Below are positions 1 through 64,000 of a stretch of DNA of 64,000 bases, one piece after another (within the stretch, counting starts at the first letter, position 1; every line of letters starts with the position of its first letter). The position numbers and the translations under genes were made by a program. Location: contig CAINMV010000005.1 of assembly GCA_903850915.1 (NCBI GenBank), forward strand, positions 1 to 64,000, given 5' to 3'. The stretch is from an uncultured Bacteroidota bacterium (GTDB lineage: Bacteria; Bacteroidota; Bacteroidia; UKL13-3). The notes beneath the pieces were generated by a model that saw nothing but the letters and a program-made list of their open reading frames with translations, made no database searches and had not been told where the DNA came from.

Positions 1-668
1 GTTGTCGAAAGATTAGTCGTCCATGCCTTTCTGCCTAAAGGCTGAATATAAATTATATCATCCGATTGTAGGTAAAAGCCTTCTGATTTTAAAATATTAA
101 TATCTATTAAGTTTAAATAATGAATTTTATCACCTCTGATAATTTTAATATTCTTTCTGTCACCAAAATCAGTCAGATCACCAGAGGTAGCAAGAGCGTC
201 TAAAACATTAGAATTTTCTGAATTTAATGCTTTAACACCTGGATTCTTTACTTCACCTAATACCGTTACTTTAAATGAGACTAAATGAAGATTAATAATA
301 GGCTGCTTATAATATATGTTTGTTGCAGATAATAACGTATCCTTGGCTTTAAGAAAAGATAATCCGGCTAGCCTTATAGAACCAATAATTGGTATATCAA
401 CAGTGCTATCACCCTTTACTTGAACATTTGAGCCACCAGAAGTAGAACCAAGAATACTTACTGATGATTGAAGTGGAGTGCTAATATTTATACTAATAAA
501 ATCACCTACTGTAATGATATGTTTAGGAATTTCGTTCTTCTGGATATTAACTGAAGGATGCGTTTTATCGCCCTTTTTGTCTTGAAAATAGACTGTTTCT
601 TTAATACTTGTACATGATATTATTGTAGAAAAGCATAGTATCAAGAGAACGTAATTTACTAATTTCAT
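1..668 (-). CDS. Polysaccharide export lipoprotein, Wza-like (incomplete at window edge)
   Basis: This gene starts at 668 and runs off the left edge, leaving about 222 codons. The N terminus is a lipoprotein signal with a hydrophobic stretch ending in TIISC, so Cys19 is the probable lipidated residue. Next comes a poly-export domain with the phrase ITVGDFISINIS, and then an SLBB-type segment starting VTVLGEVKNPG and running to GDLTDFGDRKNIKI. These are hallmarks of the Wza/BexD family, which forms the outer-membrane channel for capsule or exopolysaccharide. A -7 element lies nine bases upstream of the ATG. The C-terminal part and neighbouring capsule genes lie outside the window, so the substrate is unknown. 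Confidence 0.85.
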   Translation of the reverse strand, partial: MKLVNYVLLILCFSTIISCTSIKETVYFQDKKGDKTHPSVNIQKNEIPKHIITVGDFISINISTPLQSSVSILGSTSGGSNVQVKGDSTVDIPIIGSIRLAGLSFLKAKDTLLSATNIYYKQPIINLHLVSFKVTVLGEVKNPGVKALNSENSNVLDALATSGDLTDFGDRKNIKIIRGDKIHYLNLIDINILKSEGFYLQSDDIIYIQPLGRKAWTTNLST

Positions 669-677
669 TATATAATG

Positions 678-685
678 CAAATATA
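678..685 (-). promoter_or_regulatory. -7 promoter element of the Wza-like gene
   Basis: TATATTTG on the minus strand matches the Bacteroidota -7 consensus TAnnTTTG. It ends nine bases before the ATG at 668, so the leader would be very short. A TTTG lies 24 bases further upstream, slightly too far for a standard -33 box. Confidence 0.5.
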
Positions 686-724
686 GCAAGTTTCAGCGAA
701 TGCTCTCTTCAAAATACATTGAAA

Positions 725-761
725 CAAAAAGAGCCATAACAATCTGTTACGGCTCTTTTTG
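725..761 (-). terminator. Rho-independent terminator after the POT transporter
   Basis: A long hairpin has an outer stem CAAAAAGAGCC/GGCTCTTTTTG, an inner stem with one mismatch and a three-base loop. Read on the minus strand it ends in a T run, and it lies just after the transporter stop codon at 778. Confidence 0.85.
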
Positions 762-777
762 TTATCTAAAATAAAAT

Positions 778-2553
778 TTACTTCACACCATGCATACGCT
801 GAACAAGCCATTTGTATAGCGCCAATAATACGAAGGCAGCTGTACCACTTAATACGATAAACACACAGAAGAAAATAAATAGATTATTGATTTCAATTCC
901 CATGAAAGATGGAATTTTAGCACCTGCGGCAGCCGGAGCATCACCTGCACCTGGAGGAATAAGAGCGGATAAGGTACCTGCAAATTTATTCGCTGCGGCA
1001 TTGGCTAAAAACCAAGTTCCCATTAATAACGATGATAAACGAAGTGGAGCTAATTTACTAACCATGCTTAAACCAATTGGCGACAAACACAATTCACCCA
1101 TAGTATGCACAATATATAAAGCAAATAGCCAAAACATAGCAATTTTTGTTGACGAATCCACACCATGCACTGCAAATGCAATAATAACATATCCTAAAGC
1201 CACTAAGCCTAATCCCATCGCCATTTTTATTGGTGATGATGGCTCTAAATTAACATTAGCCAACTTCCCCCAAATTACTGTAAATACAGGTGCCAGAATT
1301 ATAATTGCAAGTGGATTGATCGATTGAAACCATGAAGCAGGAAATTCATCGACATGAAAATCTGCTATTTGACCCATAAAGGTTAAAGCCACCACAGAAG
1401 CAATACAAATGCCTTGAACTCCTATTATTAGGTTCTTCGTCCATTCAAAAAACCATCCTAATGCCTTTGCAAGATAGAAAATTAACAATGCTGCACCTCC
1501 CATAATCAAATATTTGCTAACAGAAATACTAACGGCACGATCAACTTGTGAATCTGCAAAAAGAGTAAGGGAAGCTCCTGCCTGCTCGAAACATGCCCAA
1601 AAGAAAATTACAAAGAAAGCGAGTATAAAGATAACAATGATACGTTCACGCTCATCTTTGGTTAATGACTTATTGCTTAAAAGTATGATCGGCATAATAA
1701 CCATCGATGCATAAATTAAGTAGGCTATCGGATCTAAATTAGAAATAGTAAATGCCAAGGAATTTATATCAGCTACAGCTGTAGCACCAAAAATAGCAGA
1801 AACAAGCAGTTTAAAGTTTAAAAGAGCAAAGATGAAAGCGATAGAACCAAAAATCACTCCATATGTTTGCATATCCATTTTGGCTTTTGGCAATCCAATT
1901 GGGGTTCCATCAGGGCCTTTTAGATGTTTGTTTTTAAGCAATTCAAACGAAATTGTACTTACCACCATTCCAATCGCTGCGGCTAAGAAGCCATAACGAT
2001 AGTCATGGATTGTACCGTTTAGAGGCTCTGCCAAAGTACCACAAATTAAAGGTGAGAAAAAGGCCCCCATATTAATTCCCATATAAAAAATGGTGAAAGC
2101 GCCGTCAACTCTTGAATCATTTTTTGGGTAAAGTTGGCCAACCATGGTAGAAATATTCGGCTTGAAAAAACCATTACCAACAATTAATAAGGTAAGCCCT
2201 GCCCACATCATAGTAACCGCTGAGCCGCTTTGAGATCCTTCGGTAACAGCACTGCCACTCATGAAAAGCATAAACTGACCGAAAGCCATAAGGATACCCC
2301 CAATTAAAATACTTCTTCTATTACCCCAGAATTTATCTGCGATATAACCTCCTAATAGTGGAGTTAAATATACTAAGCCAGTAAAACTTCCGTAAATATT
2401 AGATGCTAAAGCCTTGTCAATGAATAAAGCTTTCGTCATGAAGAGGATAAAAATGGCCCGCATGCCATAATAGCTAAATCGCTCCCACATTTCTGTAAAG
2501 AACAATAAGTAAAGACCTCTTGGATGCGAGGCGGTTTGTGTTGTGTCAGACAT
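778..2553 (-). CDS. Proton-dependent oligopeptide transporter (POT/PTR family)
   Basis: A 591-residue polytopic inner-membrane protein of the POT/PTR2 branch of the major facilitator superfamily, which imports di- and tripeptides with protons. The family fingerprint ExxERFxYY is at residues 21-29, followed by the MFS loop GGYIADKFWGNRR at 68-80, the conserved lysine in GNGFFKPNIS at 126-135 and the signature FYMGIN at 156-161. Length is usual for the bacterial members with two extra helices. The gene lies 48 bases downstream of serS on the same strand and ends at a strong terminator. Substrate range within the family cannot be read from sequence. Confidence 0.93.
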   Translation of the reverse strand: MSDTTQTASHPRGLYLLFFTEMWERFSYYGMRAIFILFMTKALFIDKALASNIYGSFTGLVYLTPLLGGYIADKFWGNRRSILIGGILMAFGQFMLFMSGSAVTEGSQSGSAVTMMWAGLTLLIVGNGFFKPNISTMVGQLYPKNDSRVDGAFTIFYMGINMGAFFSPLICGTLAEPLNGTIHDYRYGFLAAAIGMVVSTISFELLKNKHLKGPDGTPIGLPKAKMDMQTYGVIFGSIAFIFALLNFKLLVSAIFGATAVADINSLAFTISNLDPIAYLIYASMVIMPIILLSNKSLTKDERERIIVIFILAFFVIFFWACFEQAGASLTLFADSQVDRAVSISVSKYLIMGGAALLIFYLAKALGWFFEWTKNLIIGVQGICIASVVALTFMGQIADFHVDEFPASWFQSINPLAIIILAPVFTVIWGKLANVNLEPSSPIKMAMGLGLVALGYVIIAFAVHGVDSSTKIAMFWLFALYIVHTMGELCLSPIGLSMVSKLAPLRLSSLLMGTWFLANAAANKFAGTLSALIPPGAGDAPAAAGAKIPSFMGIEINNLFIFFCVFIVLSGTAAFVLLALYKWLVQRMHGVK

Positions 2554-2601
2554 AATGGTTGTGTATTTTTAGATTATTATGTTGCAAGTAAGTAAAAAAA
2601 A

Positions 2602-3873
2602 TTAATTAATCAAATCAAAACCACAATATGGCTGAAGTGCTTTTGGTATTTTAATGCCTTCCAAAGTTTGATTATTCTCTAGGAGTGCTGCAACAATACG
2701 TGGCAGTGCTAGTGCTGAGCCATTTAAGGAATGTGCCAACACATTTTTCCCATCAACGTTTTTGTATCTGCATTTAAGACGATTTGTTTGAAATGTCTCG
2801 AAATTACTTACACTACTAACTTCTAACCACTTTTGTTGTGCCGCACTAAATACTTCAAAATCAAAGGTGAGTGCGCTATTAAAACTCATATCACCTCCAC
2901 ACAAACGTAAAATTCTATACGGTAACTCAAGTTTCTGAAGCAACCCTTTTACATGTAAAATCATCGCATCAAGGATTTCATACGAATCTTCTGGTTTGGA
3001 AATTTGAACAATTTCTACTTTATCAAATTGATGTAATCGATTTAGTCCACGCACATGCGCACCGTAACTCCCAGCCTCTCTTCGAAAACAAGGTGTATAG
3101 GCTACGCTTTTTACAGGCAATTGTTCTTCTTTTAATATTACATCCCGGAACATATTCGTGATAGGCACTTCAGCGGTTGGGATTAAATATAAGTCGTCGA
3201 TACCTATGTAGTACATTTGCCCTTCCTTATCAGGTAATTGTCCGGTACCAAAACCACTTTCTTTGTTTATTACTATCGGCGGTTGAACTTCATTATAATT
3301 CGCCCTCGTGGCTTCATCTAGGAAAAAGTTAATAAGTGCTCTTTGCAATCTAGCCCCCTTTCCTTTGTAAAATGGAAAGCCAGCACCTGTTACCTTGTTC
3401 CCCATTTCAAAATCGATGATATCATACTTTGATGTAAGCTCCCAATGTGGAACAGCACCATCATATAAATTAGGAATGTCTCCTTCTTGAAAAATATTTT
3501 CGTTTTCGTCTGGAGTTTTCCCAAATGGAACGGAAGAATGCGGCATATTGGGCAACTTCACCAAGTTATCTAGGAGTTGTTTTTCAATGGAGTCAAGACG
3601 TTCCTCCATCGTTTTTTGAACTTCACGAGCCAAGGTGCTTTTCGCTTTCATTGCTTCCGATTCTTCAACCAAACCGCGCTTCATTAGGTTGCCAATTTCC
3701 TTGGCCATCACATTCATTTCACTTTTGTTGCGCTCAGCCTCCGTTTGGGTTCTACGTTTTTGTTCATCTAAAGCTAAAATTTCATCAACAAGATTTAACT
3801 CCTTGAAATTCTTCTTTTGAAGGCCAATTATGACAGCATCTTTATTCTCTCTAATATATTGTAATTGTAACAT
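2602..3873 (-). CDS. serS: Seryl-tRNA synthetase
   Basis: A 423-residue class II aminoacyl-tRNA synthetase that charges tRNA-Ser and tRNA-Sec. Residues 1 to about 110 form the charged coiled-coil arm that binds the tRNA extra arm. The catalytic domain shows motif 2 (FRREAGSYG with RGLNRLHQFDKVE) and motif 3 (LNGSALALPRIVAALLEN, 383-400). Length matches the family. Upstream, at 3911-3918, is TAAATTCG, one base off the -7 consensus; the distance of about 37 bases to the ATG allows a normal leader. It is an essential cytoplasmic enzyme with no unusual residue seen. Confidence 0.97.
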   Translation of the reverse strand: MLQLQYIRENKDAVIIGLQKKNFKELNLVDEILALDEQKRRTQTEAERNKSEMNVMAKEIGNLMKRGLVEESEAMKAKSTLAREVQKTMEERLDSIEKQLLDNLVKLPNMPHSSVPFGKTPDENENIFQEGDIPNLYDGAVPHWELTSKYDIIDFEMGNKVTGAGFPFYKGKGARLQRALINFFLDEATRANYNEVQPPIVINKESGFGTGQLPDKEGQMYYIGIDDLYLIPTAEVPITNMFRDVILKEEQLPVKSVAYTPCFRREAGSYGAHVRGLNRLHQFDKVEIVQISKPEDSYEILDAMILHVKGLLQKLELPYRILRLCGGDMSFNSALTFDFEVFSAAQQKWLEVSSVSNFETFQTNRLKCRYKNVDGKNVLAHSLNGSALALPRIVAALLENNQTLEGIKIPKALQPYCGFDLIN

Positions 3874-4112
3874 ATAAAGGGTTGTTTGGTTATTTAATAA
3901 AATTGAAAAACGAATTTACTCAAGTTGAAACTTGCATTTTAAGGCTGTAAAAATATTAAAATTTATCTAAAGGCATTTTTATAGATAATAACATTTGTTG
4001 AGTTACATTATTAAATAGTTGTTTTTATTAGGCCTTTAATGGCAATATGATTAAACTACATCAAAAAGTAAATAAGTGTTTAAGTGACTTTTTTTACCTA
4101 AACTTTTCAAAG

Positions 4113-4120
4113 TATATTTG
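4113..4120 (+). promoter_or_regulatory. -7 promoter element of gldC
   Basis: TATATTTG matches TAnnTTTG exactly and ends nine bases before the chosen ATG at 4130. It overlaps the alternative TTG start at 4118, which argues against that start. Confidence 0.55.
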
Positions 4121-4129
4121 CTCACTTCT

Positions 4130-4456
4130 ATGAAAGAGTCTGAAATAAATTTTAAAATTAGCCTGGATGATGATCAGGTACCTTATGCAATTGATTGGGA
4201 GGCCACTGATGCTGGCGCCGAAAAAAGGCCAACAAAAGCCATCATGTTAAGTATGTGGGATCCTGAAGAAAAAGGGGCCTTACGTATCGACCTTTGGACA
4301 AAAGAGATGTCGGTAGAAGAGATGAATCATTTTTTTTACCAAACTTTAATGACAATGGCAGACACATACGAAAGGGCTACCATGAATAAGGAAGTAGCGA
4401 TAATGATAAAGGAATTTACTATTGGCATTGGAAAAAAGACAAAAGTAATTAAGTAG
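4130..4456 (+). CDS. gldC: Gliding motility-associated protein GldC
   Basis: A small acidic cytoplasmic protein of 108 residues beginning MKESEINFKISLD. Its composition and phrases such as IDWEATDAG, MLSMWDPEEKGALRIDLWTK and MNHFFYQTLM match the GldC family of the Bacteroidota. GldC was found through gliding mutants of Flavobacterium and supports gliding, but its biochemical role is unknown. I chose the ATG at 4130 because the in-frame TTG at 4118 falls inside the -7 element. The next gene, ruvB, begins 85 bases later. gldB is elsewhere in this window (30801-31841), not adjacent. Confidence 0.88.
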   Translation: MKESEINFKISLDDDQVPYAIDWEATDAGAEKRPTKAIMLSMWDPEEKGALRIDLWTKEMSVEEMNHFFYQTLMTMADTYERATMNKEVAIMIKEFTIGIGKKTKVIK

Positions 4457-4541
4457 TGATTAAATATTGCACTTAATTGAGAATTCTAATTTAAGCTTCA
4501 TCAATACGAATAGACTATAACTATCCATACTAATTACTAAA

Positions 4542-5567
4542 GTGCGAAATCCCAACCTTAACCCTGAAGAGTCGAATCTATCAAGTCCAGAGAAGGATTT
4601 AGAACGTGTATTACGACCACAAGAATTTGACGATTTTACTGGTCAGGAGAAAATTATTGAGAACCTAAAAATTTTTGTTAGTGCTGCCAAACAACGCGGT
4701 GAAGCCCTTGACCATGTGCTATTACATGGCCCTCCAGGACTTGGCAAAACTACTTTAGCTACCATCATCGCCAATGAACTTGGAGCATCGATGAAGACTA
4801 CCTCTGGACCCGTGCTCGAAAAGCCAGGTGATTTAGCCGGGTTACTTACCAATCTTGAAACTGGAGACGTTTTATTTATTGATGAGATACACCGATTAAG
4901 CCCGGTAGTGGAGGAATACTTATATAGTGCTGTGGAGGATTACAAAATTGATATTATGATTGAATCTGGGCCCAATGCCCGTTCAATACAAATTACACTC
5001 AATCCGTTCACATTAATTGGCGCAACCACTAGAAGTGGTTTACTTACCTCACCTCTCCGTGCTCGTTTTGGCATTAATGCTAGACTAGAATATTACGATA
5101 TAAACTTACTTACTACCATCGTAAAGCGCTCTGCTGTTATTTTAAAAACTACTTTACATGAGGAAGCCGCCTTTGAAATTGCACGTCGTAGCCGGGGAAC
5201 ACCTCGAATTGCAAATGCCTTGCTTCGTAGAACACGTGACTTTGCTCAAATTAAAAACAATGGCATCATAGATATACAAATTGCCCGATTTGCTTTATCC
5301 GCACTTAATGTAGATGTTAATGGATTGGATGAGATGGACAATAAAATACTATATACAATAGTAGAAAAGTTTAAGGGTGGCCCCGTTGGAATTAAAACCA
5401 TCGCCACAGCGGTAAGTGAAGATGAAGGTACCATTGAAGAGGTATATGAACCATTTCTAATTAAAGAAGGCTATATTAATAGAACAGCAAGAGGTAGAGA
5501 AGCTACAGAAAAGGCCTACAAACACCTTGGGGTGATTCCGAGTTATAAAATTAACCAGCTGTTTTAA
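4542..5567 (+). CDS. ruvB: Holliday junction branch migration helicase RuvB
   Basis: A 341-residue AAA+ motor that drives RuvA-bound Holliday junction migration. Walker A GPPGLGKT is at 63-70, Walker B with DEIH at 114-117, the sensor/arginine-finger segment [18 protein letters not shown] follows at about 160-178, and a winged-helix domain ends the protein. The start is GTG at 4542, since the family N terminus (NPNLNPEES) begins right there and no ATG fits. A lipoprotein gene begins two bases after the stop and queG follows, so the three are probably co-transcribed; the grouping has no obvious functional logic. Confidence 0.96.
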
Positions 5568-5569
5568 CA

Positions 5570-6154
5570 ATGAGGATATTGCAATTTTGGATTTCAATTG
5601 GCTTTATAAGTATAACAATTGTAACCTGTAAAAACAAAATCAAACCTTTGGCAAAAATACAGCCAAAAGGGTTTGCTAGCTTTGTGAAGAACTTCGATAC
5701 CTTAACCCCACCTTTAATTATTAGCTATCCAAACTTTTTAAAAGAGAACGTATATCAATTTCAAACGCTAAAAAAAATAGACGTTAAGGATATGCAAGAT
5801 TATATGAAAATGGATTCGCTTATCCCCTATCCAGTATATTATTATGGGCAATTACCCATGAAGGACTCTACGTATTATTTAATTAATTACTTCGAGATTA
5901 AGGATAATGTGAACCCGAGTATGTGGTGGACGCTTATGAAATTCAATTATTATGGCGAACTACTTAGTGAGACAAACATCAGCTATTGTTTAAAAGATAG
6001 CAACATGATTGAAGAACGTTTCTGTAAAATAAACCCTACGTTAAATTGCTTCTATGTTGAAGTTAAAGGAAAGTGGGACGAGAAAAACAAAGCGATCATT
6101 GACACCTCCATTAGCCAGCATACCATCAACCTTACCCTCGATCAGCATCGTTAA
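5570..6154 (+). CDS. Putative lipoprotein of unknown function
   Basis: A 194-residue protein that I do not recognise. The N terminus is a hydrophobic segment ending IVTC, so Cys20 is a plausible lipidation site. The rest is soluble, rich in Tyr, Met and Asp, with phrases such as [15 protein letters not shown] and [14 protein letters not shown] that suggest a beta-rich fold. It lies two bases after ruvB and seven bases before queG, apparently in one transcription unit. No domain can be assigned from sequence reading alone. Confidence 0.75.
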
Positions 6155-6161
6155 TTGTGCT

Positions 6162-7082
6162 ATGCATAACGCCAACGCACAACAATTAAAAGAACAAGCC
6201 CGAAATTTGGGATTTAGTTTCTGTGGTATTAGCAAAGCTACTGAACTTACCGATGATGCCAGACGACTCGAAAATTGGCTTAATGCAAATAGAAATGGAC
6301 AAATGCGTTACATGGAAAACTATTTCGACATTCGAATAGACCCTAGAAAACTAGTCGATAACGCAAAATCAGTGATTACATTGCTTTTTAATTATTTCCC
6401 TGAAAAAATGCAACGGACAGACACCTATCAAGTTTCGAAGTATGCCTATGGAAACGATTACCACGAAGTGATTAAACACAAATTGCATGAATTACTTCAA
6501 TTTTTGCGAAATGAGATAGGAGACATTAATGGTCGATGTTTTGTAGATTCTGCACCAATTCTAGAACGATCCTGGGCACAGAAAAGTGGTGCTGGATGGG
6601 TAGGAAAAAATGGCAACTTAATTACAAAGCAACATGGGTCCTTCTTTTTTCTAGCCGAAATTGTATGTGATGTAGCCTTTGAATACGATACACCCTTTAG
6701 TAAAGATTATTGTGGCACATGCAAGGCTTGTGTTGATGCTTGTCCAACGCAAGCAATTATGCCGAATAAAGAAATTGATGGCAGCAAATGTATTTCATAT
6801 TTCACCATTGAACTTAAAGATGCAATTCCGCAAAACATGAAAGGACAGTTTCAAGATTGGATCTTTGGATGCGATGCTTGTCAAGATGTATGCCCTTGGA
6901 ATAGATTTAGCAGCCCAAATATTGAACCAAAATTTAAGCCAAATGAGGAACTATTAAATTACTCTAAAGTTGAATGGGAGGAAATAACTGCAGAAGTATT
7001 TCAGAAAGTTTTTAGAAAATCTGCCATTAATCGAACAAAATATGATGGGCTAATGCGCAATATAAAATTTATTGCTTCATAA
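6162..7082 (+). CDS. queG: Epoxyqueuosine reductase QueG
   Basis: A 306-residue cobalamin-dependent iron-sulfur enzyme that carries out the last step of queuosine synthesis in tRNA, reducing epoxyqueuosine to queuosine. Two 4Fe-4S motifs are visible: [12 protein letters not shown] (Cys184, 187, 190, 194) and Cys210 with CDACQDVCP (Cys237, 240, 244). Asp129 in FVDSAP fits the proposed catalytic acid. The frame is open further upstream, but the conserved N terminus begins at the ATG at 6162, which also leaves the preceding lipoprotein gene free of overlap. The C-terminal HEAT-like extension found in some QueG proteins is absent. Confidence 0.94.
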
Positions 7083-7117
7083 TTGTCATTATCATTAGCT
7101 AAATTCATTTAAAGAAG

Positions 7118-9340
7118 TTATAAAGGTTTCAATTTAAGTAATAAACTATTGCTAACTACACTTATAGAGCTAAGTGCCATTGCAGCACCTGCAAGCATTG
7201 GATTAAGCATAAAACCATTAATAGGGAATAGCGCCCCAGCTGCAATTGGGATACCAATAACATTATAAACAAAAGCCCAATATAAATTCTGTTTTATTGT
7301 TTGAACTGTTAGTTTCGACAATCGTATTGCTTTTGTTAATGACATTAAATCGGAAGAGATTATCGTCATGCGTGCAACATCGATGGCGATATCAGACCCT
7401 TTGCCCATCGCAATACTTACATTGGCAAACGCTAAGGCTTCTGCGTCGTTTATACCATCGCCTACCATGGCCACAATGCTACCTTTTAGCTGCAACTTTT
7501 GAATAAATTGTGCTTTCTGATGCGGCAACATCTCTGAATTAAAAGTTTCTATTCCAACATTTTTCGCAATAGCTTCAGCAGTTTGTTTATTGTCACCGGT
7601 GAGCATAATTACCTCAATACCTTGTAATTTTAGCTCCATTATTGCCTTTTTGGATGATGACTTCACTTGATCGGCAATACCTAAAATGGCAATAACACCT
7701 TTATTATCTGCAAAATAGATTACAGTTTTCGCTTCTTGCTGTAATTTAATTGCAATCTGACGATCATTGTCGGATATCAAAACACCGTTTTCGGTTATCC
7801 AAGTAGCATTTCCAGCATAATAAATAGCCTCATTAGAGAAACCCGAAATGCCTTTCCCACTTTCACTTTGAATCGAGGAAATGACAGCAGGAATTATACC
7901 CATTGAATGAAGTTTTTTCACGATTGCTTCAGCCAAAGGATGTTCGGATTGCAACTCGATGGCGAGTAATACTTGTTTAAGCTGATCCTTTTCTTGATGA
8001 TGGGAGCTAAAAATTAAATCGGTTACCATGGGTTTACCCTCCGTGATTGTGCCCGTTTTATCCAAGACAATAACATCAACTTTTCGAGCTATTTCCAAAC
8101 TTTCAGCATCTTTAATTAGAATCCCATTTTCAGCACCTTTTCCTACACCAACCATTATTGCTGTTGGTGTAGCAAGCCCGAGGGCGCAAGGACAGGCAAT
8201 AACAAGAACCGTGACCATTGACATTAATGCATGAGTAATTGCATTTTCACCTCCAAAAATCATCCAAATACCAAAACTTAATAAAGAGATACAGAGTACA
8301 ATTGGAACAAAAATTCCAGCTATTTTGTCAACTAATTTTTGTACTGGAGCCTTACTACCTTGTGCATCCTGTACTCGATTAATAATATGGGCAAGCAAAG
8401 TTTGACCACCAATTTTCTTTGCAATAATTTTCAAGCTTCCCTTTTGATTGATGGTACCTGTAAAAAGCATACTCCCAATAGTTTTTTCAATTGGCAATGC
8501 TTCACCAGAGATCATACTTTCATCAACAAATGAGACACCTTCTAATACCTCTCCATCAACTGGAATTCGTTCTCCAGGTTTTACCAAAAGTTTATCATGC
8601 ATTTGCACTAAATCAATTGAAATCACCTCTATTATTCCAGATGAAGTGATTCGATTTACTACATTAGGCTGCATTCCAATTAGTTTTTTAATGGCTGTAG
8701 TTGTGTTTGATTTTGCTTTTTCCTCCAACAACTTACCTAATAAAACAAATGCAACTACTGCGGCTGAAGCCTCGAAATAAACGTGTGGCTGCAACCCTCT
8801 ACGAAGCCAAAAATTAGGATAAAAAGTATTGAAAACGCTAAAGATAAAAGCGATTCCGGTGCTTAAAGCCACTAAAGTATCCATGGTAGCCTTTCCATAT
8901 TTTGCTTGACGAAATGAATTTTCAAAAAACCCACTTCCCGTCCAAAATAAAACTGGAATGGTAAGAATAAGCATGGTATAATTCGCATAATGCCAATCCA
9001 TGAAGAACATTCCAATTAGCGAAATAGGAATAGCAAGTGAAATCGAAAAAAATGTTCGAAAACGCAAATTATCTAAAAAAAGCTCCCTGTATTGTTCTTG
9101 TAATTCCTTACCGTTTTCTTCTTCAATAATTAAATCGTAACCGGCCTCCTGAAGTGCTTTTTTAAGACCCTTTGAATCAATTAAATCAGAATCAAAAGTT
9201 ACAGCAGCCTCTCCATTTGCATAATTAACAGCAGCGCTCTCAACTCCATTTAATGACGAAAGCACCGATTCTGAACTAATAGCACAAGAAGCGCAGCTCA
9301 TTCCGGTAAGCGGGTATTGCTTTTTAACCAATTTTGGCAT
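7118..9340 (-). CDS. copA: Copper-exporting P-type ATPase
   Basis: A 740-residue P1B-type ATPase that pumps Cu(I) across the inner membrane. One N-terminal heavy-metal-associated domain carries GMSCASC (Cys16, Cys19). The membrane ion site is CPC in VIACPCALG, the phosphorylation loop is DKTGTIT, and the hinge is GDGINDAEA at 627-635. The YN pair in the penultimate helix (YNVIGIP) and MALSS in the last helix are the Cu(I)-specific P1B-1 signature. The frame opens with a GTG at 9352, but the ATG at 9340 gives a standard N terminus and a short leader after the -7 element. No copper chaperone or regulator is adjacent. Confidence 0.94.
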   Translation of the reverse strand: MPKLVKKQYPLTGMSCASCAISSESVLSSLNGVESAAVNYANGEAAVTFDSDLIDSKGLKKALQEAGYDLIIEEENGKELQEQYRELFLDNLRFRTFFSISLAIPISLIGMFFMDWHYANYTMLILTIPVLFWTGSGFFENSFRQAKYGKATMDTLVALSTGIAFIFSVFNTFYPNFWLRRGLQPHVYFEASAAVVAFVLLGKLLEEKAKSNTTTAIKKLIGMQPNVVNRITSSGIIEVISIDLVQMHDKLLVKPGERIPVDGEVLEGVSFVDESMISGEALPIEKTIGSMLFTGTINQKGSLKIIAKKIGGQTLLAHIINRVQDAQGSKAPVQKLVDKIAGIFVPIVLCISLLSFGIWMIFGGENAITHALMSMVTVLVIACPCALGLATPTAIMVGVGKGAENGILIKDAESLEIARKVDVIVLDKTGTITEGKPMVTDLIFSSHHQEKDQLKQVLLAIELQSEHPLAEAIVKKLHSMGIIPAVISSIQSESGKGISGFSNEAIYYAGNATWITENGVLISDNDRQIAIKLQQEAKTVIYFADNKGVIAILGIADQVKSSSKKAIMELKLQGIEVIMLTGDNKQTAEAIAKNVGIETFNSEMLPHQKAQFIQKLQLKGSIVAMVGDGINDAEALAFANVSIAMGKGSDIAIDVARMTIISSDLMSLTKAIRLSKLTVQTIKQNLYWAFVYNVIGIPIAAGALFPINGFMLNPMLAGAAMALSSISVVSNSLLLKLKPL

Positions 9341-9365
9341 TTTAAAGATCACTTGAAATTTAAGG

Positions 9366-9373
9366 CAAAGTTA
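9366..9373 (-). promoter_or_regulatory. -7 promoter element of copA
   Basis: TAACTTTG on the minus strand matches TAnnTTTG. It lies 25 bases before the ATG at 9340, leaving a leader of roughly 20 bases. I saw no copper-regulator palindrome around it. Confidence 0.45.
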
Positions 9374-9564
9374 GATTGGAAAAGTTAGATATTATGATAA
9401 ACTTAAATGAGAATTGTCATTAAATTAGCATACTAAATTTCAATTTCGGCATAAAAGAACTATTGTCATGATACGTTGAAAATTACATTACAATATTTTT
9501 TAATCTATTTCGTTTAAACATTTTGAAATTAAACCTAATTTTACCATTTATAAACACCATTAAT

Positions 9565-9798
9565 ATGAAACAAATATTTACACCGAACGATTTATTGAGA
9601 TTCATTTATAAGGAGATGGGAGAAGAAGAAGAAAACGCAATCCAAAATCAACTTAAAACCAATAGGGATTTATCGCAGGAATTTCGGATTTTGCTTGATG
9701 GTATATTGATTTTAGACCAGGGCGAAATGACTCCGAATAGCTCCCTGATAGAGGAGTTAAAAGGTAAACTGCTGAATCGACAAGAGTCATCGAAATAG
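9565..9798 (+). CDS. Small acidic protein, anti-sigma N-terminus-like
   Basis: A 77-residue protein starting MKQIFTPNDLLRFIYKEM. The pattern LLRFIYKEMGEEEENAIQNQL followed by a run of helices and a Pro-containing tail resembles the small conserved Bacteroidota proteins and the N-terminal domains of anti-sigma factors (YxE...EEnaIexxL). No membrane segment or zinc motif is visible and no sigma factor gene is adjacent. I chose the ATG at 9565; the upstream in-frame start at 9523 adds a hydrophobic stretch without any similarity. The function is inferred weakly. The gene converges with the VWA gene, ending two bases away from it. Confidence 0.65.
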   Translation: MKQIFTPNDLLRFIYKEMGEEEENAIQNQLKTNRDLSQEFRILLDGILILDQGEMTPNSSLIEELKGKLLNRQESSK

Positions 9799-9799
9799 A

Positions 9800-10891
9800 T
9801 TATTTTAATGTTTTCCTTCTGTTTCGTTCGAAATCCTCAAAAATAAAATCGCCCAAGTTATTTAGGCTACTGTAATACGCTTTCCCATTATTTATTTGAG
9901 TAAATTCCTTTACAAATTGCTGCAAATAAGGGTCCTTTGCAATCATAAAAGTGGTAATTGGAATTTTCAATCTTCTACATTGTGCTGCTATGTTAAGTGT
10001 TTTGTTAATCACTTTCCGATCTAAACCAAAACTGTTTTTATAATATTTGCCATTTTCCTTTAGGCATGTTGGCTTACCATCGGTGATCATAAAAATCTGC
10101 TTATTATTATTTTTTCTGCGTCGCAGAATATCCATAGCTAACTCAAGTCCAGCATAGGTATTGGTGTGGTATGGTCCAACTTCCAAATAGGGCAAGTCCT
10201 TAATTTCTATTTGCCAAGCGTCATTTCCAAACACAACAATATCAAGCGTATCTTTCTTGTATTTTGTGGTTATTAACTCCGCAAGTGCCATTGCAACTTT
10301 TTTGGCTGGTGTAATTCGATCTTCTCCATATAATATCATACTATGAGAAATATCAATCATCATAACCGTACTAGTTTGGGATTTGTGCTCTCGCTCTTGA
10401 ACTACAAGATCTTCTTCTGTCATTTGAAAATCCTCAATTCCATGATTAATATGGGCATTTCGAAATGAATCCGTATAGTTAATATTTTCGATTCCATCAC
10501 CAAAACGAAAAGCCCTGAGGTCGCTGCTGTACTCATCTCCAATACCATTAAAAGGGGTTTTATGATTGCCATTGTCGGTTTTCTTCATCTTCCCAAAGAT
10601 TTCCTCTAAGCTTCGTTTACGTATAACCTGTTCGGTTTTTCCTGTAATTTGAAAGCTTCCATCTTCGGTTCGGTCTTCGATAACCCCCTTTTGTTTTAAA
10701 TCTTCAATAAAATCACCCATACCATACGAATTATTGGTAAGTTCGTATTCACGATCGAGTTGATTTAACCATTCTATCGCTTCATTAGCATTCCCATTGG
10801 TGTAATTAAGCAATTGAAGAAATAAATCCATCAAGTTTTCGTATGTGGACTTATCTGGCTTAAAATATTTAGAGAACTGAAATCCGCTCAT
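9800..10891 (-). CDS. VWA domain-containing protein
   Basis: A 363-residue cytoplasmic protein with no signal peptide. The N-terminal 170 residues are helical and charged. The C-terminal half is a von Willebrand factor A domain with an intact metal site: DISHS at 180-184, a Thr in HTNTYAGLELA near 247, and MITDGKPT further on. Bacterial proteins of this layout (CoxE-like) often work with a MoxR-type AAA ATPase as a metal-loading or chaperone pair, but no MoxR gene is in the window. The gene has its own -7 element and ends convergently with a small gene at 9798. Exact role unknown. Confidence 0.82.
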   Translation of the reverse strand: MSGFQFSKYFKPDKSTYENLMDLFLQLLNYTNGNANEAIEWLNQLDREYELTNNSYGMGDFIEDLKQKGVIEDRTEDGSFQITGKTEQVIRKRSLEEIFGKMKKTDNGNHKTPFNGIGDEYSSDLRAFRFGDGIENINYTDSFRNAHINHGIEDFQMTEEDLVVQEREHKSQTSTVMMIDISHSMILYGEDRITPAKKVAMALAELITTKYKKDTLDIVVFGNDAWQIEIKDLPYLEVGPYHTNTYAGLELAMDILRRRKNNNKQIFMITDGKPTCLKENGKYYKNSFGLDRKVINKTLNIAAQCRRLKIPITTFMIAKDPYLQQFVKEFTQINNGKAYYSSLNNLGDFIFEDFERNRRKTLK

Positions 10892-10942
10892 TGTTTATAA
10901 TAACTTGTCGTTAAAGATGCTATTTAAGTTGAAAAATCTTGA

Positions 10943-10950
10943 CAAATTTA
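10943..10950 (-). promoter_or_regulatory. -7 promoter element of the VWA gene
   Basis: TAAATTTG on the minus strand matches TAnnTTTG. It lies between the rdgB stop codon and the VWA ATG at 10891, suggesting that the VWA gene can be transcribed apart from rdgB. Confidence 0.45.
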
Positions 10951-10952
10951 CG

Positions 10953-11546
10953 TTATTGTTGTTGTAAATAGTTAAACAATTCTTTAACCGCTATGGCTCG
11001 ATGTGATATTATATTTTTCTCAGCTGCATCCATTTCAGCAAATGTAATGTTAAACCCATCAGGCTTAAAAATAGGATCGTAACCAAAGCCTTTTTCACCA
11101 TGCCTTTCATTGGTAATTTGGCCAGTAATAATACCATTAAAATATGAGGTTAAGCCTTTCCCATCTATATAACATATGACAGTTCTAAAGCGTGCATTAC
11201 GATTTTCCTTTAGTAGTAATTCAGTCAATAATTTATCCATGTTCTTATCATGATTACCATGTTCTCCAGCATATCGAGCGCTATATACGCCAGGTGCATT
11301 ATTCAAAATCTCCACCTCCAGCCCACTATCATCACTAAAACATGGCAACTTAAATTGATCGAAGATGGCCTTAGCCTTCAAATAGGCGTTGCCTTCAAAG
11401 GTTGATTCGGTCTCCTCAACATCATCGTTAAAACCAATATCTTGCATACTCATTAATTGAAAAGAATCACCCAGAATAGATTTAACCTCTTCTAATTTAT
11501 GTTGATTATTGGTGGCAAAAACAAGCTTAACTTTAGAGTCAGACAT
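10953..11546 (-). CDS. rdgB: Non-canonical purine NTP pyrophosphatase (RdgB/HAM1)
   Basis: A 197-residue enzyme of the HAM1 family that hydrolyses dITP, dXTP and ITP to monophosphates, keeping deaminated purines out of DNA. The substrate loop FATNNQHKLEEV is at the N terminus, followed by the catalytic SDDSGLEVE, APGVYSARYAG, FGYDPIF and the closing HRAIA. Length is typical. It lies 13 bases downstream of a nuclease-domain gene (11560-12009), so the two are probably one operon. Confidence 0.95.
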   Translation of the reverse strand: MSDSKVKLVFATNNQHKLEEVKSILGDSFQLMSMQDIGFNDDVEETESTFEGNAYLKAKAIFDQFKLPCFSDDSGLEVEILNNAPGVYSARYAGEHGNHDKNMDKLLTELLLKENRNARFRTVICYIDGKGLTSYFNGIITGQITNERHGEKGFGYDPIFKPDGFNITFAEMDAAEKNIISHRAIAVKELFNYLQQQ

Positions 11547-11559
11547 TTATTTTGTGTTT

Positions 11560-12009
11560 TTAGGATTTTAAAATTAATTTTTCATTAAAAGAGTAGGCAC
11601 AATTTGCAAAATCTATTTGCGCATAAAAATGTTGAAGGCCATTTGTAACCATTAAATTAGGCACTTTTAATGTAATATTATAACGAGCAACCTGATCAAA
11701 AACCTTTTGGGAAATGGCTATTTGTGTTGATTTGCACTCTATTATAAGAATAGGTTTGAAATCATGATCAAAAACCAAAACGTCGCATCGATGTTGCATT
11801 TCATTCCATTTAAGCATATATTCCACTGCGATTCTACTCATAGAAATATGATGTTCTTCCATCAAAAATTGGACAACATGTTGCCTCACCCACTCTTCTG
11901 GTGTTAGCGTCACAAACTTTTTTCGGATAATGTCGAAAACTAAGGTTTTGTGTTCTGATGTTTGTGTGCGAAATTCGTAGTTTGGAAAATTAAGTTTCGG
12001 AAGATTCAC
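11560..12009 (-). CDS. Stand-alone type I restriction HsdR N-terminal-like nuclease domain
   Basis: A 149-residue protein matching the HSDR_N_2 type of domain. The helical opening TPEEWVRQHVVQFL leads to a PD-(D/E)xK core: RCDVLVFD supplies the Asp and IIECKS the Glu and Lys, followed by ISQKVFDQVARY. All catalytic positions appear intact, but there is no helicase motor and no HsdM or HsdS gene nearby. The start appears to be GTG at 12009, because the next methionine would remove a third of the domain. Similar single-domain proteins are common in Bacteroidota, mostly uncharacterised. It is divergent from holA and heads an operon with rdgB. Confidence 0.8.
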   Translation of the reverse strand: MNLPKLNFPNYEFRTQTSEHKTLVFDIIRKKFVTLTPEEWVRQHVVQFLMEEHHISMSRIAVEYMLKWNEMQHRCDVLVFDHDFKPILIIECKSTQIAISQKVFDQVARYNITLKVPNLMVTNGLQHFYAQIDFANCAYSFNEKLILKS

Positions 12010-12036
12010 CTTTCAAATTAAGTTAAATTTTAACAT

Positions 12037-13059
12037 ATGGCTAAATCAGTTAAGGAATTAAGTTCAGACGAGATAATACGAAGGATAAAGAGCAAGGATG
12101 TATCTCCTGTATATTTTTTGCATGGCGAAGAGCCTTATTATATTGACGAAATTAGCAATGTCTTAGAACACAACTTTCTGGATGAATCCGAAAAGGCCTT
12201 TAACCAAACAGTTTTATATGGTAAAGATGCCGACGTTTTCTCTATTATAAATGCTGCGCGTCGATATCCAATGATGTCGGAAAAACAATTGGTTTTAGTA
12301 AAGGAAGCGCAAAACCTTAAAGAAATAGAGAAGCTTTTAGGCTACCTCGAAAACCCTTTATCATCAACTGTATTGGTGCTTTGCTATAAATACAAAAAAA
12401 TGGATGGCAGAAGCAAAATGTTGAAATTGGCGAAAGAAAATTTCATGGTTTTTGAAAGCGCACCTATACCCGATTATAAACTTCAAGCATGGATAGAAAA
12501 CTATTGCAAAGGCAAAAAAATTGCAATACAACCAATAGCCACTAGCATGCTCTCTGAATTTTTAGGCAACGATTTAAGTAAAATTGTCAATGAAATTGAG
12601 AAACTGTTGCTAAATATTAAAGACCATAATGAAATTACAGCCCAGCAAATAGAGAAATATGTCGGAATTAGCAAAGATTTTAACACTTTTGAATTGCAAA
12701 ATGCCATTGGTTCTGGAAATTATTTTAAAGCTCAAAAAATAGTTCAATATTTTTCATTTAAGCCCAAGGAAAACTCCATCATTCCCGTTTTGTCGTCTTT
12801 GTATAATTTCTTTGGTAAGCTTATTGCGGTGCATTATAGCAAGGACTATTCCGATAATGGCGTTGCCGCCATAGCTGGTGTTCATCCATTTATTGCAAAA
12901 GAATATGTAAGAGCCTGCAGCACTTATCCATTGGAGCGCTGTGTTAGAATTATAGGATATATACACGACTTCGATTTGAAAAGCAAAGGCATTGGAAGTA
13001 CCGATACATCAGATGCTTCATTACTAAAAGAGCTTGTTTTTATGATAATGAAAATGTAA
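12037..13059 (+). CDS. holA: DNA polymerase III subunit delta
   Basis: A 340-residue clamp-loader subunit that opens the beta sliding clamp. The opening shows the family start with IIRRIKSKDVSPVYFLHGEEPYYID, followed by a degenerate AAA+ core (no Walker A, as expected for delta), a second domain with LLSEFLGNDLSKIVNEIEKL-type residues and the C-terminal collar helices. Twenty-seven bases separate it from the divergent nuclease gene. The NlpC/P60 lipoprotein gene starts nine bases after its stop, suggesting co-transcription. Confidence 0.93.
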   Translation: MAKSVKELSSDEIIRRIKSKDVSPVYFLHGEEPYYIDEISNVLEHNFLDESEKAFNQTVLYGKDADVFSIINAARRYPMMSEKQLVLVKEAQNLKEIEKLLGYLENPLSSTVLVLCYKYKKMDGRSKMLKLAKENFMVFESAPIPDYKLQAWIENYCKGKKIAIQPIATSMLSEFLGNDLSKIVNEIEKLLLNIKDHNEITAQQIEKYVGISKDFNTFELQNAIGSGNYFKAQKIVQYFSFKPKENSIIPVLSSLYNFFGKLIAVHYSKDYSDNGVAAIAGVHPFIAKEYVRACSTYPLERCVRIIGYIHDFDLKSKGIGSTDTSDASLLKELVFMIMKM

Positions 13060-13068
13060 TTTTAATTT

Positions 13069-13638
13069 ATGTCACATAAAAACCTACTCACCATATTATT
13101 AATGCTGCTATCCTTGGTGGCATGTGCGCAAAATAAAAACACAACAAAAAGAAAATCAAATTCCACCACAAAAAAGTCGACTTCAGTTGTAAAAGTCAAG
13201 CCAGATATACGGAATAAGGATAGCGACACAAGTTTACTTAGAAATAAAGCGGACAGTTTAATTGCCTTTTCTAAAATATTTTTAGGAATTAAATACAAGT
13301 ATGGAGGCCAAGATATAAGTGGATTTGACTGTGCGGGCTTTGTTTGTTATGTTTATTCACATTTCGATGTAAAACTTCCACGAACAGCTGATGCCCAAGC
13401 ATTACTTGGAAAAGAAGAAACTCGATTATCGTTAAGGGCTGGGGATTTAGTTTATTTTAAAGGAAGAGATATTCGCAACAATTCCATTGGACATGTTGGC
13501 ATTGTAATAGATAATAATCTCGGTGCCATTCAATTTATAAGTGCCACCGTTACTGCCGGAATTCATATCGACGATATTGATGGACCCTATTGGAAAGAGC
13601 GATTTGTAAAAGGAAAGCGAATTTTACTAGCAAAGTAG
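13069..13638 (+). CDS. NlpC/P60 (C40) peptidoglycan peptidase lipoprotein
   Basis: A 189-residue secreted cell-wall hydrolase. The signal ends LLSLVAC, giving Cys19 as the lipidated residue. A basic, Ser/Thr/Lys-rich linker follows (residues 20-50). The peptidase domain contains the nucleophile Cys88 in GFDCAGFV and the catalytic His142 in IGHVGIV, with RAGDLVYF between them. C40 enzymes cut stem peptides, commonly at D-Glu-mDAP bonds. It is downstream of holA and convergent with iscX, with 46 bases between the two stop codons. Confidence 0.9.
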   Translation: MSHKNLLTILLMLLSLVACAQNKNTTKRKSNSTTKKSTSVVKVKPDIRNKDSDTSLLRNKADSLIAFSKIFLGIKYKYGGQDISGFDCAGFVCYVYSHFDVKLPRTADAQALLGKEETRLSLRAGDLVYFKGRDIRNNSIGHVGIVIDNNLGAIQFISATVTAGIHIDDIDGPYWKERFVKGKRILLAK

Positions 13639-13684
13639 AATGGATATCTCTAGAAAGAATTCCAATTACTGCTTCAAAATAATT

Positions 13685-13927
13685 CTACTTTTGATTGTCG
13701 CGCCACTCGTAAACCCATGCCGATTGGATCATTTCTAGATGACCTTCATTGCATTGCTCCGGCGTCCCTTTAAATGCAGGTATTTCGAGCACCCATTGCA
13801 TTAAATCGGTGAATCGAATTCTATATATAGAGCCTTCATTAAATTCGACTCCAAACTTTTCGTACAAAGCCATTGCAATGTCTTCGTGGTCGGCCCAATA
13901 AATGGGTAATTGAAAATTATTTGCCAT
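13685..13927 (-). CDS. iscX: Fe-S cluster assembly protein IscX
   Basis: An 80-residue acidic protein of the IscX (YfhJ) family. It keeps the pattern IYWADHEDIAMALYEKF, IRFTDLMQWVLEIPAF, then CNEGHLEMIQSAWVYEW, close to the layout of the enteric protein. IscX binds the cysteine desulfurase and iron, tuning the rate of cluster assembly. It lies 30 bases after a 2Fe-2S ferredoxin gene on the same strand, the same pairing as at the end of isc operons elsewhere; the rest of the isc set is not in the window. Confidence 0.9.
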   Translation of the reverse strand: MANNFQLPIYWADHEDIAMALYEKFGVEFNEGSIYRIRFTDLMQWVLEIPAFKGTPEQCNEGHLEMIQSAWVYEWRDNQK

Positions 13928-13957
13928 TAAAAAGATTGATTAAGATGATTGAAAAAA

Positions 13958-14287
13958 TCAATGTCCGTTGAGTGCTGATTGATCTGGAACAATGACAATA
14001 ACATCGGAATCGGAATCGAGTACGCATTGGCATGCTAGCCTTGAATTGATTTTTGGGTTAATAGCACGATCAATAAAATCCTCTTCCCTATCGGAAATTT
14101 CACGGAATGAATCCATGCCTTGTGAAATATAAACATGACAAGTGCTGCAACCACATACACCGCCACAATTATGATGTAAACCAATATCTTCATCCATAGC
14201 AATATCTAGCACACTCTCTCCTTTTACTATTTGGTAAGTTTTTGGTGAAATACTTTTATCTTCAAACTGAAATACAATAGAGGCCAT
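13958..14287 (-). CDS. fdx: Adrenodoxin-type 2Fe-2S ferredoxin
   Basis: A 109-residue soluble electron carrier. Cluster ligands follow the vertebrate/ISC ferredoxin spacing: Cys41-x5-Cys47-x2-Cys50 in CGGVCGCSTC, and Cys86 in LACQC. Pairing with iscX suggests a role in iron-sulfur cluster assembly. A -7 element lies 21 bases upstream of its ATG and a short inverted repeat lies just beyond, so the pair has its own promoter. Extra cysteines (45 and 88) are not expected ligands. Confidence 0.92.
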   Translation of the reverse strand: MASIVFQFEDKSISPKTYQIVKGESVLDIAMDEDIGLHHNCGGVCGCSTCHVYISQGMDSFREISDREEDFIDRAINPKINSRLACQCVLDSDSDVIVIVPDQSALNGH

Positions 14288-14308
14288 TTTTTAATTTATA
14301 ATACAATG

Positions 14309-14316
14309 CAAAGGTA
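14309..14316 (-). promoter_or_regulatory. -7 promoter element of fdx-iscX
   Basis: TACCTTTG on the minus strand matches TAnnTTTG, 21 bases before the ferredoxin ATG. Confidence 0.5.
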
Positions 14317-14318
14317 AG

Positions 14319-14336
14319 TTAAACATGTGTGTTTAA
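14319..14336. repeat. Inverted repeat upstream of the fdx promoter
   Basis: TTAAAC and GTTTAA flank a six-base spacer, just upstream of the -7 element and close to the region where a -33 box would lie. It could be an operator or a chance AT-rich palindrome; no T run follows it on the minus strand, so it is not a good terminator for the BNR gene. Confidence 0.3.
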
Positions 14337-14343
14337 AGAAGTT

Positions 14344-16488
14344 CTATTTGATTTTTTTTAACTCGTATTCAAAAGCTCCTCGTCCCATAGTGGCCACACG
14401 AATGATATTTGATGATGGTAAAACCTCAACATCTGTAATCCTACATGAAGGCAATTTGGTCGATTTTTTAGGTATTACTTCGTTAAATTGTCTCCAAGTA
14501 TATGAACCAAAATAACCTTTTGAACCTATCCAAAGGCCACGATCACATGCTGCTAACACATCCTTTGAATTTATGAATACCAACGAATTAATAGCACCCG
14601 CCTCCATAGGCATAGTATTTGAAGTGAAATTTAAACCGGAATTTTCCGAAAAAAACACCTCGCCAGAAACGGTTCCAACACAAATATTACTTGAATTTTC
14701 AGGGTTTATGGCAATATCAGATAAGAACCCACCATAAGCTTGTTTATTGTATTCTGTCCATGAAAGTCCCGCATCCATGGATTTGAAAATCTGGAAGTGA
14801 TAATACGCTCCTTGCTGTTGCGTTGCGGTATATATTACATTCGAATTGTTGGATGCAATTCGGGGTTGTAAAAAGGACTTATCTCCTTGTGGATGCAATA
14901 AAACAACTGTATCAGATGGACTATTATAATTATAGTTCACTCGGTGAAGCTGCGTTCCATTGGTATAAAAAAAATATTTTTGATTGGGAACAAAAGTAAA
15001 AAAGTCACCATAATAAATTTGACTTTGATTAACCACACCGTTGCTATCGAAAGTATATAATATAGCATTTGAGGGTCCTGCTGATCCATCAAGGAAAGCA
15101 CTGTCGTTCATCTCAAAAACCGTAGACTCATTACCAAATAAATCATAAAAAATGTACCCATTCCATTTCGAATTTACCCATCTGCAGGAATTATCCCAAT
15201 TTGCAAACCCATAATTATAGCGTGAGGAACTAGATATATTGGTGACTCTACCAATTTCCAGCCCTTTCGATATATTTTCAATAGAATATTTTTTGCTGTC
15301 TGTATTGAATGTAAGTAACGACACGCCTCCATCATTAGCAACGATAATATTTTTGCTATTCGGGTAATATGCAATTGCCCTAATGTCGCTATGCATCTCA
15401 TTATCAATATGTTGAAACTTATCTTCAATAGAAACGTAAAGGGTCACTGAAGCTGCACTAAAAAAATCGGCAGACGAATTCGATATTTCAAAAGCACAAC
15501 AGCTTCCAGCATTATGCCATTGTTGGAAGGACTCTTTGGGTTGCAATTGATAATTATAATTCAATTGATATACGCTATTCGCACGTACAGAAGACTTACA
15601 AATCCATATGCTCGATGATTTAGATGGGTCGAAACATGTTTTGTAGAAACATCCTACTTCATTTAATTCCTCAAGGTTGCTGAGGATGGGAGTCCATGTA
15701 TCCCCTAAATCAAAACTTTCAAAAAAATGTGACGCATCATTCGCTTTTGCGTTACAAGTAAGTAGAAGATGATCTTGATTTCCTGGATCAGCGTCCATGT
15801 CCTGATAGAAGAAATCTGGATAGGTTGCCTTTAAATACCAATCATAGCCACCATTTAAGGAACGATAAAAATAGGTGTTGTATCTAACGGAACTTTCTTC
15901 TTCTACAACAACCAAAATAATCGCATTGCCATCTTTCGAATATGACAATTTGCAAACACATTTTGTTTTTTCATCCCAAAAAGTTCGGTTGTCTTTTATG
16001 TTTTCGCCATCGTGAAACCTTTGATTGGTGATTAATTTCCATTTTACATTGTTGTCTTTTGTTATAGTACCGGTAAAAATACCTTGACCTTTAGGTAAGC
16101 CAAAGAGATCTCGATTACGGGATTGACGTAATTTAGGAAGACCAGTACCCATTATTATTTTATTTCTGTATTTTGGATGAATTGAAAAATCACCAATAGA
16201 GGTTTCAGGTAAAAAATCGGTATTTAACAATACCCAATCTTTTCCTATGCCACTTGGCGAAAGCCAAAGTCCGGAGCTAATTCCAGTGGCGAAGAGTCTT
16301 TTATTTTTATTACCATCATAATTTGGCTCGAATTTAACATCCCAAATAGCGCCAATGCCATAAGGATATAAATCTCCCGGATTCGGTTCAAATATATCTG
16401 AAGGGTTTTTAATTCCAATCTGCTTCCAATTTTGCGAATGGATTGCACATGAAATTAAAAGAAATAAAGTAAGTAAACTAAGCCGCAT
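14344..16488 (-). CDS. Secreted BNR/sortilin-like repeat protein
   Basis: A 714-residue protein with a Sec signal peptide (MRLSLLTLFLLISCAIHSQ). The mature part contains several Asp-box-like BNR repeats, for example SLNGGYDWYL, SFDLGDTWTPI, SMDAGLSWTEY and SENSGLNFT, as in sortilin/VPS10 and sialidase-type beta-propellers. None of the arginine-triad context of a real sialidase is apparent. No T9SS C-terminal domain is present; the end (MGRGAFEYELKK) is just the last propeller strand. The ATG overlaps the preceding membrane protein gene by 11 bases, so expression is probably coupled. Likely periplasmic or surface; ligand unknown. Confidence 0.78.
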   Translation of the reverse strand: MRLSLLTLFLLISCAIHSQNWKQIGIKNPSDIFEPNPGDLYPYGIGAIWDVKFEPNYDGNKNKRLFATGISSGLWLSPSGIGKDWVLLNTDFLPETSIGDFSIHPKYRNKIIMGTGLPKLRQSRNRDLFGLPKGQGIFTGTITKDNNVKWKLITNQRFHDGENIKDNRTFWDEKTKCVCKLSYSKDGNAIILVVVEEESSVRYNTYFYRSLNGGYDWYLKATYPDFFYQDMDADPGNQDHLLLTCNAKANDASHFFESFDLGDTWTPILSNLEELNEVGCFYKTCFDPSKSSSIWICKSSVRANSVYQLNYNYQLQPKESFQQWHNAGSCCAFEISNSSADFFSAASVTLYVSIEDKFQHIDNEMHSDIRAIAYYPNSKNIIVANDGGVSLLTFNTDSKKYSIENISKGLEIGRVTNISSSSRYNYGFANWDNSCRWVNSKWNGYIFYDLFGNESTVFEMNDSAFLDGSAGPSNAILYTFDSNGVVNQSQIYYGDFFTFVPNQKYFFYTNGTQLHRVNYNYNSPSDTVVLLHPQGDKSFLQPRIASNNSNVIYTATQQQGAYYHFQIFKSMDAGLSWTEYNKQAYGGFLSDIAINPENSSNICVGTVSGEVFFSENSGLNFTSNTMPMEAGAINSLVFINSKDVLAACDRGLWIGSKGYFGSYTWRQFNEVIPKKSTKLPSCRITDVEVLPSSNIIRVATMGRGAFEYELKKIK

Positions 16489-17890
16489 CTTGCTTTGAGT
16501 CCTTTAAAATTCGTTTATTAAATAAAACCTGTTTGAACTCTAAATTTCTTTCCATATAAGTGCTCCTTTCCATACAAACACCAACAAAACAAAGATAACA
16601 AAGCAAAGTAAAACCTAATTTCTTTTTGCTAAATAATATCTCATTATTTGAAATTTTTTGAAGAAAGTAGGTCATGAAGAAATACATTATAAAATGTAAT
16701 GGTAAAAAAAAACGAACCTCAATCGCTGTTGGCAAAACCACAGCAATTATAGATAATAACATAAAAACTAATGTTAACGAATAATAGTTCAACCTACGAA
16801 TGGAATAAATTAACCCAAGCACCCCTAAAAAAACGGCACTAAAATTGAACCATTTGAGAAATAAGCTTCTAGAATAAATATTCTCAATTAGATATGCCTT
16901 GGGAGTAGTAATATCCAATCCATTAAAGAAATGTTTGATATAGGTGATGACAATTTTGGGGTGTGCAATCACAAATTCAAAATAAGATGTATAACTCTCA
17001 AAGTCTTTGTTGCCGTTTAATATACTTAATTCTTCACCTATAGAATCTAAATATCTAACTTCCGGAATGGGATATTCATTTCCAATATTAGTTTCATATT
17101 TCTGCATTCGAAGGCCCCAATTTAGTTGCATAAAATATAGATTTTTACCCCCGGTTTCTTTTGAAACCTCAGTAGGCACAAAAAGGGAATGAGAATTGAA
17201 ATTGGCAACATTGATTACATACTGTGGGAACCCTAGCATTAAGAAACCTAAGATGGTTAAGGCAATTAACTTCACCTTGCTTAAGTAATTGGAAGGATTT
17301 AAAAACATAAGAAAAACCAAAAAAGGTATTGCAATAATAAACACGAGCCGCATATTTATAGCCGCATAAAGACACATCCCGGAGATGACAGAATTTAAGA
17401 GTCTTTTTCTTCCTATCAATGCAAACGAACTAAGCAAAAGTACCAGTCCAAAAACATCGGTGAGCGGAATTGTTAAATACTCCCACCATAGTACAAGCAT
17501 TAACAAACCTAAAAGAGCATGACCAAAAGGCAAAATATTTACATTGAAGAAACGTTTATATAACGAAGGTGTACCCCAAACATAAATAATTGAGCTACAC
17601 AAAGCAATGTAAAGCCGACATACAATAACCTCGTTTACTTGATAAAACTGTGCTATTTTATAAGATGGATAGAGAAATAGTGAAAAGAAATAACCTCGTA
17701 GTGGCTCATGAAAACTTAATAAATTAAAACTACCATCCATATCAAAATCATGTGCCAATGCCCAGTATACCCTGCAATCGTATCGAAATAAGGATAAGGG
17801 GTTGATTAGAATTAGGGCAATTAACGTAAAAAGAAAAATCAAACCATTTATAATCTTAAATTGGTTGAAATAGATTGATTTTAAACGCAT
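16478..17890 (-). CDS. Polytopic membrane protein, GT-C glycosyltransferase-like
   Basis: A 470-residue protein with about ten hydrophobic segments. Near the N terminus a loop after the first helix reads SLFRYDCRVYWALA, an acidic/aromatic loop like the catalytic loop of GT-C glycosyltransferases (GT39, GT83). A large extracytoplasmic loop occupies the region with NLYFMQLNWGLRMQ. Family membership is inferred from topology only. I chose the ATG at 17890; longer frames upstream would run through the leader hairpins. The following BNR gene overlaps its end. A complete promoter and then a terminator-like hairpin precede it, suggesting attenuated expression. Confidence 0.65.
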   Translation of the reverse strand: MRLKSIYFNQFKIINGLIFLFTLIALILINPLSLFRYDCRVYWALAHDFDMDGSFNLLSFHEPLRGYFFSLFLYPSYKIAQFYQVNEVIVCRLYIALCSSIIYVWGTPSLYKRFFNVNILPFGHALLGLLMLVLWWEYLTIPLTDVFGLVLLLSSFALIGRKRLLNSVISGMCLYAAINMRLVFIIAIPFLVFLMFLNPSNYLSKVKLIALTILGFLMLGFPQYVINVANFNSHSLFVPTEVSKETGGKNLYFMQLNWGLRMQKYETNIGNEYPIPEVRYLDSIGEELSILNGNKDFESYTSYFEFVIAHPKIVITYIKHFFNGLDITTPKAYLIENIYSRSLFLKWFNFSAVFLGVLGLIYSIRRLNYYSLTLVFMLLSIIAVVLPTAIEVRFFLPLHFIMYFFMTYFLQKISNNEILFSKKKLGFTLLCYLCFVGVCMERSTYMERNLEFKQVLFNKRILKDSKQDAA

Positions 17891-17900
17891 ATAAAACAAA

Positions 17901-17923
17901 AAAGAGGGAACTAGTCCCTCTTT
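17901..17923 (-). terminator. Terminator-like hairpin just before the GT-C-like gene
   Basis: AAAGAGGGA and TCCCTCTTT form a nine-base-pair stem with a five-base loop. On the minus strand the stem runs into a T-rich tract that reaches the ATG at 17890. It lies downstream of a full promoter, so it could be an attenuator or the end of a short RNA. Confidence 0.7.
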
Positions 17924-17948
17924 AATGAATAAAAACTTATGAAAAAAA

Positions 17949-17978
17949 CAGTAGAATCTACTTTCGTAAATTCTGCTG
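17949..17978 (-). repeat. Leader hairpin upstream of the attenuator-like stem
   Basis: CAGTAGAAT and ATTCTGCTG pair over nine positions (one G-T) with a 12-base loop. The hairpin sits at the start of the predicted leader RNA of the GT-C-like gene, close to the likely transcription start near 17975. Confidence 0.4.
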
Positions 17979-18011
17979 CAAATATAGAAATAGAAAATAA
18001 AGAAAAACAAA
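17979..18011 (-). promoter_or_regulatory. Full-consensus promoter (-33 and -7) for the GT-C-like gene
   Basis: On the minus strand TTTG (18011-18008) is followed after 21 bases by TATATTTG (17986-17979). Both boxes and the spacing fit the Bacteroidota housekeeping promoter TTTG-N19-21-TAnnTTTG. It is the only promoter in the window where I found both boxes at proper spacing. Confidence 0.7.
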
Positions 18012-18039
18012 TTAAAATTGTCATTTTTTTAAGATATTA

Positions 18040-18894
18040 TTATGACAATATATTCAATATTTTGAGCAATTCATCCGACTTAGCTTTGTTTTTTAACAAT
18101 TCATAAGAGTAAATTAGATTGCGGCAACAACGCTTGAGAATCTCAATATTGTTACATGGTTCCGTAAACTCCTCATTAGGTTTCAAGCCTAATGACTTAA
18201 TGTACTGGCTAACATGGTCATGGCTATATACTGCGCCATTATTAAAAGCATTAATATAGAATAAAACATCTGTATCAAAACGTAAGGTTTCACTTTCGTC
18301 CACATAAGCCAACATAAAATGTTGAGGGACATTTATTCCTTTAATTGGAATATCCAGCATCTCGGCTATTATTAAATAAATTATGCTTAAAGTAATGGGG
18401 TTTCCCGTTTTACGAAGCAATGCTTGGTTGAGATAAGAGTTATCCGGATGATGATAAAACTCAGAGTTTGGCTTTAAATTGAAAACTTGAAAAAGGATAT
18501 GATTAATAATTTTGACCTTTTCGAATGAAGTTAGATCATAATGTAATTCAAGCCAAACCTTTAATTTAATTTCATTAATGGTTTGCTTTACCTCAAGAAT
18601 ATCTAAATCAGGGTAACCTACTCGATTTAATAGTAAAATCCCTTCCAACAATGATGGATTTTCTTGCGCCCTCCAGTCTTCGAAAGAAATCAACAAAGAT
18701 TGCTGCCTAATCTCTTTTATTATTATATCTATTTTTTCGAATTGTGTTTGTTCCATATTGAACAACTCCAACTCTAGAATTGGAAGAGCTTCCTCTCCTA
18801 AAAATAGTAATCTAGAATGAACATTTTCAGCCACCTCCGAATCACTATCATCAAGTAAAGCAATAAGCGCATGAACCTCGTTCTGACTAATCAT
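18040..18894 (-). CDS. SirB1-type transglutaminase-like/TPR protein
   Basis: A 284-residue cytoplasmic protein. The first half is helical; the central part contains the SirB1 family core LLRKTGNPITLSIIYLIIAEML followed by GINVPQHFMLAY and RFDTDVLFYINAF, and the last 60 residues are helical repeats (RNLIYSYELLKNKAKSDEL). The family resembles transglutaminase folds; its biochemical role is not established. The ATG lies only four bases after a -7 element. A perfect ten-base inverted repeat is found further upstream. Confidence 0.85.
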   Translation of the reverse strand: MISQNEVHALIALLDDSDSEVAENVHSRLLFLGEEALPILELELFNMEQTQFEKIDIIIKEIRQQSLLISFEDWRAQENPSLLEGILLLNRVGYPDLDILEVKQTINEIKLKVWLELHYDLTSFEKVKIINHILFQVFNLKPNSEFYHHPDNSYLNQALLRKTGNPITLSIIYLIIAEMLDIPIKGINVPQHFMLAYVDESETLRFDTDVLFYINAFNNGAVYSHDHVSQYIKSLGLKPNEEFTEPCNNIEILKRCCRNLIYSYELLKNKAKSDELLKILNILS

Positions 18895-18898
18895 GTAA

Positions 18899-18906
18899 CA
18901 AATGTA
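18899..18906 (-). promoter_or_regulatory. -7 promoter element of the SirB1-type gene
   Basis: TACATTTG on the minus strand matches TAnnTTTG and ends four bases before the ATG at 18894. The transcript would begin at or within a base or two of the start codon. Confidence 0.5.
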
Positions 18907-18911
18907 GCAGA

Positions 18912-18960
18912 TTACGTATGCTTCGACGTATTTGTTGAAAATCTACTTTTGCATACGTAA
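18912..18960. repeat. Perfect 10-bp inverted repeat upstream of the SirB1-type gene
   Basis: TTACGTATGC at 18912-18921 and GCATACGTAA at 18951-18960 are exact reverse complements with a 29-base spacer. The near arm lies between the -7 element and the -33 position, a typical operator location. Confidence 0.6.
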
Positions 18961-19052
18961 GTAAAGATTAAGTTAGTTTAACACCATTATTTTGTATTAA
19001 AAAAAGCAAAAAACTTTATTACTAAATAAAAAAATAATGTTAGTGGACTATT

Positions 19053-19715
19053 TCACTTTAATTTATCCTTAAAGTACTTGTCTAATTTATCCAATTTAGG
19101 GTGGATAACAACTCTACAATATCCATATTCGGTGTTGTTATTATAGAAATTCTGATGGTAATCTTCAGCATCAAAAAAGTTTTGATATGCTGTAACTTCA
19201 GTAACAATGGGTTGGTCAAAAGCTTGGAGTGCGTTCAATTCTTTAATGGTTTCTGTTGTGATCTTTTTTTGCTCCAGATTATGGTAAAATACGCCAGAAC
19301 GATATTGTGTACCGAAATCACCACCTTGCTGGTTTAATGTTGTAGGGTCGTGCGTTTTAAAAAAAACATAAAGCAAGTCCTTCAATGAAATAATTTGAGG
19401 ATTAAAAACTACTTGAATTGCCTCTGCATGTCCGGTTGTACCAGCACAAACGTCTTTATATGAGGGATTTAGCACATGACCACCAGTATATCCTGATCGC
19501 ACCGAATCAACACCTTTTAGTCGCTGAAAAACTGCTTCCGTGCACCAGAAACATCCGGCTGCTAGTGTAATCGTATCTGTGTTATTGATGGCAGTGTCCA
19601 TCGTTATAATGTTTGACAATTTTGATGATTTATTAGATTTAAAGCATGAAAATAAAAACAAAAGGGAAACTCCAAATGTGATAATTATTTTGGAATAAAC
19701 TTTACTATTGTGCAT
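19053..19715 (-). CDS. msrA: Peptide methionine sulfoxide reductase MsrA, lipoprotein form
   Basis: A 220-residue enzyme that reduces methionine-S-sulfoxide in proteins. The catalytic motif GCFWCTEAVF puts the nucleophile at Cys55; SGYTGGHV and GHAEAIQVVF follow. An N-terminal hydrophobic segment ends LFLFSC (Cys24), so this is an exported lipoprotein rather than the usual cytoplasmic form. I chose the ATG at 19715 because the upstream in-frame TTG at 19730 lies inside the -7 element. A divergent VWA gene starts 73 bases away. No MsrB gene or domain is adjacent. Confidence 0.94.
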   Translation of the reverse strand: MHNSKVYSKIIITFGVSLLFLFSCFKSNKSSKLSNIITMDTAINNTDTITLAAGCFWCTEAVFQRLKGVDSVRSGYTGGHVLNPSYKDVCAGTTGHAEAIQVVFNPQIISLKDLLYVFFKTHDPTTLNQQGGDFGTQYRSGVFYHNLEQKKITTETIKELNALQAFDQPIVTEVTAYQNFFDAEDYHQNFYNNNTEYGYCRVVIHPKLDKLDKYFKDKLK

Positions 19716-19727
19716 ACTTATTACCTG

Positions 19728-19735
19728 CAAACATA
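19728..19735 (-). promoter_or_regulatory. -7 promoter element of msrA
   Basis: TATGTTTG on the minus strand matches TAnnTTTG and ends 12 bases before the ATG at 19715. It decides the start codon of msrA. Confidence 0.55.
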
Positions 19736-19788
19736 CGTTATTGTTTTAAAAAAGGCTTTATATTTACCGACACAACAAGAAATTATTC

Positions 19789-21147
19789 ATGTTAAAAAAG
19801 TGCATATTTGGTATATTGATAATGCTAATAAAACTAGGCATGGGGCAAAGCGATGCCCCACATGTCAGTTTTGAAGTGACTCATAGCAGCTTGGGCAAGA
19901 TTTCTAATGCCGGGGTGCTTATTTCAAAATTTACATTTAAAAACACTGGAAACACAAATCTCTATATTTTACGAACCGATCAAAATAAGAACATTACGGT
20001 TTCTTTGCCTCGTAAACCCATTGAACCTAACGATACAGGTTCCATCTTGGTTTTTTTCAAACCAGACAAAAAAGGCAAATTCAACGAAAAGATAGAAGTT
20101 ATAACCAATGCGTCTGATAAACCTGCTGTCTTGAGTTTAAGTGGTGATATCCAATCCTTAAGTGAGTCGCCGCAAGAATGCTATTCATTTTCGATGGACA
20201 ATAGCATGCAAATTAAAAAACCGATGAGTGAAGGTAGCGTAATTAATGCTGAAACAAAGTTGCCTATTGCAATTTCAAAAGTTTATATCTATTCCAATAA
20301 TCAGTTGGTGGCCAAAGCTTCAACATTAAATGGCGACTTTTCATTATCATTAAACCTTGGCTTGTATGATTTTTACGCCACTGCTGAAGGATATGACACC
20401 GCTTACAAATATGAAACTTATTTTAATAAAAATACACCAAGGCTAATTTTTGAATTGAATCAGAGAAAGCGAAAAGTGGATTCTTCTTTAATCGCGAAGA
20501 TTGAAAAGAAAAAAGAAAACCCGGTAATTATAAAACCCATCGACACCATAAATACAAACAGGAATAAACCTAACTTATTATCTTACGACGACTACAAACC
20601 GAATAACATTGTTTTCTTGATTGACATTTCGAACTCAATGCAAACCAAAGACAGGCTGCCATTGCTTAAAGTGTCGATTCGAAAAATGATTTCACAACTT
20701 CGTGAAATTGACAGAATTACAATTATAACCTATTCTGACAAAGCAAAAGTATTAGTTTCCACTACCCCAGCGGATGAAAAGGAATCACTTTATAAAAGCA
20801 TTGATACTTTAAGAGCTTCAGGAGGCACAGCCGGCTCTAAAGGATTGGATCTTGCCTACGTATTCGCCAATTCAAGTTATATTAAAGATGCCAACAACCA
20901 AATAATACTGGCTACGGATGGCTCCTTCTCTTTAAAAACCAAAGATGAGAAAACCATTAAGAAATATGCACGAAGCAACAATTCAAAAATAACTTTAACA
21001 ACAGTTGGTTTCGGCAGCAGTAGAGCCGATCTTAAAGCACTAGAGCAATTATCGAAACTTGGAAAAGGAAATTACATCTACATCAATAGTTTGGAAATTG
21101 CTGATAGCGCAATTTTGGATGAAATAAAAAACAATAGCAAGCGCTGA
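19789..21147 (+). CDS. Secreted protein with Hydin-like, CarboxypepD_reg-like and VWA domains
   Basis: A 452-residue protein with a signal peptide ending near LGMGQS. Three domains follow: a Hydin/SPD-2-like Ig domain (about 20-120, with FKNTGNTNLYILRTD and PNDTGSILVFFKP), a carboxypeptidase-regulatory-like beta-sandwich (about 145-220, GSVINAETKLPIA), and a VWA domain (about 265-450) with the metal motif DISNS, a Thr in SGGTAGSKGLDLA and LATDGSFS. No T9SS C-terminal signal is present, so it may stay periplasmic. Its stop TGA overlaps the start of the NFACT gene by one base, implying translational coupling. Role unknown. Confidence 0.85.
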   Translation: MLKKCIFGILIMLIKLGMGQSDAPHVSFEVTHSSLGKISNAGVLISKFTFKNTGNTNLYILRTDQNKNITVSLPRKPIEPNDTGSILVFFKPDKKGKFNEKIEVITNASDKPAVLSLSGDIQSLSESPQECYSFSMDNSMQIKKPMSEGSVINAETKLPIAISKVYIYSNNQLVAKASTLNGDFSLSLNLGLYDFYATAEGYDTAYKYETYFNKNTPRLIFELNQRKRKVDSSLIAKIEKKKENPVIIKPIDTINTNRNKPNLLSYDDYKPNNIVFLIDISNSMQTKDRLPLLKVSIRKMISQLREIDRITIITYSDKAKVLVSTTPADEKESLYKSIDTLRASGGTAGSKGLDLAYVFANSSYIKDANNQIILATDGSFSLKTKDEKTIKKYARSNNSKITLTTVGFGSSRADLKALEQLSKLGKGNYIYINSLEIADSAILDEIKNNSKR

Positions 21148-22700
21148 TGCATTTAAGTTTTTTCGCCTTAAAGCAATACTCTAAAGCACTCGCTAGTCGG
21201 CTTCATAACTGTACTTTTATTAATGCCTTTAGCTTCAGTAAAGAAGAAATTGTATTTAGTTTTTTAACACCTTCAAATAAGGAAGTTTTTCTTAGCGTTA
21301 ATATTGTAAATAAGAGTTGTTATTTCCAATGGCTTGAAAACTATAACCGCCCTAAAAGAAACTTCTTATATCAATTTCAAGAATGTGACGGAGGGATTGT
21401 TAATGATGTAGTACAGGTGAATTTTGATCGTAGTTTCTATATTCATTTAAAGACAAATTTTAAAATACTCTTTAAACTCCATGGTGGTTTCAGTAATATT
21501 ATAGTTTTAAACGCGGAAGACGAGGTTGAAAATATCTTTAGAAAAGAACTTACCAACGATTACGAAATACAACTTCAAAATTTGGCAAAGAGCTATGAAA
21601 TAAGCCAACTTTACAATGAGACAACCCAAAACGATGCTGGGCTAAAGAAAATCCTTCCTTTAATTGATATTCTTAGCTTAGAGTTTCTAACTAAAAGTGG
21701 TTTCTACCAAATGGATTCCATTCATCGAAGGATGTTTTTTTCATCCTATTTTACCGAAGCAAATCGTCCTTTTTTTCTAATACTAAACTCGTCAAACAGC
21801 AGATTGCAACTTTTCCCTGAAACTAAGGCGTTAGAATATAAAGACCCGATTGAAGCTTATACAAAGCTAGCACGATTGGTACTTCCATCTTTTCAATCCG
21901 AAAATGCTAAGCGCGATATAGAATTACAGATAAATACAAGAATCACTAAAGTTGAAAGACAGATATTTAGCAATAAGAAGCAATTTGATAACGCTTCAAA
22001 TTTTCAAGAATATGAGAATATAGGCCATATTATTATGGCAAATATGCATAACATACCTCCTAAAATTACACATATCTCACTCTTTGATTTTTATAAAAAC
22101 AACACAGTCGAAATTCGTTTAGATAAATTATTAAACGCACAAGAAAACGCAGAAAAATACTATCGCAAATCCAAGGCCTTGAAACAGGAAGTGCAAACTT
22201 TGATTCAAAAATCGAACGAACTTAATGATCAAAAACTAAAATTAGAAAAACAAAAAGACCTATTGACTGGGCTTTTCGACACAAAAACGCTTAAAACGTT
22301 TGCTAGTGAACATGGTTATTTGAAAATTAATGAGGAAGAAGTCGTATTTCCATTTCGCAAAATGCTGGTTGATGACTACGAAATTTGGATTGGTAAAAAC
22401 GCGGCAAACAATGACTTGCTTACCTTTGGATATGCCAACAAAAACGACATCTGGATGCATGCGAAAGATGTTTCTGGCTCGCATTTAATAATACGAAATC
22501 AATCGGGTAAGATTATATCCAAACCTACTTTAGAGAAGGCAGCTGCTCTTGCTGCATATTTTTCAAAATCAAAAAATCAAACCTTGGCGGTTGTTCAATA
22601 CACCATTCGTAAATTTGTGGTGAAAGCAAAAGGACGGAATCCAGGAGCCGTGCATCTGTTAAGTGAGCAAACTTTAATGGTTAAACCCTTTTGTAATTAG
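21147..22700 (+). CDS. NFACT (FbpA/RqcH-like) protein
   Basis: A 517-residue protein of the NFACT family. The N-terminal domain carries the Asp-Arg pair (Asp94-Arg95 in NFDRSF) that is important for C-terminal tailing by bacterial RqcH. A coiled coil occupies about 325-375 (KLEKQKDLL region), and the C-terminal NFACT-R domain has NDIWMHAKDVSGSHLII and KAKGRNPGAVHLL. RqcH recruits Ala-tRNA to stalled 50S subunits. The usual Glu of ELxGxxSN is replaced here (KLHGGFSN), so tailing activity is not certain. Translation is probably coupled to the VWA gene upstream through the TGATG junction. Confidence 0.85.
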   Translation: MHLSFFALKQYSKALASRLHNCTFINAFSFSKEEIVFSFLTPSNKEVFLSVNIVNKSCYFQWLENYNRPKRNFLYQFQECDGGIVNDVVQVNFDRSFYIHLKTNFKILFKLHGGFSNIIVLNAEDEVENIFRKELTNDYEIQLQNLAKSYEISQLYNETTQNDAGLKKILPLIDILSLEFLTKSGFYQMDSIHRRMFFSSYFTEANRPFFLILNSSNSRLQLFPETKALEYKDPIEAYTKLARLVLPSFQSENAKRDIELQINTRITKVERQIFSNKKQFDNASNFQEYENIGHIIMANMHNIPPKITHISLFDFYKNNTVEIRLDKLLNAQENAEKYYRKSKALKQEVQTLIQKSNELNDQKLKLEKQKDLLTGLFDTKTLKTFASEHGYLKINEEEVVFPFRKMLVDDYEIWIGKNAANNDLLTFGYANKNDIWMHAKDVSGSHLIIRNQSGKIISKPTLEKAAALAAYFSKSKNQTLAVVQYTIRKFVVKAKGRNPGAVHLLSEQTLMVKPFCN

Positions 22701-22705
22701 TAGAA

Positions 22706-23527
22706 TTAATTAAAGTCTATATCGCCTCCAACGGCTGGAGAAAAACCTAACACTTGATGGTATTGCAAGGCAAAGCGAAAGGCTATGTTTTTAATTTTAC
22801 AAGATAACCCGAAACTAATTGGTGAATTAGTGTTTTGAAAACCCACATTAAGCAAAACCCCGGATTTAATTTCATAACTCAATCCGATTTTAAAATTTCG
22901 AAGATCCGTTAATCCAAGTCGATATTCAGCGTAAGTATATACTTGAGATGAAACTTTATATCTAATTCCTGAAGAGAAATAGGTTGGAATTCTTTCACCA
23001 GTGAAAGAACTGAGTTTTACCGCCGTGGGATTATATATGGTTGCTCCAATCAAAATTAGTTTTGAAGGTCGATATGCAATACCGACCTTACCTAATATAT
23101 TGTTTCGCGATCCTATGGTTTGCTCAAAACTATTTAACAAAATAAAGGTAATGCCAGCGCCAAATTTATCATTAAGTTTTTTAGAATAAGAAAAGACAAC
23201 AGAAGTTTGTTTAAGATATTGTGTGCCATTAATTTGTACAGTTATTCCAACTGCACTTGACTTACCAATTGGTCGAACATAACCTAAACCACCTTGTTTT
23301 AATCCAGCCAAAGCATACTTATTGAGCACGGAAATGGCAATTACACTCTTAGATTGTTCTAGCATTAGCGCTGCATTTTCAGAAGCATTAAACGCACTAA
23401 CAAGGTTAGAAGTTTGGCTGCTCAAGGAAATACCTTGTATGGAGCAAGACTCATCGTATTGCTGCGCTAAGGATTTCATATTTATTAAAAACAGAAAATA
23501 GAGAATTGAAAGAATTATTTTTTTCAT
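22706..23527 (-). CDS. Outer-membrane beta-barrel protein, PorQ/PorV-like
   Basis: A 273-residue protein with a signal peptide (MKKIILSILYFLFLINMKSLAQ) and alternating amphipathic strands throughout, such as SSAVGITVQINGTQYLK, GVLLNVGFQNTN and NIAFRFALQYHQVLGF. It resembles the FadL-superfamily barrels PorV/PorQ and the hypothetical PorV/PorQ-like proteins near T9SS cargo genes, but no diagnostic motif proves it. I chose the ATG at 23527, which avoids overlap with the upstream lipoprotein gene. It is the last gene of an apparent operon with a lipoprotein and a dipeptidyl peptidase. Confidence 0.7.
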   Translation of the reverse strand: MKKIILSILYFLFLINMKSLAQQYDESCSIQGISLSSQTSNLVSAFNASENAALMLEQSKSVIAISVLNKYALAGLKQGGLGYVRPIGKSSAVGITVQINGTQYLKQTSVVFSYSKKLNDKFGAGITFILLNSFEQTIGSRNNILGKVGIAYRPSKLILIGATIYNPTAVKLSSFTGERIPTYFSSGIRYKVSSQVYTYAEYRLGLTDLRNFKIGLSYEIKSGVLLNVGFQNTNSPISFGLSCKIKNIAFRFALQYHQVLGFSPAVGGDIDFN

Positions 23528-23534
23528 GTTTTTA

Positions 23535-24518
23535 TTAGTTTTTATTATTCGCAAGCCATAGTATCGCGTTCATTAATAGTTTACGATGGTCGCCATTCAC
23601 ATCCTTAAAATAACCATTATAAAGCTTATCGTGTGCATCTCCTGATCCATCATCCATTGGACTGCTGTCGCTTATAGCTATTACCCTTCCTAAACCTAAA
23701 GAGCATACAGCAACAAGTACACCATTATTTTTATCTTTACTCTGCTTCGAAACGCAAAGAGCGTCTGCGCCATCGCTAATACTCATTTGAGAACCAGCCG
23801 ATATTTTCAGTTGTTTTGGTCGGCCATACTTACCATCAAGCACCGGATGTTTATCAATAGCAAAATGGCTAGATGTTTGCGATGTTGAAATAAAATCAAA
23901 TTTCAAAGGAAGCAAGTGGTCAATATTCAGGTCATTCCAAATTGATGGACTGTCCCATTTATCATTATTTCTATCGCTTTTGTCATGATCTGAAATAATG
24001 AATAAGCCACCGCCGTTTTTAATAAAACTTAAAATTGCATTTTTTTCAATTGTATTAAATTTTATGTTAGGTTCATCGACTATATATATTTGATACTTAC
24101 TTAAATCTTGATCGTTGGTGGTATCGCCATAGCTTATTTTGGATCCATTAGGCAAGGTTTCCACCTTAAAACCTTCTTTAACGCAATCAATAGCCCATCC
24201 GCTCAATGCCCCACTCCAATAATCCTCAGTAGTGTTTTCATTAATTTCAGCCTGGTCAGGCGTTGGTAAACGTTGAGGGTTCGATTCGTTACCTTTGCCT
24301 ACCAACATTAATCCAGTATTATTATATCCTAAATTATGAACGTCAGCATCGATAACCCAATCAGCATTGCCACACATTTCGGCTTTGGTAGCATCGAAAA
24401 GTATTTTTAGCGATTTACCTTTCGAGCCATATCCCGCATCTTGATTTTCAACATCATTAGAACATGCATGAAACAGAAATACTATTATAATAAAATAACA
24501 ATTGCGAGTATTTATCAT
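23535..24518 (-). CDS. Lipoprotein with GIFT/DUF4350-like Rossmann domain
   Basis: A 327-residue exported protein whose signal ends LFHAC, with Cys19 as the lipid site. The body starts with LKILFDATKAEMCGNADWVIDAD and contains YQIYIVDEPN, then SFIKNGGGLFIISDHD, and near the end GLGRVIAISDSSPMDDGSG. That layout fits the glutamine-amidotransferase-like IFT52/GIFT domain, which usually lacks catalytic residues and may bind glycans or proteins. It lies between an S9 peptidase gene (28-base gap) and a barrel gene (7-base gap). Function inferred only as a binding module. Confidence 0.7.
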   Translation of the reverse strand: MINTRNCYFIIIVFLFHACSNDVENQDAGYGSKGKSLKILFDATKAEMCGNADWVIDADVHNLGYNNTGLMLVGKGNESNPQRLPTPDQAEINENTTEDYWSGALSGWAIDCVKEGFKVETLPNGSKISYGDTTNDQDLSKYQIYIVDEPNIKFNTIEKNAILSFIKNGGGLFIISDHDKSDRNNDKWDSPSIWNDLNIDHLLPLKFDFISTSQTSSHFAIDKHPVLDGKYGRPKQLKISAGSQMSISDGADALCVSKQSKDKNNGVLVAVCSLGLGRVIAISDSSPMDDGSGDAHDKLYNGYFKDVNGDHRKLLMNAILWLANNKN

Positions 24519-24546
24519 CGTTTAGTTTTTATCAAAATCAAAGAAA

Positions 24547-26694
24547 CTAAAGTTTCTCAAGGATGAAGGCGGTCATTTTTGAATACAATTGATACCTTGT
24601 TTTACCTCCTGAAATACCATGGTTTTTGTTAGGATAAATCTCGGCATCAAACACTTTCGCTTGTTTTTCCATGGCGTCTATCATCATCACACTATTTTGA
24701 AAGTGAACATTATCATCAGCAGTACCATGTATTAACAAATAATTACCCTTTAGTTTACTCACCATATTTACAGGAGAGTTATCATCATAACCACTTAAGT
24801 TTTCTGCAGGAGTTCGCATGTAACGCTCTGTATAGATGTTATCGTAGTATCTCCAATTTGTAACAGGAGCAACAGCAATGGCAGTCTTAAACACGTCTGC
24901 ACCCTTTGTAATACATGTACTGCTCATAAAACCACCATAGCTCCACCCCCAAATTCCAATACGCGAAGGATCAACATAAGACCAGCCAGCAATTGTTTTC
25001 GCAGCCTCAATTTGATCGTCACTTTCAAATTTACCTAATTGCAAGTAGGTTTTTTTACGAAAAGCCTCTCCTTTAAAACCGGTTCCTGTATTATCAACTG
25101 AAACAATGATATAGCCCTTTTGAGCAAGCAACTGATACCAAAAGAAATTTGACCCCATCCAGGCGTTCATCACAGTTTGTGAATTAGGACCACCATAAAC
25201 ATACATAAGAACAGGATATTTCTTTGATGAATCGAAATTGGAAGGCTTAAGTATCCAAGAACTCAAACCATTGATTTGTGTGAACTCTACCTTAGAAATA
25301 TCATAATCAAGCAACCGTTTTTTCAAGAGTGTATTATCCTCAAGTACCTTAACCACATTACCTTTAATATCGCATAATCGTATTATGGATGGCGTATTAG
25401 CCGTACTAATATTATCTGTAAATAAGGAATAGTTTGTGTTAAAAACGACACGATGCATACCATTGCCATTGGTAAGCTGCTTTGTTTTTTTGCCATCAAA
25501 GGAAACCGCAAATAGTTGACGTTCGGCAGGAGATTCTTTGGCGGCAGTGAAATAAATCCATTTATTTTTCTCATCAACGCCCTTTACTTCTTCAATATCA
25601 TATTCACCTGGAGTCAAGCAAAGCTCTATACCTGTTTCAATAGAACGAAGAAAAACATGATTCCATCCGTCTTTTTCACTACTATATAACATGTTTTTCC
25701 CATCAGCCAGAAAAGTTAGATTGTCGTTAATTTCAATGTAAGCATTGTTTTTCTCCTCATACTTTAAGATGCTTCCTCCATGTTCAATATTGGTAAAATA
25801 AAATCTTAGATTATCTTGATGCCTATTTAAATTAAAAATACAAACTGTTTTATCGTTGCTCGTAAATTTAATTCTAGGGATATATTCAAGAAAATCTTTG
25901 GTGGCAAAAAGACGTAAATTTTTTTCAGAATTGATATTATAGCTCCAAATACTCACAAAAGAATTGTCCTCGCCAGCTTTAGGATATTTGTAAATGTAAT
26001 TTTCGGGATACAATTTTCCATAATTAACGAAACTAAATTCAGGAACATTAGTCTCATCAAATTTATAATAAACCAAAAAATCGCCTGTAGCATTCCATTC
26101 GAAGGCGCGAGTAAACTCAAACTCCTCTTCATAAACCCAATCACAATTCCCATTAATAATGCTATTTTTTTTACCATCACTGGTTACGGCCTTTTCAGTT
26201 GATGAAATTAAGTCGTAGATATAAATATTATTATCACTTTTAACATATGCCACTTTATTGGCCTGAGAATTAAAAGTAGCATGTAACACTTTATCATTGC
26301 TAATTTTCCAAACCTTTTTCGAATTCAAGTCATATACATAGGTAAGATATTTTACACTCCTACGATAAATATTCTCACCTTCGAATTTCATGACAATTCT
26401 AGATTCATTGCCACTAAACTCAAAATCACCTAATCGTAATTTTTGCGACTCATAGATAATATCTCCATCATGAATAAGGGTTGAGATAGAGTCGCCAGTC
26501 TTTACATCTCTTTTTATTAAGTTATTTTCTTTAACTTCAGTAAAAAAGCTACCATTCTTCATAAAGTTGAAACCCGCAAAACCTTTTGAAGCAAAGGTAT
26601 TATTTAGCCAAATATCCTCTAAAGTTATAGATTTTTGTGCTGAGGAAGTTAATGCCGAAGAGGCAAAGAGAAAATACAAAATAAATTTACGCAT
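24547..26694 (-). CDS. Dipeptidyl peptidase IV-like S9 serine peptidase
   Basis: A 715-residue exported enzyme with a signal peptide ending near SSAQ. The N-terminal beta-propeller contains the DPP-IV amino-terminus anchor YEEEF at 188-192. The alpha/beta hydrolase domain carries the nucleophile Ser585 in GWSYGG, Asp660 in HGTADDNVHF and His692 in NKNHGI. It should release X-Pro or X-Ala dipeptides in the periplasm, feeding peptide importers such as the POT transporter at 778-2553. It leads an operon with a lipoprotein and an outer-membrane barrel. A near-consensus -7 (CATATTTG) is at 26722-26729. Confidence 0.94.
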   Translation of the reverse strand: MRKFILYFLFASSALTSSAQKSITLEDIWLNNTFASKGFAGFNFMKNGSFFTEVKENNLIKRDVKTGDSISTLIHDGDIIYESQKLRLGDFEFSGNESRIVMKFEGENIYRRSVKYLTYVYDLNSKKVWKISNDKVLHATFNSQANKVAYVKSDNNIYIYDLISSTEKAVTSDGKKNSIINGNCDWVYEEEFEFTRAFEWNATGDFLVYYKFDETNVPEFSFVNYGKLYPENYIYKYPKAGEDNSFVSIWSYNINSEKNLRLFATKDFLEYIPRIKFTSNDKTVCIFNLNRHQDNLRFYFTNIEHGGSILKYEEKNNAYIEINDNLTFLADGKNMLYSSEKDGWNHVFLRSIETGIELCLTPGEYDIEEVKGVDEKNKWIYFTAAKESPAERQLFAVSFDGKKTKQLTNGNGMHRVVFNTNYSLFTDNISTANTPSIIRLCDIKGNVVKVLEDNTLLKKRLLDYDISKVEFTQINGLSSWILKPSNFDSSKKYPVLMYVYGGPNSQTVMNAWMGSNFFWYQLLAQKGYIIVSVDNTGTGFKGEAFRKKTYLQLGKFESDDQIEAAKTIAGWSYVDPSRIGIWGWSYGGFMSSTCITKGADVFKTAIAVAPVTNWRYYDNIYTERYMRTPAENLSGYDDNSPVNMVSKLKGNYLLIHGTADDNVHFQNSVMMIDAMEKQAKVFDAEIYPNKNHGISGGKTRYQLYSKMTAFILEKL

Positions 26695-26836
26695 GATACT
26701 GATAATAAAATCTAGGAGCTACAAATATGCGAAATGAAAAGGGAAAAATGAAAGCCATTAAAATCATGAACTATTTAACAGCAATAAAAAAACTAAATGA
26801 CATGACTAATTAGAAAAACGATAATATGCAAGGAAA

Positions 26837-27187
26837 TTAAGCGTTTAAAGCATTTTTCCATTCGATTTCATTAAACCCTAAGAGTATATTTCCATTTTTA
26901 AGTTCTAAAATGGGTCGTTTAATCATTGACGGGCTCTCCGTCATCATTTCAATAGCCTTCGATTTCAAGTGTATTGAAGCCTTTTGTGTATCAGTCAGTT
27001 TTTTAAATGTTAATCCCTTGGTGTTTATTAATAGCTCAATAGGATAGAGATTCAACCATCTTTTTATGATTATGGCATCAATACCATTCACTTTGTAATT
27101 ATGAAAATGAAAAATCTGTTTCTCTGCTTCTAAAAAACGCAATGCCTTCTGCATTGTATCACAATTTTTAATACCGTAAACTATCAT
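26837..27187 (-). CDS. ArsC/Spx-family thioredoxin-fold reductase, YffB-like
   Basis: A 116-residue protein of the ArsC family with the single N-terminal cysteine in YGIKNCDT (Cys9). The central loop has FKKLTDTQKASI and the conserved Arg-Pro in SMIKRPILEL. The spacing and the NCDTM motif fit the YffB branch more than true arsenate reductases, and no ars transport gene is nearby. YffB proteins are glutathione-dependent or of unknown reductase activity. Upstream is a MerR-type regulator on the same strand, 86 bases away. Confidence 0.85.
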   Translation of the reverse strand: MIVYGIKNCDTMQKALRFLEAEKQIFHFHNYKVNGIDAIIIKRWLNLYPIELLINTKGLTFKKLTDTQKASIHLKSKAIEMMTESPSMIKRPILELKNGNILLGFNEIEWKNALNA

Positions 27188-27273
27188 AAAAAAAAGAAAG
27201 TTCTTCTATTATTGAAATTAAAAACTATTATTATAACTCGATTCGGATTCTAAGATAACTGTTTATTATACAT

Positions 27274-27636
27274 TTATTTAAGCTGATCCTTTAATTCTTG
27301 TAACTGTATTCTGATTTTTTTAAGTGATTCCAAAACCTCAAAATCACCTTTAGGAATTTTCCTTTGGCCTTTTAAATAATCCTTTGCACCTTGAATAGTG
27401 AAGCCACGTTCTTTTAACAGATGGTAAATCAACTTTATAGTTTCAACATCTTGTGGTCGAAATAAACGATTTCCTTTTTTGTTTTTTAAAGGCCGAATTT
27501 CAGGGAATTCATTATGCCAATATCGAATTAACGAAGGTGCAACTTCAAACATTTCGCATACCTCTCCCATTGAATAATAGTATTTTTTAGGAACTTCATC
27601 CTCTTCTTCAATGTGGTTGGGTAATAAATTATCCAT
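27274..27636 (-). CDS. MerR-family transcriptional regulator
   Basis: A 120-residue DNA-binding protein. The winged helix-turn-helix reads YYYSMGEVCEMFEVAPSLIRYWHNEF, with the wing in KGNRLFRPQDVETI, followed by LKERGFTIQGAKDYL and a short coiled coil. There is no cysteine-based metal site after the DNA-binding domain, so metal sensing is unlikely. This short version is common in Bacteroidota. I chose the ATG at 27636, because the upstream frame (from 27687) has no family similarity. CACCTTTG, one base off the -7 consensus, lies seven bases before the ATG. Target genes unknown. Confidence 0.88.
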   Translation of the reverse strand: MDNLLPNHIEEEDEVPKKYYYSMGEVCEMFEVAPSLIRYWHNEFPEIRPLKNKKGNRLFRPQDVETIKLIYHLLKERGFTIQGAKDYLKGQRKIPKGDFEVLESLKKIRIQLQELKDQLK

Positions 27637-27712
27637 GTATGTACAAAGGTGTTTTAATTTATTTAAAGAAAACACACATTTAATCAACAGTGGCCAATTC
27701 CTTCATTAGTGA

Positions 27713-28906
27713 CTACTTTTTATGCCTAACTTCATATTGATAAACCCTACGACCTAAATTCATAAGGAAAGGTTGAGCTATCGTTTCATATTCATACTTG
27801 TTATCATTAATTATACCGTCTTTATTAGTATAAATTGTTGCTGAAAGAAAAAAAGTAATATTATTTTTCGAATCAGAAAAAAAAGCAGCATCTGTGGTGA
27901 AACCGTACGCTTGACCAACTATATTATATATCCTCAAATTACTGTCGATAGAAGCATTTTTATCCTGACCATAATAGAAGTACTTTTTATATGCAGGGAA
28001 ATAGCTAGAATCGTATTTCGGAAAATCACTTTCAAAAGGATACATTCCAAGATATTTTTTCAAAAAACAATAATCGTAGCTTTCAAGATGAAATTGCTTG
28101 GACTCCGAAAAAACATCAGGAAATATTATTTTTTCCAACGATGAATGTATGTTCATTAACGAAAGGTTGTTGTTAAATCGGAATTGCTTCGGAGAATTAA
28201 TCAAACTATCACCAAAATAATAGGCATTGCCAACTGCGACATCGTTTAAAGGATTTTGAAAAACTTTAGATGTTTTAGCTTGTGCTAATATTACTCTGGT
28301 TGTATCATCATTGGGATAGAAACAAAATTTATTGTGAGCCCTATTTAAATCTGGGTTACACGCTGGATCGAGACGCTGAATTATTCGTGCGTTAGTATCC
28401 AAAAGTGCTGTAAGTCTTTCTTGAATATAATCCTGTCCAAGAAAATCGAAAACTCTATTATACGCGTAATTGTCGCTAACCAAAAGCATTCTCTTAATAT
28501 ATTGCTCTATTGAAGGCTTGCCATCACTAGACGTAGAATCATTAAATTCATTAGTCTGACAAGTACCTGCAGCATAGGCTTTTAGGGGTGTAGCTGCAGT
28601 AATTTTGTCGTTAAAAACGGTGTGTATTTTTTCCAAGGCCAACGCAGAAATAACAACTTTTGCCGTGCTTGCCGGATAAAAGTACAACCCCGTATCAACA
28701 TTAAACAAAAAATCTTGAAACGTAACTTTACCTATAGAATTGGAATGGACCCGGGTATAAATAATTTGAAGGCGGTATTCTTTTTTGTTTTTAGCAATAT
28801 TATTTAAAAATGGGTCTTCTTTTATTATCGTTGCTAAAGTTGATTTTGAACGGCATCCAAGCATAAGCAAAGAAATTAATCCAAAAATCAAGCCTTTTTT
28901 CATCAT
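27713..28906 (-). CDS. Class A beta-lactamase-like serine hydrolase lipoprotein
   Basis: A 397-residue lipoprotein (signal ends LMLGC, Cys18) with the serine hydrolase fold of the beta-lactamase/PBP superfamily. The nucleophile motif Ser80-Thr-Ala-Lys83 in YPASTAKVV and the second motif Ser144-Asp-Asn146 are intact. The third KTG-type motif is not visible; in its place I read IVGQAYGF. That makes antibiotic hydrolysis unlikely and a cell-wall or peptide role more probable. The gene begins six bases after the 3-hydroxyanthranilate dioxygenase stop codon, so the two probably share a transcript. Confidence 0.8.
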   Translation of the reverse strand: MMKKGLIFGLISLLMLGCRSKSTLATIIKEDPFLNNIAKNKKEYRLQIIYTRVHSNSIGKVTFQDFLFNVDTGLYFYPASTAKVVISALALEKIHTVFNDKITAATPLKAYAAGTCQTNEFNDSTSSDGKPSIEQYIKRMLLVSDNYAYNRVFDFLGQDYIQERLTALLDTNARIIQRLDPACNPDLNRAHNKFCFYPNDDTTRVILAQAKTSKVFQNPLNDVAVGNAYYFGDSLINSPKQFRFNNNLSLMNIHSSLEKIIFPDVFSESKQFHLESYDYCFLKKYLGMYPFESDFPKYDSSYFPAYKKYFYYGQDKNASIDSNLRIYNIVGQAYGFTTDAAFFSDSKNNITFFLSATIYTNKDGIINDNKYEYETIAQPFLMNLGRRVYQYEVRHKK

Positions 28907-28912
28907 TCGAGT

Positions 28913-29434
28913 TTAAACTATTTTAGCTGGACGTGTTATGACATTGCCACAGGTTTTGCAAGTGCAGTTTTCAATATTATCATAAAAACGTTCAAAGATT
29001 GGAGGCAATTGCGCAACGATATCGGTTACATACTCTTTCTCCTCATAAACTTTTTCGCCACACTGGTCACAATACCACATGAAGCCATCCAATTCTGTAG
29101 TTTCACGCTTACGCTCCAATACCAAACCTACAGTATTGGCTGGACGCTGCGGTGAATGAGGTGTTCTCGGTGGCAACAAAAAGATATCACCTTCATTGAT
29201 ATGAATATCTACTGGTTTACCATCTTCAATAATTTTCAATACCATATCACCTTCTAATTGATGATAGAATTCTTCACCTTCGTTAAAATGATAATCTTTA
29301 CGACTATTAGGACCACCAACAACCATAACAATAAAATCTGTATTTTCATAAACACATTGATTGCCAACAGGAGGTTTTAGAAGATGGCGGTGGTCATCTA
29401 TCCATTTTTTAAAATTAAAAGGACGTGGTATCAT
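28913..29434 (-). CDS. nbaC: 3-hydroxyanthranilate 3,4-dioxygenase
   Basis: A 173-residue cupin dioxygenase of the kynurenine pathway that opens 3-hydroxyanthranilate on the way to quinolinate. Iron ligands His49, Glu55 and His93 are in DYHFNEGEEFYHQ and TPHSPQR. The C-terminal rubredoxin-like iron site has Cys122, Cys125, Cys159 and Cys162, as in the bacterial enzyme, so it is the two-iron form. A -7 element lies 26 bases upstream of the ATG. No other kynurenine gene is in the window; the neighbour downstream is a serine hydrolase lipoprotein. Confidence 0.95.
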   Translation of the reverse strand: MIPRPFNFKKWIDDHRHLLKPPVGNQCVYENTDFIVMVVGGPNSRKDYHFNEGEEFYHQLEGDMVLKIIEDGKPVDIHINEGDIFLLPPRTPHSPQRPANTVGLVLERKRETTELDGFMWYCDQCGEKVYEEKEYVTDIVAQLPPIFERFYDNIENCTCKTCGNVITRPAKIV

Positions 29435-29460
29435 AGCTGAAAATTATATTAGATAAAATA

Positions 29461-29468
29461 CAAAAGTA
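29461..29468 (-). promoter_or_regulatory. -7 promoter element of nbaC
   Basis: TACTTTTG on the minus strand matches TAnnTTTG, 26 bases before the ATG at 29434. Confidence 0.45.
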
Positions 29469-29574
29469 TTGTTTTTTTAAAGAAATGGAAATACACGTAC
29501 TATTTCTTAGTCATTTTACTGATTTTGCAACTTGAATACAATAATAATATGATGGAAATTAACTATTAAACATT

Positions 29575-29582
29575 TAAATTTG
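29575..29582 (+). promoter_or_regulatory. -7 promoter element of the small T9SS gene
   Basis: TAAATTTG matches TAnnTTTG and ends seven bases before the ATG at 29590, giving a leader of only a few bases. Confidence 0.5.
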
Positions 29583-29589
29583 CTTAACC

Positions 29590-29979
29590 ATGATAAGAGT
29601 GATTTTTGCTTTTTTTTCTACCTTTGTAATTACTGTTTCAGTTGCACAAACAACCAATTCAGCGCTTACGGATAGCCTATTTCGTGTTTTCCCCAACCCA
29701 GCCATAAATCAATTTTATGCCACCACGCAAGGCAAGGTATATTATGCCATGATAATCTCATCAAATGGCACAATACGACAAGAAGCATCACAATATCAAA
29801 TCCCAAGTTACTCTAATCAGTTTGGCTTTGGTTGTTCTTTGGCTGGATGCGCCGGAGCTTATGTACCATCAAATTTTATTTGTACGCTGCAAAGGGGAAG
29901 CCTAGAGCCTGGATTATATTATTTAGTATTGCTCGATGACCTTGGACACATCTATCATACGTTAATAGTTTTTAAATAA
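29590..29979 (+). CDS. Small secreted protein made almost only of a T9SS C-terminal domain
   Basis: A 129-residue protein with a signal peptide ending near SVAQ. Directly after about ten residues comes the sorting-domain opening VFPNPAINQFY, and the end reads LEPGLYYLVLLDDLG then HTLIVFK, the standard motifs of a type A T9SS C-terminal domain. There is no separate cargo domain. Between the two halves lies a Cys-containing insertion (FGFGCSLAGCAGAYVPSNFIC). The stop codon is five bases from the purine nucleoside phosphorylase start, so the two are co-transcribed. Role unknown; it could be a small surface protein or a decoy substrate. Confidence 0.72.
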   Translation: MIRVIFAFFSTFVITVSVAQTTNSALTDSLFRVFPNPAINQFYATTQGKVYYAMIISSNGTIRQEASQYQIPSYSNQFGFGCSLAGCAGAYVPSNFICTLQRGSLEPGLYYLVLLDDLGHIYHTLIVFK

Positions 29980-29984
29980 CAACC

Positions 29985-30794
29985 ATGACTCAACTTTCAG
30001 AGATATTCGAAGCTCTTAATTTTATTCAGAGCAAAGCAAATTTTAAGCCCATCACGGGGATCATATTAGGAACAGGACTTGGCGCCTTGGTAAACGACGT
30101 TCAAATAATTCATGAGATAGATTATGCAGATATTCCTCATTTTGCAATTTCAACAGTAGCTGCGCATAAGGGTCGTTTAATTTTCGGCAAATTGAATGGT
30201 GTAGATACTGTAATTATGCAAGGTCGTTTTCATTTTTATGAAGGCTATACTATGAAACAAGTAGTGTTTCCGGTTTATGTAATGAAGGCTTTAGGAATAG
30301 ATAAATTGCTTATTTCAAATATTTCTGGCAGCCTAAATCCCAACATCAAGGCTGGAGAGCTTATCATTATCAACGATCACATCAACTTGCATGCAGAGAA
30401 TCCGTTACGAGGTAAAAACTTTGATGAACTTGGCCCTCGTTTTCCCGATATGTCCACCCCTTATGATACTGAATTAATTCATCGCGCATGTAGCATTGCA
30501 GAAAACCACGAAATCCCTCACCACCAAGGTGTTTATGTTGGTTTGCAAGGTCCAAATTTAGAAACACCCGCAGAATACCGATATTTGCGTTTAATAGGTG
30601 GCGACTGTGTAGGCATGAGCACCATACCTGAAGTGATAGCAGCAAATCATTGTGGCTTGCGCGTTTTTGCAATATCTGTAATTACAGATGAAGCTTTTCC
30701 AGCAATTCGTCATAAAATTACAATAAATGAAATTATTAAAATTGCACAGGAAACGGAGCCTTTAATGGGGAAAATTCTTCGAGAATTAGTTTAA
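29985..30794 (+). CDS. Purine-nucleoside phosphorylase (PNP I type)
   Basis: A 269-residue trimeric-type phosphorylase that splits purine nucleosides into base and ribose 1-phosphate. Conserved stretches include GIILGTGLGALV (phosphate loop), AAHKGRLIFG, MQGRFHFYEGY, the GPNLETPAEYRYLR segment and GMSTIPEVIAA, as well as the Asn in SVITDEA. It follows the small T9SS gene by five bases and ends at a terminator whose hairpin overlaps the last gldB codons. Confidence 0.94.
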   Translation: MTQLSEIFEALNFIQSKANFKPITGIILGTGLGALVNDVQIIHEIDYADIPHFAISTVAAHKGRLIFGKLNGVDTVIMQGRFHFYEGYTMKQVVFPVYVMKALGIDKLLISNISGSLNPNIKAGELIIINDHINLHAENPLRGKNFDELGPRFPDMSTPYDTELIHRACSIAENHEIPHHQGVYVGLQGPNLETPAEYRYLRLIGGDCVGMSTIPEVIAANHCGLRVFAISVITDEAFPAIRHKITINEIIKIAQETEPLMGKILRELV

Positions 30795-30800
30795 AACAAG

Positions 30801-31841
30801 CTATTTCGGGCGATAGCCCGAGTTTTTAAATATTTTAAGTAAGTCCTTTTCTTGCATTAATTCACTCACAGTTACGTTTGGATTAGATTCCATGTATTTG
30901 CTAACTATCTGCCATCCTAACCACTCCCCTACCCTTGGAGGCGAATCTTGGCTTACATTAGGAGCATTGGTAAATGGACCTGGAGTAAAATATTTATCGT
31001 TTTCAAACCTATCCTTTCCATAAAGAACCTTTCGGTTTACGAGGTCAATCCACATTTCCTGTTCTACCCCTTTCATCCATTTTAATTTCTCTGCGGTATA
31101 TTCCAATTTAATAGAGTCGGGCATCTCAGGGCACATAGCATCAAGTAAGTAGTAATATCGACCTTGTTGCACTGCTCGCTCAATAAAAACAGCACTTGGT
31201 TCCGACTCAAAACGTTGTTCAATAAAAGAAAACAATGTTTTACGCAAGAGGTATTCTTTACTTAAATAATTAATATAATACTGAGGGAAATTCAACCGGG
31301 TATCATAATAATACGTAAAAGATTTACCAAGAAACATGTCCAAACCGATACCAATGTAGTTTTCACTTATTGTATTAGGATAAGATAGTACGGATAAAAA
31401 TGCAATAAACTTTGGAATGGAATCTTCCTTGAAATAGTATTTATAATGTTTTATTGCATCCGATATTCCATCTCGAATATAGTTATCCTCTGAAAATACT
31501 TTTTGTGTTGAATCGTAAAGACTTAAGATATCTTTATTTTTAATAAGCTCCAATGTTTTATCAATACAAAAAGTGTCGTCCTTGGTTGGAACAAACCCCA
31601 TTACTTTAAAAACAAAATCGTCATAGAATCCGTTGTATTTTTTGCGTAACGCAAAAAGGTCTTCAGCGGTTTTGCATTGAAAAAGATCTTGATCAAAACG
31701 CATGAAATCTATCTTTAGAGAAACTGAGGATACATCTACATTCAATTTACTATGATTGCATCCGGAACGACAGCTGCAAGCCAATATTACAAGAGTAATA
31801 AAAAAAATAAATTGTGATTTTTTTAGGATATTCGCATTCAT
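30801..31841 (-). CDS. gldB: Gliding motility lipoprotein GldB
   Basis: A 346-residue lipoprotein; the signal ends VILAC with Cys22 as the lipid site. The family phrases are all visible: IDFMRFDQDLF, GFYDDFVFKVMG, ENYIGIGLDMFLG, and near the end PPRVGEWLGWQIVSKYM. GldB is required for gliding in Flavobacterium, but its biochemistry is unclear. I chose the ATG at 31841 because the TTG at 31853 lies inside a -7 element. The last five codons and the stop hold the hairpin that ends the opposite pnp gene. It is divergent from a PorT-like barrel gene. Confidence 0.9.
   Translation of the reverse strand: MNANILKKSQFIFFITLVILACSCRSGCNHSKLNVDVSSVSLKIDFMRFDQDLFQCKTAEDLFALRKKYNGFYDDFVFKVMGFVPTKDDTFCIDKTLELIKNKDILSLYDSTQKVFSEDNYIRDGISDAIKHYKYYFKEDSIPKFIAFLSVLSYPNTISENYIGIGLDMFLGKSFTYYYDTRLNFPQYYINYLSKEYLLRKTLFSFIEQRFESEPSAVFIERAVQQGRYYYLLDAMCPEMPDSIKLEYTAEKLKWMKGVEQEMWIDLVNRKVLYGKDRFENDKYFTPGPFTNAPNVSQDSPPRVGEWLGWQIVSKYMESNPNVTVSELMQEKDLLKIFKNSGYRPK
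30806..30826 (+). terminator. Terminator of the pnp gene, inside the gldB 3' end
   Basis: TCGGGC and GCCCGA form a six-base-pair GC-rich stem with the loop GATA, followed by GTTTTT on the plus strand. The same bases encode the last residues (GYRPK) of gldB on the other strand. Confidence 0.75.
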
Positions 31842-31850
31842 AAACTTCGT

Positions 31851-31858
31851 CAAAATTA
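31851..31858 (-). promoter_or_regulatory. -7 promoter element of gldB
   Basis: TAATTTTG on the minus strand matches TAnnTTTG, nine bases before the ATG at 31841. It overlaps the opening of the divergent barrel gene's promoter region. Confidence 0.5.
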
Positions 31859-31868
31859 CTTTTAAAAA

Positions 31869-32576
31869 ATGAAAAAATTAATCCTTTTATCAACGTTAAT
31901 CTCTCTTTTTTATATAGGCAATGCCCAACATGACCAAGTTATTCAGGATTCGAAACAAGAGAACATCTTACGTTTAGGATTGCATTTCACGCCTACCGTA
32001 GGATTCATTCAGAGCGACAAAACGAATGTTAAAGGCGGTGGTGCGTCAATTGGATACAATTTTGGGTTATTGGGAGATATAAGATTTGCTGAAAACTATT
32101 ATTTTAGCACGGGCATCGATGTGGTTTCATCACCATTAAAGGTTCGTTTTATAGATACACTGCGTGATCCTTATTTGAGTAAAAACGATGTAATACTTAA
32201 TTATAAATTACAGTATTTAGGATTTCCATTATCCCTAAAGTTAAAGACCGACGAGATTCATTACACCAAATTTTTTGGTCAATTTGGCGTCGAACCACAA
32301 TTTAATATCAGTAAAAAGGTTCGTCCCAATAAAGGAACCTATGCAGGCACAGATTATTATGTACCAGTAGAAACCGCATTTTCGAATTTCAACGACGATA
32401 TCAATTTTGTGCGAATTTCGATGATTATTGGTGGAGGGATAGAATACTCACTTGGTGGGAAAACCTCATTTGTAGCTGGAATAAACTATAATGGAGGCTT
32501 TACCGATATTAATAAACAACCTGCATTGAAGATATCGAACAACTATATTGCCATCAACCTTGGCGTTTTATTCTAA
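31869..32576 (+). CDS. PorT-like outer-membrane beta-barrel protein
   Basis: A 235-residue protein with a signal peptide ending near YIGNAQ. The mature part shows alternating beta strands: LRLGLHFTPTVGFIQ, GGGASIGYNFGLLGDI, YYFSTGIDVVS, YKLQYLGFPLSLKLK and TSFVAGINYNGGF, ending with the outer-membrane phenylalanine (NLGVLF). This is the PorT/outer-membrane beta-barrel family of Bacteroidota. It is divergent from gldB with only 27 bases between the two start codons, so the promoters overlap. The convergent neighbour is mtaB. Confidence 0.82.
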   Translation: MKKLILLSTLISLFYIGNAQHDQVIQDSKQENILRLGLHFTPTVGFIQSDKTNVKGGGASIGYNFGLLGDIRFAENYYFSTGIDVVSSPLKVRFIDTLRDPYLSKNDVILNYKLQYLGFPLSLKLKTDEIHYTKFFGQFGVEPQFNISKKVRPNKGTYAGTDYYVPVETAFSNFNDDINFVRISMIIGGGIEYSLGGKTSFVAGINYNGGFTDINKQPALKISNNYIAINLGVLF

Positions 32577-32583
32577 GTTTAAT

Positions 32584-33870
32584 TTAGATCGCAGACACTG
32601 TAAGATCGTCATTAATTTCTTGAAGTTTAATTGAAGAAAGTGTATTAACCATATCCGGATTAAATGTAGTTTTAACTTTGATGTAGTTTTCTGTAAAACC
32701 ATGCATCACACCAAAATCGTGATCAGCCTCCCATAATACGTTCTTTGTTGTTTGAAGATGGGACTCATAAAATGCCCTTTTCTTTTTATCACTTAATATC
32801 CGAAGCATCGCATTACGTTCGAAACGATGTCGATCAAGCACCTTATCGGTCATTTCTGCTGCCAACGTATTGGGACGTTCACTATAGGTAAATACATGAA
32901 GATAGGAAACATCCAAGTCATTAATAAAGTTATATGTATCCATAAAATCCTCTTGGGTTTCGCCTGGGAAGCCGACGATTACATCAACACCGATGCAGCA
33001 ATGAGGCATAAGTTCCTTTATTTTCTCCACTCTGCTCGAATATAAATCACGCATATACCGTCTTCTCATCAATTTTAGGATACGATTACTGCCACTTTGG
33101 AGTGGAACATGAAAGTGGGGAACAAATTTCGTTGATTGCGCCACAAATGCAATTATTTCATCGGTGAGCAAGTTCGGCTCAATAGATGAAATACGATAAC
33201 GAGATATGCCTGAAACCTCATCTAGCGCTTTAATTAGGTCTAAGAACGACTGTTCATTGTCGTTGCCAAAATCGCCTGTATTTACACCCGTAATTACGAT
33301 TTCTTTCACCCCTTGCAGCGCAATCTCTTTTGCCTGCTTTACAATCTCGTTAATTTTCGGACTTCTGCTTTTTCCTCTTGCCATAGGTATGGTGCAATAA
33401 GTACACGTGTAATCACAACCATCCTGAATCTTCAAAAAAGTTCGGGTTCTATCTCCAAGTGAATAAGATGGAATGAAATCGTTGACATCGTTAATGTCGC
33501 AACTATAAATGGCTCCTTTTTCTCTTTTTATTAAGTTATTTAAATGCTGATCTAAGTTGAACTTTTCTGCGGCACCCAAAACAACATCTACACCTGGAAT
33601 TTCAGCAATTTCATGTGGCTTTAGTTGAGCATAACATCCAACAACAGCTATATAGGCATTCGGATTATAGCTTAAGGCTTCCTTAACTACACGTTTACAT
33701 TTCTTATCTGCATGGTCAGTAACCGAGCAGGTGTTAATTACATATACATCAGCGCCATCTTCGAAATTGGCCTTCGAAAATCCAGCGTCATCAAGTTTAC
33801 GTTGAATTGAGGATGTCTCTGAAAAATTGAGTTTACATCCTAGAGTATAAAAAGCGACACTTTTTTGCAT
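32584..33870 (-). CDS. mtaB: tRNA t6A37 methylthiotransferase MtaB
   Basis: A 428-residue radical SAM enzyme that turns t6A37 of tRNA into ms2t6A. The N-terminal UPF0004 domain begins TLGCKLNFSETSS and has the other two Cys ligands in NTCSVTDHADKKCKR and VVGCYAQ; the radical SAM motif is CDYTCTYCTIP; a TRAM domain ends the protein. TAAATTCG, one base from the -7 consensus, lies seven bases upstream of the ATG (33878-33885). Confidence 0.94.
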   Translation of the reverse strand: MQKSVAFYTLGCKLNFSETSSIQRKLDDAGFSKANFEDGADVYVINTCSVTDHADKKCKRVVKEALSYNPNAYIAVVGCYAQLKPHEIAEIPGVDVVLGAAEKFNLDQHLNNLIKREKGAIYSCDINDVNDFIPSYSLGDRTRTFLKIQDGCDYTCTYCTIPMARGKSRSPKINEIVKQAKEIALQGVKEIVITGVNTGDFGNDNEQSFLDLIKALDEVSGISRYRISSIEPNLLTDEIIAFVAQSTKFVPHFHVPLQSGSNRILKLMRRRYMRDLYSSRVEKIKELMPHCCIGVDVIVGFPGETQEDFMDTYNFINDLDVSYLHVFTYSERPNTLAAEMTDKVLDRHRFERNAMLRILSDKKKRAFYESHLQTTKNVLWEADHDFGVMHGFTENYIKVKTTFNPDMVNTLSSIKLQEINDDLTVSAI

Positions 33871-33999
33871 TAATGCGCGAATTTAAGAATAAGAATTGAG
33901 TAATATCATAATCAAAATATAACCATGTGTAATGTTAGTAATAGACAAATTTTCTAAATACTTGCTTTATTACACTTTGATTAATTAACAAAATGAAAA

Positions 34000-35412
34000 T
34001 TACGATTGATTTTGCAAGCCAAGTTTTATTCCTTCATCCAACATTAATTGATATGCTGCGTCATAGGTATTTGAAATAATTCCGTCGAGAATAGCTTCGC
34101 GAATCGCAGTTTTTATAACCCCAACATCTTTACCCGGCAGTAAATTGAATACTTTCATAATTTCCTCTCCTGAAATTGGAGGTTGCCAATTTCGAATGTG
34201 ATCCTTCTCCTCCACCTCTTTAATTTTTGCTTCTACAATAACATAATTTTCAAGATATCGTCGTTTTTTATTTTCATTTTTAGATGTTATATCAGCACGA
34301 ACCAATAACATTAAATCATCAAGCTCTTCACCTGCATCAAACATAAGACGTCGAATAGCGCTATCTGTAATATTTTCTTTGGTAAGGGCAATAGGTCTTA
34401 AATGTAACAAAACCAATTTTTCCACATAACGCATTTTTTCATTGAGCGGAAGCTTCAACGAAGTGAAAATTCGTTTTACCATTTTTGATCCTTTAAATTC
34501 ATGCCCATGAAAAGTCCAACCTTCTCCAGGCTCATATCGTTTTGTGGCGGGTTTGGCTATATCATGTAAAATTGCAGCCCAACGCAACCAGAGATCCACA
34601 GATAATATCGAAATATTGTCGAGCACCTCAAGGGTATGATAATAATTATCTTTATGCCCCTTGCCATCAATGACATCGACTCCGCGAAGTCGACAAAAAT
34701 CTGGAAATATTAATTGTAGCAATCCTGCCTCATAAAGAAGATTAAAACCAAGGGAAGGCTTTTTAGAAAGTATTATTTTATTCAATTCATCCGAGATACG
34801 TTCTTTTGATATTATACTAATTCTATGCGCATTGCGCTTAATACCTTCAAAAGTATCCGGATAAATATTAAAATTTAACTGTGTTGCAAAACGAATGGCG
34901 CGCATCATTCGCAAAGGGTCGTCACTAAATGTAATATCTGGGTTCAATGGGGTGCGAATGGTCTGTAACTCCATATCTTCGATACCAGCAAAGGGATCAA
35001 GCAATTCACCAAAATTGTTTTTATTAAGAGATAATGCTAATGCGTTAATAGTAAAATCACGACGATTCTGGTCGTCCTCCAAAGTACCAACCTCAACGAC
35101 AGGATTGCGACTTTCGGAACTATAGGATTCTTTGCGAGCGCCTACTATTTCTATTTCAATGTCATCATATTTGATTTGAGCAGTGCCGTAGTTTTTAAAA
35201 ACATTTATGCCGTTGGACTTATTTAGCGCTTTTGCCAAATTAAGTGCATATTGAATGCCATCACCAACGACAACAATATCAAAGTCCTTCCCTTGCCGTT
35301 CTAAAAAACAATCGCGAACGAAACCACCAATAACGAAAGCTGGATAACCCATTGAATCGGCAACTTCAGAGGCTTTATGGAAAATTGGATGATCTAGAAA
35401 ATGGGTGTACAT
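34000..35412 (-). CDS. CCA-adding enzyme/poly(A) polymerase-type nucleotidyltransferase with HD domain
   Basis: A 470-residue class II nucleotidyltransferase that builds or repairs the 3' CCA of tRNA. The head has VIGGFVRDCFLE and the metal pair KDFDIV, then RRDFTINALAL, RFATQLNF and the RNA-binding middle. A C-terminal HD domain (LHDIAKP) suggests a phosphohydrolase activity as in bacterial Cca. CCA adding and poly(A) adding cannot be separated by eye. TATTTTCG lies six bases upstream of the start at 35412. Confidence 0.92.
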   Translation of the reverse strand: MYTHFLDHPIFHKASEVADSMGYPAFVIGGFVRDCFLERQGKDFDIVVVGDGIQYALNLAKALNKSNGINVFKNYGTAQIKYDDIEIEIVGARKESYSSESRNPVVEVGTLEDDQNRRDFTINALALSLNKNNFGELLDPFAGIEDMELQTIRTPLNPDITFSDDPLRMMRAIRFATQLNFNIYPDTFEGIKRNAHRISIISKERISDELNKIILSKKPSLGFNLLYEAGLLQLIFPDFCRLRGVDVIDGKGHKDNYYHTLEVLDNISILSVDLWLRWAAILHDIAKPATKRYEPGEGWTFHGHEFKGSKMVKRIFTSLKLPLNEKMRYVEKLVLLHLRPIALTKENITDSAIRRLMFDAGEELDDLMLLVRADITSKNENKKRRYLENYVIVEAKIKEVEEKDHIRNWQPPISGEEIMKVFNLLPGKDVGVIKTAIREAILDGIISNTYDAAYQLMLDEGIKLGLQNQS

Positions 35413-35493
35413 GAAACGCGAAAATACTTAAAACTATGGAATCTAATTTGAATCCATTGTAGGCCAAGGTTAAAAAATCATTCGTTAGTTCAA

Positions 35494-36069
35494 CTAACGT
35501 ATTATTTTAAATGTATTATCCTCGTTCAATTTGATAATTTTTGAAGGGCTTCTTTGGCTTTTGCTAGTGGTAAAGTAAGGAACAGCATACGCAACTTGTG
35601 AAACGACCAAAGAATCAATTTCACTATATTTCTTGGGAGCTGGCATCCCACTTATATTGGCTGAGGTTGAAACAATAGGCTTGTTGAACTTACGTATTAA
35701 ATCAAAGCAGAATTTCGATTCCTCAGAATTGGATTTTATCAAACGTATAGCAACAGATTCATCCGAATTTATGACAAATTTTGAAAGCTTTTCACCTCTA
35801 GGGAATATAATTGTCAATGGTTCGCTGGTCATCTCAATCAAATCTACAGCAAAATTTGGAAAGCTGTGCACATACCTTCCCAACATATCTAATGAGCTTA
35901 CTAATACAATAAAACTTTTGTCTTCGGATCTTTGTTTAATCTTTATAATTTCCTGAACAGCAGAATTATTGGTGGCATCGCAACTTAAACCCCAAACGGT
36001 ATCTGTAGGACAAAGAATTACATTTCCTTTTTTTAAATTTTCAAAAGCATCCGTTATATCCACTTTCAT
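35494..36069 (-). CDS. L-threonylcarbamoyladenylate synthase (YrdC/Sua5 family)
   Basis: A 191-residue enzyme that makes threonylcarbamoyl-AMP for t6A37 of tRNA. The nucleotide-binding YrdC domain shows VILCPTDTVWGL, KQRSEDKSFIVLV, ESVAIRL and PIVSTSANISGMPA, which are family hallmarks. Without the Sua5 C-terminal domain this is the short TsaC form. The start overlaps the end of the heptosyltransferase gene by four bases (ATGA). t6A made here is the substrate of MtaB encoded nearby at 32584-33870. Confidence 0.93.
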   Translation of the reverse strand: MKVDITDAFENLKKGNVILCPTDTVWGLSCDATNNSAVQEIIKIKQRSEDKSFIVLVSSLDMLGRYVHSFPNFAVDLIEMTSEPLTIIFPRGEKLSKFVINSDESVAIRLIKSNSEESKFCFDLIRKFNKPIVSTSANISGMPAPKKYSEIDSLVVSQVAYAVPYFTTSKSQRSPSKIIKLNEDNTFKIIR

Positions 36070-37037
36070 AAAGAGTTTATATCATTAATTTGTATGGTTT
36101 CACCGCATTTAAAATGTCCTTTCGGACAAGTGTTACGACCATGTATACCGCATGGACGACATTCCAAAATCTCTTTCGTTTGAACAACGATCGCCTTTTC
36201 ACCTAATGGTCCAAAACCAAATTCAGGTAGTGTACTACAAAAGAAAGCTGTACATTCTGCATTTATAGCGCTACATAAATGCAAAGGTGCTGAGTCATTA
36301 ACATAATTCATTTTGGCCTCTTTAAGTAACGAAGCCGTTTGCAGTAAAGTTAATTCACCACATAAATTAACAATAAATTTGTTACTCGTTTTTGAAATTA
36401 TTTCAGATGCCAATTTAGATTCTTCCGAGGAGCCTATGATATAGATTTTAAGATTTGTGCGATCACAAAGTTCTATCCATTTTTCTATTGGTAATCTTTT
36501 GGTTGCCCAAACCGATCCAGGTGCGATACAAACAAATGGAGAATCTTTATATTTCTTGGTAGCTTCAAAATCCAGTTGAGATGGATAAACAGCAGGCAAT
36601 GCTGGTTGAGCATCACTAATAAATGAAATTAGCTGTTGGTTCCTAACAATTTCATGTTCACCATTCCCAACGGAATGATGATATTTGTGCGTATAACTAA
36701 ATGAAAAAGGATTATTATGAAACCCAGAGGTAAATGGCGCGCCACTAAGCATAGTAAGTAAGCCAGAACTTCCGAAACGATGTAAATTTATAACATATTC
36801 ATATTGATGCTTGCGCACAATACCGATAAGCTTAATAAGATTTCCATATTTATCATGTTTCTTATCCCATACCAATACATTTCGGATATTAGGATTGTTC
36901 TTTAAAACCGATTCATTTCCAAATTTAACTAAGAAATCAATAGCTCCATGGGGGTATATAGAATGTAGTTTCTCGGCAATGGCTGTTGCAAGAATCACAT
37001 CCCCTAGGAAAGAGGTTTGAATTACGAGAAATTTCAT
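36066..37037 (-). CDS. Glycosyltransferase family 9 (ADP-heptose--LPS heptosyltransferase-like)
   Basis: A 323-residue GT9 enzyme that probably adds a heptose to the LPS core at the inner membrane. The N terminus MKFLVIQTSFLGDVILATAIAE and the acceptor motif LHRFGSSGLLTML are typical, and the nucleotide-binding motif APGSVWATKRLP and NDSAPLHLCSAI follow. I chose the ATG at 37037 over a GTG at 37043. A -7 element lies ten bases upstream. It overlaps the YrdC-type gene by four bases, so the two are co-translated. Confidence 0.9.
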   Translation of the reverse strand: MKFLVIQTSFLGDVILATAIAEKLHSIYPHGAIDFLVKFGNESVLKNNPNIRNVLVWDKKHDKYGNLIKLIGIVRKHQYEYVINLHRFGSSGLLTMLSGAPFTSGFHNNPFSFSYTHKYHHSVGNGEHEIVRNQQLISFISDAQPALPAVYPSQLDFEATKKYKDSPFVCIAPGSVWATKRLPIEKWIELCDRTNLKIYIIGSSEESKLASEIISKTSNKFIVNLCGELTLLQTASLLKEAKMNYVNDSAPLHLCSAINAECTAFFCSTLPEFGFGPLGEKAIVVQTKEILECRPCGIHGRNTCPKGHFKCGETIQINDINSL

Positions 37038-37047
37038 TGACACGCTA

Positions 37048-37055
37048 CAAAGGTA
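37048..37055 (-). promoter_or_regulatory. -7 promoter element of the heptosyltransferase gene
   Basis: TACCTTTG on the minus strand matches TAnnTTTG, ten bases before the ATG at 37037. Confidence 0.5.
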
Positions 37056-37110
37056 TAATCAAATGCGAATAATATTGATTTAGCAATAACAAAATTAATG
37101 ACTAAATACA

Positions 37111-37473
37111 TTACTTTTCCCATTGCAACTCAACCTTTGCATATTTAACTTTCCCCTTCAATGGTGGGTTCTTTTTTCGAATACATACATTGATGGCTAT
37201 AAAATGATCATCAAATCGATGGAGTTTGGAATAAATACGATGTGACACATCTTCAATTAGCTTGCATTCCAAACCCATTTCCTTAGTCACAATTGCTAGA
37301 AGTGTTTCATAATTAAATGTATTCTGAATTTCATCAGTAGCATGAGATTTCGATGCATTTAATTGAACGCTAACATCAATTATAAATGTATTTTTATTTT
37401 TTCGTTCTTTCTTGTAAAAGCCAATTGGAGCTAGAATCTCTATACCTTCTAAAGCAATAGTTTTTTTTATCAT
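37111..37473 (-). CDS. folB: Dihydroneopterin aldolase
   Basis: A 120-residue folate-pathway enzyme that cleaves 7,8-dihydroneopterin. The start IALEGIEILAPIGFYKKERKN, the middle FNYETLLAIV and LIEDVSHRIYSKL, and the end KNPPLKGKVKYAKVEL are family hallmarks. The ATG is only eight bases after the hairpin that terminates the giant PKD gene, and I found no -7 element of its own in between; translation may depend on read-through. See the finding at this site. Confidence 0.93.
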   Translation of the reverse strand: MIKKTIALEGIEILAPIGFYKKERKNKNTFIIDVSVQLNASKSHATDEIQNTFNYETLLAIVTKEMGLECKLIEDVSHRIYSKLHRFDDHFIAINVCIRKKNPPLKGKVKYAKVELQWEK

Positions 37474-37481
37474 ACATAAAA

Positions 37482-37507
37482 AAGCCCTTCCTAATTAGGA
37501 AGGGCTT
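37482..37507 (-). terminator. Terminator of the giant PKD gene, abutting folB
   Basis: A perfect 26-base palindrome (AAGCCCTTCC with its complement around TAATTA) is followed on the minus strand by a T run that touches the folB start. An AGGAAGG sequence in the distal arm resembles a ribosome-binding site for folB. Confidence 0.85.
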
Positions 37508-37521
37508 GAAATTAATGTTCG

Positions 37522-40500
37522 TTATTTTCGAATTAAAGTAATAATTCCCTTCTCTTCAACCTCTTCGTCAGGTTTCGATTTCACTTTATATTTAAAGGTG
37601 AAATAGTATTCTCCTGATGGAGCTTCGGCACCATTGTTAAATACCTTTCCATTCCAATTGTTCGGATCACTTGGATTCTTACCATCGCCATCTATTTCGC
37701 TATGGAACATCTTTTGTCCCCAACGATTATAAATAGTTAAATTATAGTAAGATTCACCTTCGATGTCGATATCAAAAACATCATTCACACCATCATTGTT
37801 AACCGTGAAGACATTTGGAATAATTTTATTAAAGAAATAAGAATTACATACTGTCTTCTCGATAGTATCTTGGCAGGCCAAGTCAATAACCAATCGAACG
37901 GTATGGCAACCTGTATCGAGTAAAGCATAAATGTGTGTTGGATTTTTTTCGTTAGAGGTCGCTCCATCTCCAAAATCCCAGAAGTATTTCGTTTTGTAAT
38001 TTGTACCTATCGACTTATCAGTGAAGATAAATTTAGGCTTCTCGGTACTATCAATACCAAAATCAGCTTTAGTGTCAACGACAACAATTGGTTTACGTTT
38101 TGTGCCAGCACATAAGAAATATGTAGGCTCGAAATCCACGTTGTAAGTACCAACAGCAGTATAGGCATGTGTGGTAGAGTAAACCGGTTTATTTACCGTT
38201 CCTGTTTGTCCATCGCCAAATTTCCAATTGTATTCTGAATATATAATGGTATCTTGAGTGGCAGTAAATGTTACCACCTCACCCAAGCAAACAGTATCAG
38301 GCATAGAGAAATCTGCAAGCACAAAATCATATACTACAACACAGATGCCCTCACAAGTGTCGCATGGGAATTTACGGTTACACGTTAATTTGTTACCTAA
38401 ATCATCATATACAGTATCAGACGCAATTGCTTTTATACAGAATCTACCTGGTACTTTATAAGTATGTGATATTATTCCGGCTGGCGTTAATGGAAATTGT
38501 GCCGCTCTGGACGCCTTTGTAAGTACAGTATCCGTTCCATCACCCCAATTGATATTCACATAACGATAGGTAGTATCAGACATGTTTGAGATAAATAAGT
38601 TTACATTATACGGTAAACAACCTGTATCTTTTTGACCAGCAGCCAATTCAAACTCAGGAGCAGGTCCTTCAATATGGATTTTATGTTCTACTGAATCTTG
38701 ACAACCTTGCTCAGTGAAAATACGAAGCTTGATTACATAATCTCCATTTTTTGCATAAAGGTGCGTAGGGTCCTTTATTGCAGATGCAAGTGATCCGTCA
38801 CCAAAATCCCAATTGTAACCAACCCCAGAAGGTAAAACACGATCGTATTTGGCACCCAATGTAGTATCTTGCTCAATCCAGCTACTATCTCTAAATTGTA
38901 CAATTTGATCGCAAGCAAGAGACTTTTGTGGTATATAGAATGCCGCATGTGGTTTTACAACGTGAACTAAGTTTCTTAAAATCAAGGTATCAAAACAACC
39001 ACTACTATCTTTCCACATTACTTTGATAGTATAGTTACCCGGTGCATTATAAGTATGCTCACGAATAGAGCGAATGGCAGTATCAAATTTAATGAATGAT
39101 CCTCCATCACCCCAGTTAATCCAATATACCTCTTTATTACTTAATCCACCACTATTTGGGTTTCTTCCTTTATCATTCCAATAGTCGTAAGGATCATATT
39201 GTGTACTTGGAGGAGATGGTTTAGACCACCAATAACGAATATCTATTTTGGGTTTCACCGCTTCTCCTAAACAGAAAGTAGTGTCATTGATATTAAAGTC
39301 TATTTTATTACCCACAATTACAGGATAGCGAGTTCCTTCGTTGGCCTTATCACATGTATCCGTATTTGTTACATTCAAATTCACTACCCATTTACCATTA
39401 GAATTGAATTTAAATTTCTGACATTTAACAGAGTCTCTTGTAAAGGTATCTATACTTTGAACTAATTTTGTTGAAACCCCTCCAATTAATTTATAGCAAT
39501 AGGTGGAATCGATAGTCACAACACGTGGATATTGACTTGTTACATCATTGGGTCCGATGGTATCTGACATATAGTTACCATTAGCAACGTATTGTTTAAT
39601 TAACCATCTGTTACGATGATATGTTGGCAAACGATAAATTGTATCTGTATACATATAGGCTGTATCGCTGGCAACAGATCTAAAGTTTGGTTTACCTGGA
39701 ACATATAAATAGGCGCTCCAAGTTATGGCCAATAAAAATTGTTGTGAAGAAGCTGATTTTGAAGGACAATAGGTTTCTGAATCACCAACACAATATTTAT
39801 CTTTTACCACCATTCCCGCATCTTGCGTAGCAGCCAAGTCCTTATATTCAATTGCATTATGGTACCAGAAGGTATCGCGACAAGCATAACATACAACTTG
39901 ACCTGTTGGCATTAAAGCAAGCGCAGCAGCTTTTTGTGCAGCATTAAAGAAGGTAATTTTTGAAGCTTCGTTCAATCGCGCGTAGGCTGGATAACTAGCT
40001 GAATTTGGATGTGCCGCTTTACATGATGCTTTTTGGACTGCATTACTAAACGTGCAATTTCCCCAATCACAACCAGTCCAATATACCCAAAGACTATCTT
40101 GAAAAGTAACAACCGCACTATCGCAACCGTTTTGCACAATTAAACCAATGGTTATTTTACCTGTTGGATCACAAGTGGATGTATATTGTTTTGTATATTG
40201 TTTTGGGAATGAATGACCTTGCTGACTAAAAGGATTAGCTTTTGTTCCAGCTAATGGGCTTCCAGGGTAAGTACATCCATAGGCAGGGAAAGGAGGTGTG
40301 AAAATTAATGGATTGAAAGCCGTTTGAGGAGTAAAGTTATTTAAGCCACAAGCAGAGTCAAAATTGAGCCAAACAAACTGATTAGCGCAGAGCGGTTCAG
40401 ATGCCTGCCATTTCAATTTCACCTTTCGACCATCATTACCATCACTTAAACACTTTTGCCCTTCGAAAGCCAAATCAATAGAATTACTTCCAGTTAACTT

Positions 40501-42267
40501 TGCTTTAGGTGGCTGCAATGCCAACGTTAATTGTTGCTCATCTTTACATCCCGTTTTCAGATCTTCCAACATTAATTTAACTGTATAGCACTTCTCATTT
40601 CCTGGAGTATACCAGTGTTTTGGTAAGGAGTCCATACTATAATTACAATTAATATTTGTATTCATGGTATCCTTAATACGATATCCAAATTTAGCAGGAT
40701 TGGTAATAGGGTCACTGTAAGTGGTACAAGGAAGTGCTTTTGCTAAATCATCAAAATCCCATAAACGCAATACAGTTGGATGACTTACCGTATTTGGTGC
40801 AAGAATAGAGTCTGTTACACCATCTGCTTTTTTCAAAGCGGAATCGCCCTGGCAATAGGTTGACATATTGGTGAAGAAAACAGTATCTTTAATATGACAT
40901 TGATACCTATTAAGAACACAAATTCCTTTAGCTGGGCTTTGTATTGTTGCAGTTGGCCCCCAAACTTTTACATAAGCACTATCCGTCTTCGAGCATATTA
41001 CGGTTGTACCATTAGGTTGGTATACCGTAACTACTACTTTTGCCAAGTAAACACCACATCCTGAAAATACGTGATCACGTGTCCAAACAACAGGGTCATC
41101 CGCTTTCTGAGGATAAACGTTATTAGGACCACTATTAGGATCGCCAAAGTTATAAGAAGATTTAAATACATAAACAGGATGAACCGGTTGAGGTACTTTA
41201 AAATTGAAACTATTACCTTGATAACACATACTATCCGAGTCTCCATAAACACCGGTATGAGAAACTTGGAAATCGGCTTTAGTATAAATATTATCGGCAC
41301 CTTTCTTTAATAAGTAGGTATTTACACAACCTAGGGAGTCAATTACGGTTAAAGAGATATCGAAAGGACCCATTTTGTTTTTGTACAAGTGTGTATGAAT
41401 TGACCAATAAGGGTCACTAACACTAGGCCATAATGGACTAGTATAACTAGTACCATCACCATAGTTCCAAATAAATTGTTTAAACAATCCCGGACGATCG
41501 GTAAATGCTTTCATCACATCTGTTGAGGTGTTTGTAATTGTCACCGGGGTGCTATCGCATTTAATAGAATATGAAGCAGTGAACGAAATATTTAAACGAC
41601 CACCAACTGTTATATAACATGGCTTGGCCAAACGTGTTACACAACCGTATTCATCACGAACTTCAATAACTACGGCATAGCATCTTGGTTTTCCATTGTC
41701 TGGATCACCTGGAATATACGTGGAATAGGAGTGCGTTAATGGACCCGACCAGGTTGCAGGATTACCAGAAACTTGAGAGTTCGAACCGTCACCCCATTCG
41801 ATACGCTTGAAAACCAATTTTGCGCCACTAGGACTATATGAAGAATCTTGAATATTAAACAAGTTCCCTGGCTCGCATTGCGGATTAACTGATGTATTTT
41901 TGAAGGTAACTACTGGAGGATCATAAACCCTTACGAGATAGGTACAAACGGTGGTTCCTCCACCTTGGCAATGAACGGTAGCCTTAACAGTGTAACCTGT
42001 TGTATTTACCGTGGTGTAACTGTGACTAGCAGTTACAGTACCTCCAGGTTGAGTGGATCCATCTCCAAAATCCCAATCCACATTCACTATAGTGCAACCT
42101 CCAGTAACCGAAACGGTAAAGGAAGCGGGCGAATTTAAACATGAACGATTGTCGTTCGGGTTTTTGGCGATGTTACAACTTTGGGCTTTCACTTGTGAAA
42201 AACCCAGTAGTAAAACTACAAGCAGCGTGAAGGCACGAAGGTAGTTCTTGAAGTAATTTTGCTTCAT
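37522..42267 (-). CDS. Giant multi-PKD T9SS type B secreted protein
   Basis: A 1581-residue surface or secreted protein. The signal peptide ends near FSQVKAQ. At least nine PKD or PKD-like strands are seen by the motif DFGDG or NWGDG, for example WDFGDGSTQ near the N terminus, WDFGDGSLA, WKFGDGQTG and WDFGDGATSN near the C terminus. Many cysteines (such as SCNIAKNPNDNRSC) suggest disulfides. The last 95 residues begin FTVNNDGVNDVFDI at about 1487 and form the CHU_C/type B T9SS sorting domain. I chose the ATG at 42267 because the upstream in-frame start at 42297 lacks a clean signal peptide. It is probably an adhesin or scaffold, the end product of the sigma unit upstream. Confidence 0.9.
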   Translation of the reverse strand: MKQNYFKNYLRAFTLLVVLLLGFSQVKAQSCNIAKNPNDNRSCLNSPASFTVSVTGGCTIVNVDWDFGDGSTQPGGTVTASHSYTTVNTTGYTVKATVHCQGGGTTVCTYLVRVYDPPVVTFKNTSVNPQCEPGNLFNIQDSSYSPSGAKLVFKRIEWGDGSNSQVSGNPATWSGPLTHSYSTYIPGDPDNGKPRCYAVVIEVRDEYGCVTRLAKPCYITVGGRLNISFTASYSIKCDSTPVTITNTSTDVMKAFTDRPGLFKQFIWNYGDGTSYTSPLWPSVSDPYWSIHTHLYKNKMGPFDISLTVIDSLGCVNTYLLKKGADNIYTKADFQVSHTGVYGDSDSMCYQGNSFNFKVPQPVHPVYVFKSSYNFGDPNSGPNNVYPQKADDPVVWTRDHVFSGCGVYLAKVVVTVYQPNGTTVICSKTDSAYVKVWGPTATIQSPAKGICVLNRYQCHIKDTVFFTNMSTYCQGDSALKKADGVTDSILAPNTVSHPTVLRLWDFDDLAKALPCTTYSDPITNPAKFGYRIKDTMNTNINCNYSMDSLPKHWYTPGNEKCYTVKLMLEDLKTGCKDEQQLTLALQPPKAKLTGSNSIDLAFEGQKCLSDGNDGRKVKLKWQASEPLCANQFVWLNFDSACGLNNFTPQTAFNPLIFTPPFPAYGCTYPGSPLAGTKANPFSQQGHSFPKQYTKQYTSTCDPTGKITIGLIVQNGCDSAVVTFQDSLWVYWTGCDWGNCTFSNAVQKASCKAAHPNSASYPAYARLNEASKITFFNAAQKAAALALMPTGQVVCYACRDTFWYHNAIEYKDLAATQDAGMVVKDKYCVGDSETYCPSKSASSQQFLLAITWSAYLYVPGKPNFRSVASDTAYMYTDTIYRLPTYHRNRWLIKQYVANGNYMSDTIGPNDVTSQYPRVVTIDSTYCYKLIGGVSTKLVQSIDTFTRDSVKCQKFKFNSNGKWVVNLNVTNTDTCDKANEGTRYPVIVGNKIDFNINDTTFCLGEAVKPKIDIRYWWSKPSPPSTQYDPYDYWNDKGRNPNSGGLSNKEVYWINWGDGGSFIKFDTAIRSIREHTYNAPGNYTIKVMWKDSSGCFDTLILRNLVHVVKPHAAFYIPQKSLACDQIVQFRDSSWIEQDTTLGAKYDRVLPSGVGYNWDFGDGSLASAIKDPTHLYAKNGDYVIKLRIFTEQGCQDSVEHKIHIEGPAPEFELAAGQKDTGCLPYNVNLFISNMSDTTYRYVNINWGDGTDTVLTKASRAAQFPLTPAGIISHTYKVPGRFCIKAIASDTVYDDLGNKLTCNRKFPCDTCEGICVVVYDFVLADFSMPDTVCLGEVVTFTATQDTIIYSEYNWKFGDGQTGTVNKPVYSTTHAYTAVGTYNVDFEPTYFLCAGTKRKPIVVVDTKADFGIDSTEKPKFIFTDKSIGTNYKTKYFWDFGDGATSNEKNPTHIYALLDTGCHTVRLVIDLACQDTIEKTVCNSYFFNKIIPNVFTVNNDGVNDVFDIDIEGESYYNLTIYNRWGQKMFHSEIDGDGKNPSDPNNWNGKVFNNGAEAPSGEYYFTFKYKVKSKPDEEVEEKGIITLIRK

Positions 42268-42340
42268 AAAATTGGCTTTAAATAATTGTGTAAACATATC
42301 AAATTATATTTTAATATACAAATCCATAAATTATAGGTTA

Positions 42341-43624
42341 TTAACGCATTAATGTTATAAATCCTGCCTTCTGATGTATTTCGTCGTCATCAGGCTGCAT
42401 GTATTTAATGATATAACGGTAAACACCACTGCTGCATTCACTCCCAAGATTATTTATGTGTCCGTTCCAAAAGTTTTTTTGTTTATTCGTTTCAAAAACC
42501 ACAAGTCCTGCCTCATTCACAATCAACATGTGCCATTCTTTTAGATCGGCCGCAGGAATCTCAAAAACATCATTTAAACCATCTCCATTAGGAGTAAAAA
42601 CATCTGGTATGGCCGTAAAGAAATAGTTTTTAAAGTTAGGATTTCTAACTTCTGTCTCAAAAGTATCATTACAACCACTATTTTTATTAATTGCTATCAG
42701 CTTAATCTTATAAACCTGCCTAGCAGTAGAGGAATAATAATGTGTGATGGGGGTTGCGTCAGTAGTTATTAAAGTTTGACCATCATCAAAAATCCAATAA
42801 TAACTGTTGGCCATAAGTGATAAATTGGTAAGCTTTACTATATTATTTTCGGCTACCGAAGATTTAAAATAGGCTTGAACTTTGTCGTTAACAATAATCT
42901 CCCGAGAAATTAAGGTTGCATTTTGAGAATAAACTGATATCAAATAAACACCGGGATTTGGGTATGTGTATGGCACATTTAATTTTGATGTGTTTAGGAT
43001 AATTTGATGATGATCTCCAAAGTCGAGGATACTATTCAAAGGAATACCATCCAAACGGAAATTTACTAGTTTCCCAATGCAAACCTCTGAACTACTTAAA
43101 TTCATAGTTGGTTTTATTTTCGACGCTATTACAGATTCAGTTGTGATTGATTTACTTTGCTGGATTGGCTCAATGGGATTTACATCAACATTTACTTTAG
43201 CTTCGAATTCATTCGGGTTTGTACTAGAAATTTCACTTTGAGCTTTATAATTTACATTATTGGCCGGCGCTTCTGATGTTTGGGACTCCACAGCGGTTAT
43301 TTTGTTATCCTTTGACGTTTTACTATGATTTATTGCCTTTTCATCGGTGATTTTCTTATCAATGTTACCATTATTAGAACTATCATTTCCAATCTTACCT
43401 ACAGATATATTTGAATTTTGAGCAGATGTAGTGGTGTTACTAGAATGATAAAATAAAAAAGCAGAAACTAAGGCGATTGAAACTACAATAGAGAATACAG
43501 CCGCTTTAACCCAAACCTCTGAATACCAAGGCCTTTGAACAGAATTTCTAATAAAATCCCAGGCCACTGGCGGAGGTGCCACTTCCCAGGAATCGATTAA
43601 TTTTTTATATTCTTCATCCAACAT
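42341..43624 (-). CDS. Anti-sigma-like single-pass protein with PKD and T9SS type B sorting domain
   Basis: A 427-residue protein. Residues 1-35 (LDEEYKKLIDSWEVAPPP, VAWDFI) look like the short cytoplasmic sigma-binding segment of Bacteroidota anti-sigma proteins; residues 40-60 are one membrane helix; 61-165 are Ser/Asn-rich linker; two PKD-like segments carry LDFGDHHQ and YWIFDDGQT; and the last 85 residues start FTPNGDGLNDVFEI, a type B T9SS sorting domain. Its gene overlaps the ECF sigma gene by 11 bases. A membrane-anchored N terminus together with a T9SS signal is contradictory and makes this gene notable. Alternatively the hydrophobic stretch could be a late signal peptide. Confidence 0.82.
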   Translation of the reverse strand: MLDEEYKKLIDSWEVAPPPVAWDFIRNSVQRPWYSEVWVKAAVFSIVVSIALVSAFLFYHSSNTTTSAQNSNISVGKIGNDSSNNGNIDKKITDEKAINHSKTSKDNKITAVESQTSEAPANNVNYKAQSEISSTNPNEFEAKVNVDVNPIEPIQQSKSITTESVIASKIKPTMNLSSSEVCIGKLVNFRLDGIPLNSILDFGDHHQIILNTSKLNVPYTYPNPGVYLISVYSQNATLISREIIVNDKVQAYFKSSVAENNIVKLTNLSLMANSYYWIFDDGQTLITTDATPITHYYSSTARQVYKIKLIAINKNSGCNDTFETEVRNPNFKNYFFTAIPDVFTPNGDGLNDVFEIPAADLKEWHMLIVNEAGLVVFETNKQKNFWNGHINNLGSECSSGVYRYIIKYMQPDDDEIHQKAGFITLMR

Positions 43625-44168
43625 GCTGTTGTATTATTATATTTTGTAATATTTTTTTTGCTCTCGAGAGCTGTGATTTAGACGTTGCTTCTGACATTCC
43701 GAGCTGATTTGCAATTTCGGCATGAGTAAACCCTTCTACAACATATAAATTAAATACTGTTCTATAACCAATAGCTAAACTTTGTAATGACTTCATCAAT
43801 GCCTCAACTTCAATTTTCCCTTCTGCCTCATTAGTGACAAAATTAGTATCCGGCTCAAACTCTTCAAAACGCTCTTCAAATTTGTGCTTGTTACGTCGAA
43901 GTTGCTCTAAGGCAGTATTAACAACAACACGTCGAAGCCATCCCTCAAAAGCACCTTCAAAATTATAACTCCCAATTTTGTTAAAAATCTTCACAAATGA
44001 ATCTTGTAAAACATCTTGAGCCTCTTCACGACTGCTCATATATCTTAAACAAACAGCATAAAGGCGAGAACTATAGGTTTCATATAACAATTTTTGAGAA
44101 CGATGATCTCCATTTACGCATCCTTTAATCAATTGCTCCAACGCGTTAAGATGCTTGTTCTGAGACAT
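43614..44168 (-). CDS. ECF RNA polymerase sigma factor
   Basis: A 184-residue sigma-70 family ECF factor. Region 2 has YAVCLRYMSSREEAQDVLQDSFVKIF and WLRRVVVNTALEQLRR; region 4 is a helix-turn-helix with LNVVEGFTHAEIANQLGM-like residues (YVVEGFTHAEIANQLGMSEAT) and SQLSRAKKIL. It is encoded immediately before, and overlapping, a gene for an anti-sigma-like membrane protein with a T9SS domain. AACCTTTG at 44184-44191 is one base off the -7 consensus. Three TTGCAT-type hexamers lie upstream. Confidence 0.93.
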   Translation of the reverse strand: MSQNKHLNALEQLIKGCVNGDHRSQKLLYETYSSRLYAVCLRYMSSREEAQDVLQDSFVKIFNKIGSYNFEGAFEGWLRRVVVNTALEQLRRNKHKFEERFEEFEPDTNFVTNEAEGKIEVEALMKSLQSLAIGYRTVFNLYVVEGFTHAEIANQLGMSEATSKSQLSRAKKILQNIIIQQHVG

Positions 44169-44181
44169 TATTTGTTATATG

Positions 44182-44237
44182 ATGCAAAGGTTGGTTAATA
44201 GGTTGCATGCTATTATTACGTAAATCAATAGTTGCAT
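44182..44237. repeat. Repeated TTGCAT hexamers upstream of the sigma gene
   Basis: ATGCAA (44182-44187), TTGCAT (44203-44208) and TTGCAT (44232-44237) lie within 70 bases of the sigma start codon, the first overlapping the likely -7 region. AGGTTG also occurs twice between the first two. They may be an operator or an autoregulatory element; the number is too small to be sure. Confidence 0.3.
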
Positions 44238-44311
44238 AGCGATTCATCGTCAATAAAGTTTCGATTTTACGAAAAAAAACAATAGAAAATCTAGAAAGCA
44301 GGAATTATCAT

Positions 44312-46588
44312 CTATTTTATGACGATTACCTTTTGAGTTTCCGTAAGCTGAGAGTCCTTAATAATTGCAATATAATAGCTGCCATTACCAAATGGTATCA
44401 GATTAACTTTTGTTGAATTTGTACGAAAAAGTTCCCTTCCGGTTACGTCATATATTATAGCTTGAAAATCACCTGAAGTAATAATTTCAAATAGCCCAGA
44501 ACAAGGATTTGGATAAACGAGGCTCCTTTTTGCTATATTATTACTAATTTTAATTCCAATTGCTGCGGTATCATTTCGGTTATTAAATGTAGGTTGCCTG
44601 AATTGAAATGTACCTACTCCATTTGGAATACGAGCAAATGAAGTATCCGTGCGTTGCATACCAAAAGTAACACTATCAACAATAGTTGAATCGATTTGGG
44701 AAAGTATAATGGCCTCTCCATTATTGCTTAATTTAAAGGTGGAATGAATGCCCACCTGGTTTATTTGATTATCGCACCAAACTATAAAATACCCTTTGGG
44801 TGCTATAACGATGCCATTCGGGAACCGCCATTTGGTAATATTTTTAATATCATCTGATAGGTACCAACCCGTGAAATCGACAGGATTGGACGTGTTATTG
44901 AAAATCTCAATCCAATCGTCATAATCCCCAGCCGAATCTTTAACTGCAGCCAAATTCGAAGCCATAAACTCATTAATCCGAACATCACCAAGGTTTACTT
45001 TTGTAGAAGCCGAGGATACGGTATAAAATTCATGCTCGGCACGCTGTGGCGAAAGCATAGCCCCATTTGCATTTTCAGCGTAATAGTAATATTGGCATAA
45101 TACGGAGCTCATGGTTATAGATGCTCCAAACAGCATATCATTAGCCGCACCATCATTATGAGCGCCATCATCAAACAGCTGAATTTTAGTGAATTTCTGC
45201 GTTTCTGAAAATCTAAAATATAGATAAGCAAGATTAGAGTTTTGAATAGTCGCCTTAAAAGAGACAATGCTTCCCAAGGCTGGATTGGAAACACTTGTGC
45301 TCGTGTTTAAAATTAAAGGCTGCGAAATTGAGAGCTCATTTGCCAATAAAAAGGATTTTCGAGTGTCCATTAAGTTTCTTAATCCAGGGATAGTGCGTGA
45401 TCCAAAAACGACATTCCCGTTCATCCCATTTTGAAATTGACTATAGCTAAAGAACTTACAAGTATCCGCTTTAACTGCTGAATCAACAAGAGATTGCAAT
45501 TGCGTTGCTATTGTATCATAATTAGAATTCACGAAATTTTCATCTAGAATAGTTTTAAGGTGTGCCAGATATCGTTTTTTATAGCTAATGTCACTTAATA
45601 AAGAATTCATCAAGGGCCAATCTGCATCATTACTATGTAAAAGTGCTGTTAAATTTTGCATTTGAGCAACAGTAAGAGTACCTAATCCACCACCTTGACT
45701 TCCAGCATACGGGAAAGCACCGAAACTCATATTTAAGTCCCAAGCAATGGGATTGTAGTGTTTGGTGTTGTCCTTAAAAACATAATAATTTTGAGAAAAA
45801 GCACCGGAATAACTATCTAAATTTATTAAGGCGTTATTAAAGGCAAACATCCATAAAAACCGATCAACATCTATATTGGCAGTAATCCTGGATTGATAAT
45901 TCGTGACTGTGTCACAAAGTGCAATAAAATCGACCCATCCAATTTTTGATTCCATCTCATAACGTGGAAAATAATCAAGGCTATCCTTGGATATATATTT
46001 CAAGCTGCTTTTTGAGTAGGGGCTAGCTACCAACTGACTGCATTTAAACATAGGATTACTGGCGTCACTATAAAAATGCGAACTACAAAAGGTTTTTGAA
46101 ATTACCTCATCGTTACTGTAAAGCCCATAATAACGACCATTAATAAATACCATGGCAAAGTTTGCATGTGAGGAGTGCATGTATTTGTTTGAAATGGAAT
46201 AGGCTAACACCTCACGAATCATACTTGGATCGCTATAAATATTGGCAAGCTTAATATCCGTGATACCTTTATAATCGTTGTTTTTAAACTTATCTAATTT
46301 TAGGTGTAGTGGATTCTTTTTATAGGTGCTATCATAAGAGCTACTTCCTTTATATTTTACACCCACGCTATCTAGAATCACACCATTAACCATTACGCTT
46401 TGCGCCAAAATGTAAGCATCATTACCGTATTTATTGGTATCTAAAATGTAATCCCAATTGCTTTGTGCAAATTGAATTTCAATTTTCTGAATTTTAGAAA
46501 TACTATAGAAATCGCCTTGAGCTTGGATTTTAGAACCTAAACCAAGAACAAACATCACCGAAGTTATAATAAAACCCTTTGCGTTCAT
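44312..46588 (-). CDS. CotH-like protein kinase with lamin-tail and T9SS type A domains
   Basis: A 758-residue secreted protein. After a signal peptide ending near KIQAQG comes a CotH-type kinase domain with LHLKLDKFKNN, DIKLANIYSDPSMIREVLAY, FINGRYYGLY and the catalytic-site motif AWDLNMSFG. A lamin-tail domain follows (VRINEFMASN, DDWIEIFNN, GWYLSDD), and the C terminus is a type A T9SS sorting domain starting YPNPCSGLF. CotH enzymes phosphorylate proteins in Bacillus spore coats and elsewhere use ATP; here the surface location would need an ATP source, so kinase activity is uncertain. Nine bases separate it from the arylsulfotransferase gene. Confidence 0.88.
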   Translation of the reverse strand: MNAKGFIITSVMFVLGLGSKIQAQGDFYSISKIQKIEIQFAQSNWDYILDTNKYGNDAYILAQSVMVNGVILDSVGVKYKGSSSYDSTYKKNPLHLKLDKFKNNDYKGITDIKLANIYSDPSMIREVLAYSISNKYMHSSHANFAMVFINGRYYGLYSNDEVISKTFCSSHFYSDASNPMFKCSQLVASPYSKSSLKYISKDSLDYFPRYEMESKIGWVDFIALCDTVTNYQSRITANIDVDRFLWMFAFNNALINLDSYSGAFSQNYYVFKDNTKHYNPIAWDLNMSFGAFPYAGSQGGGLGTLTVAQMQNLTALLHSNDADWPLMNSLLSDISYKKRYLAHLKTILDENFVNSNYDTIATQLQSLVDSAVKADTCKFFSYSQFQNGMNGNVVFGSRTIPGLRNLMDTRKSFLLANELSISQPLILNTSTSVSNPALGSIVSFKATIQNSNLAYLYFRFSETQKFTKIQLFDDGAHNDGAANDMLFGASITMSSVLCQYYYYAENANGAMLSPQRAEHEFYTVSSASTKVNLGDVRINEFMASNLAAVKDSAGDYDDWIEIFNNTSNPVDFTGWYLSDDIKNITKWRFPNGIVIAPKGYFIVWCDNQINQVGIHSTFKLSNNGEAIILSQIDSTIVDSVTFGMQRTDTSFARIPNGVGTFQFRQPTFNNRNDTAAIGIKISNNIAKRSLVYPNPCSGLFEIITSGDFQAIIYDVTGRELFRTNSTKVNLIPFGNGSYYIAIIKDSQLTETQKVIVIK

Positions 46589-46597
46589 GGATACCCT

Positions 46598-48961
46598 TTA
46601 TTTCACTAAATTAAATTTTCGAACGGCTACAATCTGACTTTGTTTGTAAATCTTTATTATGTAAATGCCATTTTCAAAGTCACTTAAATCTACTTCATGG
46701 GCGCTCGATAGTAAAACCAATTTACCTGAATAATCAACTACCTCAAAGAAAAAGTCATCATTAGTTTCAATAGTGAACTTGCCGGTAGACGGATTTGGAT
46801 AGATATTAATGTTCTGGATAAAAGAGAAATCTTGAACTCCAACAAATACAGTTGAATTCGAAGCCAAAGATTCACATCCGTTTGCATCCTTAATTTTCAC
46901 GGTATAATTACCTGGTGAAGTGGCCTGATAAATCTGTGAAATTGCACCCGGAATTGCAATTCCATTTTGATACCATTGATACGTTAATGCCAACGAGGAA
47001 GTAAAAAAATTACCGTTAGCAACAATAGTAGGCGTAAAGGGTATAGGATTAACGACCACATTACAGCTTGAGTTTGCAGCGCTATTGCCATCGTTAACCA
47101 CAACAAGAAATTGCGTATTTACCATAGGAGTAACTACTGGATTTTTCAAGGTAGATGTGAAACCAGTAGGAACAGAGCTCCAACTATACGTATAATTTCC
47201 AGAACCACCAGAACCACTTGCATTTAAATTCGTTGAAGAGCCAAGGCAAAGTCCACCAGGATTGGCTGTTGCCACTACCGACAATAAACCACCAACAACA
47301 TTTACCGTTACTTCATCACTGTCTATACATCCACCTTCGGAGGTAACGACAACTTTATAGGTTGTTGTTATCGCAGGTGATATTTGAATATTTTGAGTGG
47401 TGGCACCGTTACTCCAGCGATAACTTAGTGTGTTCGTGGAGTTTGCCTTTAGAGTCAATGGCTGTGAGGGGGAAATGGTAGTGTCGTTTCCTAAATTTAC
47501 AGTGGGTTTGGGCCTAATATTAACTACTACATAATTAGTTGCAGTACATGTTCCATTGGATACCTCACAAATATAGGTTGTTGATGCCGTTGGGGTTACA
47601 GAAGGGTTTTGGGCCGTTGACGTAAAACCAGATGGATACGAAGTCCATTTATATGTCATGGTTCCACTACCCACCCCATTGCAATTCAATACAATAGATG
47701 ATGCAGGCACACCGCATAAATTATAATAATATGGAGAACAAGTGGCCAACAAGCCACCATTTAGTTCGCATGCAGAATATCGTTTTGCTTTTGCCGATTT
47801 ACCACCTGCACTCCAAGTACCTAAAGCACTCCCATTCGAGTCAACCTCATAAATATTCCCAGCTAAAGCTACCGTATACATTAAATTTCCATTTGCGAAA
47901 GTTTGCGACCCCCCTTCATTACTTGTGTAACCATTGCAAGCGTAACGTTTGGTATATGTTGAAGGGCCATACTGAGTTCCTGTTTTGATATAATTAAAGC
48001 CACTGGATTGCAAAGGCGGATTTACATAATCAACAGACGACTGGGTAGTAGAAATACCATTATTGCCAAAATAGGCTAAGTACCCTTTATACGGACCCAC
48101 ATCAATCCAATGGGCATCATGACAAACATTAATTGTTGCTGCGCCTGTGGCTCCATAGGCTGCTGGATTCCCGAATCTGTATAGTATATCCCCTCCCTTA
48201 CCTGAGCGTCCACCTGATGATGAGGCGGCCTCTGCCATGGTAGTGCTATGATCAATAATATAAATTTCATTCAAATAATGTGATGAGAAACAGACCTGAT
48301 CCAACTCCGGATTGTAATCTACTCCATTCATGTGCATCCAATCTTTGGTTTGTTTGTAATTAATATTTAGTTTTTCGGGCACTAACGTAGATTTATAGTT
48401 GGGCTTTGCTGTAGAGACATTTTGCTGTAAGTGATCCCAAGCCTTCCACTCCCAAACAACATCACCAGTAGTTGGTCCAGTTTGATTGACTTGCACAATT
48501 TTATCAGGCCACATTTCGATGGCAGCACTCCCACCCATTGCTGTTACCTCCGTTGCAGTTCTTCTCTCGTAAGAAATTAATAATACATCACCATTGGGCA
48601 TAGGACAAATATCATGATGAGAGCAATAGTTGATTGTACTATACGTATAATCCCAAACTAGAGCTCCTGTCCAGTCTGTTTTGGATATTTTACCACAAAT
48701 TGGTCCACCTGTAAAGCTCACTCCAGTCGCTATTGTGGCTCTAAGTAAAAAACCTCCTGGAAGTATATAAGCAGAATAACCTGAAGAAGATGCAAATCCT
48801 GACCAGGACTTATAGGTGTTACCTGAGGTGTCGACGAGCTTAGCACTTTTATTTCCAGTACCTGAGGTGGTATAAATTAAAGTATTACCTGGAGATTTTT
48901 GAGCAACAATAATATCACCAAACCCAAGAAAAATAAGAAATGAAAGAATGCGAAAAAGCAT
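46598..48961 (-). CDS. Arylsulfotransferase-family T9SS type A secreted protein
   Basis: A 787-residue protein with a signal peptide ending IIVAQ. The first 400 residues form a beta-propeller of the aryl-sulfate sulfotransferase family, with HHDICPMPNGDVLLIS, WMHMNGVDYNPELDQVCFSS and NVCHDAHWIDVG as His-rich loops that could hold the catalytic histidine. Next come Ig/PKD-like segments (for example around SYRWSNGATTQNI) and then a type A T9SS sorting domain starting IYPNPSTGKF. The family moves sulfate between phenols. It lies between the CotH and beta-sandwich genes as part of one probable operon. Confidence 0.85.
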   Translation of the reverse strand: MLFRILSFLIFLGFGDIIVAQKSPGNTLIYTTSGTGNKSAKLVDTSGNTYKSWSGFASSSGYSAYILPGGFLLRATIATGVSFTGGPICGKISKTDWTGALVWDYTYSTINYCSHHDICPMPNGDVLLISYERRTATEVTAMGGSAAIEMWPDKIVQVNQTGPTTGDVVWEWKAWDHLQQNVSTAKPNYKSTLVPEKLNINYKQTKDWMHMNGVDYNPELDQVCFSSHYLNEIYIIDHSTTMAEAASSSGGRSGKGGDILYRFGNPAAYGATGAATINVCHDAHWIDVGPYKGYLAYFGNNGISTTQSSVDYVNPPLQSSGFNYIKTGTQYGPSTYTKRYACNGYTSNEGGSQTFANGNLMYTVALAGNIYEVDSNGSALGTWSAGGKSAKAKRYSACELNGGLLATCSPYYYNLCGVPASSIVLNCNGVGSGTMTYKWTSYPSGFTSTAQNPSVTPTASTTYICEVSNGTCTATNYVVVNIRPKPTVNLGNDTTISPSQPLTLKANSTNTLSYRWSNGATTQNIQISPAITTTYKVVVTSEGGCIDSDEVTVNVVGGLLSVVATANPGGLCLGSSTNLNASGSGGSGNYTYSWSSVPTGFTSTLKNPVVTPMVNTQFLVVVNDGNSAANSSCNVVVNPIPFTPTIVANGNFFTSSLALTYQWYQNGIAIPGAISQIYQATSPGNYTVKIKDANGCESLASNSTVFVGVQDFSFIQNINIYPNPSTGKFTIETNDDFFFEVVDYSGKLVLLSSAHEVDLSDFENGIYIIKIYKQSQIVAVRKFNLVK

Positions 48962-48991
48962 AAAAGTAAAATTGAAATTTGCGATAGATTA

Positions 48992-49975
48992 CTACTGGAT
49001 AATAATTAGTTTAATTTTTTCGGTACGAGAAGTAGTTATGTAATATATCCCTATAGACATATTTTCACTGTTAATGATCAAATGATGTTTTATCTGCGCA
49101 TACTTCCGAACAACTCGTCCTTGAGAATCGATAATTACTAGATCACGAATGTTATTGTCTCCAAAAAACACCTGGCATTCTTGCTTAAATGGATTGGGGA
49201 ATACCTTGATATTATTTGACAACTCGTATTTCGAAATTCCACTTGGACAAGCGACACACGAACCCAAGCAGACTAAGGGCATTACAGTATCCTTACTAAA
49301 GATGGCTTCTCGATTGGATTGAACATTACATGCAGCAGGAACCGTTTCATATTGAGCCGTATTATTACCGTTGATATAGCGAAACTGTGTCGATGTGGTT
49401 AAGGTATCTAAATACGTTATATATTCAAATATCTTACCATCAAAGCTGTACATGTAATTTTCTACTGTATTAAAATTATTAAACGTACCCGCCACATGAA
49501 CCCCAGCCGAATTTAATATAATTCCTGATATCCCAACACGAAATCGAAGTAATTTCTTTGATAAAGGAGCATTAGTAGAAAAAATCAGGCATGGTAATTT
49601 TAAAGTATCATTTTGCAACGAGTCGAGATAAAACCAGCGATTGTCATTAAATAAATATCCAACTCGCGATTCATCAGGCACATATTCCGACTCATAAAAC
49701 TGATCTCCATTGACATATTTATACTCGTATTTCTTCTTTGCTGGAATATTTACAACCACGCTATATATTCCTAATGCGCCAATTTGAGTTAAAACTGTAC
49801 TTGCTGGATTCCAATTTCCACCAGTAAATCCAGCCGCAATTTGGAAATCACCAGTGACGTGAATTCCGTTGACACTCGCTACCTCATTATTCATATTTAC
49901 TGAGAACTCCACATAGCGTGAATTCGCATTAAAAATGGAAAAGAGACTCAAAAGTAAAAAGTAAATACGCTTCAT
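48992..49975 (-). CDS. T9SS type A secreted protein with two beta-sandwich repeats
   Basis: A 327-residue protein with a signal peptide (FSIFNANS). Two related segments follow: GIHVTGDFQIAAGFTGGNW to YKYVNGDQFYESE and GVHVAGTFNNFNTVENY to FRYINGNNTAQYE, which look like glycogen-binding or CBM48-type Ig folds (GxxxxGxFNxW pattern). A Cys pair occurs in CLGSCVACPSG, and the C terminus is a type A T9SS sorting domain (VFPNPFKQE to KIKLIIIQ). It is the first gene of the group with the arylsulfotransferase and CotH-like genes. The binding target is unknown. Confidence 0.78.
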   Translation of the reverse strand: MKRIYFLLLSLFSIFNANSRYVEFSVNMNNEVASVNGIHVTGDFQIAAGFTGGNWNPASTVLTQIGALGIYSVVVNIPAKKKYEYKYVNGDQFYESEYVPDESRVGYLFNDNRWFYLDSLQNDTLKLPCLIFSTNAPLSKKLLRFRVGISGIILNSAGVHVAGTFNNFNTVENYMYSFDGKIFEYITYLDTLTTSTQFRYINGNNTAQYETVPAACNVQSNREAIFSKDTVMPLVCLGSCVACPSGISKYELSNNIKVFPNPFKQECQVFFGDNNIRDLVIIDSQGRVVRKYAQIKHHLIINSENMSIGIYYITTSRTEKIKLIIIQ

Positions 49976-50052
49976 AATTCTACGATTTTATTACAATTTT
50001 AGGAAAAAAGGACTAGCATTGAGTCTAAATAGAAACTTTGAAGCATCAAACA

Positions 50053-50070
50053 ACAAAGTTTATACTTTGT
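50053..50070. repeat. Short hairpin upstream of the beta-sandwich gene
   Basis: ACAAAGT and ACTTTGT pair around the loop TTAT. It lies in the 214-base gap between 49976 and 50189, which holds nothing else that I recognise. No T run follows, so terminator function is doubtful. Confidence 0.3.
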
Positions 50071-50189
50071 AACTTATTAATAAAACAAAAAAATCACTAA
50101 AAAAACAATTCTATCTTATGTTAGACGGTCAAAATGATTGATTCCTTCTTTAATAAATAGAATAACCTAAAAATAGAAAGGAATTAAAT

Positions 50190-51722
50190 TTAGTATTCTT
50201 TTACATCATATAAATCTAGCCTTCTATCTTTCCAATTAAGCACAGTACCAGTATTTCTGGTTCGTTCTAAAGTAGCTAAATCTAGGTCGGCGATAACCAC
50301 AGTCTCTAAATTCGGACTACATTCACCAGCGATTGCTTCGGGAGGAAATGAAAAATCACTAGGTGTGTAAATTCCACTCTGGGCATAATTAATATCCATA
50401 TTATCAACGGAGGGAATATTACCAATGGTTCCAGCAGTGGCGACAAAAATTTGATTTTCGGTAGCGCGAGCCTGAGCGCAAATTTTCACCCGCAGATAAC
50501 CATGGCGTTCATCCGTACTAAACGGGACAAAAAGTATTTTAGCACCTTTTGCGGTAGCAATTCTTGCCATCTCTGGAAACTCAACATCGTAGCAAACATT
50601 GATAGCCACCTTGCCACAATCAGTATTAAAGACATTTATGGAGTTTCCAGCTTTTACACCCCACCATTTTAACTCATTGGTAGTAATGTGGATTTTATAT
50701 TGTTTTTCAAAGGTTCCATCTCGTTTAAAAAGATAGGCAACATTAAATAAATTGTCGTTTTCGAGTTGTAAATGTGTACCTGCAACGATATTGATATTGT
50801 ATTCCAGAGATAATTTCGAGAAGAGATTGATATACTCTTCGGTATACTTATCGAGAGAGCGAACACTACTTTCGGGACTTACATCTTTACGTTTTTCGAA
50901 AGATAATAGCTGAGTGGTAAACAACTCTGGAAATAGAACAAAATCGGACTTGTAATTACTCGCAACATCAGTAAAATACTCGCATTGCTGGGCGAATTCT
51001 TGAAACTTGGTAATCTTTCGCAATTCATATTGCACGCAACAGATACGAACCTTCTTCATCATTACACTTCTTTCGCGTGTTTCAGGAAGGTAATCAAGGT
51101 TATTCCATTCCAACAACAAAGCATAACCTTCACTTTCTTTATCATCGGGCAAATAATCTTTTATCACCCTTCGGATAGAAAAATTTTGAGAAAGCTGAAA
51201 TGTAAGTACAGAGTCGTTTATCTTCTTATCTAAAACCCTTTTAATATATGCCCGAACACCAAAGCTATGCGAATATTTATGAAAATTTGGCAATCTTCCA
51301 CCAATGATAATTCGACTGCAATTTTTTTGAATGCAAAGTTCACGACGCATCTCATAGAGACGACGACCAATTTTCAAACCATGAAATTCAGGATGAACCA
51401 TTACTTCAATGCCATAAAGGGTGTCGCCATCTGGATCGTGATTTGTTATAAAGCCATTGTCACATATTTCACTCCACGTATGATCTTCGTCGTATTCATC
51501 AAAGTTTATCATTAAAGAAGTGGCGGAGCCTACGATTTTTTTTTCGTAGACAATAATTTGCATCCCGTCTGGAAAAATCTGAGATTGGCTTTTAAGCATC
51601 TTCATGGTCCAAGGAGATGTTCCAGGAAAACAAATTTGACTTAATTCAATTATCTCTTCAAAGTCGTCGCTAATGGCGGTACGTTGAATAAGTTTGGGAC
51701 GCTTCGGGGATTTAGGCTTCAT
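50190..51722 (-). CDS. GNAT N-acetyltransferase fused to a nitrilase-family amidase
   Basis: A 510-residue cytoplasmic fusion. Residues 12-220 form a GNAT domain (VHPEFHGLKIGRRLYEMR is the acetyl-CoA loop). Residues 225-510 are a carbon-nitrogen hydrolase with the catalytic triad Glu266 (FPELF), Lys343 (QYKIH) and Cys377 (NVCYDVEFPEMAR). This fusion is known in several phyla; the substrate is not established. I chose the ATG at 51722 because it lies just after the lepB stop codon at 51727; the frame further upstream overlaps lepB. lepB and this gene probably form one unit. Confidence 0.88.
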   Translation of the reverse strand: MKPKSPKRPKLIQRTAISDDFEEIIELSQICFPGTSPWTMKMLKSQSQIFPDGMQIIVYEKKIVGSATSLMINFDEYDEDHTWSEICDNGFITNHDPDGDTLYGIEVMVHPEFHGLKIGRRLYEMRRELCIQKNCSRIIIGGRLPNFHKYSHSFGVRAYIKRVLDKKINDSVLTFQLSQNFSIRRVIKDYLPDDKESEGYALLLEWNNLDYLPETRERSVMMKKVRICCVQYELRKITKFQEFAQQCEYFTDVASNYKSDFVLFPELFTTQLLSFEKRKDVSPESSVRSLDKYTEEYINLFSKLSLEYNINIVAGTHLQLENDNLFNVAYLFKRDGTFEKQYKIHITTNELKWWGVKAGNSINVFNTDCGKVAINVCYDVEFPEMARIATAKGAKILFVPFSTDERHGYLRVKICAQARATENQIFVATAGTIGNIPSVDNMDINYAQSGIYTPSDFSFPPEAIAGECSPNLETVVIADLDLATLERTRNTGTVLNWKDRRLDLYDVKEY

Positions 51723-51726
51723 GAAA

Positions 51727-53109
51727 TTAATCCATATTATGAATGATATTGAACAGTCGGTTCCATCGAATTTTTCCAAAAAAACTCGGATTGTCTTTGT
51801 CGTAACTATACCAAATTAGCAAAGCTTTTCCTACAACATTTTCTTCTGGAACCATACCCCACATACGTCCATCACTTGAGTTATGACGATTATCTCCAAC
51901 CATCAAATAGTAGTTTTGCGTGAAGGTATAACTTGTTATTTCTATATCATCAAGATAGTATTTACCATCGTTCTCAAAGAACGTTTTATGGTGTTCGTAA
52001 TCACGAATTACCTTTTCGTATATTGAGAAATTCTCTTCGTTAATGGGTATTGTTGCACCTGCTTTGGGGATGTATAAAGGCCCAAAATAATCTTTATTCC
52101 AATTAATTTTATGACTTCTGGGATAAATCCTTCGCATTGCGCTATTCACAGAATCTGGTTGCTCGTAAACATTAAATTTCATAGATGCAACCTCTGTAAT
52201 GTCATAAATCTCCTTGTAACGATCCGGGTCTATAATAACGGTCCATTTGTATGGGAAGCTATCTTGGTTTGGACGTAAATCATCAATTGCTATATTATGT
52301 TTTAAAAGCGACTTTAAGCTAAACGGGAAAAGAATTGGATCGGGACTATACATCGTTTGCACTGGTCTTCCATAGGCGTTGATAGCATTTTGAGTCAAAG
52401 TAATATCAACAGAAAATTGCCAATGTTTGAATGCCTTTTGCGTTTCACCGTTTACAAATATTTTACTATCTCGCAGCTCTAAAGTATCACCCGGCATACC
52501 TACACAGCGCTTTACATAATTAACTTTTTTGTCAATCGGATTATGTTCATCAAAAGTGAAGTCATCGTATCGCCTATCTCCTTCAACTGGAAAATTAAAT
52601 ACCACGATATCATTTCGTTTAATATTTTCGAGCGCTGGAAGCCTTCTGTAACCGATGGATGGCCATTCGCTGTATGAAGGAATATCAGTTCCTGGAATTT
52701 TATTATGTATAAATGGTATTGCCAAAGGCGACATTGGTAATCTAGCTCCGTAATTGCATTTACCGACAAATAGAAAGTCGTTTACCAACAATGTTTTCTC
52801 CATGGAGCCTGTTGGAATCGTATAGGCTTCAAAGAAAAAAGTACGTATTAAAGTTGCAGCAATTACTGCGAATAGAATTGCGTCGGTCCATTCTCTTAAT
52901 ATAGACTTTTTTAATCCTGATTTATCCTTGGTGATAAAATATAGGCAAATCATTATTTGCCACATCACGAAAAAAAGCACACTCCCTGCAAAGAAGTAGC
53001 CCGCCAATAAGAAAGTTATTAGAAGTAACACATTAAAAATTGTAGTACCCCAAAACCAACGTTTTTCTGATTGATCAAGTATTTTATAAAACTTCCAATT
53101 CCAAGCCAT
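51727..53109 (-). CDS. lepB: Signal peptidase I, long Bacteroidota type
   Basis: A 460-residue integral membrane protease that removes Sec signal peptides. N-terminal membrane segments lie at about 20-60 and 77-93; the catalytic Ser102 is in PTGSMEKTLLVNDFLF and the general base Lys200 in NYVKRCVGMPGD. The last box is MVGDNRHNSSDGRMWGMVP. It has large insertions between the S and K boxes and between the K box and the last box, giving a length well above the enteric 324. That long form is usual in Bacteroidota. It lies downstream of dapB with a 66-base gap. Confidence 0.95.
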   Translation of the reverse strand: MAWNWKFYKILDQSEKRWFWGTTIFNVLLLITFLLAGYFFAGSVLFFVMWQIMICLYFITKDKSGLKKSILREWTDAILFAVIAATLIRTFFFEAYTIPTGSMEKTLLVNDFLFVGKCNYGARLPMSPLAIPFIHNKIPGTDIPSYSEWPSIGYRRLPALENIKRNDIVVFNFPVEGDRRYDDFTFDEHNPIDKKVNYVKRCVGMPGDTLELRDSKIFVNGETQKAFKHWQFSVDITLTQNAINAYGRPVQTMYSPDPILFPFSLKSLLKHNIAIDDLRPNQDSFPYKWTVIIDPDRYKEIYDITEVASMKFNVYEQPDSVNSAMRRIYPRSHKINWNKDYFGPLYIPKAGATIPINEENFSIYEKVIRDYEHHKTFFENDGKYYLDDIEITSYTFTQNYYLMVGDNRHNSSDGRMWGMVPEENVVGKALLIWYSYDKDNPSFFGKIRWNRLFNIIHNMD

Positions 53110-53175
53110 TTTATTACAATCTATTATTAAAGTTTAAAGTTAATTTATTTATTATTTTTATGGGTGTTAGCAAAT

Positions 53176-53895
53176 TTAGAAACTACCAATAACATCGCGC
53201 ATCGAATATACTCCTTTTTTATTTTGTAAAAACTCGGCTGCCAATACTGCGCCTAATGCAAAACCAGAACGATTGAATGCCTCATGTTTAAGTTCAATTT
53301 TATCTACTTTACTTTCATAGGTTACAATGTGTGTTCCATTTACATCGCCTTCCCGAATTGCCTTTACCTGTAGCGAAGTAACATCTTTATTTTCAAACTC
53401 ATTTACCAGTTTCCAATGTTTTTGCGTCTGCAATTGTTCAAGGATCACCTCTGCTGTGGTGATAGCCGTTCCGCTAGGCGCATCTTTTTTAGCGGTATGG
53501 TGAATTTCGGTAAGACTCACCCTATAATCAGGCTGAATTTTCATTAATTGTGCCAACATTTTATTGGCTTCCCAAAAAATATGAACGCCAACACTAAAGT
53601 TAGTAGCATATAATAACGCACCATTCTTTGAATTAGTTTCTGCTTTAATCATTTCAAAATCATCGTACCAGCCTGTAGATCCAACCACTATAGGTAAGCC
53701 CGCATCTAAACATTTTGTAATGTTCTTCGATGCTGAGACAGGGCCTGTGGATTCAATAGCAATTTCACATCCTGACAATTGATACGATTCAGCGTTAGCT
53801 TTTGTTACTTTCAACGTAATTTCATGACCTCTAGTTATTGCAATTTGCTCAATAACCTTCCCCAACTTTCCGTAACCAATTAGCGCTATTTTCAT
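53176..53895 (-). CDS. dapB: 4-hydroxy-tetrahydrodipicolinate reductase
   Basis: A 239-residue enzyme of lysine and diaminopimelate synthesis. The N-terminal Rossmann motif is MKIALIGYGKLGKVIEQIA; the catalytic/substrate loop EIHHTAKKDAPSGTA is intact, and RSGFALGAVLAAEFLQ lies near the end. This is the shorter form common in Bacteroidota. It follows the DUF5683 gene by two bases and precedes lepB, within the parA-parB-DUF5683-dapB-lepB order. Confidence 0.95.
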   Translation of the reverse strand: MKIALIGYGKLGKVIEQIAITRGHEITLKVTKANAESYQLSGCEIAIESTGPVSASKNITKCLDAGLPIVVGSTGWYDDFEMIKAETNSKNGALLYATNFSVGVHIFWEANKMLAQLMKIQPDYRVSLTEIHHTAKKDAPSGTAITTAEVILEQLQTQKHWKLVNEFENKDVTSLQVKAIREGDVNGTHIVTYESKVDKIELKHEAFNRSGFALGAVLAAEFLQNKKGVYSMRDVIGSF

Positions 53896-53897
53896 AA

Positions 53898-54473
53898 TTA
53901 AAATTTATAAATCAAACTTGCCGAAGGAATGAATGCCCTAGTATAAATGTTATAATCGGGCTTAAAATGCAATGACAAGTCATCTACATTGAAATGATAA
54001 AGATGGGCGTAAACATTGGCATCAATAATGTTTGCAGCATAAATAAGCACAAAGCCTATCGCACATTGATCTCTGTATTTGCGATATGATGAAAAGGCAT
54101 TATGCAAAGCGTCGGCAGAAGCTAATGACAACTCTGGACGGACATTGGTATTTGGATCGTTATCTGTAAGATACTTCCATTGCTGCAAGTAGTCTTTATA
54201 AACCTTATTGTTATCTTTAATAAAATAGCTTACGGCTCCAAGCCCTCCATAAACAAAAACTAGTTTCCAGGCTTGTTGGTTATAAATTTGCCCTGCTCCT
54301 GGAATGATGGATGAAAAAATGGCAGCCTTTTTAGGAGAGTGAACTTTACAAGAGCTATCGTTATTAAAACCAGAAGGCAATATAGCAGAACTAGTGGTAG
54401 CCGCCATTAATTTTGGAGCAGCAACCATACCTATATGAAATACAATAAAAGCAAACGTGAATATCCTCACCAT
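53898..54473 (-). CDS. DUF5683 protein
   Basis: A 191-residue envelope protein with a hydrophobic N-terminal signal and a short hydrophobic domain. The family core PKKAAIFSSIIPGAGQIYNQQAWK is followed by YGGLGAVSYFIKDN and a conserved tail with DANVYAHLYHFNVDD. DUF5683 proteins are known from Bacteroidota but have no established function. It is located between parB and dapB. Two overlapping TAnnTTTG sequences are found just upstream. Confidence 0.88.
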   Translation of the reverse strand: MVRIFTFAFIVFHIGMVAAPKLMAATTSSAILPSGFNNDSSCKVHSPKKAAIFSSIIPGAGQIYNQQAWKLVFVYGGLGAVSYFIKDNNKVYKDYLQQWKYLTDNDPNTNVRPELSLASADALHNAFSSYRKYRDQCAIGFVLIYAANIIDANVYAHLYHFNVDDLSLHFKPDYNIYTRAFIPSASLIYKF

Positions 54474-54483
54474 GCAAATATAC

Positions 54484-54491
54484 CAAATGTA
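54484..54491 (-). promoter_or_regulatory. -7 promoter element of the DUF5683 gene
   Basis: TACATTTG on the minus strand matches TAnnTTTG, ten bases before the ATG at 54473. A second match, TATATTTG at 54475-54482, ends one base before the ATG and is too close to serve as the main promoter. Confidence 0.45.
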
Positions 54492-54577
54492 TAAACAATG
54501 CCGTAATTAATGCCTAATAAGAAAAACCAACGTGAGATTTACAATTGAAAATTACAAATAATCAAATTAGTATTAAT

Positions 54578-55492
54578 TTATTCATTGCCTCCTAGCAAAT
54601 TCATCAAACGTTCGAATTCGCTTTCTGTATTAAATTTTATTACCACTTCACCTTTTCCAACAGCCTTTGTTTTAATATTTACAGGTAATTGATATTGAAT
54701 GGTTAAGTGTTTTTGTAATTTATCGAATAAAGCAAGATACTCTGCATCCACTCCATTAGATGTTTTTTTGTTAGGCTTCGATTCTGATTCATTTACTTGC
54801 TTTACCAAACTTTCGATAGAACGAACAGATAAGTTATCACGAAGTAGATCTTCGTAAAGACGAAGTTGTTCATTGGGGTCGGTTACGGCGAGAAGCGCAC
54901 GAGCATGGCCCATGCTCAATTTACCATCACGCAATCCCACTTGTATTTCTGTAGGTAACTTAAGCAAACGAAGGTAATTATTAATTGTAGTTCTATCTTT
55001 TCCAACGCGTTCGCCTAATTCCTCTTGCTTTAAACTACACTCGTCAATTAAACGACGATAACTTAAGGCCACTTCCATAGGATTTAAGTTTTCACGTTGC
55101 ACATTTTCGATGATAGCCATCTCCAACATGTCTTGATCTTTAGCGATACGCACATAGGCAGGAACCTCCTTTAATCCGGCGAGTATACTAGCTCTAACCC
55201 GACGCTCCCCTGAAATAATTTGGTATTTATCTGGCGCAACCTTACGAACTGTAATTGGCTGAATTATACCATGCAATTGAATAGAGTCCGACAATTCGCT
55301 TAATGCTTGTTTTTCAAATTCAGTACGTGGTTGAAACGGGTTGGCTTCAATTTGACTTAATAGAATATTAGAGATAGATCCTGTGGCACCTGTGGTACGG
55401 ATGGTATGCTCCTTAGTTATTGGATCAGGATTATTGTCTTGTAATAAAGCACTAAGACCTCGTCCTAACGCTGGTTTTTTTACTGTACTCAT
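54578..55492 (-). CDS. parB: Chromosome-partitioning protein ParB
   Basis: A 304-residue DNA-binding CTPase clamp. The N-terminal domain contains IEANPFQPRTEF, IIQPITVRK and the CTP-binding GERRVRA; the central helix-turn-helix has EELGERVGKDRTTINNYLRLL; a Lys-rich linker and the C-terminal dimer domain (KAVGKGEVVIKFN) follow. It binds parS and spreads around it. Preceded by parA (85-base gap) on the same strand. Degenerate parS-like half-sites flank the parA promoter. Confidence 0.95.
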   Translation of the reverse strand: MSTVKKPALGRGLSALLQDNNPDPITKEHTIRTTGATGSISNILLSQIEANPFQPRTEFEKQALSELSDSIQLHGIIQPITVRKVAPDKYQIISGERRVRASILAGLKEVPAYVRIAKDQDMLEMAIIENVQRENLNPMEVALSYRRLIDECSLKQEELGERVGKDRTTINNYLRLLKLPTEIQVGLRDGKLSMGHARALLAVTDPNEQLRLYEDLLRDNLSVRSIESLVKQVNESESKPNKKTSNGVDAEYLALFDKLQKHLTIQYQLPVNIKTKAVGKGEVVIKFNTESEFERLMNLLGGNE

Positions 55493-55577
55493 GGAAAAAC
55501 GCCTTTATAGTAAGTTGATTTTTTTTAGATTGTTATTTAGAAAGTTAGTTGCTTTATAGTGAAGATGCTATAAATAT

Positions 55578-56390
55578 CTATTCCTCATCTACCTCAATTC
55601 GACGATCTTTATTAGGAATTAAGGTCATATTGTTTTTTTGAAGTATTTCGCGAGCCAAATTCATATAATTAATAGTTCCTTTACTCTCAGCATCATGATT
55701 AATCACAGGAACACCAAAACTAGGCGCCTCACTTAACTTTGTATTACGAGATATGATGGTATCAAATACCAAGTCCTGGAAATGTGTCTTCACCTCCTCT
55801 ACTACTTGATTGCTCAAACGCAATCTTGAGTCGTACATTGTAAGTAGAATGCCTTCGATATCTAATTCTTGGTTGAGGTTGGTTTGGATTATTTTAATCG
55901 TATTTAATAGTTTCCCTAATCCTTCCAAAGCAAAATATTCGCATTGTACAGGAATAAGAACAGAGTTTGATGCAGTAAGGGAATTGGTTGTAATCAAGCC
56001 AAGACTTGGGGAGCAATCGATAATTATAAAATCGAATTGTCCTTTAATTTTCTCTAAAAGCTTCTTCATTAATTTCTCTCTTCCTGAGAGCTCTATAAGC
56101 TCCAACTCTGCTCCTACCAGGTCAATATTACTTGGCAAGAGATAGAGATTGTCGAAGTCGCTTTCTAAAATAATATCTTTAGCGTCAATACCATTTATAA
56201 GGCATTCATAGAGTCCGGTTTTAATAATTCGAGGATCAAATCCCAACCCTGAGGTGCTATTGGCCTGAGGGTCAGCATCTACAAGAAGCGTTTTATACTC
56301 TAATGCTGCAAAACTTGCGGCCAAGTTTATTGCAGTTGTGGTTTTTCCTACACCGCCCTTTTGGTTGGCCACACTTATTATTTTACCCAT
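55578..56390 (-). CDS. parA: Chromosome-partitioning ATPase ParA (Soj)
   Basis: A 270-residue deviant Walker A ATPase that moves ParB-parS complexes. NQKGGVGKTTTAINLAAS is the deviant Walker A; LLVDADPQANSTSGLG the switch I region; and FIIIDCSPSLGLIT the Walker B. I chose the ATG at 56390, where the family begins (MGKIISVANQKGG); the frame upstream runs through the promoter. It is the first gene of the parAB group and has its own promoter flanked by an inverted repeat. Confidence 0.96.
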   Translation of the reverse strand: MGKIISVANQKGGVGKTTTAINLAASFAALEYKTLLVDADPQANSTSGLGFDPRIIKTGLYECLINGIDAKDIILESDFDNLYLLPSNIDLVGAELELIELSGREKLMKKLLEKIKGQFDFIIIDCSPSLGLITTNSLTASNSVLIPVQCEYFALEGLGKLLNTIKIIQTNLNQELDIEGILLTMYDSRLRLSNQVVEEVKTHFQDLVFDTIISRNTKLSEAPSFGVPVINHDAESKGTINYMNLAREILQKNNMTLIPNKDRRIEVDEE

Positions 56391-56420
56391 ATTAGTATTT
56401 TGATTTTTATATACTCCTTT

Positions 56421-56450
56421 CGTGAAACATTCAAAAATACATGTTTCACG
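56421..56450. repeat. Inverted repeat of parS-like half-sites around the parA promoter
   Basis: CGTGAAACAT (56421-56430) and ATGTTTCACG (56441-56450) are exact reverse complements with a ten-base spacer. Each holds the eight-base half of the universal parS (TGTTTCAC/GTGAAACA) in opposite order, so the pair is not a canonical parS. Confidence 0.75.
56432..56439 (-). promoter_or_regulatory. -7 promoter element of parA inside the inverted repeat
   Basis: TATTTTTG on the minus strand matches TAnnTTTG. It falls in the spacer between the two half-sites and 41 bases before the ATG at 56390. AAAGGAG lies in the leader but too far from the ATG to be its Shine-Dalgarno. Confidence 0.5.
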
Positions 56451-56531
56451 GAACTCATTTAGAGTTAAATTCAAGTAAAGTTGGAAAGCCTAGAGCCACG
56501 CGGAAATTTGTTTTTAACATATCAACAATAG

Positions 56532-56540
56532 TGTGGATAA
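56532..56540 (-). promoter_or_regulatory. Perfect DnaA box near parA
   Basis: TTATCCACA on the minus strand is the strong DnaA box. Only one was seen in the 210-base gap, so it may be a regulatory site or chance rather than an origin. Confidence 0.5.
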
Positions 56541-56600
56541 CTCAATTTTGTGATCAAAGACATAACGAAAAAACAAAACCAAGAATAAAACAATTTAATA

Positions 56601-58295
56601 CTAATACATAAAGTTTCGCTTGCCTGAATTTAGACGAATACCCAGCATTAAGTAGTTATTGGAAACCAGATAATTAATATTGTTAGCAATGCGCTTGCGG
56701 CTTGAATAGGTAAAATCGACATATAACTGTGTCGCTAATTTATAACTCAAACCGCACTCGAAAAATGTTAATATTGAATTTAAACCTTGTGCCGTATAAT
56801 TCCCATACGAAAAGGGTTTTTGATGTGTTGACTTCAATAAATCTGCCCCATAGCTAATCGACGATAAAGTGTCGAGGCCTGACTTTGCGATAAAACAGCG
56901 TATTTGCATTAAAAGCCGAGACGATGGTTTGAATTTAATATCCGCCATAATCTCCTTTAAATTTGCACCCAAGGGATGCGCCATACTTTGGTTAAAGTCG
57001 GTGTAATTTAATGCTGGCGACGTATATGCGTAGGTATAAGGCCGGATATGATTGTATTCCAATTGAAAATCCAGGCTCGGTGTTCTGAAAACATCAACAA
57101 ACTTCGCTCCCATTTGTATGGCGTATTTATTACCCCACCACCCCCATTCTGCGTTGGATCGGGAACTAAAAAACTGCGTACGTAATGCCACCATCAAAAA
57201 CTCATCGAGCACCAACTGGCCGTATAACTGAGCCCTTTTCTTTATATTTAGCTTATAATCCATGCCCACAAGCACATTGTCGGGACTACCTAAACTATGC
57301 TCCACGGCCCTATAAAAAATCACTGGATTCAAATAGTTTAATTCAAAGTTGTTACCCTCCCGTTTAAAAATTACAGTTTCAAAAAAACCAAGATTTAATT
57401 TATTGGTTACATTTATACTAATATGATGTGTGGCTCCATATTTCTTTTTATAGCTGCCCGATGTAGTAGCAAAAGCAGAGTCGGTGAGTTCATAGAACAA
57501 ATTCTGATACTCCAATTTCCAAACCTTAGTTATTATACGCAGTGTAAGTTTCGGTTTTGAAAAATCACTAAGGATTAAACTTCGAATACCATCGCCAATA
57601 AAATGCTTTGTAGTACCAAACTGCATGGAGATGTGTTTGGTAACTGGGGCAGCAACATATCCTTCGGCATGGAAGAAATCGACACCATTGGTTTTAAACT
57701 TTTTAAAGTACGATTCGCCAGGAAGAGCAAATGTACTTTCACCAAAAAGCGAGGTTTGCAGTGGAACCCTCATTTGATTATCGGTGAGAAAAGTATAAAA
57801 TGATATTTTATCATCAATAATACCTTGAAATGTAGCACCACGAGTATTTATAAAAAGAGCGCGATCGAAATGACTACCAGCCTTGTTGCCAATTTCATAA
57901 GCTCCAGCAAAGTAAATCACCGGATTTACACTTAGTTTAAAACCAGCGGCATTTATACTATAAAGAGCGGCATTTTGACTATAAAAGTGTTTAAGTATAG
58001 GCTTCTTTCGCTTACCTTTATCGAGATTGTAGAAGAAAGCCAGCTCAGAAAAAGCATTTGCATCCAAACTATCGATTGAATTTCCAAAAGTGGCTTTTTC
58101 TAACAAAGGCAATACGTCTTCAAAAGAAAACTCTTTAATTGAAGAATGAAAGCTAGATAAAAAGGTTCCTCCAGATTTTATTTCAATTCGATTGAAGAGA
58201 TCATAAGCATCATTACCTAAAGGGATGAAAAGCTGTGCTTGTAAAAAATTAAAAGAAAAGATCGCTGAGAGCAGAAAGAGGAAATATATTCTCAT
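56601..58295 (-). CDS. Wzi-like capsule assembly outer-membrane protein
   Basis: A 564-residue outer-membrane protein with a signal peptide ending near FLQAQ. Typical of the Wzi-like family are PLGNDAYDLFNRIEI at the start, a beta-barrel throughout, FELNYLNPVIFYRAVEHSLG and YNHIRPYTYAYTSPALNY. Wzi anchors group 1 capsule at the cell surface in enteric bacteria; a role here is inferred. Its start overlaps the end of the thioredoxin-like gene by four bases, so both are co-translated. Confidence 0.85.
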   Translation of the reverse strand: MRIYFLFLLSAIFSFNFLQAQLFIPLGNDAYDLFNRIEIKSGGTFLSSFHSSIKEFSFEDVLPLLEKATFGNSIDSLDANAFSELAFFYNLDKGKRKKPILKHFYSQNAALYSINAAGFKLSVNPVIYFAGAYEIGNKAGSHFDRALFINTRGATFQGIIDDKISFYTFLTDNQMRVPLQTSLFGESTFALPGESYFKKFKTNGVDFFHAEGYVAAPVTKHISMQFGTTKHFIGDGIRSLILSDFSKPKLTLRIITKVWKLEYQNLFYELTDSAFATTSGSYKKKYGATHHISINVTNKLNLGFFETVIFKREGNNFELNYLNPVIFYRAVEHSLGSPDNVLVGMDYKLNIKKRAQLYGQLVLDEFLMVALRTQFFSSRSNAEWGWWGNKYAIQMGAKFVDVFRTPSLDFQLEYNHIRPYTYAYTSPALNYTDFNQSMAHPLGANLKEIMADIKFKPSSRLLMQIRCFIAKSGLDTLSSISYGADLLKSTHQKPFSYGNYTAQGLNSILTFFECGLSYKLATQLYVDFTYSSRKRIANNINYLVSNNYLMLGIRLNSGKRNFMY

Positions 58296-58828
58296 TTCTG
58301 TTGTTTCTTCCAGGAAATGCTACATCCTTCTGCAGTAATTTCCGGATAGTCAACCTCAATGCCATCCAACGCATATTCGATAGCATCCTCTAGATAAACA
58401 CTTGTTACTGTATTTTCATTATCCCAACTATCATCGATTGCCCCTTTATAAACCAATTCACGTTTACTATTAAACAAGAACACCTCAGGCGTAACTTTCG
58501 CATCAAATGCTTTCGCCAATTCTTGATTCTCATCGTGATAGTAGTTTGGAAATAAACCAACCTCGTGCGAAACAGTTTTCATAGCAGCAAAGCTATCCTC
58601 GGAATTCTGATTTACATCATTACTATTTACACACAGTAATGCAAGATTATCTTCTTCGTATCTATCCTTGAGTTTAGCAATACGATTCCAATATGACTTG
58701 GAATAAACACATGAATTGCATGTGAATACAACCGCAATAGCATATTTATCTGCGAAATCAAAATTATTGTAATTTACTTCATCTACGCCCATCAAATTAA
58801 AATTGGGCATTTTATCTCCGATATTCAT
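58292..58828 (-). CDS. Thioredoxin-fold protein (AhpC/TSA-like)
   Basis: A 178-residue cytoplasmic protein starting MNIGDKMPNFNLMGVDEVNY. The redox motif is Cys37-Asn-Ser-Cys40 in FTCNSCVYSKSYWNRI, related to the CNHCPYV group of thioredoxin-like proteins, followed by FDAKVTPEVFLFNSKRELVYKG. No signal peptide. I chose the ATG at 58828; the upstream frame crosses the divergent gene's start. It overlaps the Wzi-like gene by four bases. Substrate unknown. Confidence 0.85.
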   Translation of the reverse strand: MNIGDKMPNFNLMGVDEVNYNNFDFADKYAIAVVFTCNSCVYSKSYWNRIAKLKDRYEEDNLALLCVNSNDVNQNSEDSFAAMKTVSHEVGLFPNYYHDENQELAKAFDAKVTPEVFLFNSKRELVYKGAIDDSWDNENTVTSVYLEDAIEYALDGIEVDYPEITAEGCSISWKKQQK

Positions 58829-58854
58829 GTTAAAAATTTCAATTAAATTGCAGC

Positions 58855-58862
58855 CAAAAATA
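58855..58862 (-). promoter_or_regulatory. -7 promoter element of the thioredoxin-like gene
   Basis: TATTTTTG on the minus strand matches TAnnTTTG, 26 bases before the ATG at 58828. It lies in the 49-base divergent region shared with the membrane protein gene on the plus strand. Confidence 0.45.
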
Positions 58863-58877
58863 ACAATAGTTTTTATT

Positions 58878-59585
58878 ATGTGGGAAGATTTATTGAATAG
58901 TAAAATGTTTTGGTTGTTTTCAGCCATAATTGCCGGACTTCTAATTGGCGAAATATGTCGCCGATTATTGAAAAAAAAACAAAGTTATATCACAATAGGA
59001 ATGCCTTTTATTGGTGCATTTGCTTCACTTTTAATTTACAAATTCGTTAAGTTAAATGTAACCTTTTTTGATGTGAAATACACCGTTATTGGCATTCTAA
59101 TCCTTTTAATTATTGGCTTAATATTGGGGTATTTTATGTATTTGTATGGAGATAAAAAGATTCACTTTTTAAACAATTTTACATTTATTTACACCACATT
59201 AACACTAGTAGTTTTTTATGTTTTCTTTAAAACAGAGCTAAAAATAAACACAACCGTTTGCCCAGACAACCAAGACATTATTCTACTGTTAAAAAAAGAA
59301 GACGCTGGCTATTTCGACATTAACGAAGATGGCATTGGATATATAGGTCAACAATTTTTCGAGGATGGGTTTCGACCTGTTTTTGTGAAACACGGAATTA
59401 CTGATGAATCCTATATCCCAACGCCAATAGCTATTGAAATTCAAACCAATAATGGCATTGCGCACGCTCTTTGTTTTAAAAGCAAGAAAGAAAGCCGAAT
59501 CATGAACCTAGATAATCTTATAGAAAAAGGCATTGTAAAACCCCAAGAATTGAAGTTTGGTAGCTTAAAATCAACGTCGAATTAA
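58878..59585 (+). CDS. Membrane protein of unknown function
   Basis: A 235-residue protein that I do not recognise. Four membrane helices lie in the first half (for example FWLFSAIIAGLLIG, GMPFIGAFASLLIY, ILILLIIGLILGYFM and FIYTTLTLVVFYVFF). The second half is a soluble acidic domain with EDAGYFDINEDGIGYIGQ and IAIEIQTNNGIAHA. I chose the ATG at 58878 (MWEDLLNSKM); the open frame upstream overlaps the divergent thioredoxin-like gene. Neighbouring plus-strand genes encode an outer-membrane barrel and an M16 peptidase. Confidence 0.7.
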   Translation: MWEDLLNSKMFWLFSAIIAGLLIGEICRRLLKKKQSYITIGMPFIGAFASLLIYKFVKLNVTFFDVKYTVIGILILLIIGLILGYFMYLYGDKKIHFLNNFTFIYTTLTLVVFYVFFKTELKINTTVCPDNQDIILLLKKEDAGYFDINEDGIGYIGQQFFEDGFRPVFVKHGITDESYIPTPIAIEIQTNNGIAHALCFKSKKESRIMNLDNLIEKGIVKPQELKFGSLKSTSN

Positions 59586-59644
59586 TGACATTGATTTCAC
59601 AAAAAAACCTTTAAATTGCCAACTAATTAAGAAATAACAGCCCA

Positions 59645-60277
59645 ATGAAATATAAAGTAATCCTACTCCTTTCAATATGCAATGTATTCTTCATGAAAAA
59701 TGGAAATTCTCAAATAATTGAGGAAGGAACATCAATTGTAACACTAGGATATGGAACGCCCAATATGGGAAAACTAATATTCAATTTATTGAACAACCTA
59801 TCGGGTAAAGATAATTTTACCACAACCGGATTTGGGCCATTGAGTTTAAAGTATGAATATATGATTAGCGATAACGTTGGTGTTGGAACTTCGTTCAACT
59901 TTACTAGCTATAACACCACCTATACCCGAACAAAAGACAGCTTTGATTTATCCGGAAATTTAATCGGAGTATTTACCACAAAATACAAATACGCCGCAAA
60001 AAACTATAGTGCACTCTTTCGATTAAACTATCACTTTGAAACAGAAGACGAAAATTTAGACCTCTATTATGGCATCGGTGCTGGTTTTAGAGGCAACAAC
60101 ATAAAGCTTTCAAGTACTCCATTAGATAAATCCTTCAGCTATAGCTCCAACCCTTTCCCCATTGGCTTTGAGACTTCATTTGGCGTTCGATATTTTTTCA
60201 CCGAAAAACTAGGCGGTTATGGAGAATTTGGCTTGGGAAAAGCACTTCTTCAAGTAGGTGTCTGCTATTCACTTTAA
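59645..60277 (+). CDS. Outer-membrane beta-barrel protein
   Basis: A 210-residue protein with a signal peptide ending near NGNSQ. Strands such as LSLKYEYMISDNVGVGTSFNF, YSALFRLNYHF, DLYYGIGAGFRGNN and GGYGEFGLGKALLQVGVCYSL form a small outer-membrane barrel ending with Leu. It resembles the OmpW/outer-membrane beta-barrel domain proteins of Bacteroidota. It is followed after 214 bases by the M16 peptidase; the gap contains an imperfect hairpin and no gene that I can support. Confidence 0.78.
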   Translation: MKYKVILLLSICNVFFMKNGNSQIIEEGTSIVTLGYGTPNMGKLIFNLLNNLSGKDNFTTTGFGPLSLKYEYMISDNVGVGTSFNFTSYNTTYTRTKDSFDLSGNLIGVFTTKYKYAAKNYSALFRLNYHFETEDENLDLYYGIGAGFRGNNIKLSSTPLDKSFSYSSNPFPIGFETSFGVRYFFTEKLGGYGEFGLGKALLQVGVCYSL

Positions 60278-60491
60278 TTCCATTATTTTACGTTTTACTT
60301 AATTGAGTAAGTTAGGGAATCGACTTTTTCGATATTCCAAATAACAAAATCTATTGGTACTTGGTTCTTATCTGACGATTGCATCGATAATTTCCATTAA
60401 TTTTTGGGGTATCATTTCTATAAACTATTTTTTTATGTTACTCTTGCAACCAAATCAAGTCCTATTTTCTATAAACAAAGAAAAATATAAT

Positions 60492-63404
60492 ATGAAACAT
60501 CTTTTTATCGCGATTTTTTGCTTAATACTAAATTTAACATCAAGCGCACAAAACAACTTTAATGAAGTAAAGTCATTGGGTACCTATCCTTATACTACAA
60601 TAACCAACGATCCATCACAAACACGCACCTACATTCTTAAAAATGGACTAACGGTGATGTTATCTGTAAACAAGGAGAAACCTCGAATTCAAACCTATAT
60701 AGCCACCAAGGCAGGCAGTAAAAATGACCCTTCCGATCATACCGGACTCGCGCATTATTTAGAGCATATGCTATTTAAAGGAACGAGTAACTATGGTTCA
60801 TTAAATTGGGTTAAAGAAAAGCCTTTGATCGACAGCATTGAGAAGCTTTACGAATTGTACAATCACACCGCAGATACCACGCAACGCAAGGAAATATATG
60901 AACAAATTGACAAAACAAGCGGTATTGCTTCTCATTATAGCATTGCCAATGAATATGACAAAATGATGAGCAGTATTGGTGCCACCGGCACTAATGCTTT
61001 CACTAGTAATGAAGTTACAGCCTATGTCAATGACATCCCTTCCAACCAACTCGACAAATGGCTTACGGTAGAAGGAGAACGCTATAGAAACCCAGTTTTT
61101 AGGATTTTCCATACCGAATTAGAGGCCGTTTATGAAGAAAAAAACAGAGGAATTGACAATGACTATTGGCAGTGGTACGAGATGGCGTATGCCGAATTAT
61201 TTAAAAACCATACTTATGGCACACAAACCACTATAGGCACCATAGAACATTTGAAGAATCCATCGTTAACGGCTATTCGCAAATATTTTGAAACGTATTA
61301 TGTTCCAAATAATATGATTGTTGTTCTAGCAGGGGATTTTAATCCAGAGGATGCGATACGCTCTATCGACAAACATTTAGGTAGCTTAGTGTATAAGCCA
61401 GTTCCAGTATATCATTTTGAACCAGAGAAGCCTTTAAACGAAAATATTGAAAAAACGATCTATGGGCCAATGGAAGAATTTACTGGCTTATTTTATCGTT
61501 TGCCAAGTGCATCCACCGGCGATACACGAATGATGAAACTCCTTACCTCAGTGGTGAATCGTTTACTTACTTTAAATCTTAACCAAAAGCAACGTGTTCT
61601 GCAAACCGAAGCTGGCTTAGATGGTTTATGTGATTATAGTGTTTTTTATGTATCCGGATATGCCCGCGAAGGTCAGGACCTTGATGAAGTAAGAAAGCTG
61701 ATATTAGAACAACTTGAACTAATTAAGAGTGGGGATTTTGATGATGATTTATTAAAATCGATTATCAACAACTATAAACTTGAACGAATACAAAGTAATG
61801 AAAATAACAATGGAAGAGCTACAGAAATACTTAACAATTTCATTTTAAATAGAAAATGGAAAGATGTTTGCGCAGACCTTGATGAAATTTCGAAAATCAC
61901 CAAAAAGCAACTTTCTGACTTCACCTCAAAAAACCTAAATCATTATATCTCTATTCATAAGAAAAACGGCAAAGCTGAAGATCGAATTAAAGTAACCAAG
62001 CCGCCTATTACACCTGTAGAAACCAACCGTGATAGCACCTCTAGCTTTGTGAAGCGCTTTATGGAAACCACCTCAACCCAGATTGAACCAAGATTTGTCA
62101 ACTTTAGTACCGACATGACAATTAGTCAAATAAAAACGGACATTCCTTTTCATTACATACAAAACAAAGAAAATGGGCTATTTACTCTTTATTACGTCTT
62201 CGATTTTGGAAGCTATAACAATAAAAAACTACCCTTCGCCTTTGACTATTTAAATTATGCTGGCACCGACAAATACTCTGCAGAACAAATAAACAAAGAA
62301 TTTTATACGTTGGCCTGCAGTTATGGAATTAGCGCAGGCACAGATCAGAGCTATGTATACTTAAATGGATTACAAGAAAACTTCGAGCCCGCTCTTAAGT
62401 TATTTGAAGAGTTCATTACCAATATCAAACCCGATGAAGATGCTGTAAAGAAGATGATTGAAGCAGAGTTTAAAGTTCGAAGTGACAATAAACTTAATAA
62501 AGGACTTATACGCAGGGCTTTAACAGCCTATGCAAGTTATGGCCCAACAAATCCGGTGAACGATGTGTTAAATAAAGAAGAACTTTTAAAAATCACGTCC
62601 TCTGAGCTTTGTGAAATGGTAAAGAGTTTGAGAAAATATAAACACAAAGTTTATTATTATGGACCAATGAATTTAGAAATAGCTAGTGCAAAAATTGCTG
62701 CGATGCATATTACTCCAATAACATTCCAAACGTATTCCACAGCAAAAAAATATATACGAATTCCGACCATTACAACGAAAGTTTACTTTGCACATTTCGA
62801 TATGGTACAAAGCGAGATAATGTGGCAACATAATGATGCTAATAGTTATAGCGCATCAAAGACTCCATTTATGAGCGTTTTTAATGAGTATTTTGGAGGT
62901 GGCATGGGTTCATTAGTATTTCAAACTATCCGAGAAAGTAAGGCTTTAGCATACAGCACTAACGCATACTATAGTTCTCCATCGAAAAAAGAAGACCCTT
63001 ATGCATTTTCCGCATATGTTGGATGTCAGGCAGATAAGTTTAATGAGAGCATAATTGCAATGAATGAATTATTGCATGAAATGCCCAAAGCCGACAAACT
63101 ATTTCAGTCGTCGAAGGATGCAATTAAACAAAATATAGAAACACAACGTACCACCAAGACTGCCATTTTCTTCAAATATGATGCGAATCAGAAACTTGGT
63201 TTAAACTATGATATCAATCAAGATTTATATTCTAAAATCCCTACTTTAACTATGGAAGAGCTATATAACTTTTACAATCAAAATGTTAAAGCAGATTTTT
63301 TCAATTACTGTATTTTAGCAAATCGCGAGAAAATCAAAAAAGAAGACGTTCAAAAATTAGGGGAATTTGAAGAGATTAGTTTAGAAAAACTTTTTGGATA
63401 TTAA
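60492..63404 (+). CDS. M16 family (pitrilysin-like) zinc metallopeptidase
   Basis: A 970-residue exported protease with a signal peptide ending near TSSAQ. The inverted zinc motif His88-x2-Glu91-His92 in GLAHYLEHMLFKG is followed by the third ligand region ELEAVYEEKNRG (about 209-220). A longer helical insert lies between them, as in the large bacterial M16 group, and a second inactive half carries FNEYFGGGMGSLVFQTIRE. I chose the ATG at 60492 because the hydrophobic extension upstream has no similarity. The gene ends at a strong bidirectional terminator. Substrates are probably short peptides in the periplasm. Confidence 0.92.
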   Translation: MKHLFIAIFCLILNLTSSAQNNFNEVKSLGTYPYTTITNDPSQTRTYILKNGLTVMLSVNKEKPRIQTYIATKAGSKNDPSDHTGLAHYLEHMLFKGTSNYGSLNWVKEKPLIDSIEKLYELYNHTADTTQRKEIYEQIDKTSGIASHYSIANEYDKMMSSIGATGTNAFTSNEVTAYVNDIPSNQLDKWLTVEGERYRNPVFRIFHTELEAVYEEKNRGIDNDYWQWYEMAYAELFKNHTYGTQTTIGTIEHLKNPSLTAIRKYFETYYVPNNMIVVLAGDFNPEDAIRSIDKHLGSLVYKPVPVYHFEPEKPLNENIEKTIYGPMEEFTGLFYRLPSASTGDTRMMKLLTSVVNRLLTLNLNQKQRVLQTEAGLDGLCDYSVFYVSGYAREGQDLDEVRKLILEQLELIKSGDFDDDLLKSIINNYKLERIQSNENNNGRATEILNNFILNRKWKDVCADLDEISKITKKQLSDFTSKNLNHYISIHKKNGKAEDRIKVTKPPITPVETNRDSTSSFVKRFMETTSTQIEPRFVNFSTDMTISQIKTDIPFHYIQNKENGLFTLYYVFDFGSYNNKKLPFAFDYLNYAGTDKYSAEQINKEFYTLACSYGISAGTDQSYVYLNGLQENFEPALKLFEEFITNIKPDEDAVKKMIEAEFKVRSDNKLNKGLIRRALTAYASYGPTNPVNDVLNKEELLKITSSELCEMVKSLRKYKHKVYYYGPMNLEIASAKIAAMHITPITFQTYSTAKKYIRIPTITTKVYFAHFDMVQSEIMWQHNDANSYSASKTPFMSVFNEYFGGGMGSLVFQTIRESKALAYSTNAYYSSPSKKEDPYAFSAYVGCQADKFNESIIAMNELLHEMPKADKLFQSSKDAIKQNIETQRTTKTAIFFKYDANQKLGLNYDINQDLYSKIPTLTMEELYNFYNQNVKADFFNYCILANREKIKKEDVQKLGEFEEISLEKLFGY

Positions 63405-63420
63405 GCAATATTTAAGCAAC

Positions 63421-63459
63421 AATAAAAAAGGGACGTTTTTTAAACGTCCCTTTTTTATT
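63421..63459. terminator. Bidirectional terminator between M16 peptidase and ALDH genes
   Basis: A perfect 18-base-pair stem has the core GGGACGTTT/AAACGTCCC with A and T tracts on its flanks and a TTT loop. It can stop transcription from both sides. Confidence 0.9.
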
Positions 63460-63480
63460 GTATAAAATTATATACTTGTT

Positions 63481-64000
63481 TTAAACATCAAAACGAATAC
63501 CTTGAGCTAAAGGCAAGGAATCGCCATAATTAATGGTGTTGGTTTGTCGGCGCATATAGGCTCTCCAGCTATCACTACCACTTTCACGTCCACCACCGGT
63601 TTCTTTCTCACCACCAAAAGCGCCACCGATTTCTGCTCCACTAGTGCCAATATTTACATTTGCTATTCCGCAATCGCTTCCATTAACACTTAAAAACAAT
63701 TCACTTTCACGAACTGAATCAGTAAAAATAGAAGAACTCAACCCTTGACGAACTCCATTTTGAAGTGCAATAGCCTCATCAATCGATTTATATTTCATTA
63801 TATATAAAATTGGAGCGAAAGTTTCGTCCTGTACAATTTGACAAGAATTTTCTGCTTCAATAATACATGGTGTTACATAACATCCACTTTGGTAACCTTC
63901 ACCAGTTAGAACCTCACCACCGGTGAGCACTTTTCCTCCCTGCTGAATTGCCTTGTTAATTGCCTCAGTGAAATTAGTAACCGCTTGCTTATCGATAAGA
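63481..64000 (-). CDS. Aldehyde dehydrogenase, ALDH7-type (incomplete at window edge)
   Basis: The last 173 codons of an aldehyde dehydrogenase; the frame continues past 64000. The catalytic cysteine and the NAD site lie outside. The visible part has [18 protein letters not shown] and ends with [40 protein letters not shown] and PLAQGIRFD. This long Gly-rich tail is characteristic of the ALDH7 (alpha-aminoadipic semialdehyde dehydrogenase, AmaB) group, which works in lysine catabolism. It ends at the bidirectional terminator. Confidence 0.9.

Follow-up and report, generated by a model that had tools for sequence, protein, structure and literature searches.

A pair of half-parS sites was identified at the promoter region of the parAB operon in a 64,000-nucleotide stretch of DNA from an uncultured Bacteroidota bacterium (the window, hereafter), and ParB probably controls its own production, because half-site pairs recur, variously arranged, at the par promoter of numerous related genera. 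It is considered reasonably probable that ParB, at these half-parS sites, regulates and most likely represses its own parAB operon, with the promoter detail as the least certain part of this reading. The coordinates of the features are given in Table 1.

A perfect inverted repeat occupies positions 56421-56450, with 10-bp arms around a 10-bp spacer, and ends 31 bp 5' of the parA ATG. The left 10-bp arm (56421-56430) is CGTGAAACAT and the right one (56441-56450) is ATGTTTCACG, and the exact inverted copies described in the earlier note were confirmed as perfect reverse complements, with 0 matches to the inverted-repeat pattern in 100 shuffles of the window and a single occurrence in the 2.94-Mb genome. 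The spacer between the 10-bp arms is TCAAAAATAC, which reads GTATTTTTGA on the minus (parA) strand. Each arm contains TGTTTCACG, representing one parS half together with the next base (9 of the 16 bp of parS), and the half-parS heptamer (GTTTCAC or GTTCCAC) is present in both arms. The earlier note had also stated that the halves stand in outward order and do not make a normal parS; this holds, with 12 bp between the 9-bp arms and with no match to the canonical 16-bp parS palindrome TGTTYCACGTGRAACA in the window at up to 3 mismatches. A wide GTGAAACA regulon was considered and rejected, the outward pair being present once in the genome.

The perfect parS of the genome, TGTTTCACGTGAAACA, was found at C11:23535, inside a ybeY-like ORF just 5' of mnmG (presumed names, both assigned by eye from the protein sequences), and a second parS copy, AGTTCCACGTGAAACA, is located 297 bp from TGTTTCACGTGAAACA on the same contig. 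As the genome's own parS is TGTTTCACGTGAAACA, each repeat arm corresponds to half of that very parS plus the next base, and the presence of a parS half in each arm, also claimed previously, was thus verified over 9 bp against the native site.

Table 1. Features of the par locus in the window, with positions counted from the first letter of the window.
Feature	Position	Strand	Remark
parB, 304 aa	54578..55492	-	ParB_N, HTH_ParB and ParB_C; parS-type specificity residues
parA, 270 aa	55578..56390	-	Without N-terminal DNA-binding extension
Half-parS arm proximal to parA, TGTTTCACG on the parA strand	56421..56429	-	9/9 columns invariant in five genus genomes
Candidate parA -7 element, TATTTTTG	56432..56439	-	Sole TAnnTTTG-like match per intergenic region
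Half-parS arm distal to parA, CGTGAAACA on the parA strand	56442..56450	-	9/9 columns invariant in five genus genomes
54-nt conserved intergenic block, which holds the dyad and ends in GGCTCTAGGC	56488..56541	-	41/54 columns invariant in the genus
DnaA-box-like 9-mers as an inverted pair, TTATCCACA-CTAT-TGTTGATAT	56519..56540	-	At the par operon promoter in 50/59 relatives

The presence of the same arrangement 5' of parA in related genomes had been proposed as a check, and GTGAAACA-N12-TGTTTCAC was found at the same place in each of the other four genus genomes. Across the five genomes, which represent about four lineages because two are nearly identical at the repeat, none of the 18 columns of the two 9-bp arms varies. 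The 12-bp spacer, reading TA[TC]TTT[TC]GAA in the genus, is invariant in 8 of its 12 columns, and the leader down to the ATG in 4 of 30. Given this conservation in the genus, the aligned sequences indicate that the repeat is more than chance. The bases flanking the arms outside and inside vary in the genus and their pairing is not kept, as would be expected for a protein site and not for an RNA stem.

In the housekeeping promoters of Bacteroidota, a -33 TTG is located about 17-23 bp 5' of the -7 element, for which the consensus is TAnnTTTG. The -7 element that the earlier note placed in the spacer, TATTTTTG, conforms to this consensus and is the only TAnnTTTG-like match within 215 bp 5' of parA in each of the five genus genomes, where TATTTTCG of two species (G002 and G004), with one mismatch to TAnnTTTG, was counted as a match. 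The match is modest and the assignment weaker than the earlier note had it: two species read TATTTTCG, and a -33 TTG at a spacing of 17-23 bp was not found 5' of TATTTTTG in the genus genomes, the closest TTG being 32 bp away here and none being found in two species. We lean slightly towards TATTTTTG as a true -7 element; the transcription start and the exact promoter are placed by prediction.

For the comparison across the family, the DNA 5' of 59 parA genes from 14 genera (g1 to g14, with g1 as the genus of the window) was used. A second conserved element, a dyad resembling two inverted DnaA boxes that the earlier note does not mention, is located 5' of the half-sites in the window. The form of the dyad is TTATCMACA-N4-TGTTGATA, with TCMACA-N4-TGTKGA-like sequences at the par promoter across about ten genera, and the strict form occurs about once per genome and mostly at the par promoter. 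A TTATTTG-like box follows the dyad after about 29-30 bp in g3, g6, g10 and g12; the window's genus is organized differently, its TAYTTTYG being about 80 bp from the dyad, and the candidate -7 element of g1 and the TTATTTG box of the other genera do not coincide in position. A dyad of this type was also observed just 5' of an mraZ-like gene, the first of a cell-wall/division cluster, in g8 (L188 and L189, at about 3001; G011 and G022), so the binder of the dyad may link division and segregation genes. A replication origin (oriC) at the par promoter, prompted by TTATCCACA, was considered and found no support: on the window contig, GC skew does not change sign between 54 and 66 kb, and in the sampled stretches of a single-contig relative (G025), one sign of GC skew predominates to either side of parA, with noise near the gene.

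Half-parS 8-mers, searched as TGTTYCAC/GTGRAACA, recur at the par operon promoters of 8 of the 14 genera in outward, inward, direct or single arrangement, and the paired half-sites are frequently 20-22 bp apart. Outward pairs were found in g1 (20 bp between starts), g6 (19-22 bp) and g10 (26 bp, with degenerate first bases), those of g6 and g10 being located 5' of the dyad, and inward pairs in g12 (20 bp) and g2 (104 bp, on either side of the dyad). Direct repeats 22 bp apart are present in nearly all g3 genomes, with one genome of g3 carrying three sites at 11-bp steps, the half-sites of g8 and g11 are mostly single, and no half-parS pair was seen in g4, g5, g7, g9, g13 or g14. The g3 sites, found with TT[TC]CAC alone, retain GTT[TC]CAC and vary chiefly in their first base, at the T/C position and in the base 3' of CAC. 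Since the arrangement differs by genus, the g6 and g10 sites are located 5' of the dyad and six genera are without a pair, the sites have no constant place with respect to the promoter. Three direct half-parS sites with exact 11-bp steps, equal to one helical turn, were observed at about 705-726 bp 5' of parA in L054 (G059).

parA is stand-alone in many genomes. Elsewhere, parA is directly preceded by a metal-dependent-hydrolase-like gene that separates it from the par promoter, as was observed in many genera (e.g. in the genomes L058 and L071) and not in the others, including the window; the operon promoter is then 480-860 bp away. As the half-sites are located 480-860 bp 5' of parA where this gene intervenes, the sites follow the promoter.

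Among the 50 dyad-bearing genomes, 73 half-sites were counted in 12.7 kb around the dyad versus 3 in the remaining 45.3 kb of DNA 5' of parA, counts that come from related and so not independent genomes and from a motif and a dyad anchor picked after viewing the data; at least one half-site is present in 44 of these genomes. A set of one genome for each of ten genera with stand-alone parA contained 10 sites and 4 close pairs, compared with shuffle means of 0.26 and 0.0015, respectively. At the promoters of other families of the class, half-sites were not found, apart from one site in G051. In a set of 80 named loci, pairs amounted to a full parS or a near copy in three loci labelled Firmicutes/Clostridia and in one deltaproteobacterium. 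A direct half-parS-like pair, 10 bp apart and 83-93 bp 5' of parA, was also observed among these 80 loci in a Cytophagales MAG outside the family (L102).

The parA start was assigned to the ATG at 56390 (minus strand) rather than to the TTG of a longer ORF, because related ParAs align from residue 1. The deduced ParA is of the chromosomal type, with an AAA_31 ATPase domain from residue 3 and with the protein opening at the Walker motif, and the N-terminal DNA-binding domain that characterizes Class Ia autoregulated par operons is absent from its 270 residues. In an alignment with B. subtilis Spo0J, ParB retains the GKDR and SMGHAR motifs, and ParB R167 and G195 are equivalent, by our own counting from these two motifs, to R173 and G201 of the parS-specificity code in Caulobacter, which have been described as fully invariant among ParB orthologs and altered in Noc (PMC7383237). 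Because ParB keeps the equivalents of R173 and G201 and ParA is without an N-terminal DNA-binding domain, the likely binder of the half-sites is ParB and not ParA. An operator of split parS halves, as put forward in the earlier note with ParB or ParA as the binder, is well supported in comparative terms by the conservation in the genus and by the family-wide recurrence in varied arrangements, with ParA disfavoured as the binder.

In ChIP-seq, the ParBs of P. aeruginosa and certain other species occupy solitary GTTTCAC/GTTCCAC half-sites (PMC7022226, PMC10419367), with local, narrow peaks that need no spreading in P. aeruginosa (PMC7022226, PMC10419367). Half-parS binding was not seen for nine compared ParBs, including those of B. 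subtilis and V. cholerae (PMC7022226), so it is species-dependent. For the ParB of the window, binding to the half-sites is considered likely. One ParB dimer, or two, would touch both TGTTTCACG arms via the parS-reading helix-turn-helix. The outward arms, at about 20-21 bp (two helical turns) from each other, do not form a 16-bp parS for clamp loading, and ParB would as a consequence stay bound locally, which in the genus of the window would be across or beside the parA start site. Abundant free ParB would then repress parAB, with negative feedback on the levels of both ParA and ParB.

Binding by another transcription factor with a GTGAAACA-type site, with the parS likeness as a coincidence, is considered unlikely. 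Dyad-symmetric promoter arms are typical of many repressors, and a separate dyad is also present in the par promoter, but over 9 bp the arms coincide with the genome's own parS, each genus genome has such paired sites at the par promoter and nowhere else, and the half-sites of the family keep TT[TC]CAC with a T/C variation that matches that of the family's full parS sites. Furthermore, inward, direct and outward orders would not be tolerable for a dimeric repressor of fixed geometry.

The half-sites may instead tether or store ParB near its own operon, in a role that is topological or that of a reservoir, and affect transcription little. Such a reservoir was proposed for the half-parSs of P. 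aeruginosa, where few local expression effects were found (PMC10419367) and where, after the mutation of 25 half-parSs, the adjacent gene was changed for only two (PMC10419367); the variable position of the sites relative to the promoter among genera would also suit it. A reservoir, however, requires neither the concentration of the sites at one promoter region nor their following of this promoter across an intervening gene, and such a role is judged improbable here.

The remaining alternative, an RNA hairpin formed by the repeat in the parA leader and acting on translation or transcript stability, is very improbable: the transcribed strand does fold into the 10-bp hairpin that the earlier note had mentioned (-17.9 kcal/mol for 80 nt, z -4.1), and the repeat would be within the leader if transcription starts upstream, but the arms never vary and thus give no compensatory change, pairs beyond them are not kept, Rfam gave no match above threshold (sub-threshold chance matches only), and a conserved function is disfavoured because direct-repeat genera, like single-site ones, are unable to form the hairpin.

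Regulation of parAB by ParB from the half-sites is preferred to these alternatives. In its general form, that a chromosomal ParB controls its own operon via pairs of centromere half-sites, free in orientation, with two halves near the promoter and often about two helical turns apart, the proposal is given an even chance. If true, ParB would be dual-mode, as a clamp at the whole parS and as a classical repressor at the split parS, and half-parS sites would gain a direct, conserved regulatory function.

Neither half-parS binding nor par autoregulation is new. In the open-access literature searched, no papers were found on ParABS in Bacteroidota, nor was a chromosomal par promoter with family-retained half-parS pairs of changing order and spacing. 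The role of half-parS binding has been called enigmatic in P. aeruginosa (PMC10419367), and half-sites that are concentrated and repeatedly rearranged within a family point to a conserved, testable function for it. The family would supply a feedback circuit for a chromosomal par operon, and its natural spacing and orientation variants would be useful for asking how ParB separates binding from clamp loading.

The sites described here are like the half-parS of P. aeruginosa, whose motif, GTTTCAC or GTTCCAC, is half of parS (PMC7022226, PMC10419367). Those sites are scattered in hundreds, with only 15% in intergenic regions with putative transcription signals, whereas the pairs of the present family cluster at the promoter of the par operon and have been kept in different genera. 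When set against the 16-bp parS, at which ParB nucleates, an arm corresponds precisely to one half and the base that follows, but the halves point outward, 12 bp apart, and do not constitute a 16-bp palindrome. The partition proteins of Class Ia plasmid par operons (P1, F) and the KorB-type ParB regulators control their own operon from the promoter (PMC7022226, PMC8465637), as would ParB here. The Class Ia repressor is ParA, acting via an N-terminal DNA-binding domain that is absent here, and chromosomal ParAs are without the domain that autoregulates plasmid par operons (PMC7022226); unlike in Class Ia, the putative operator here is built of centromere halves.
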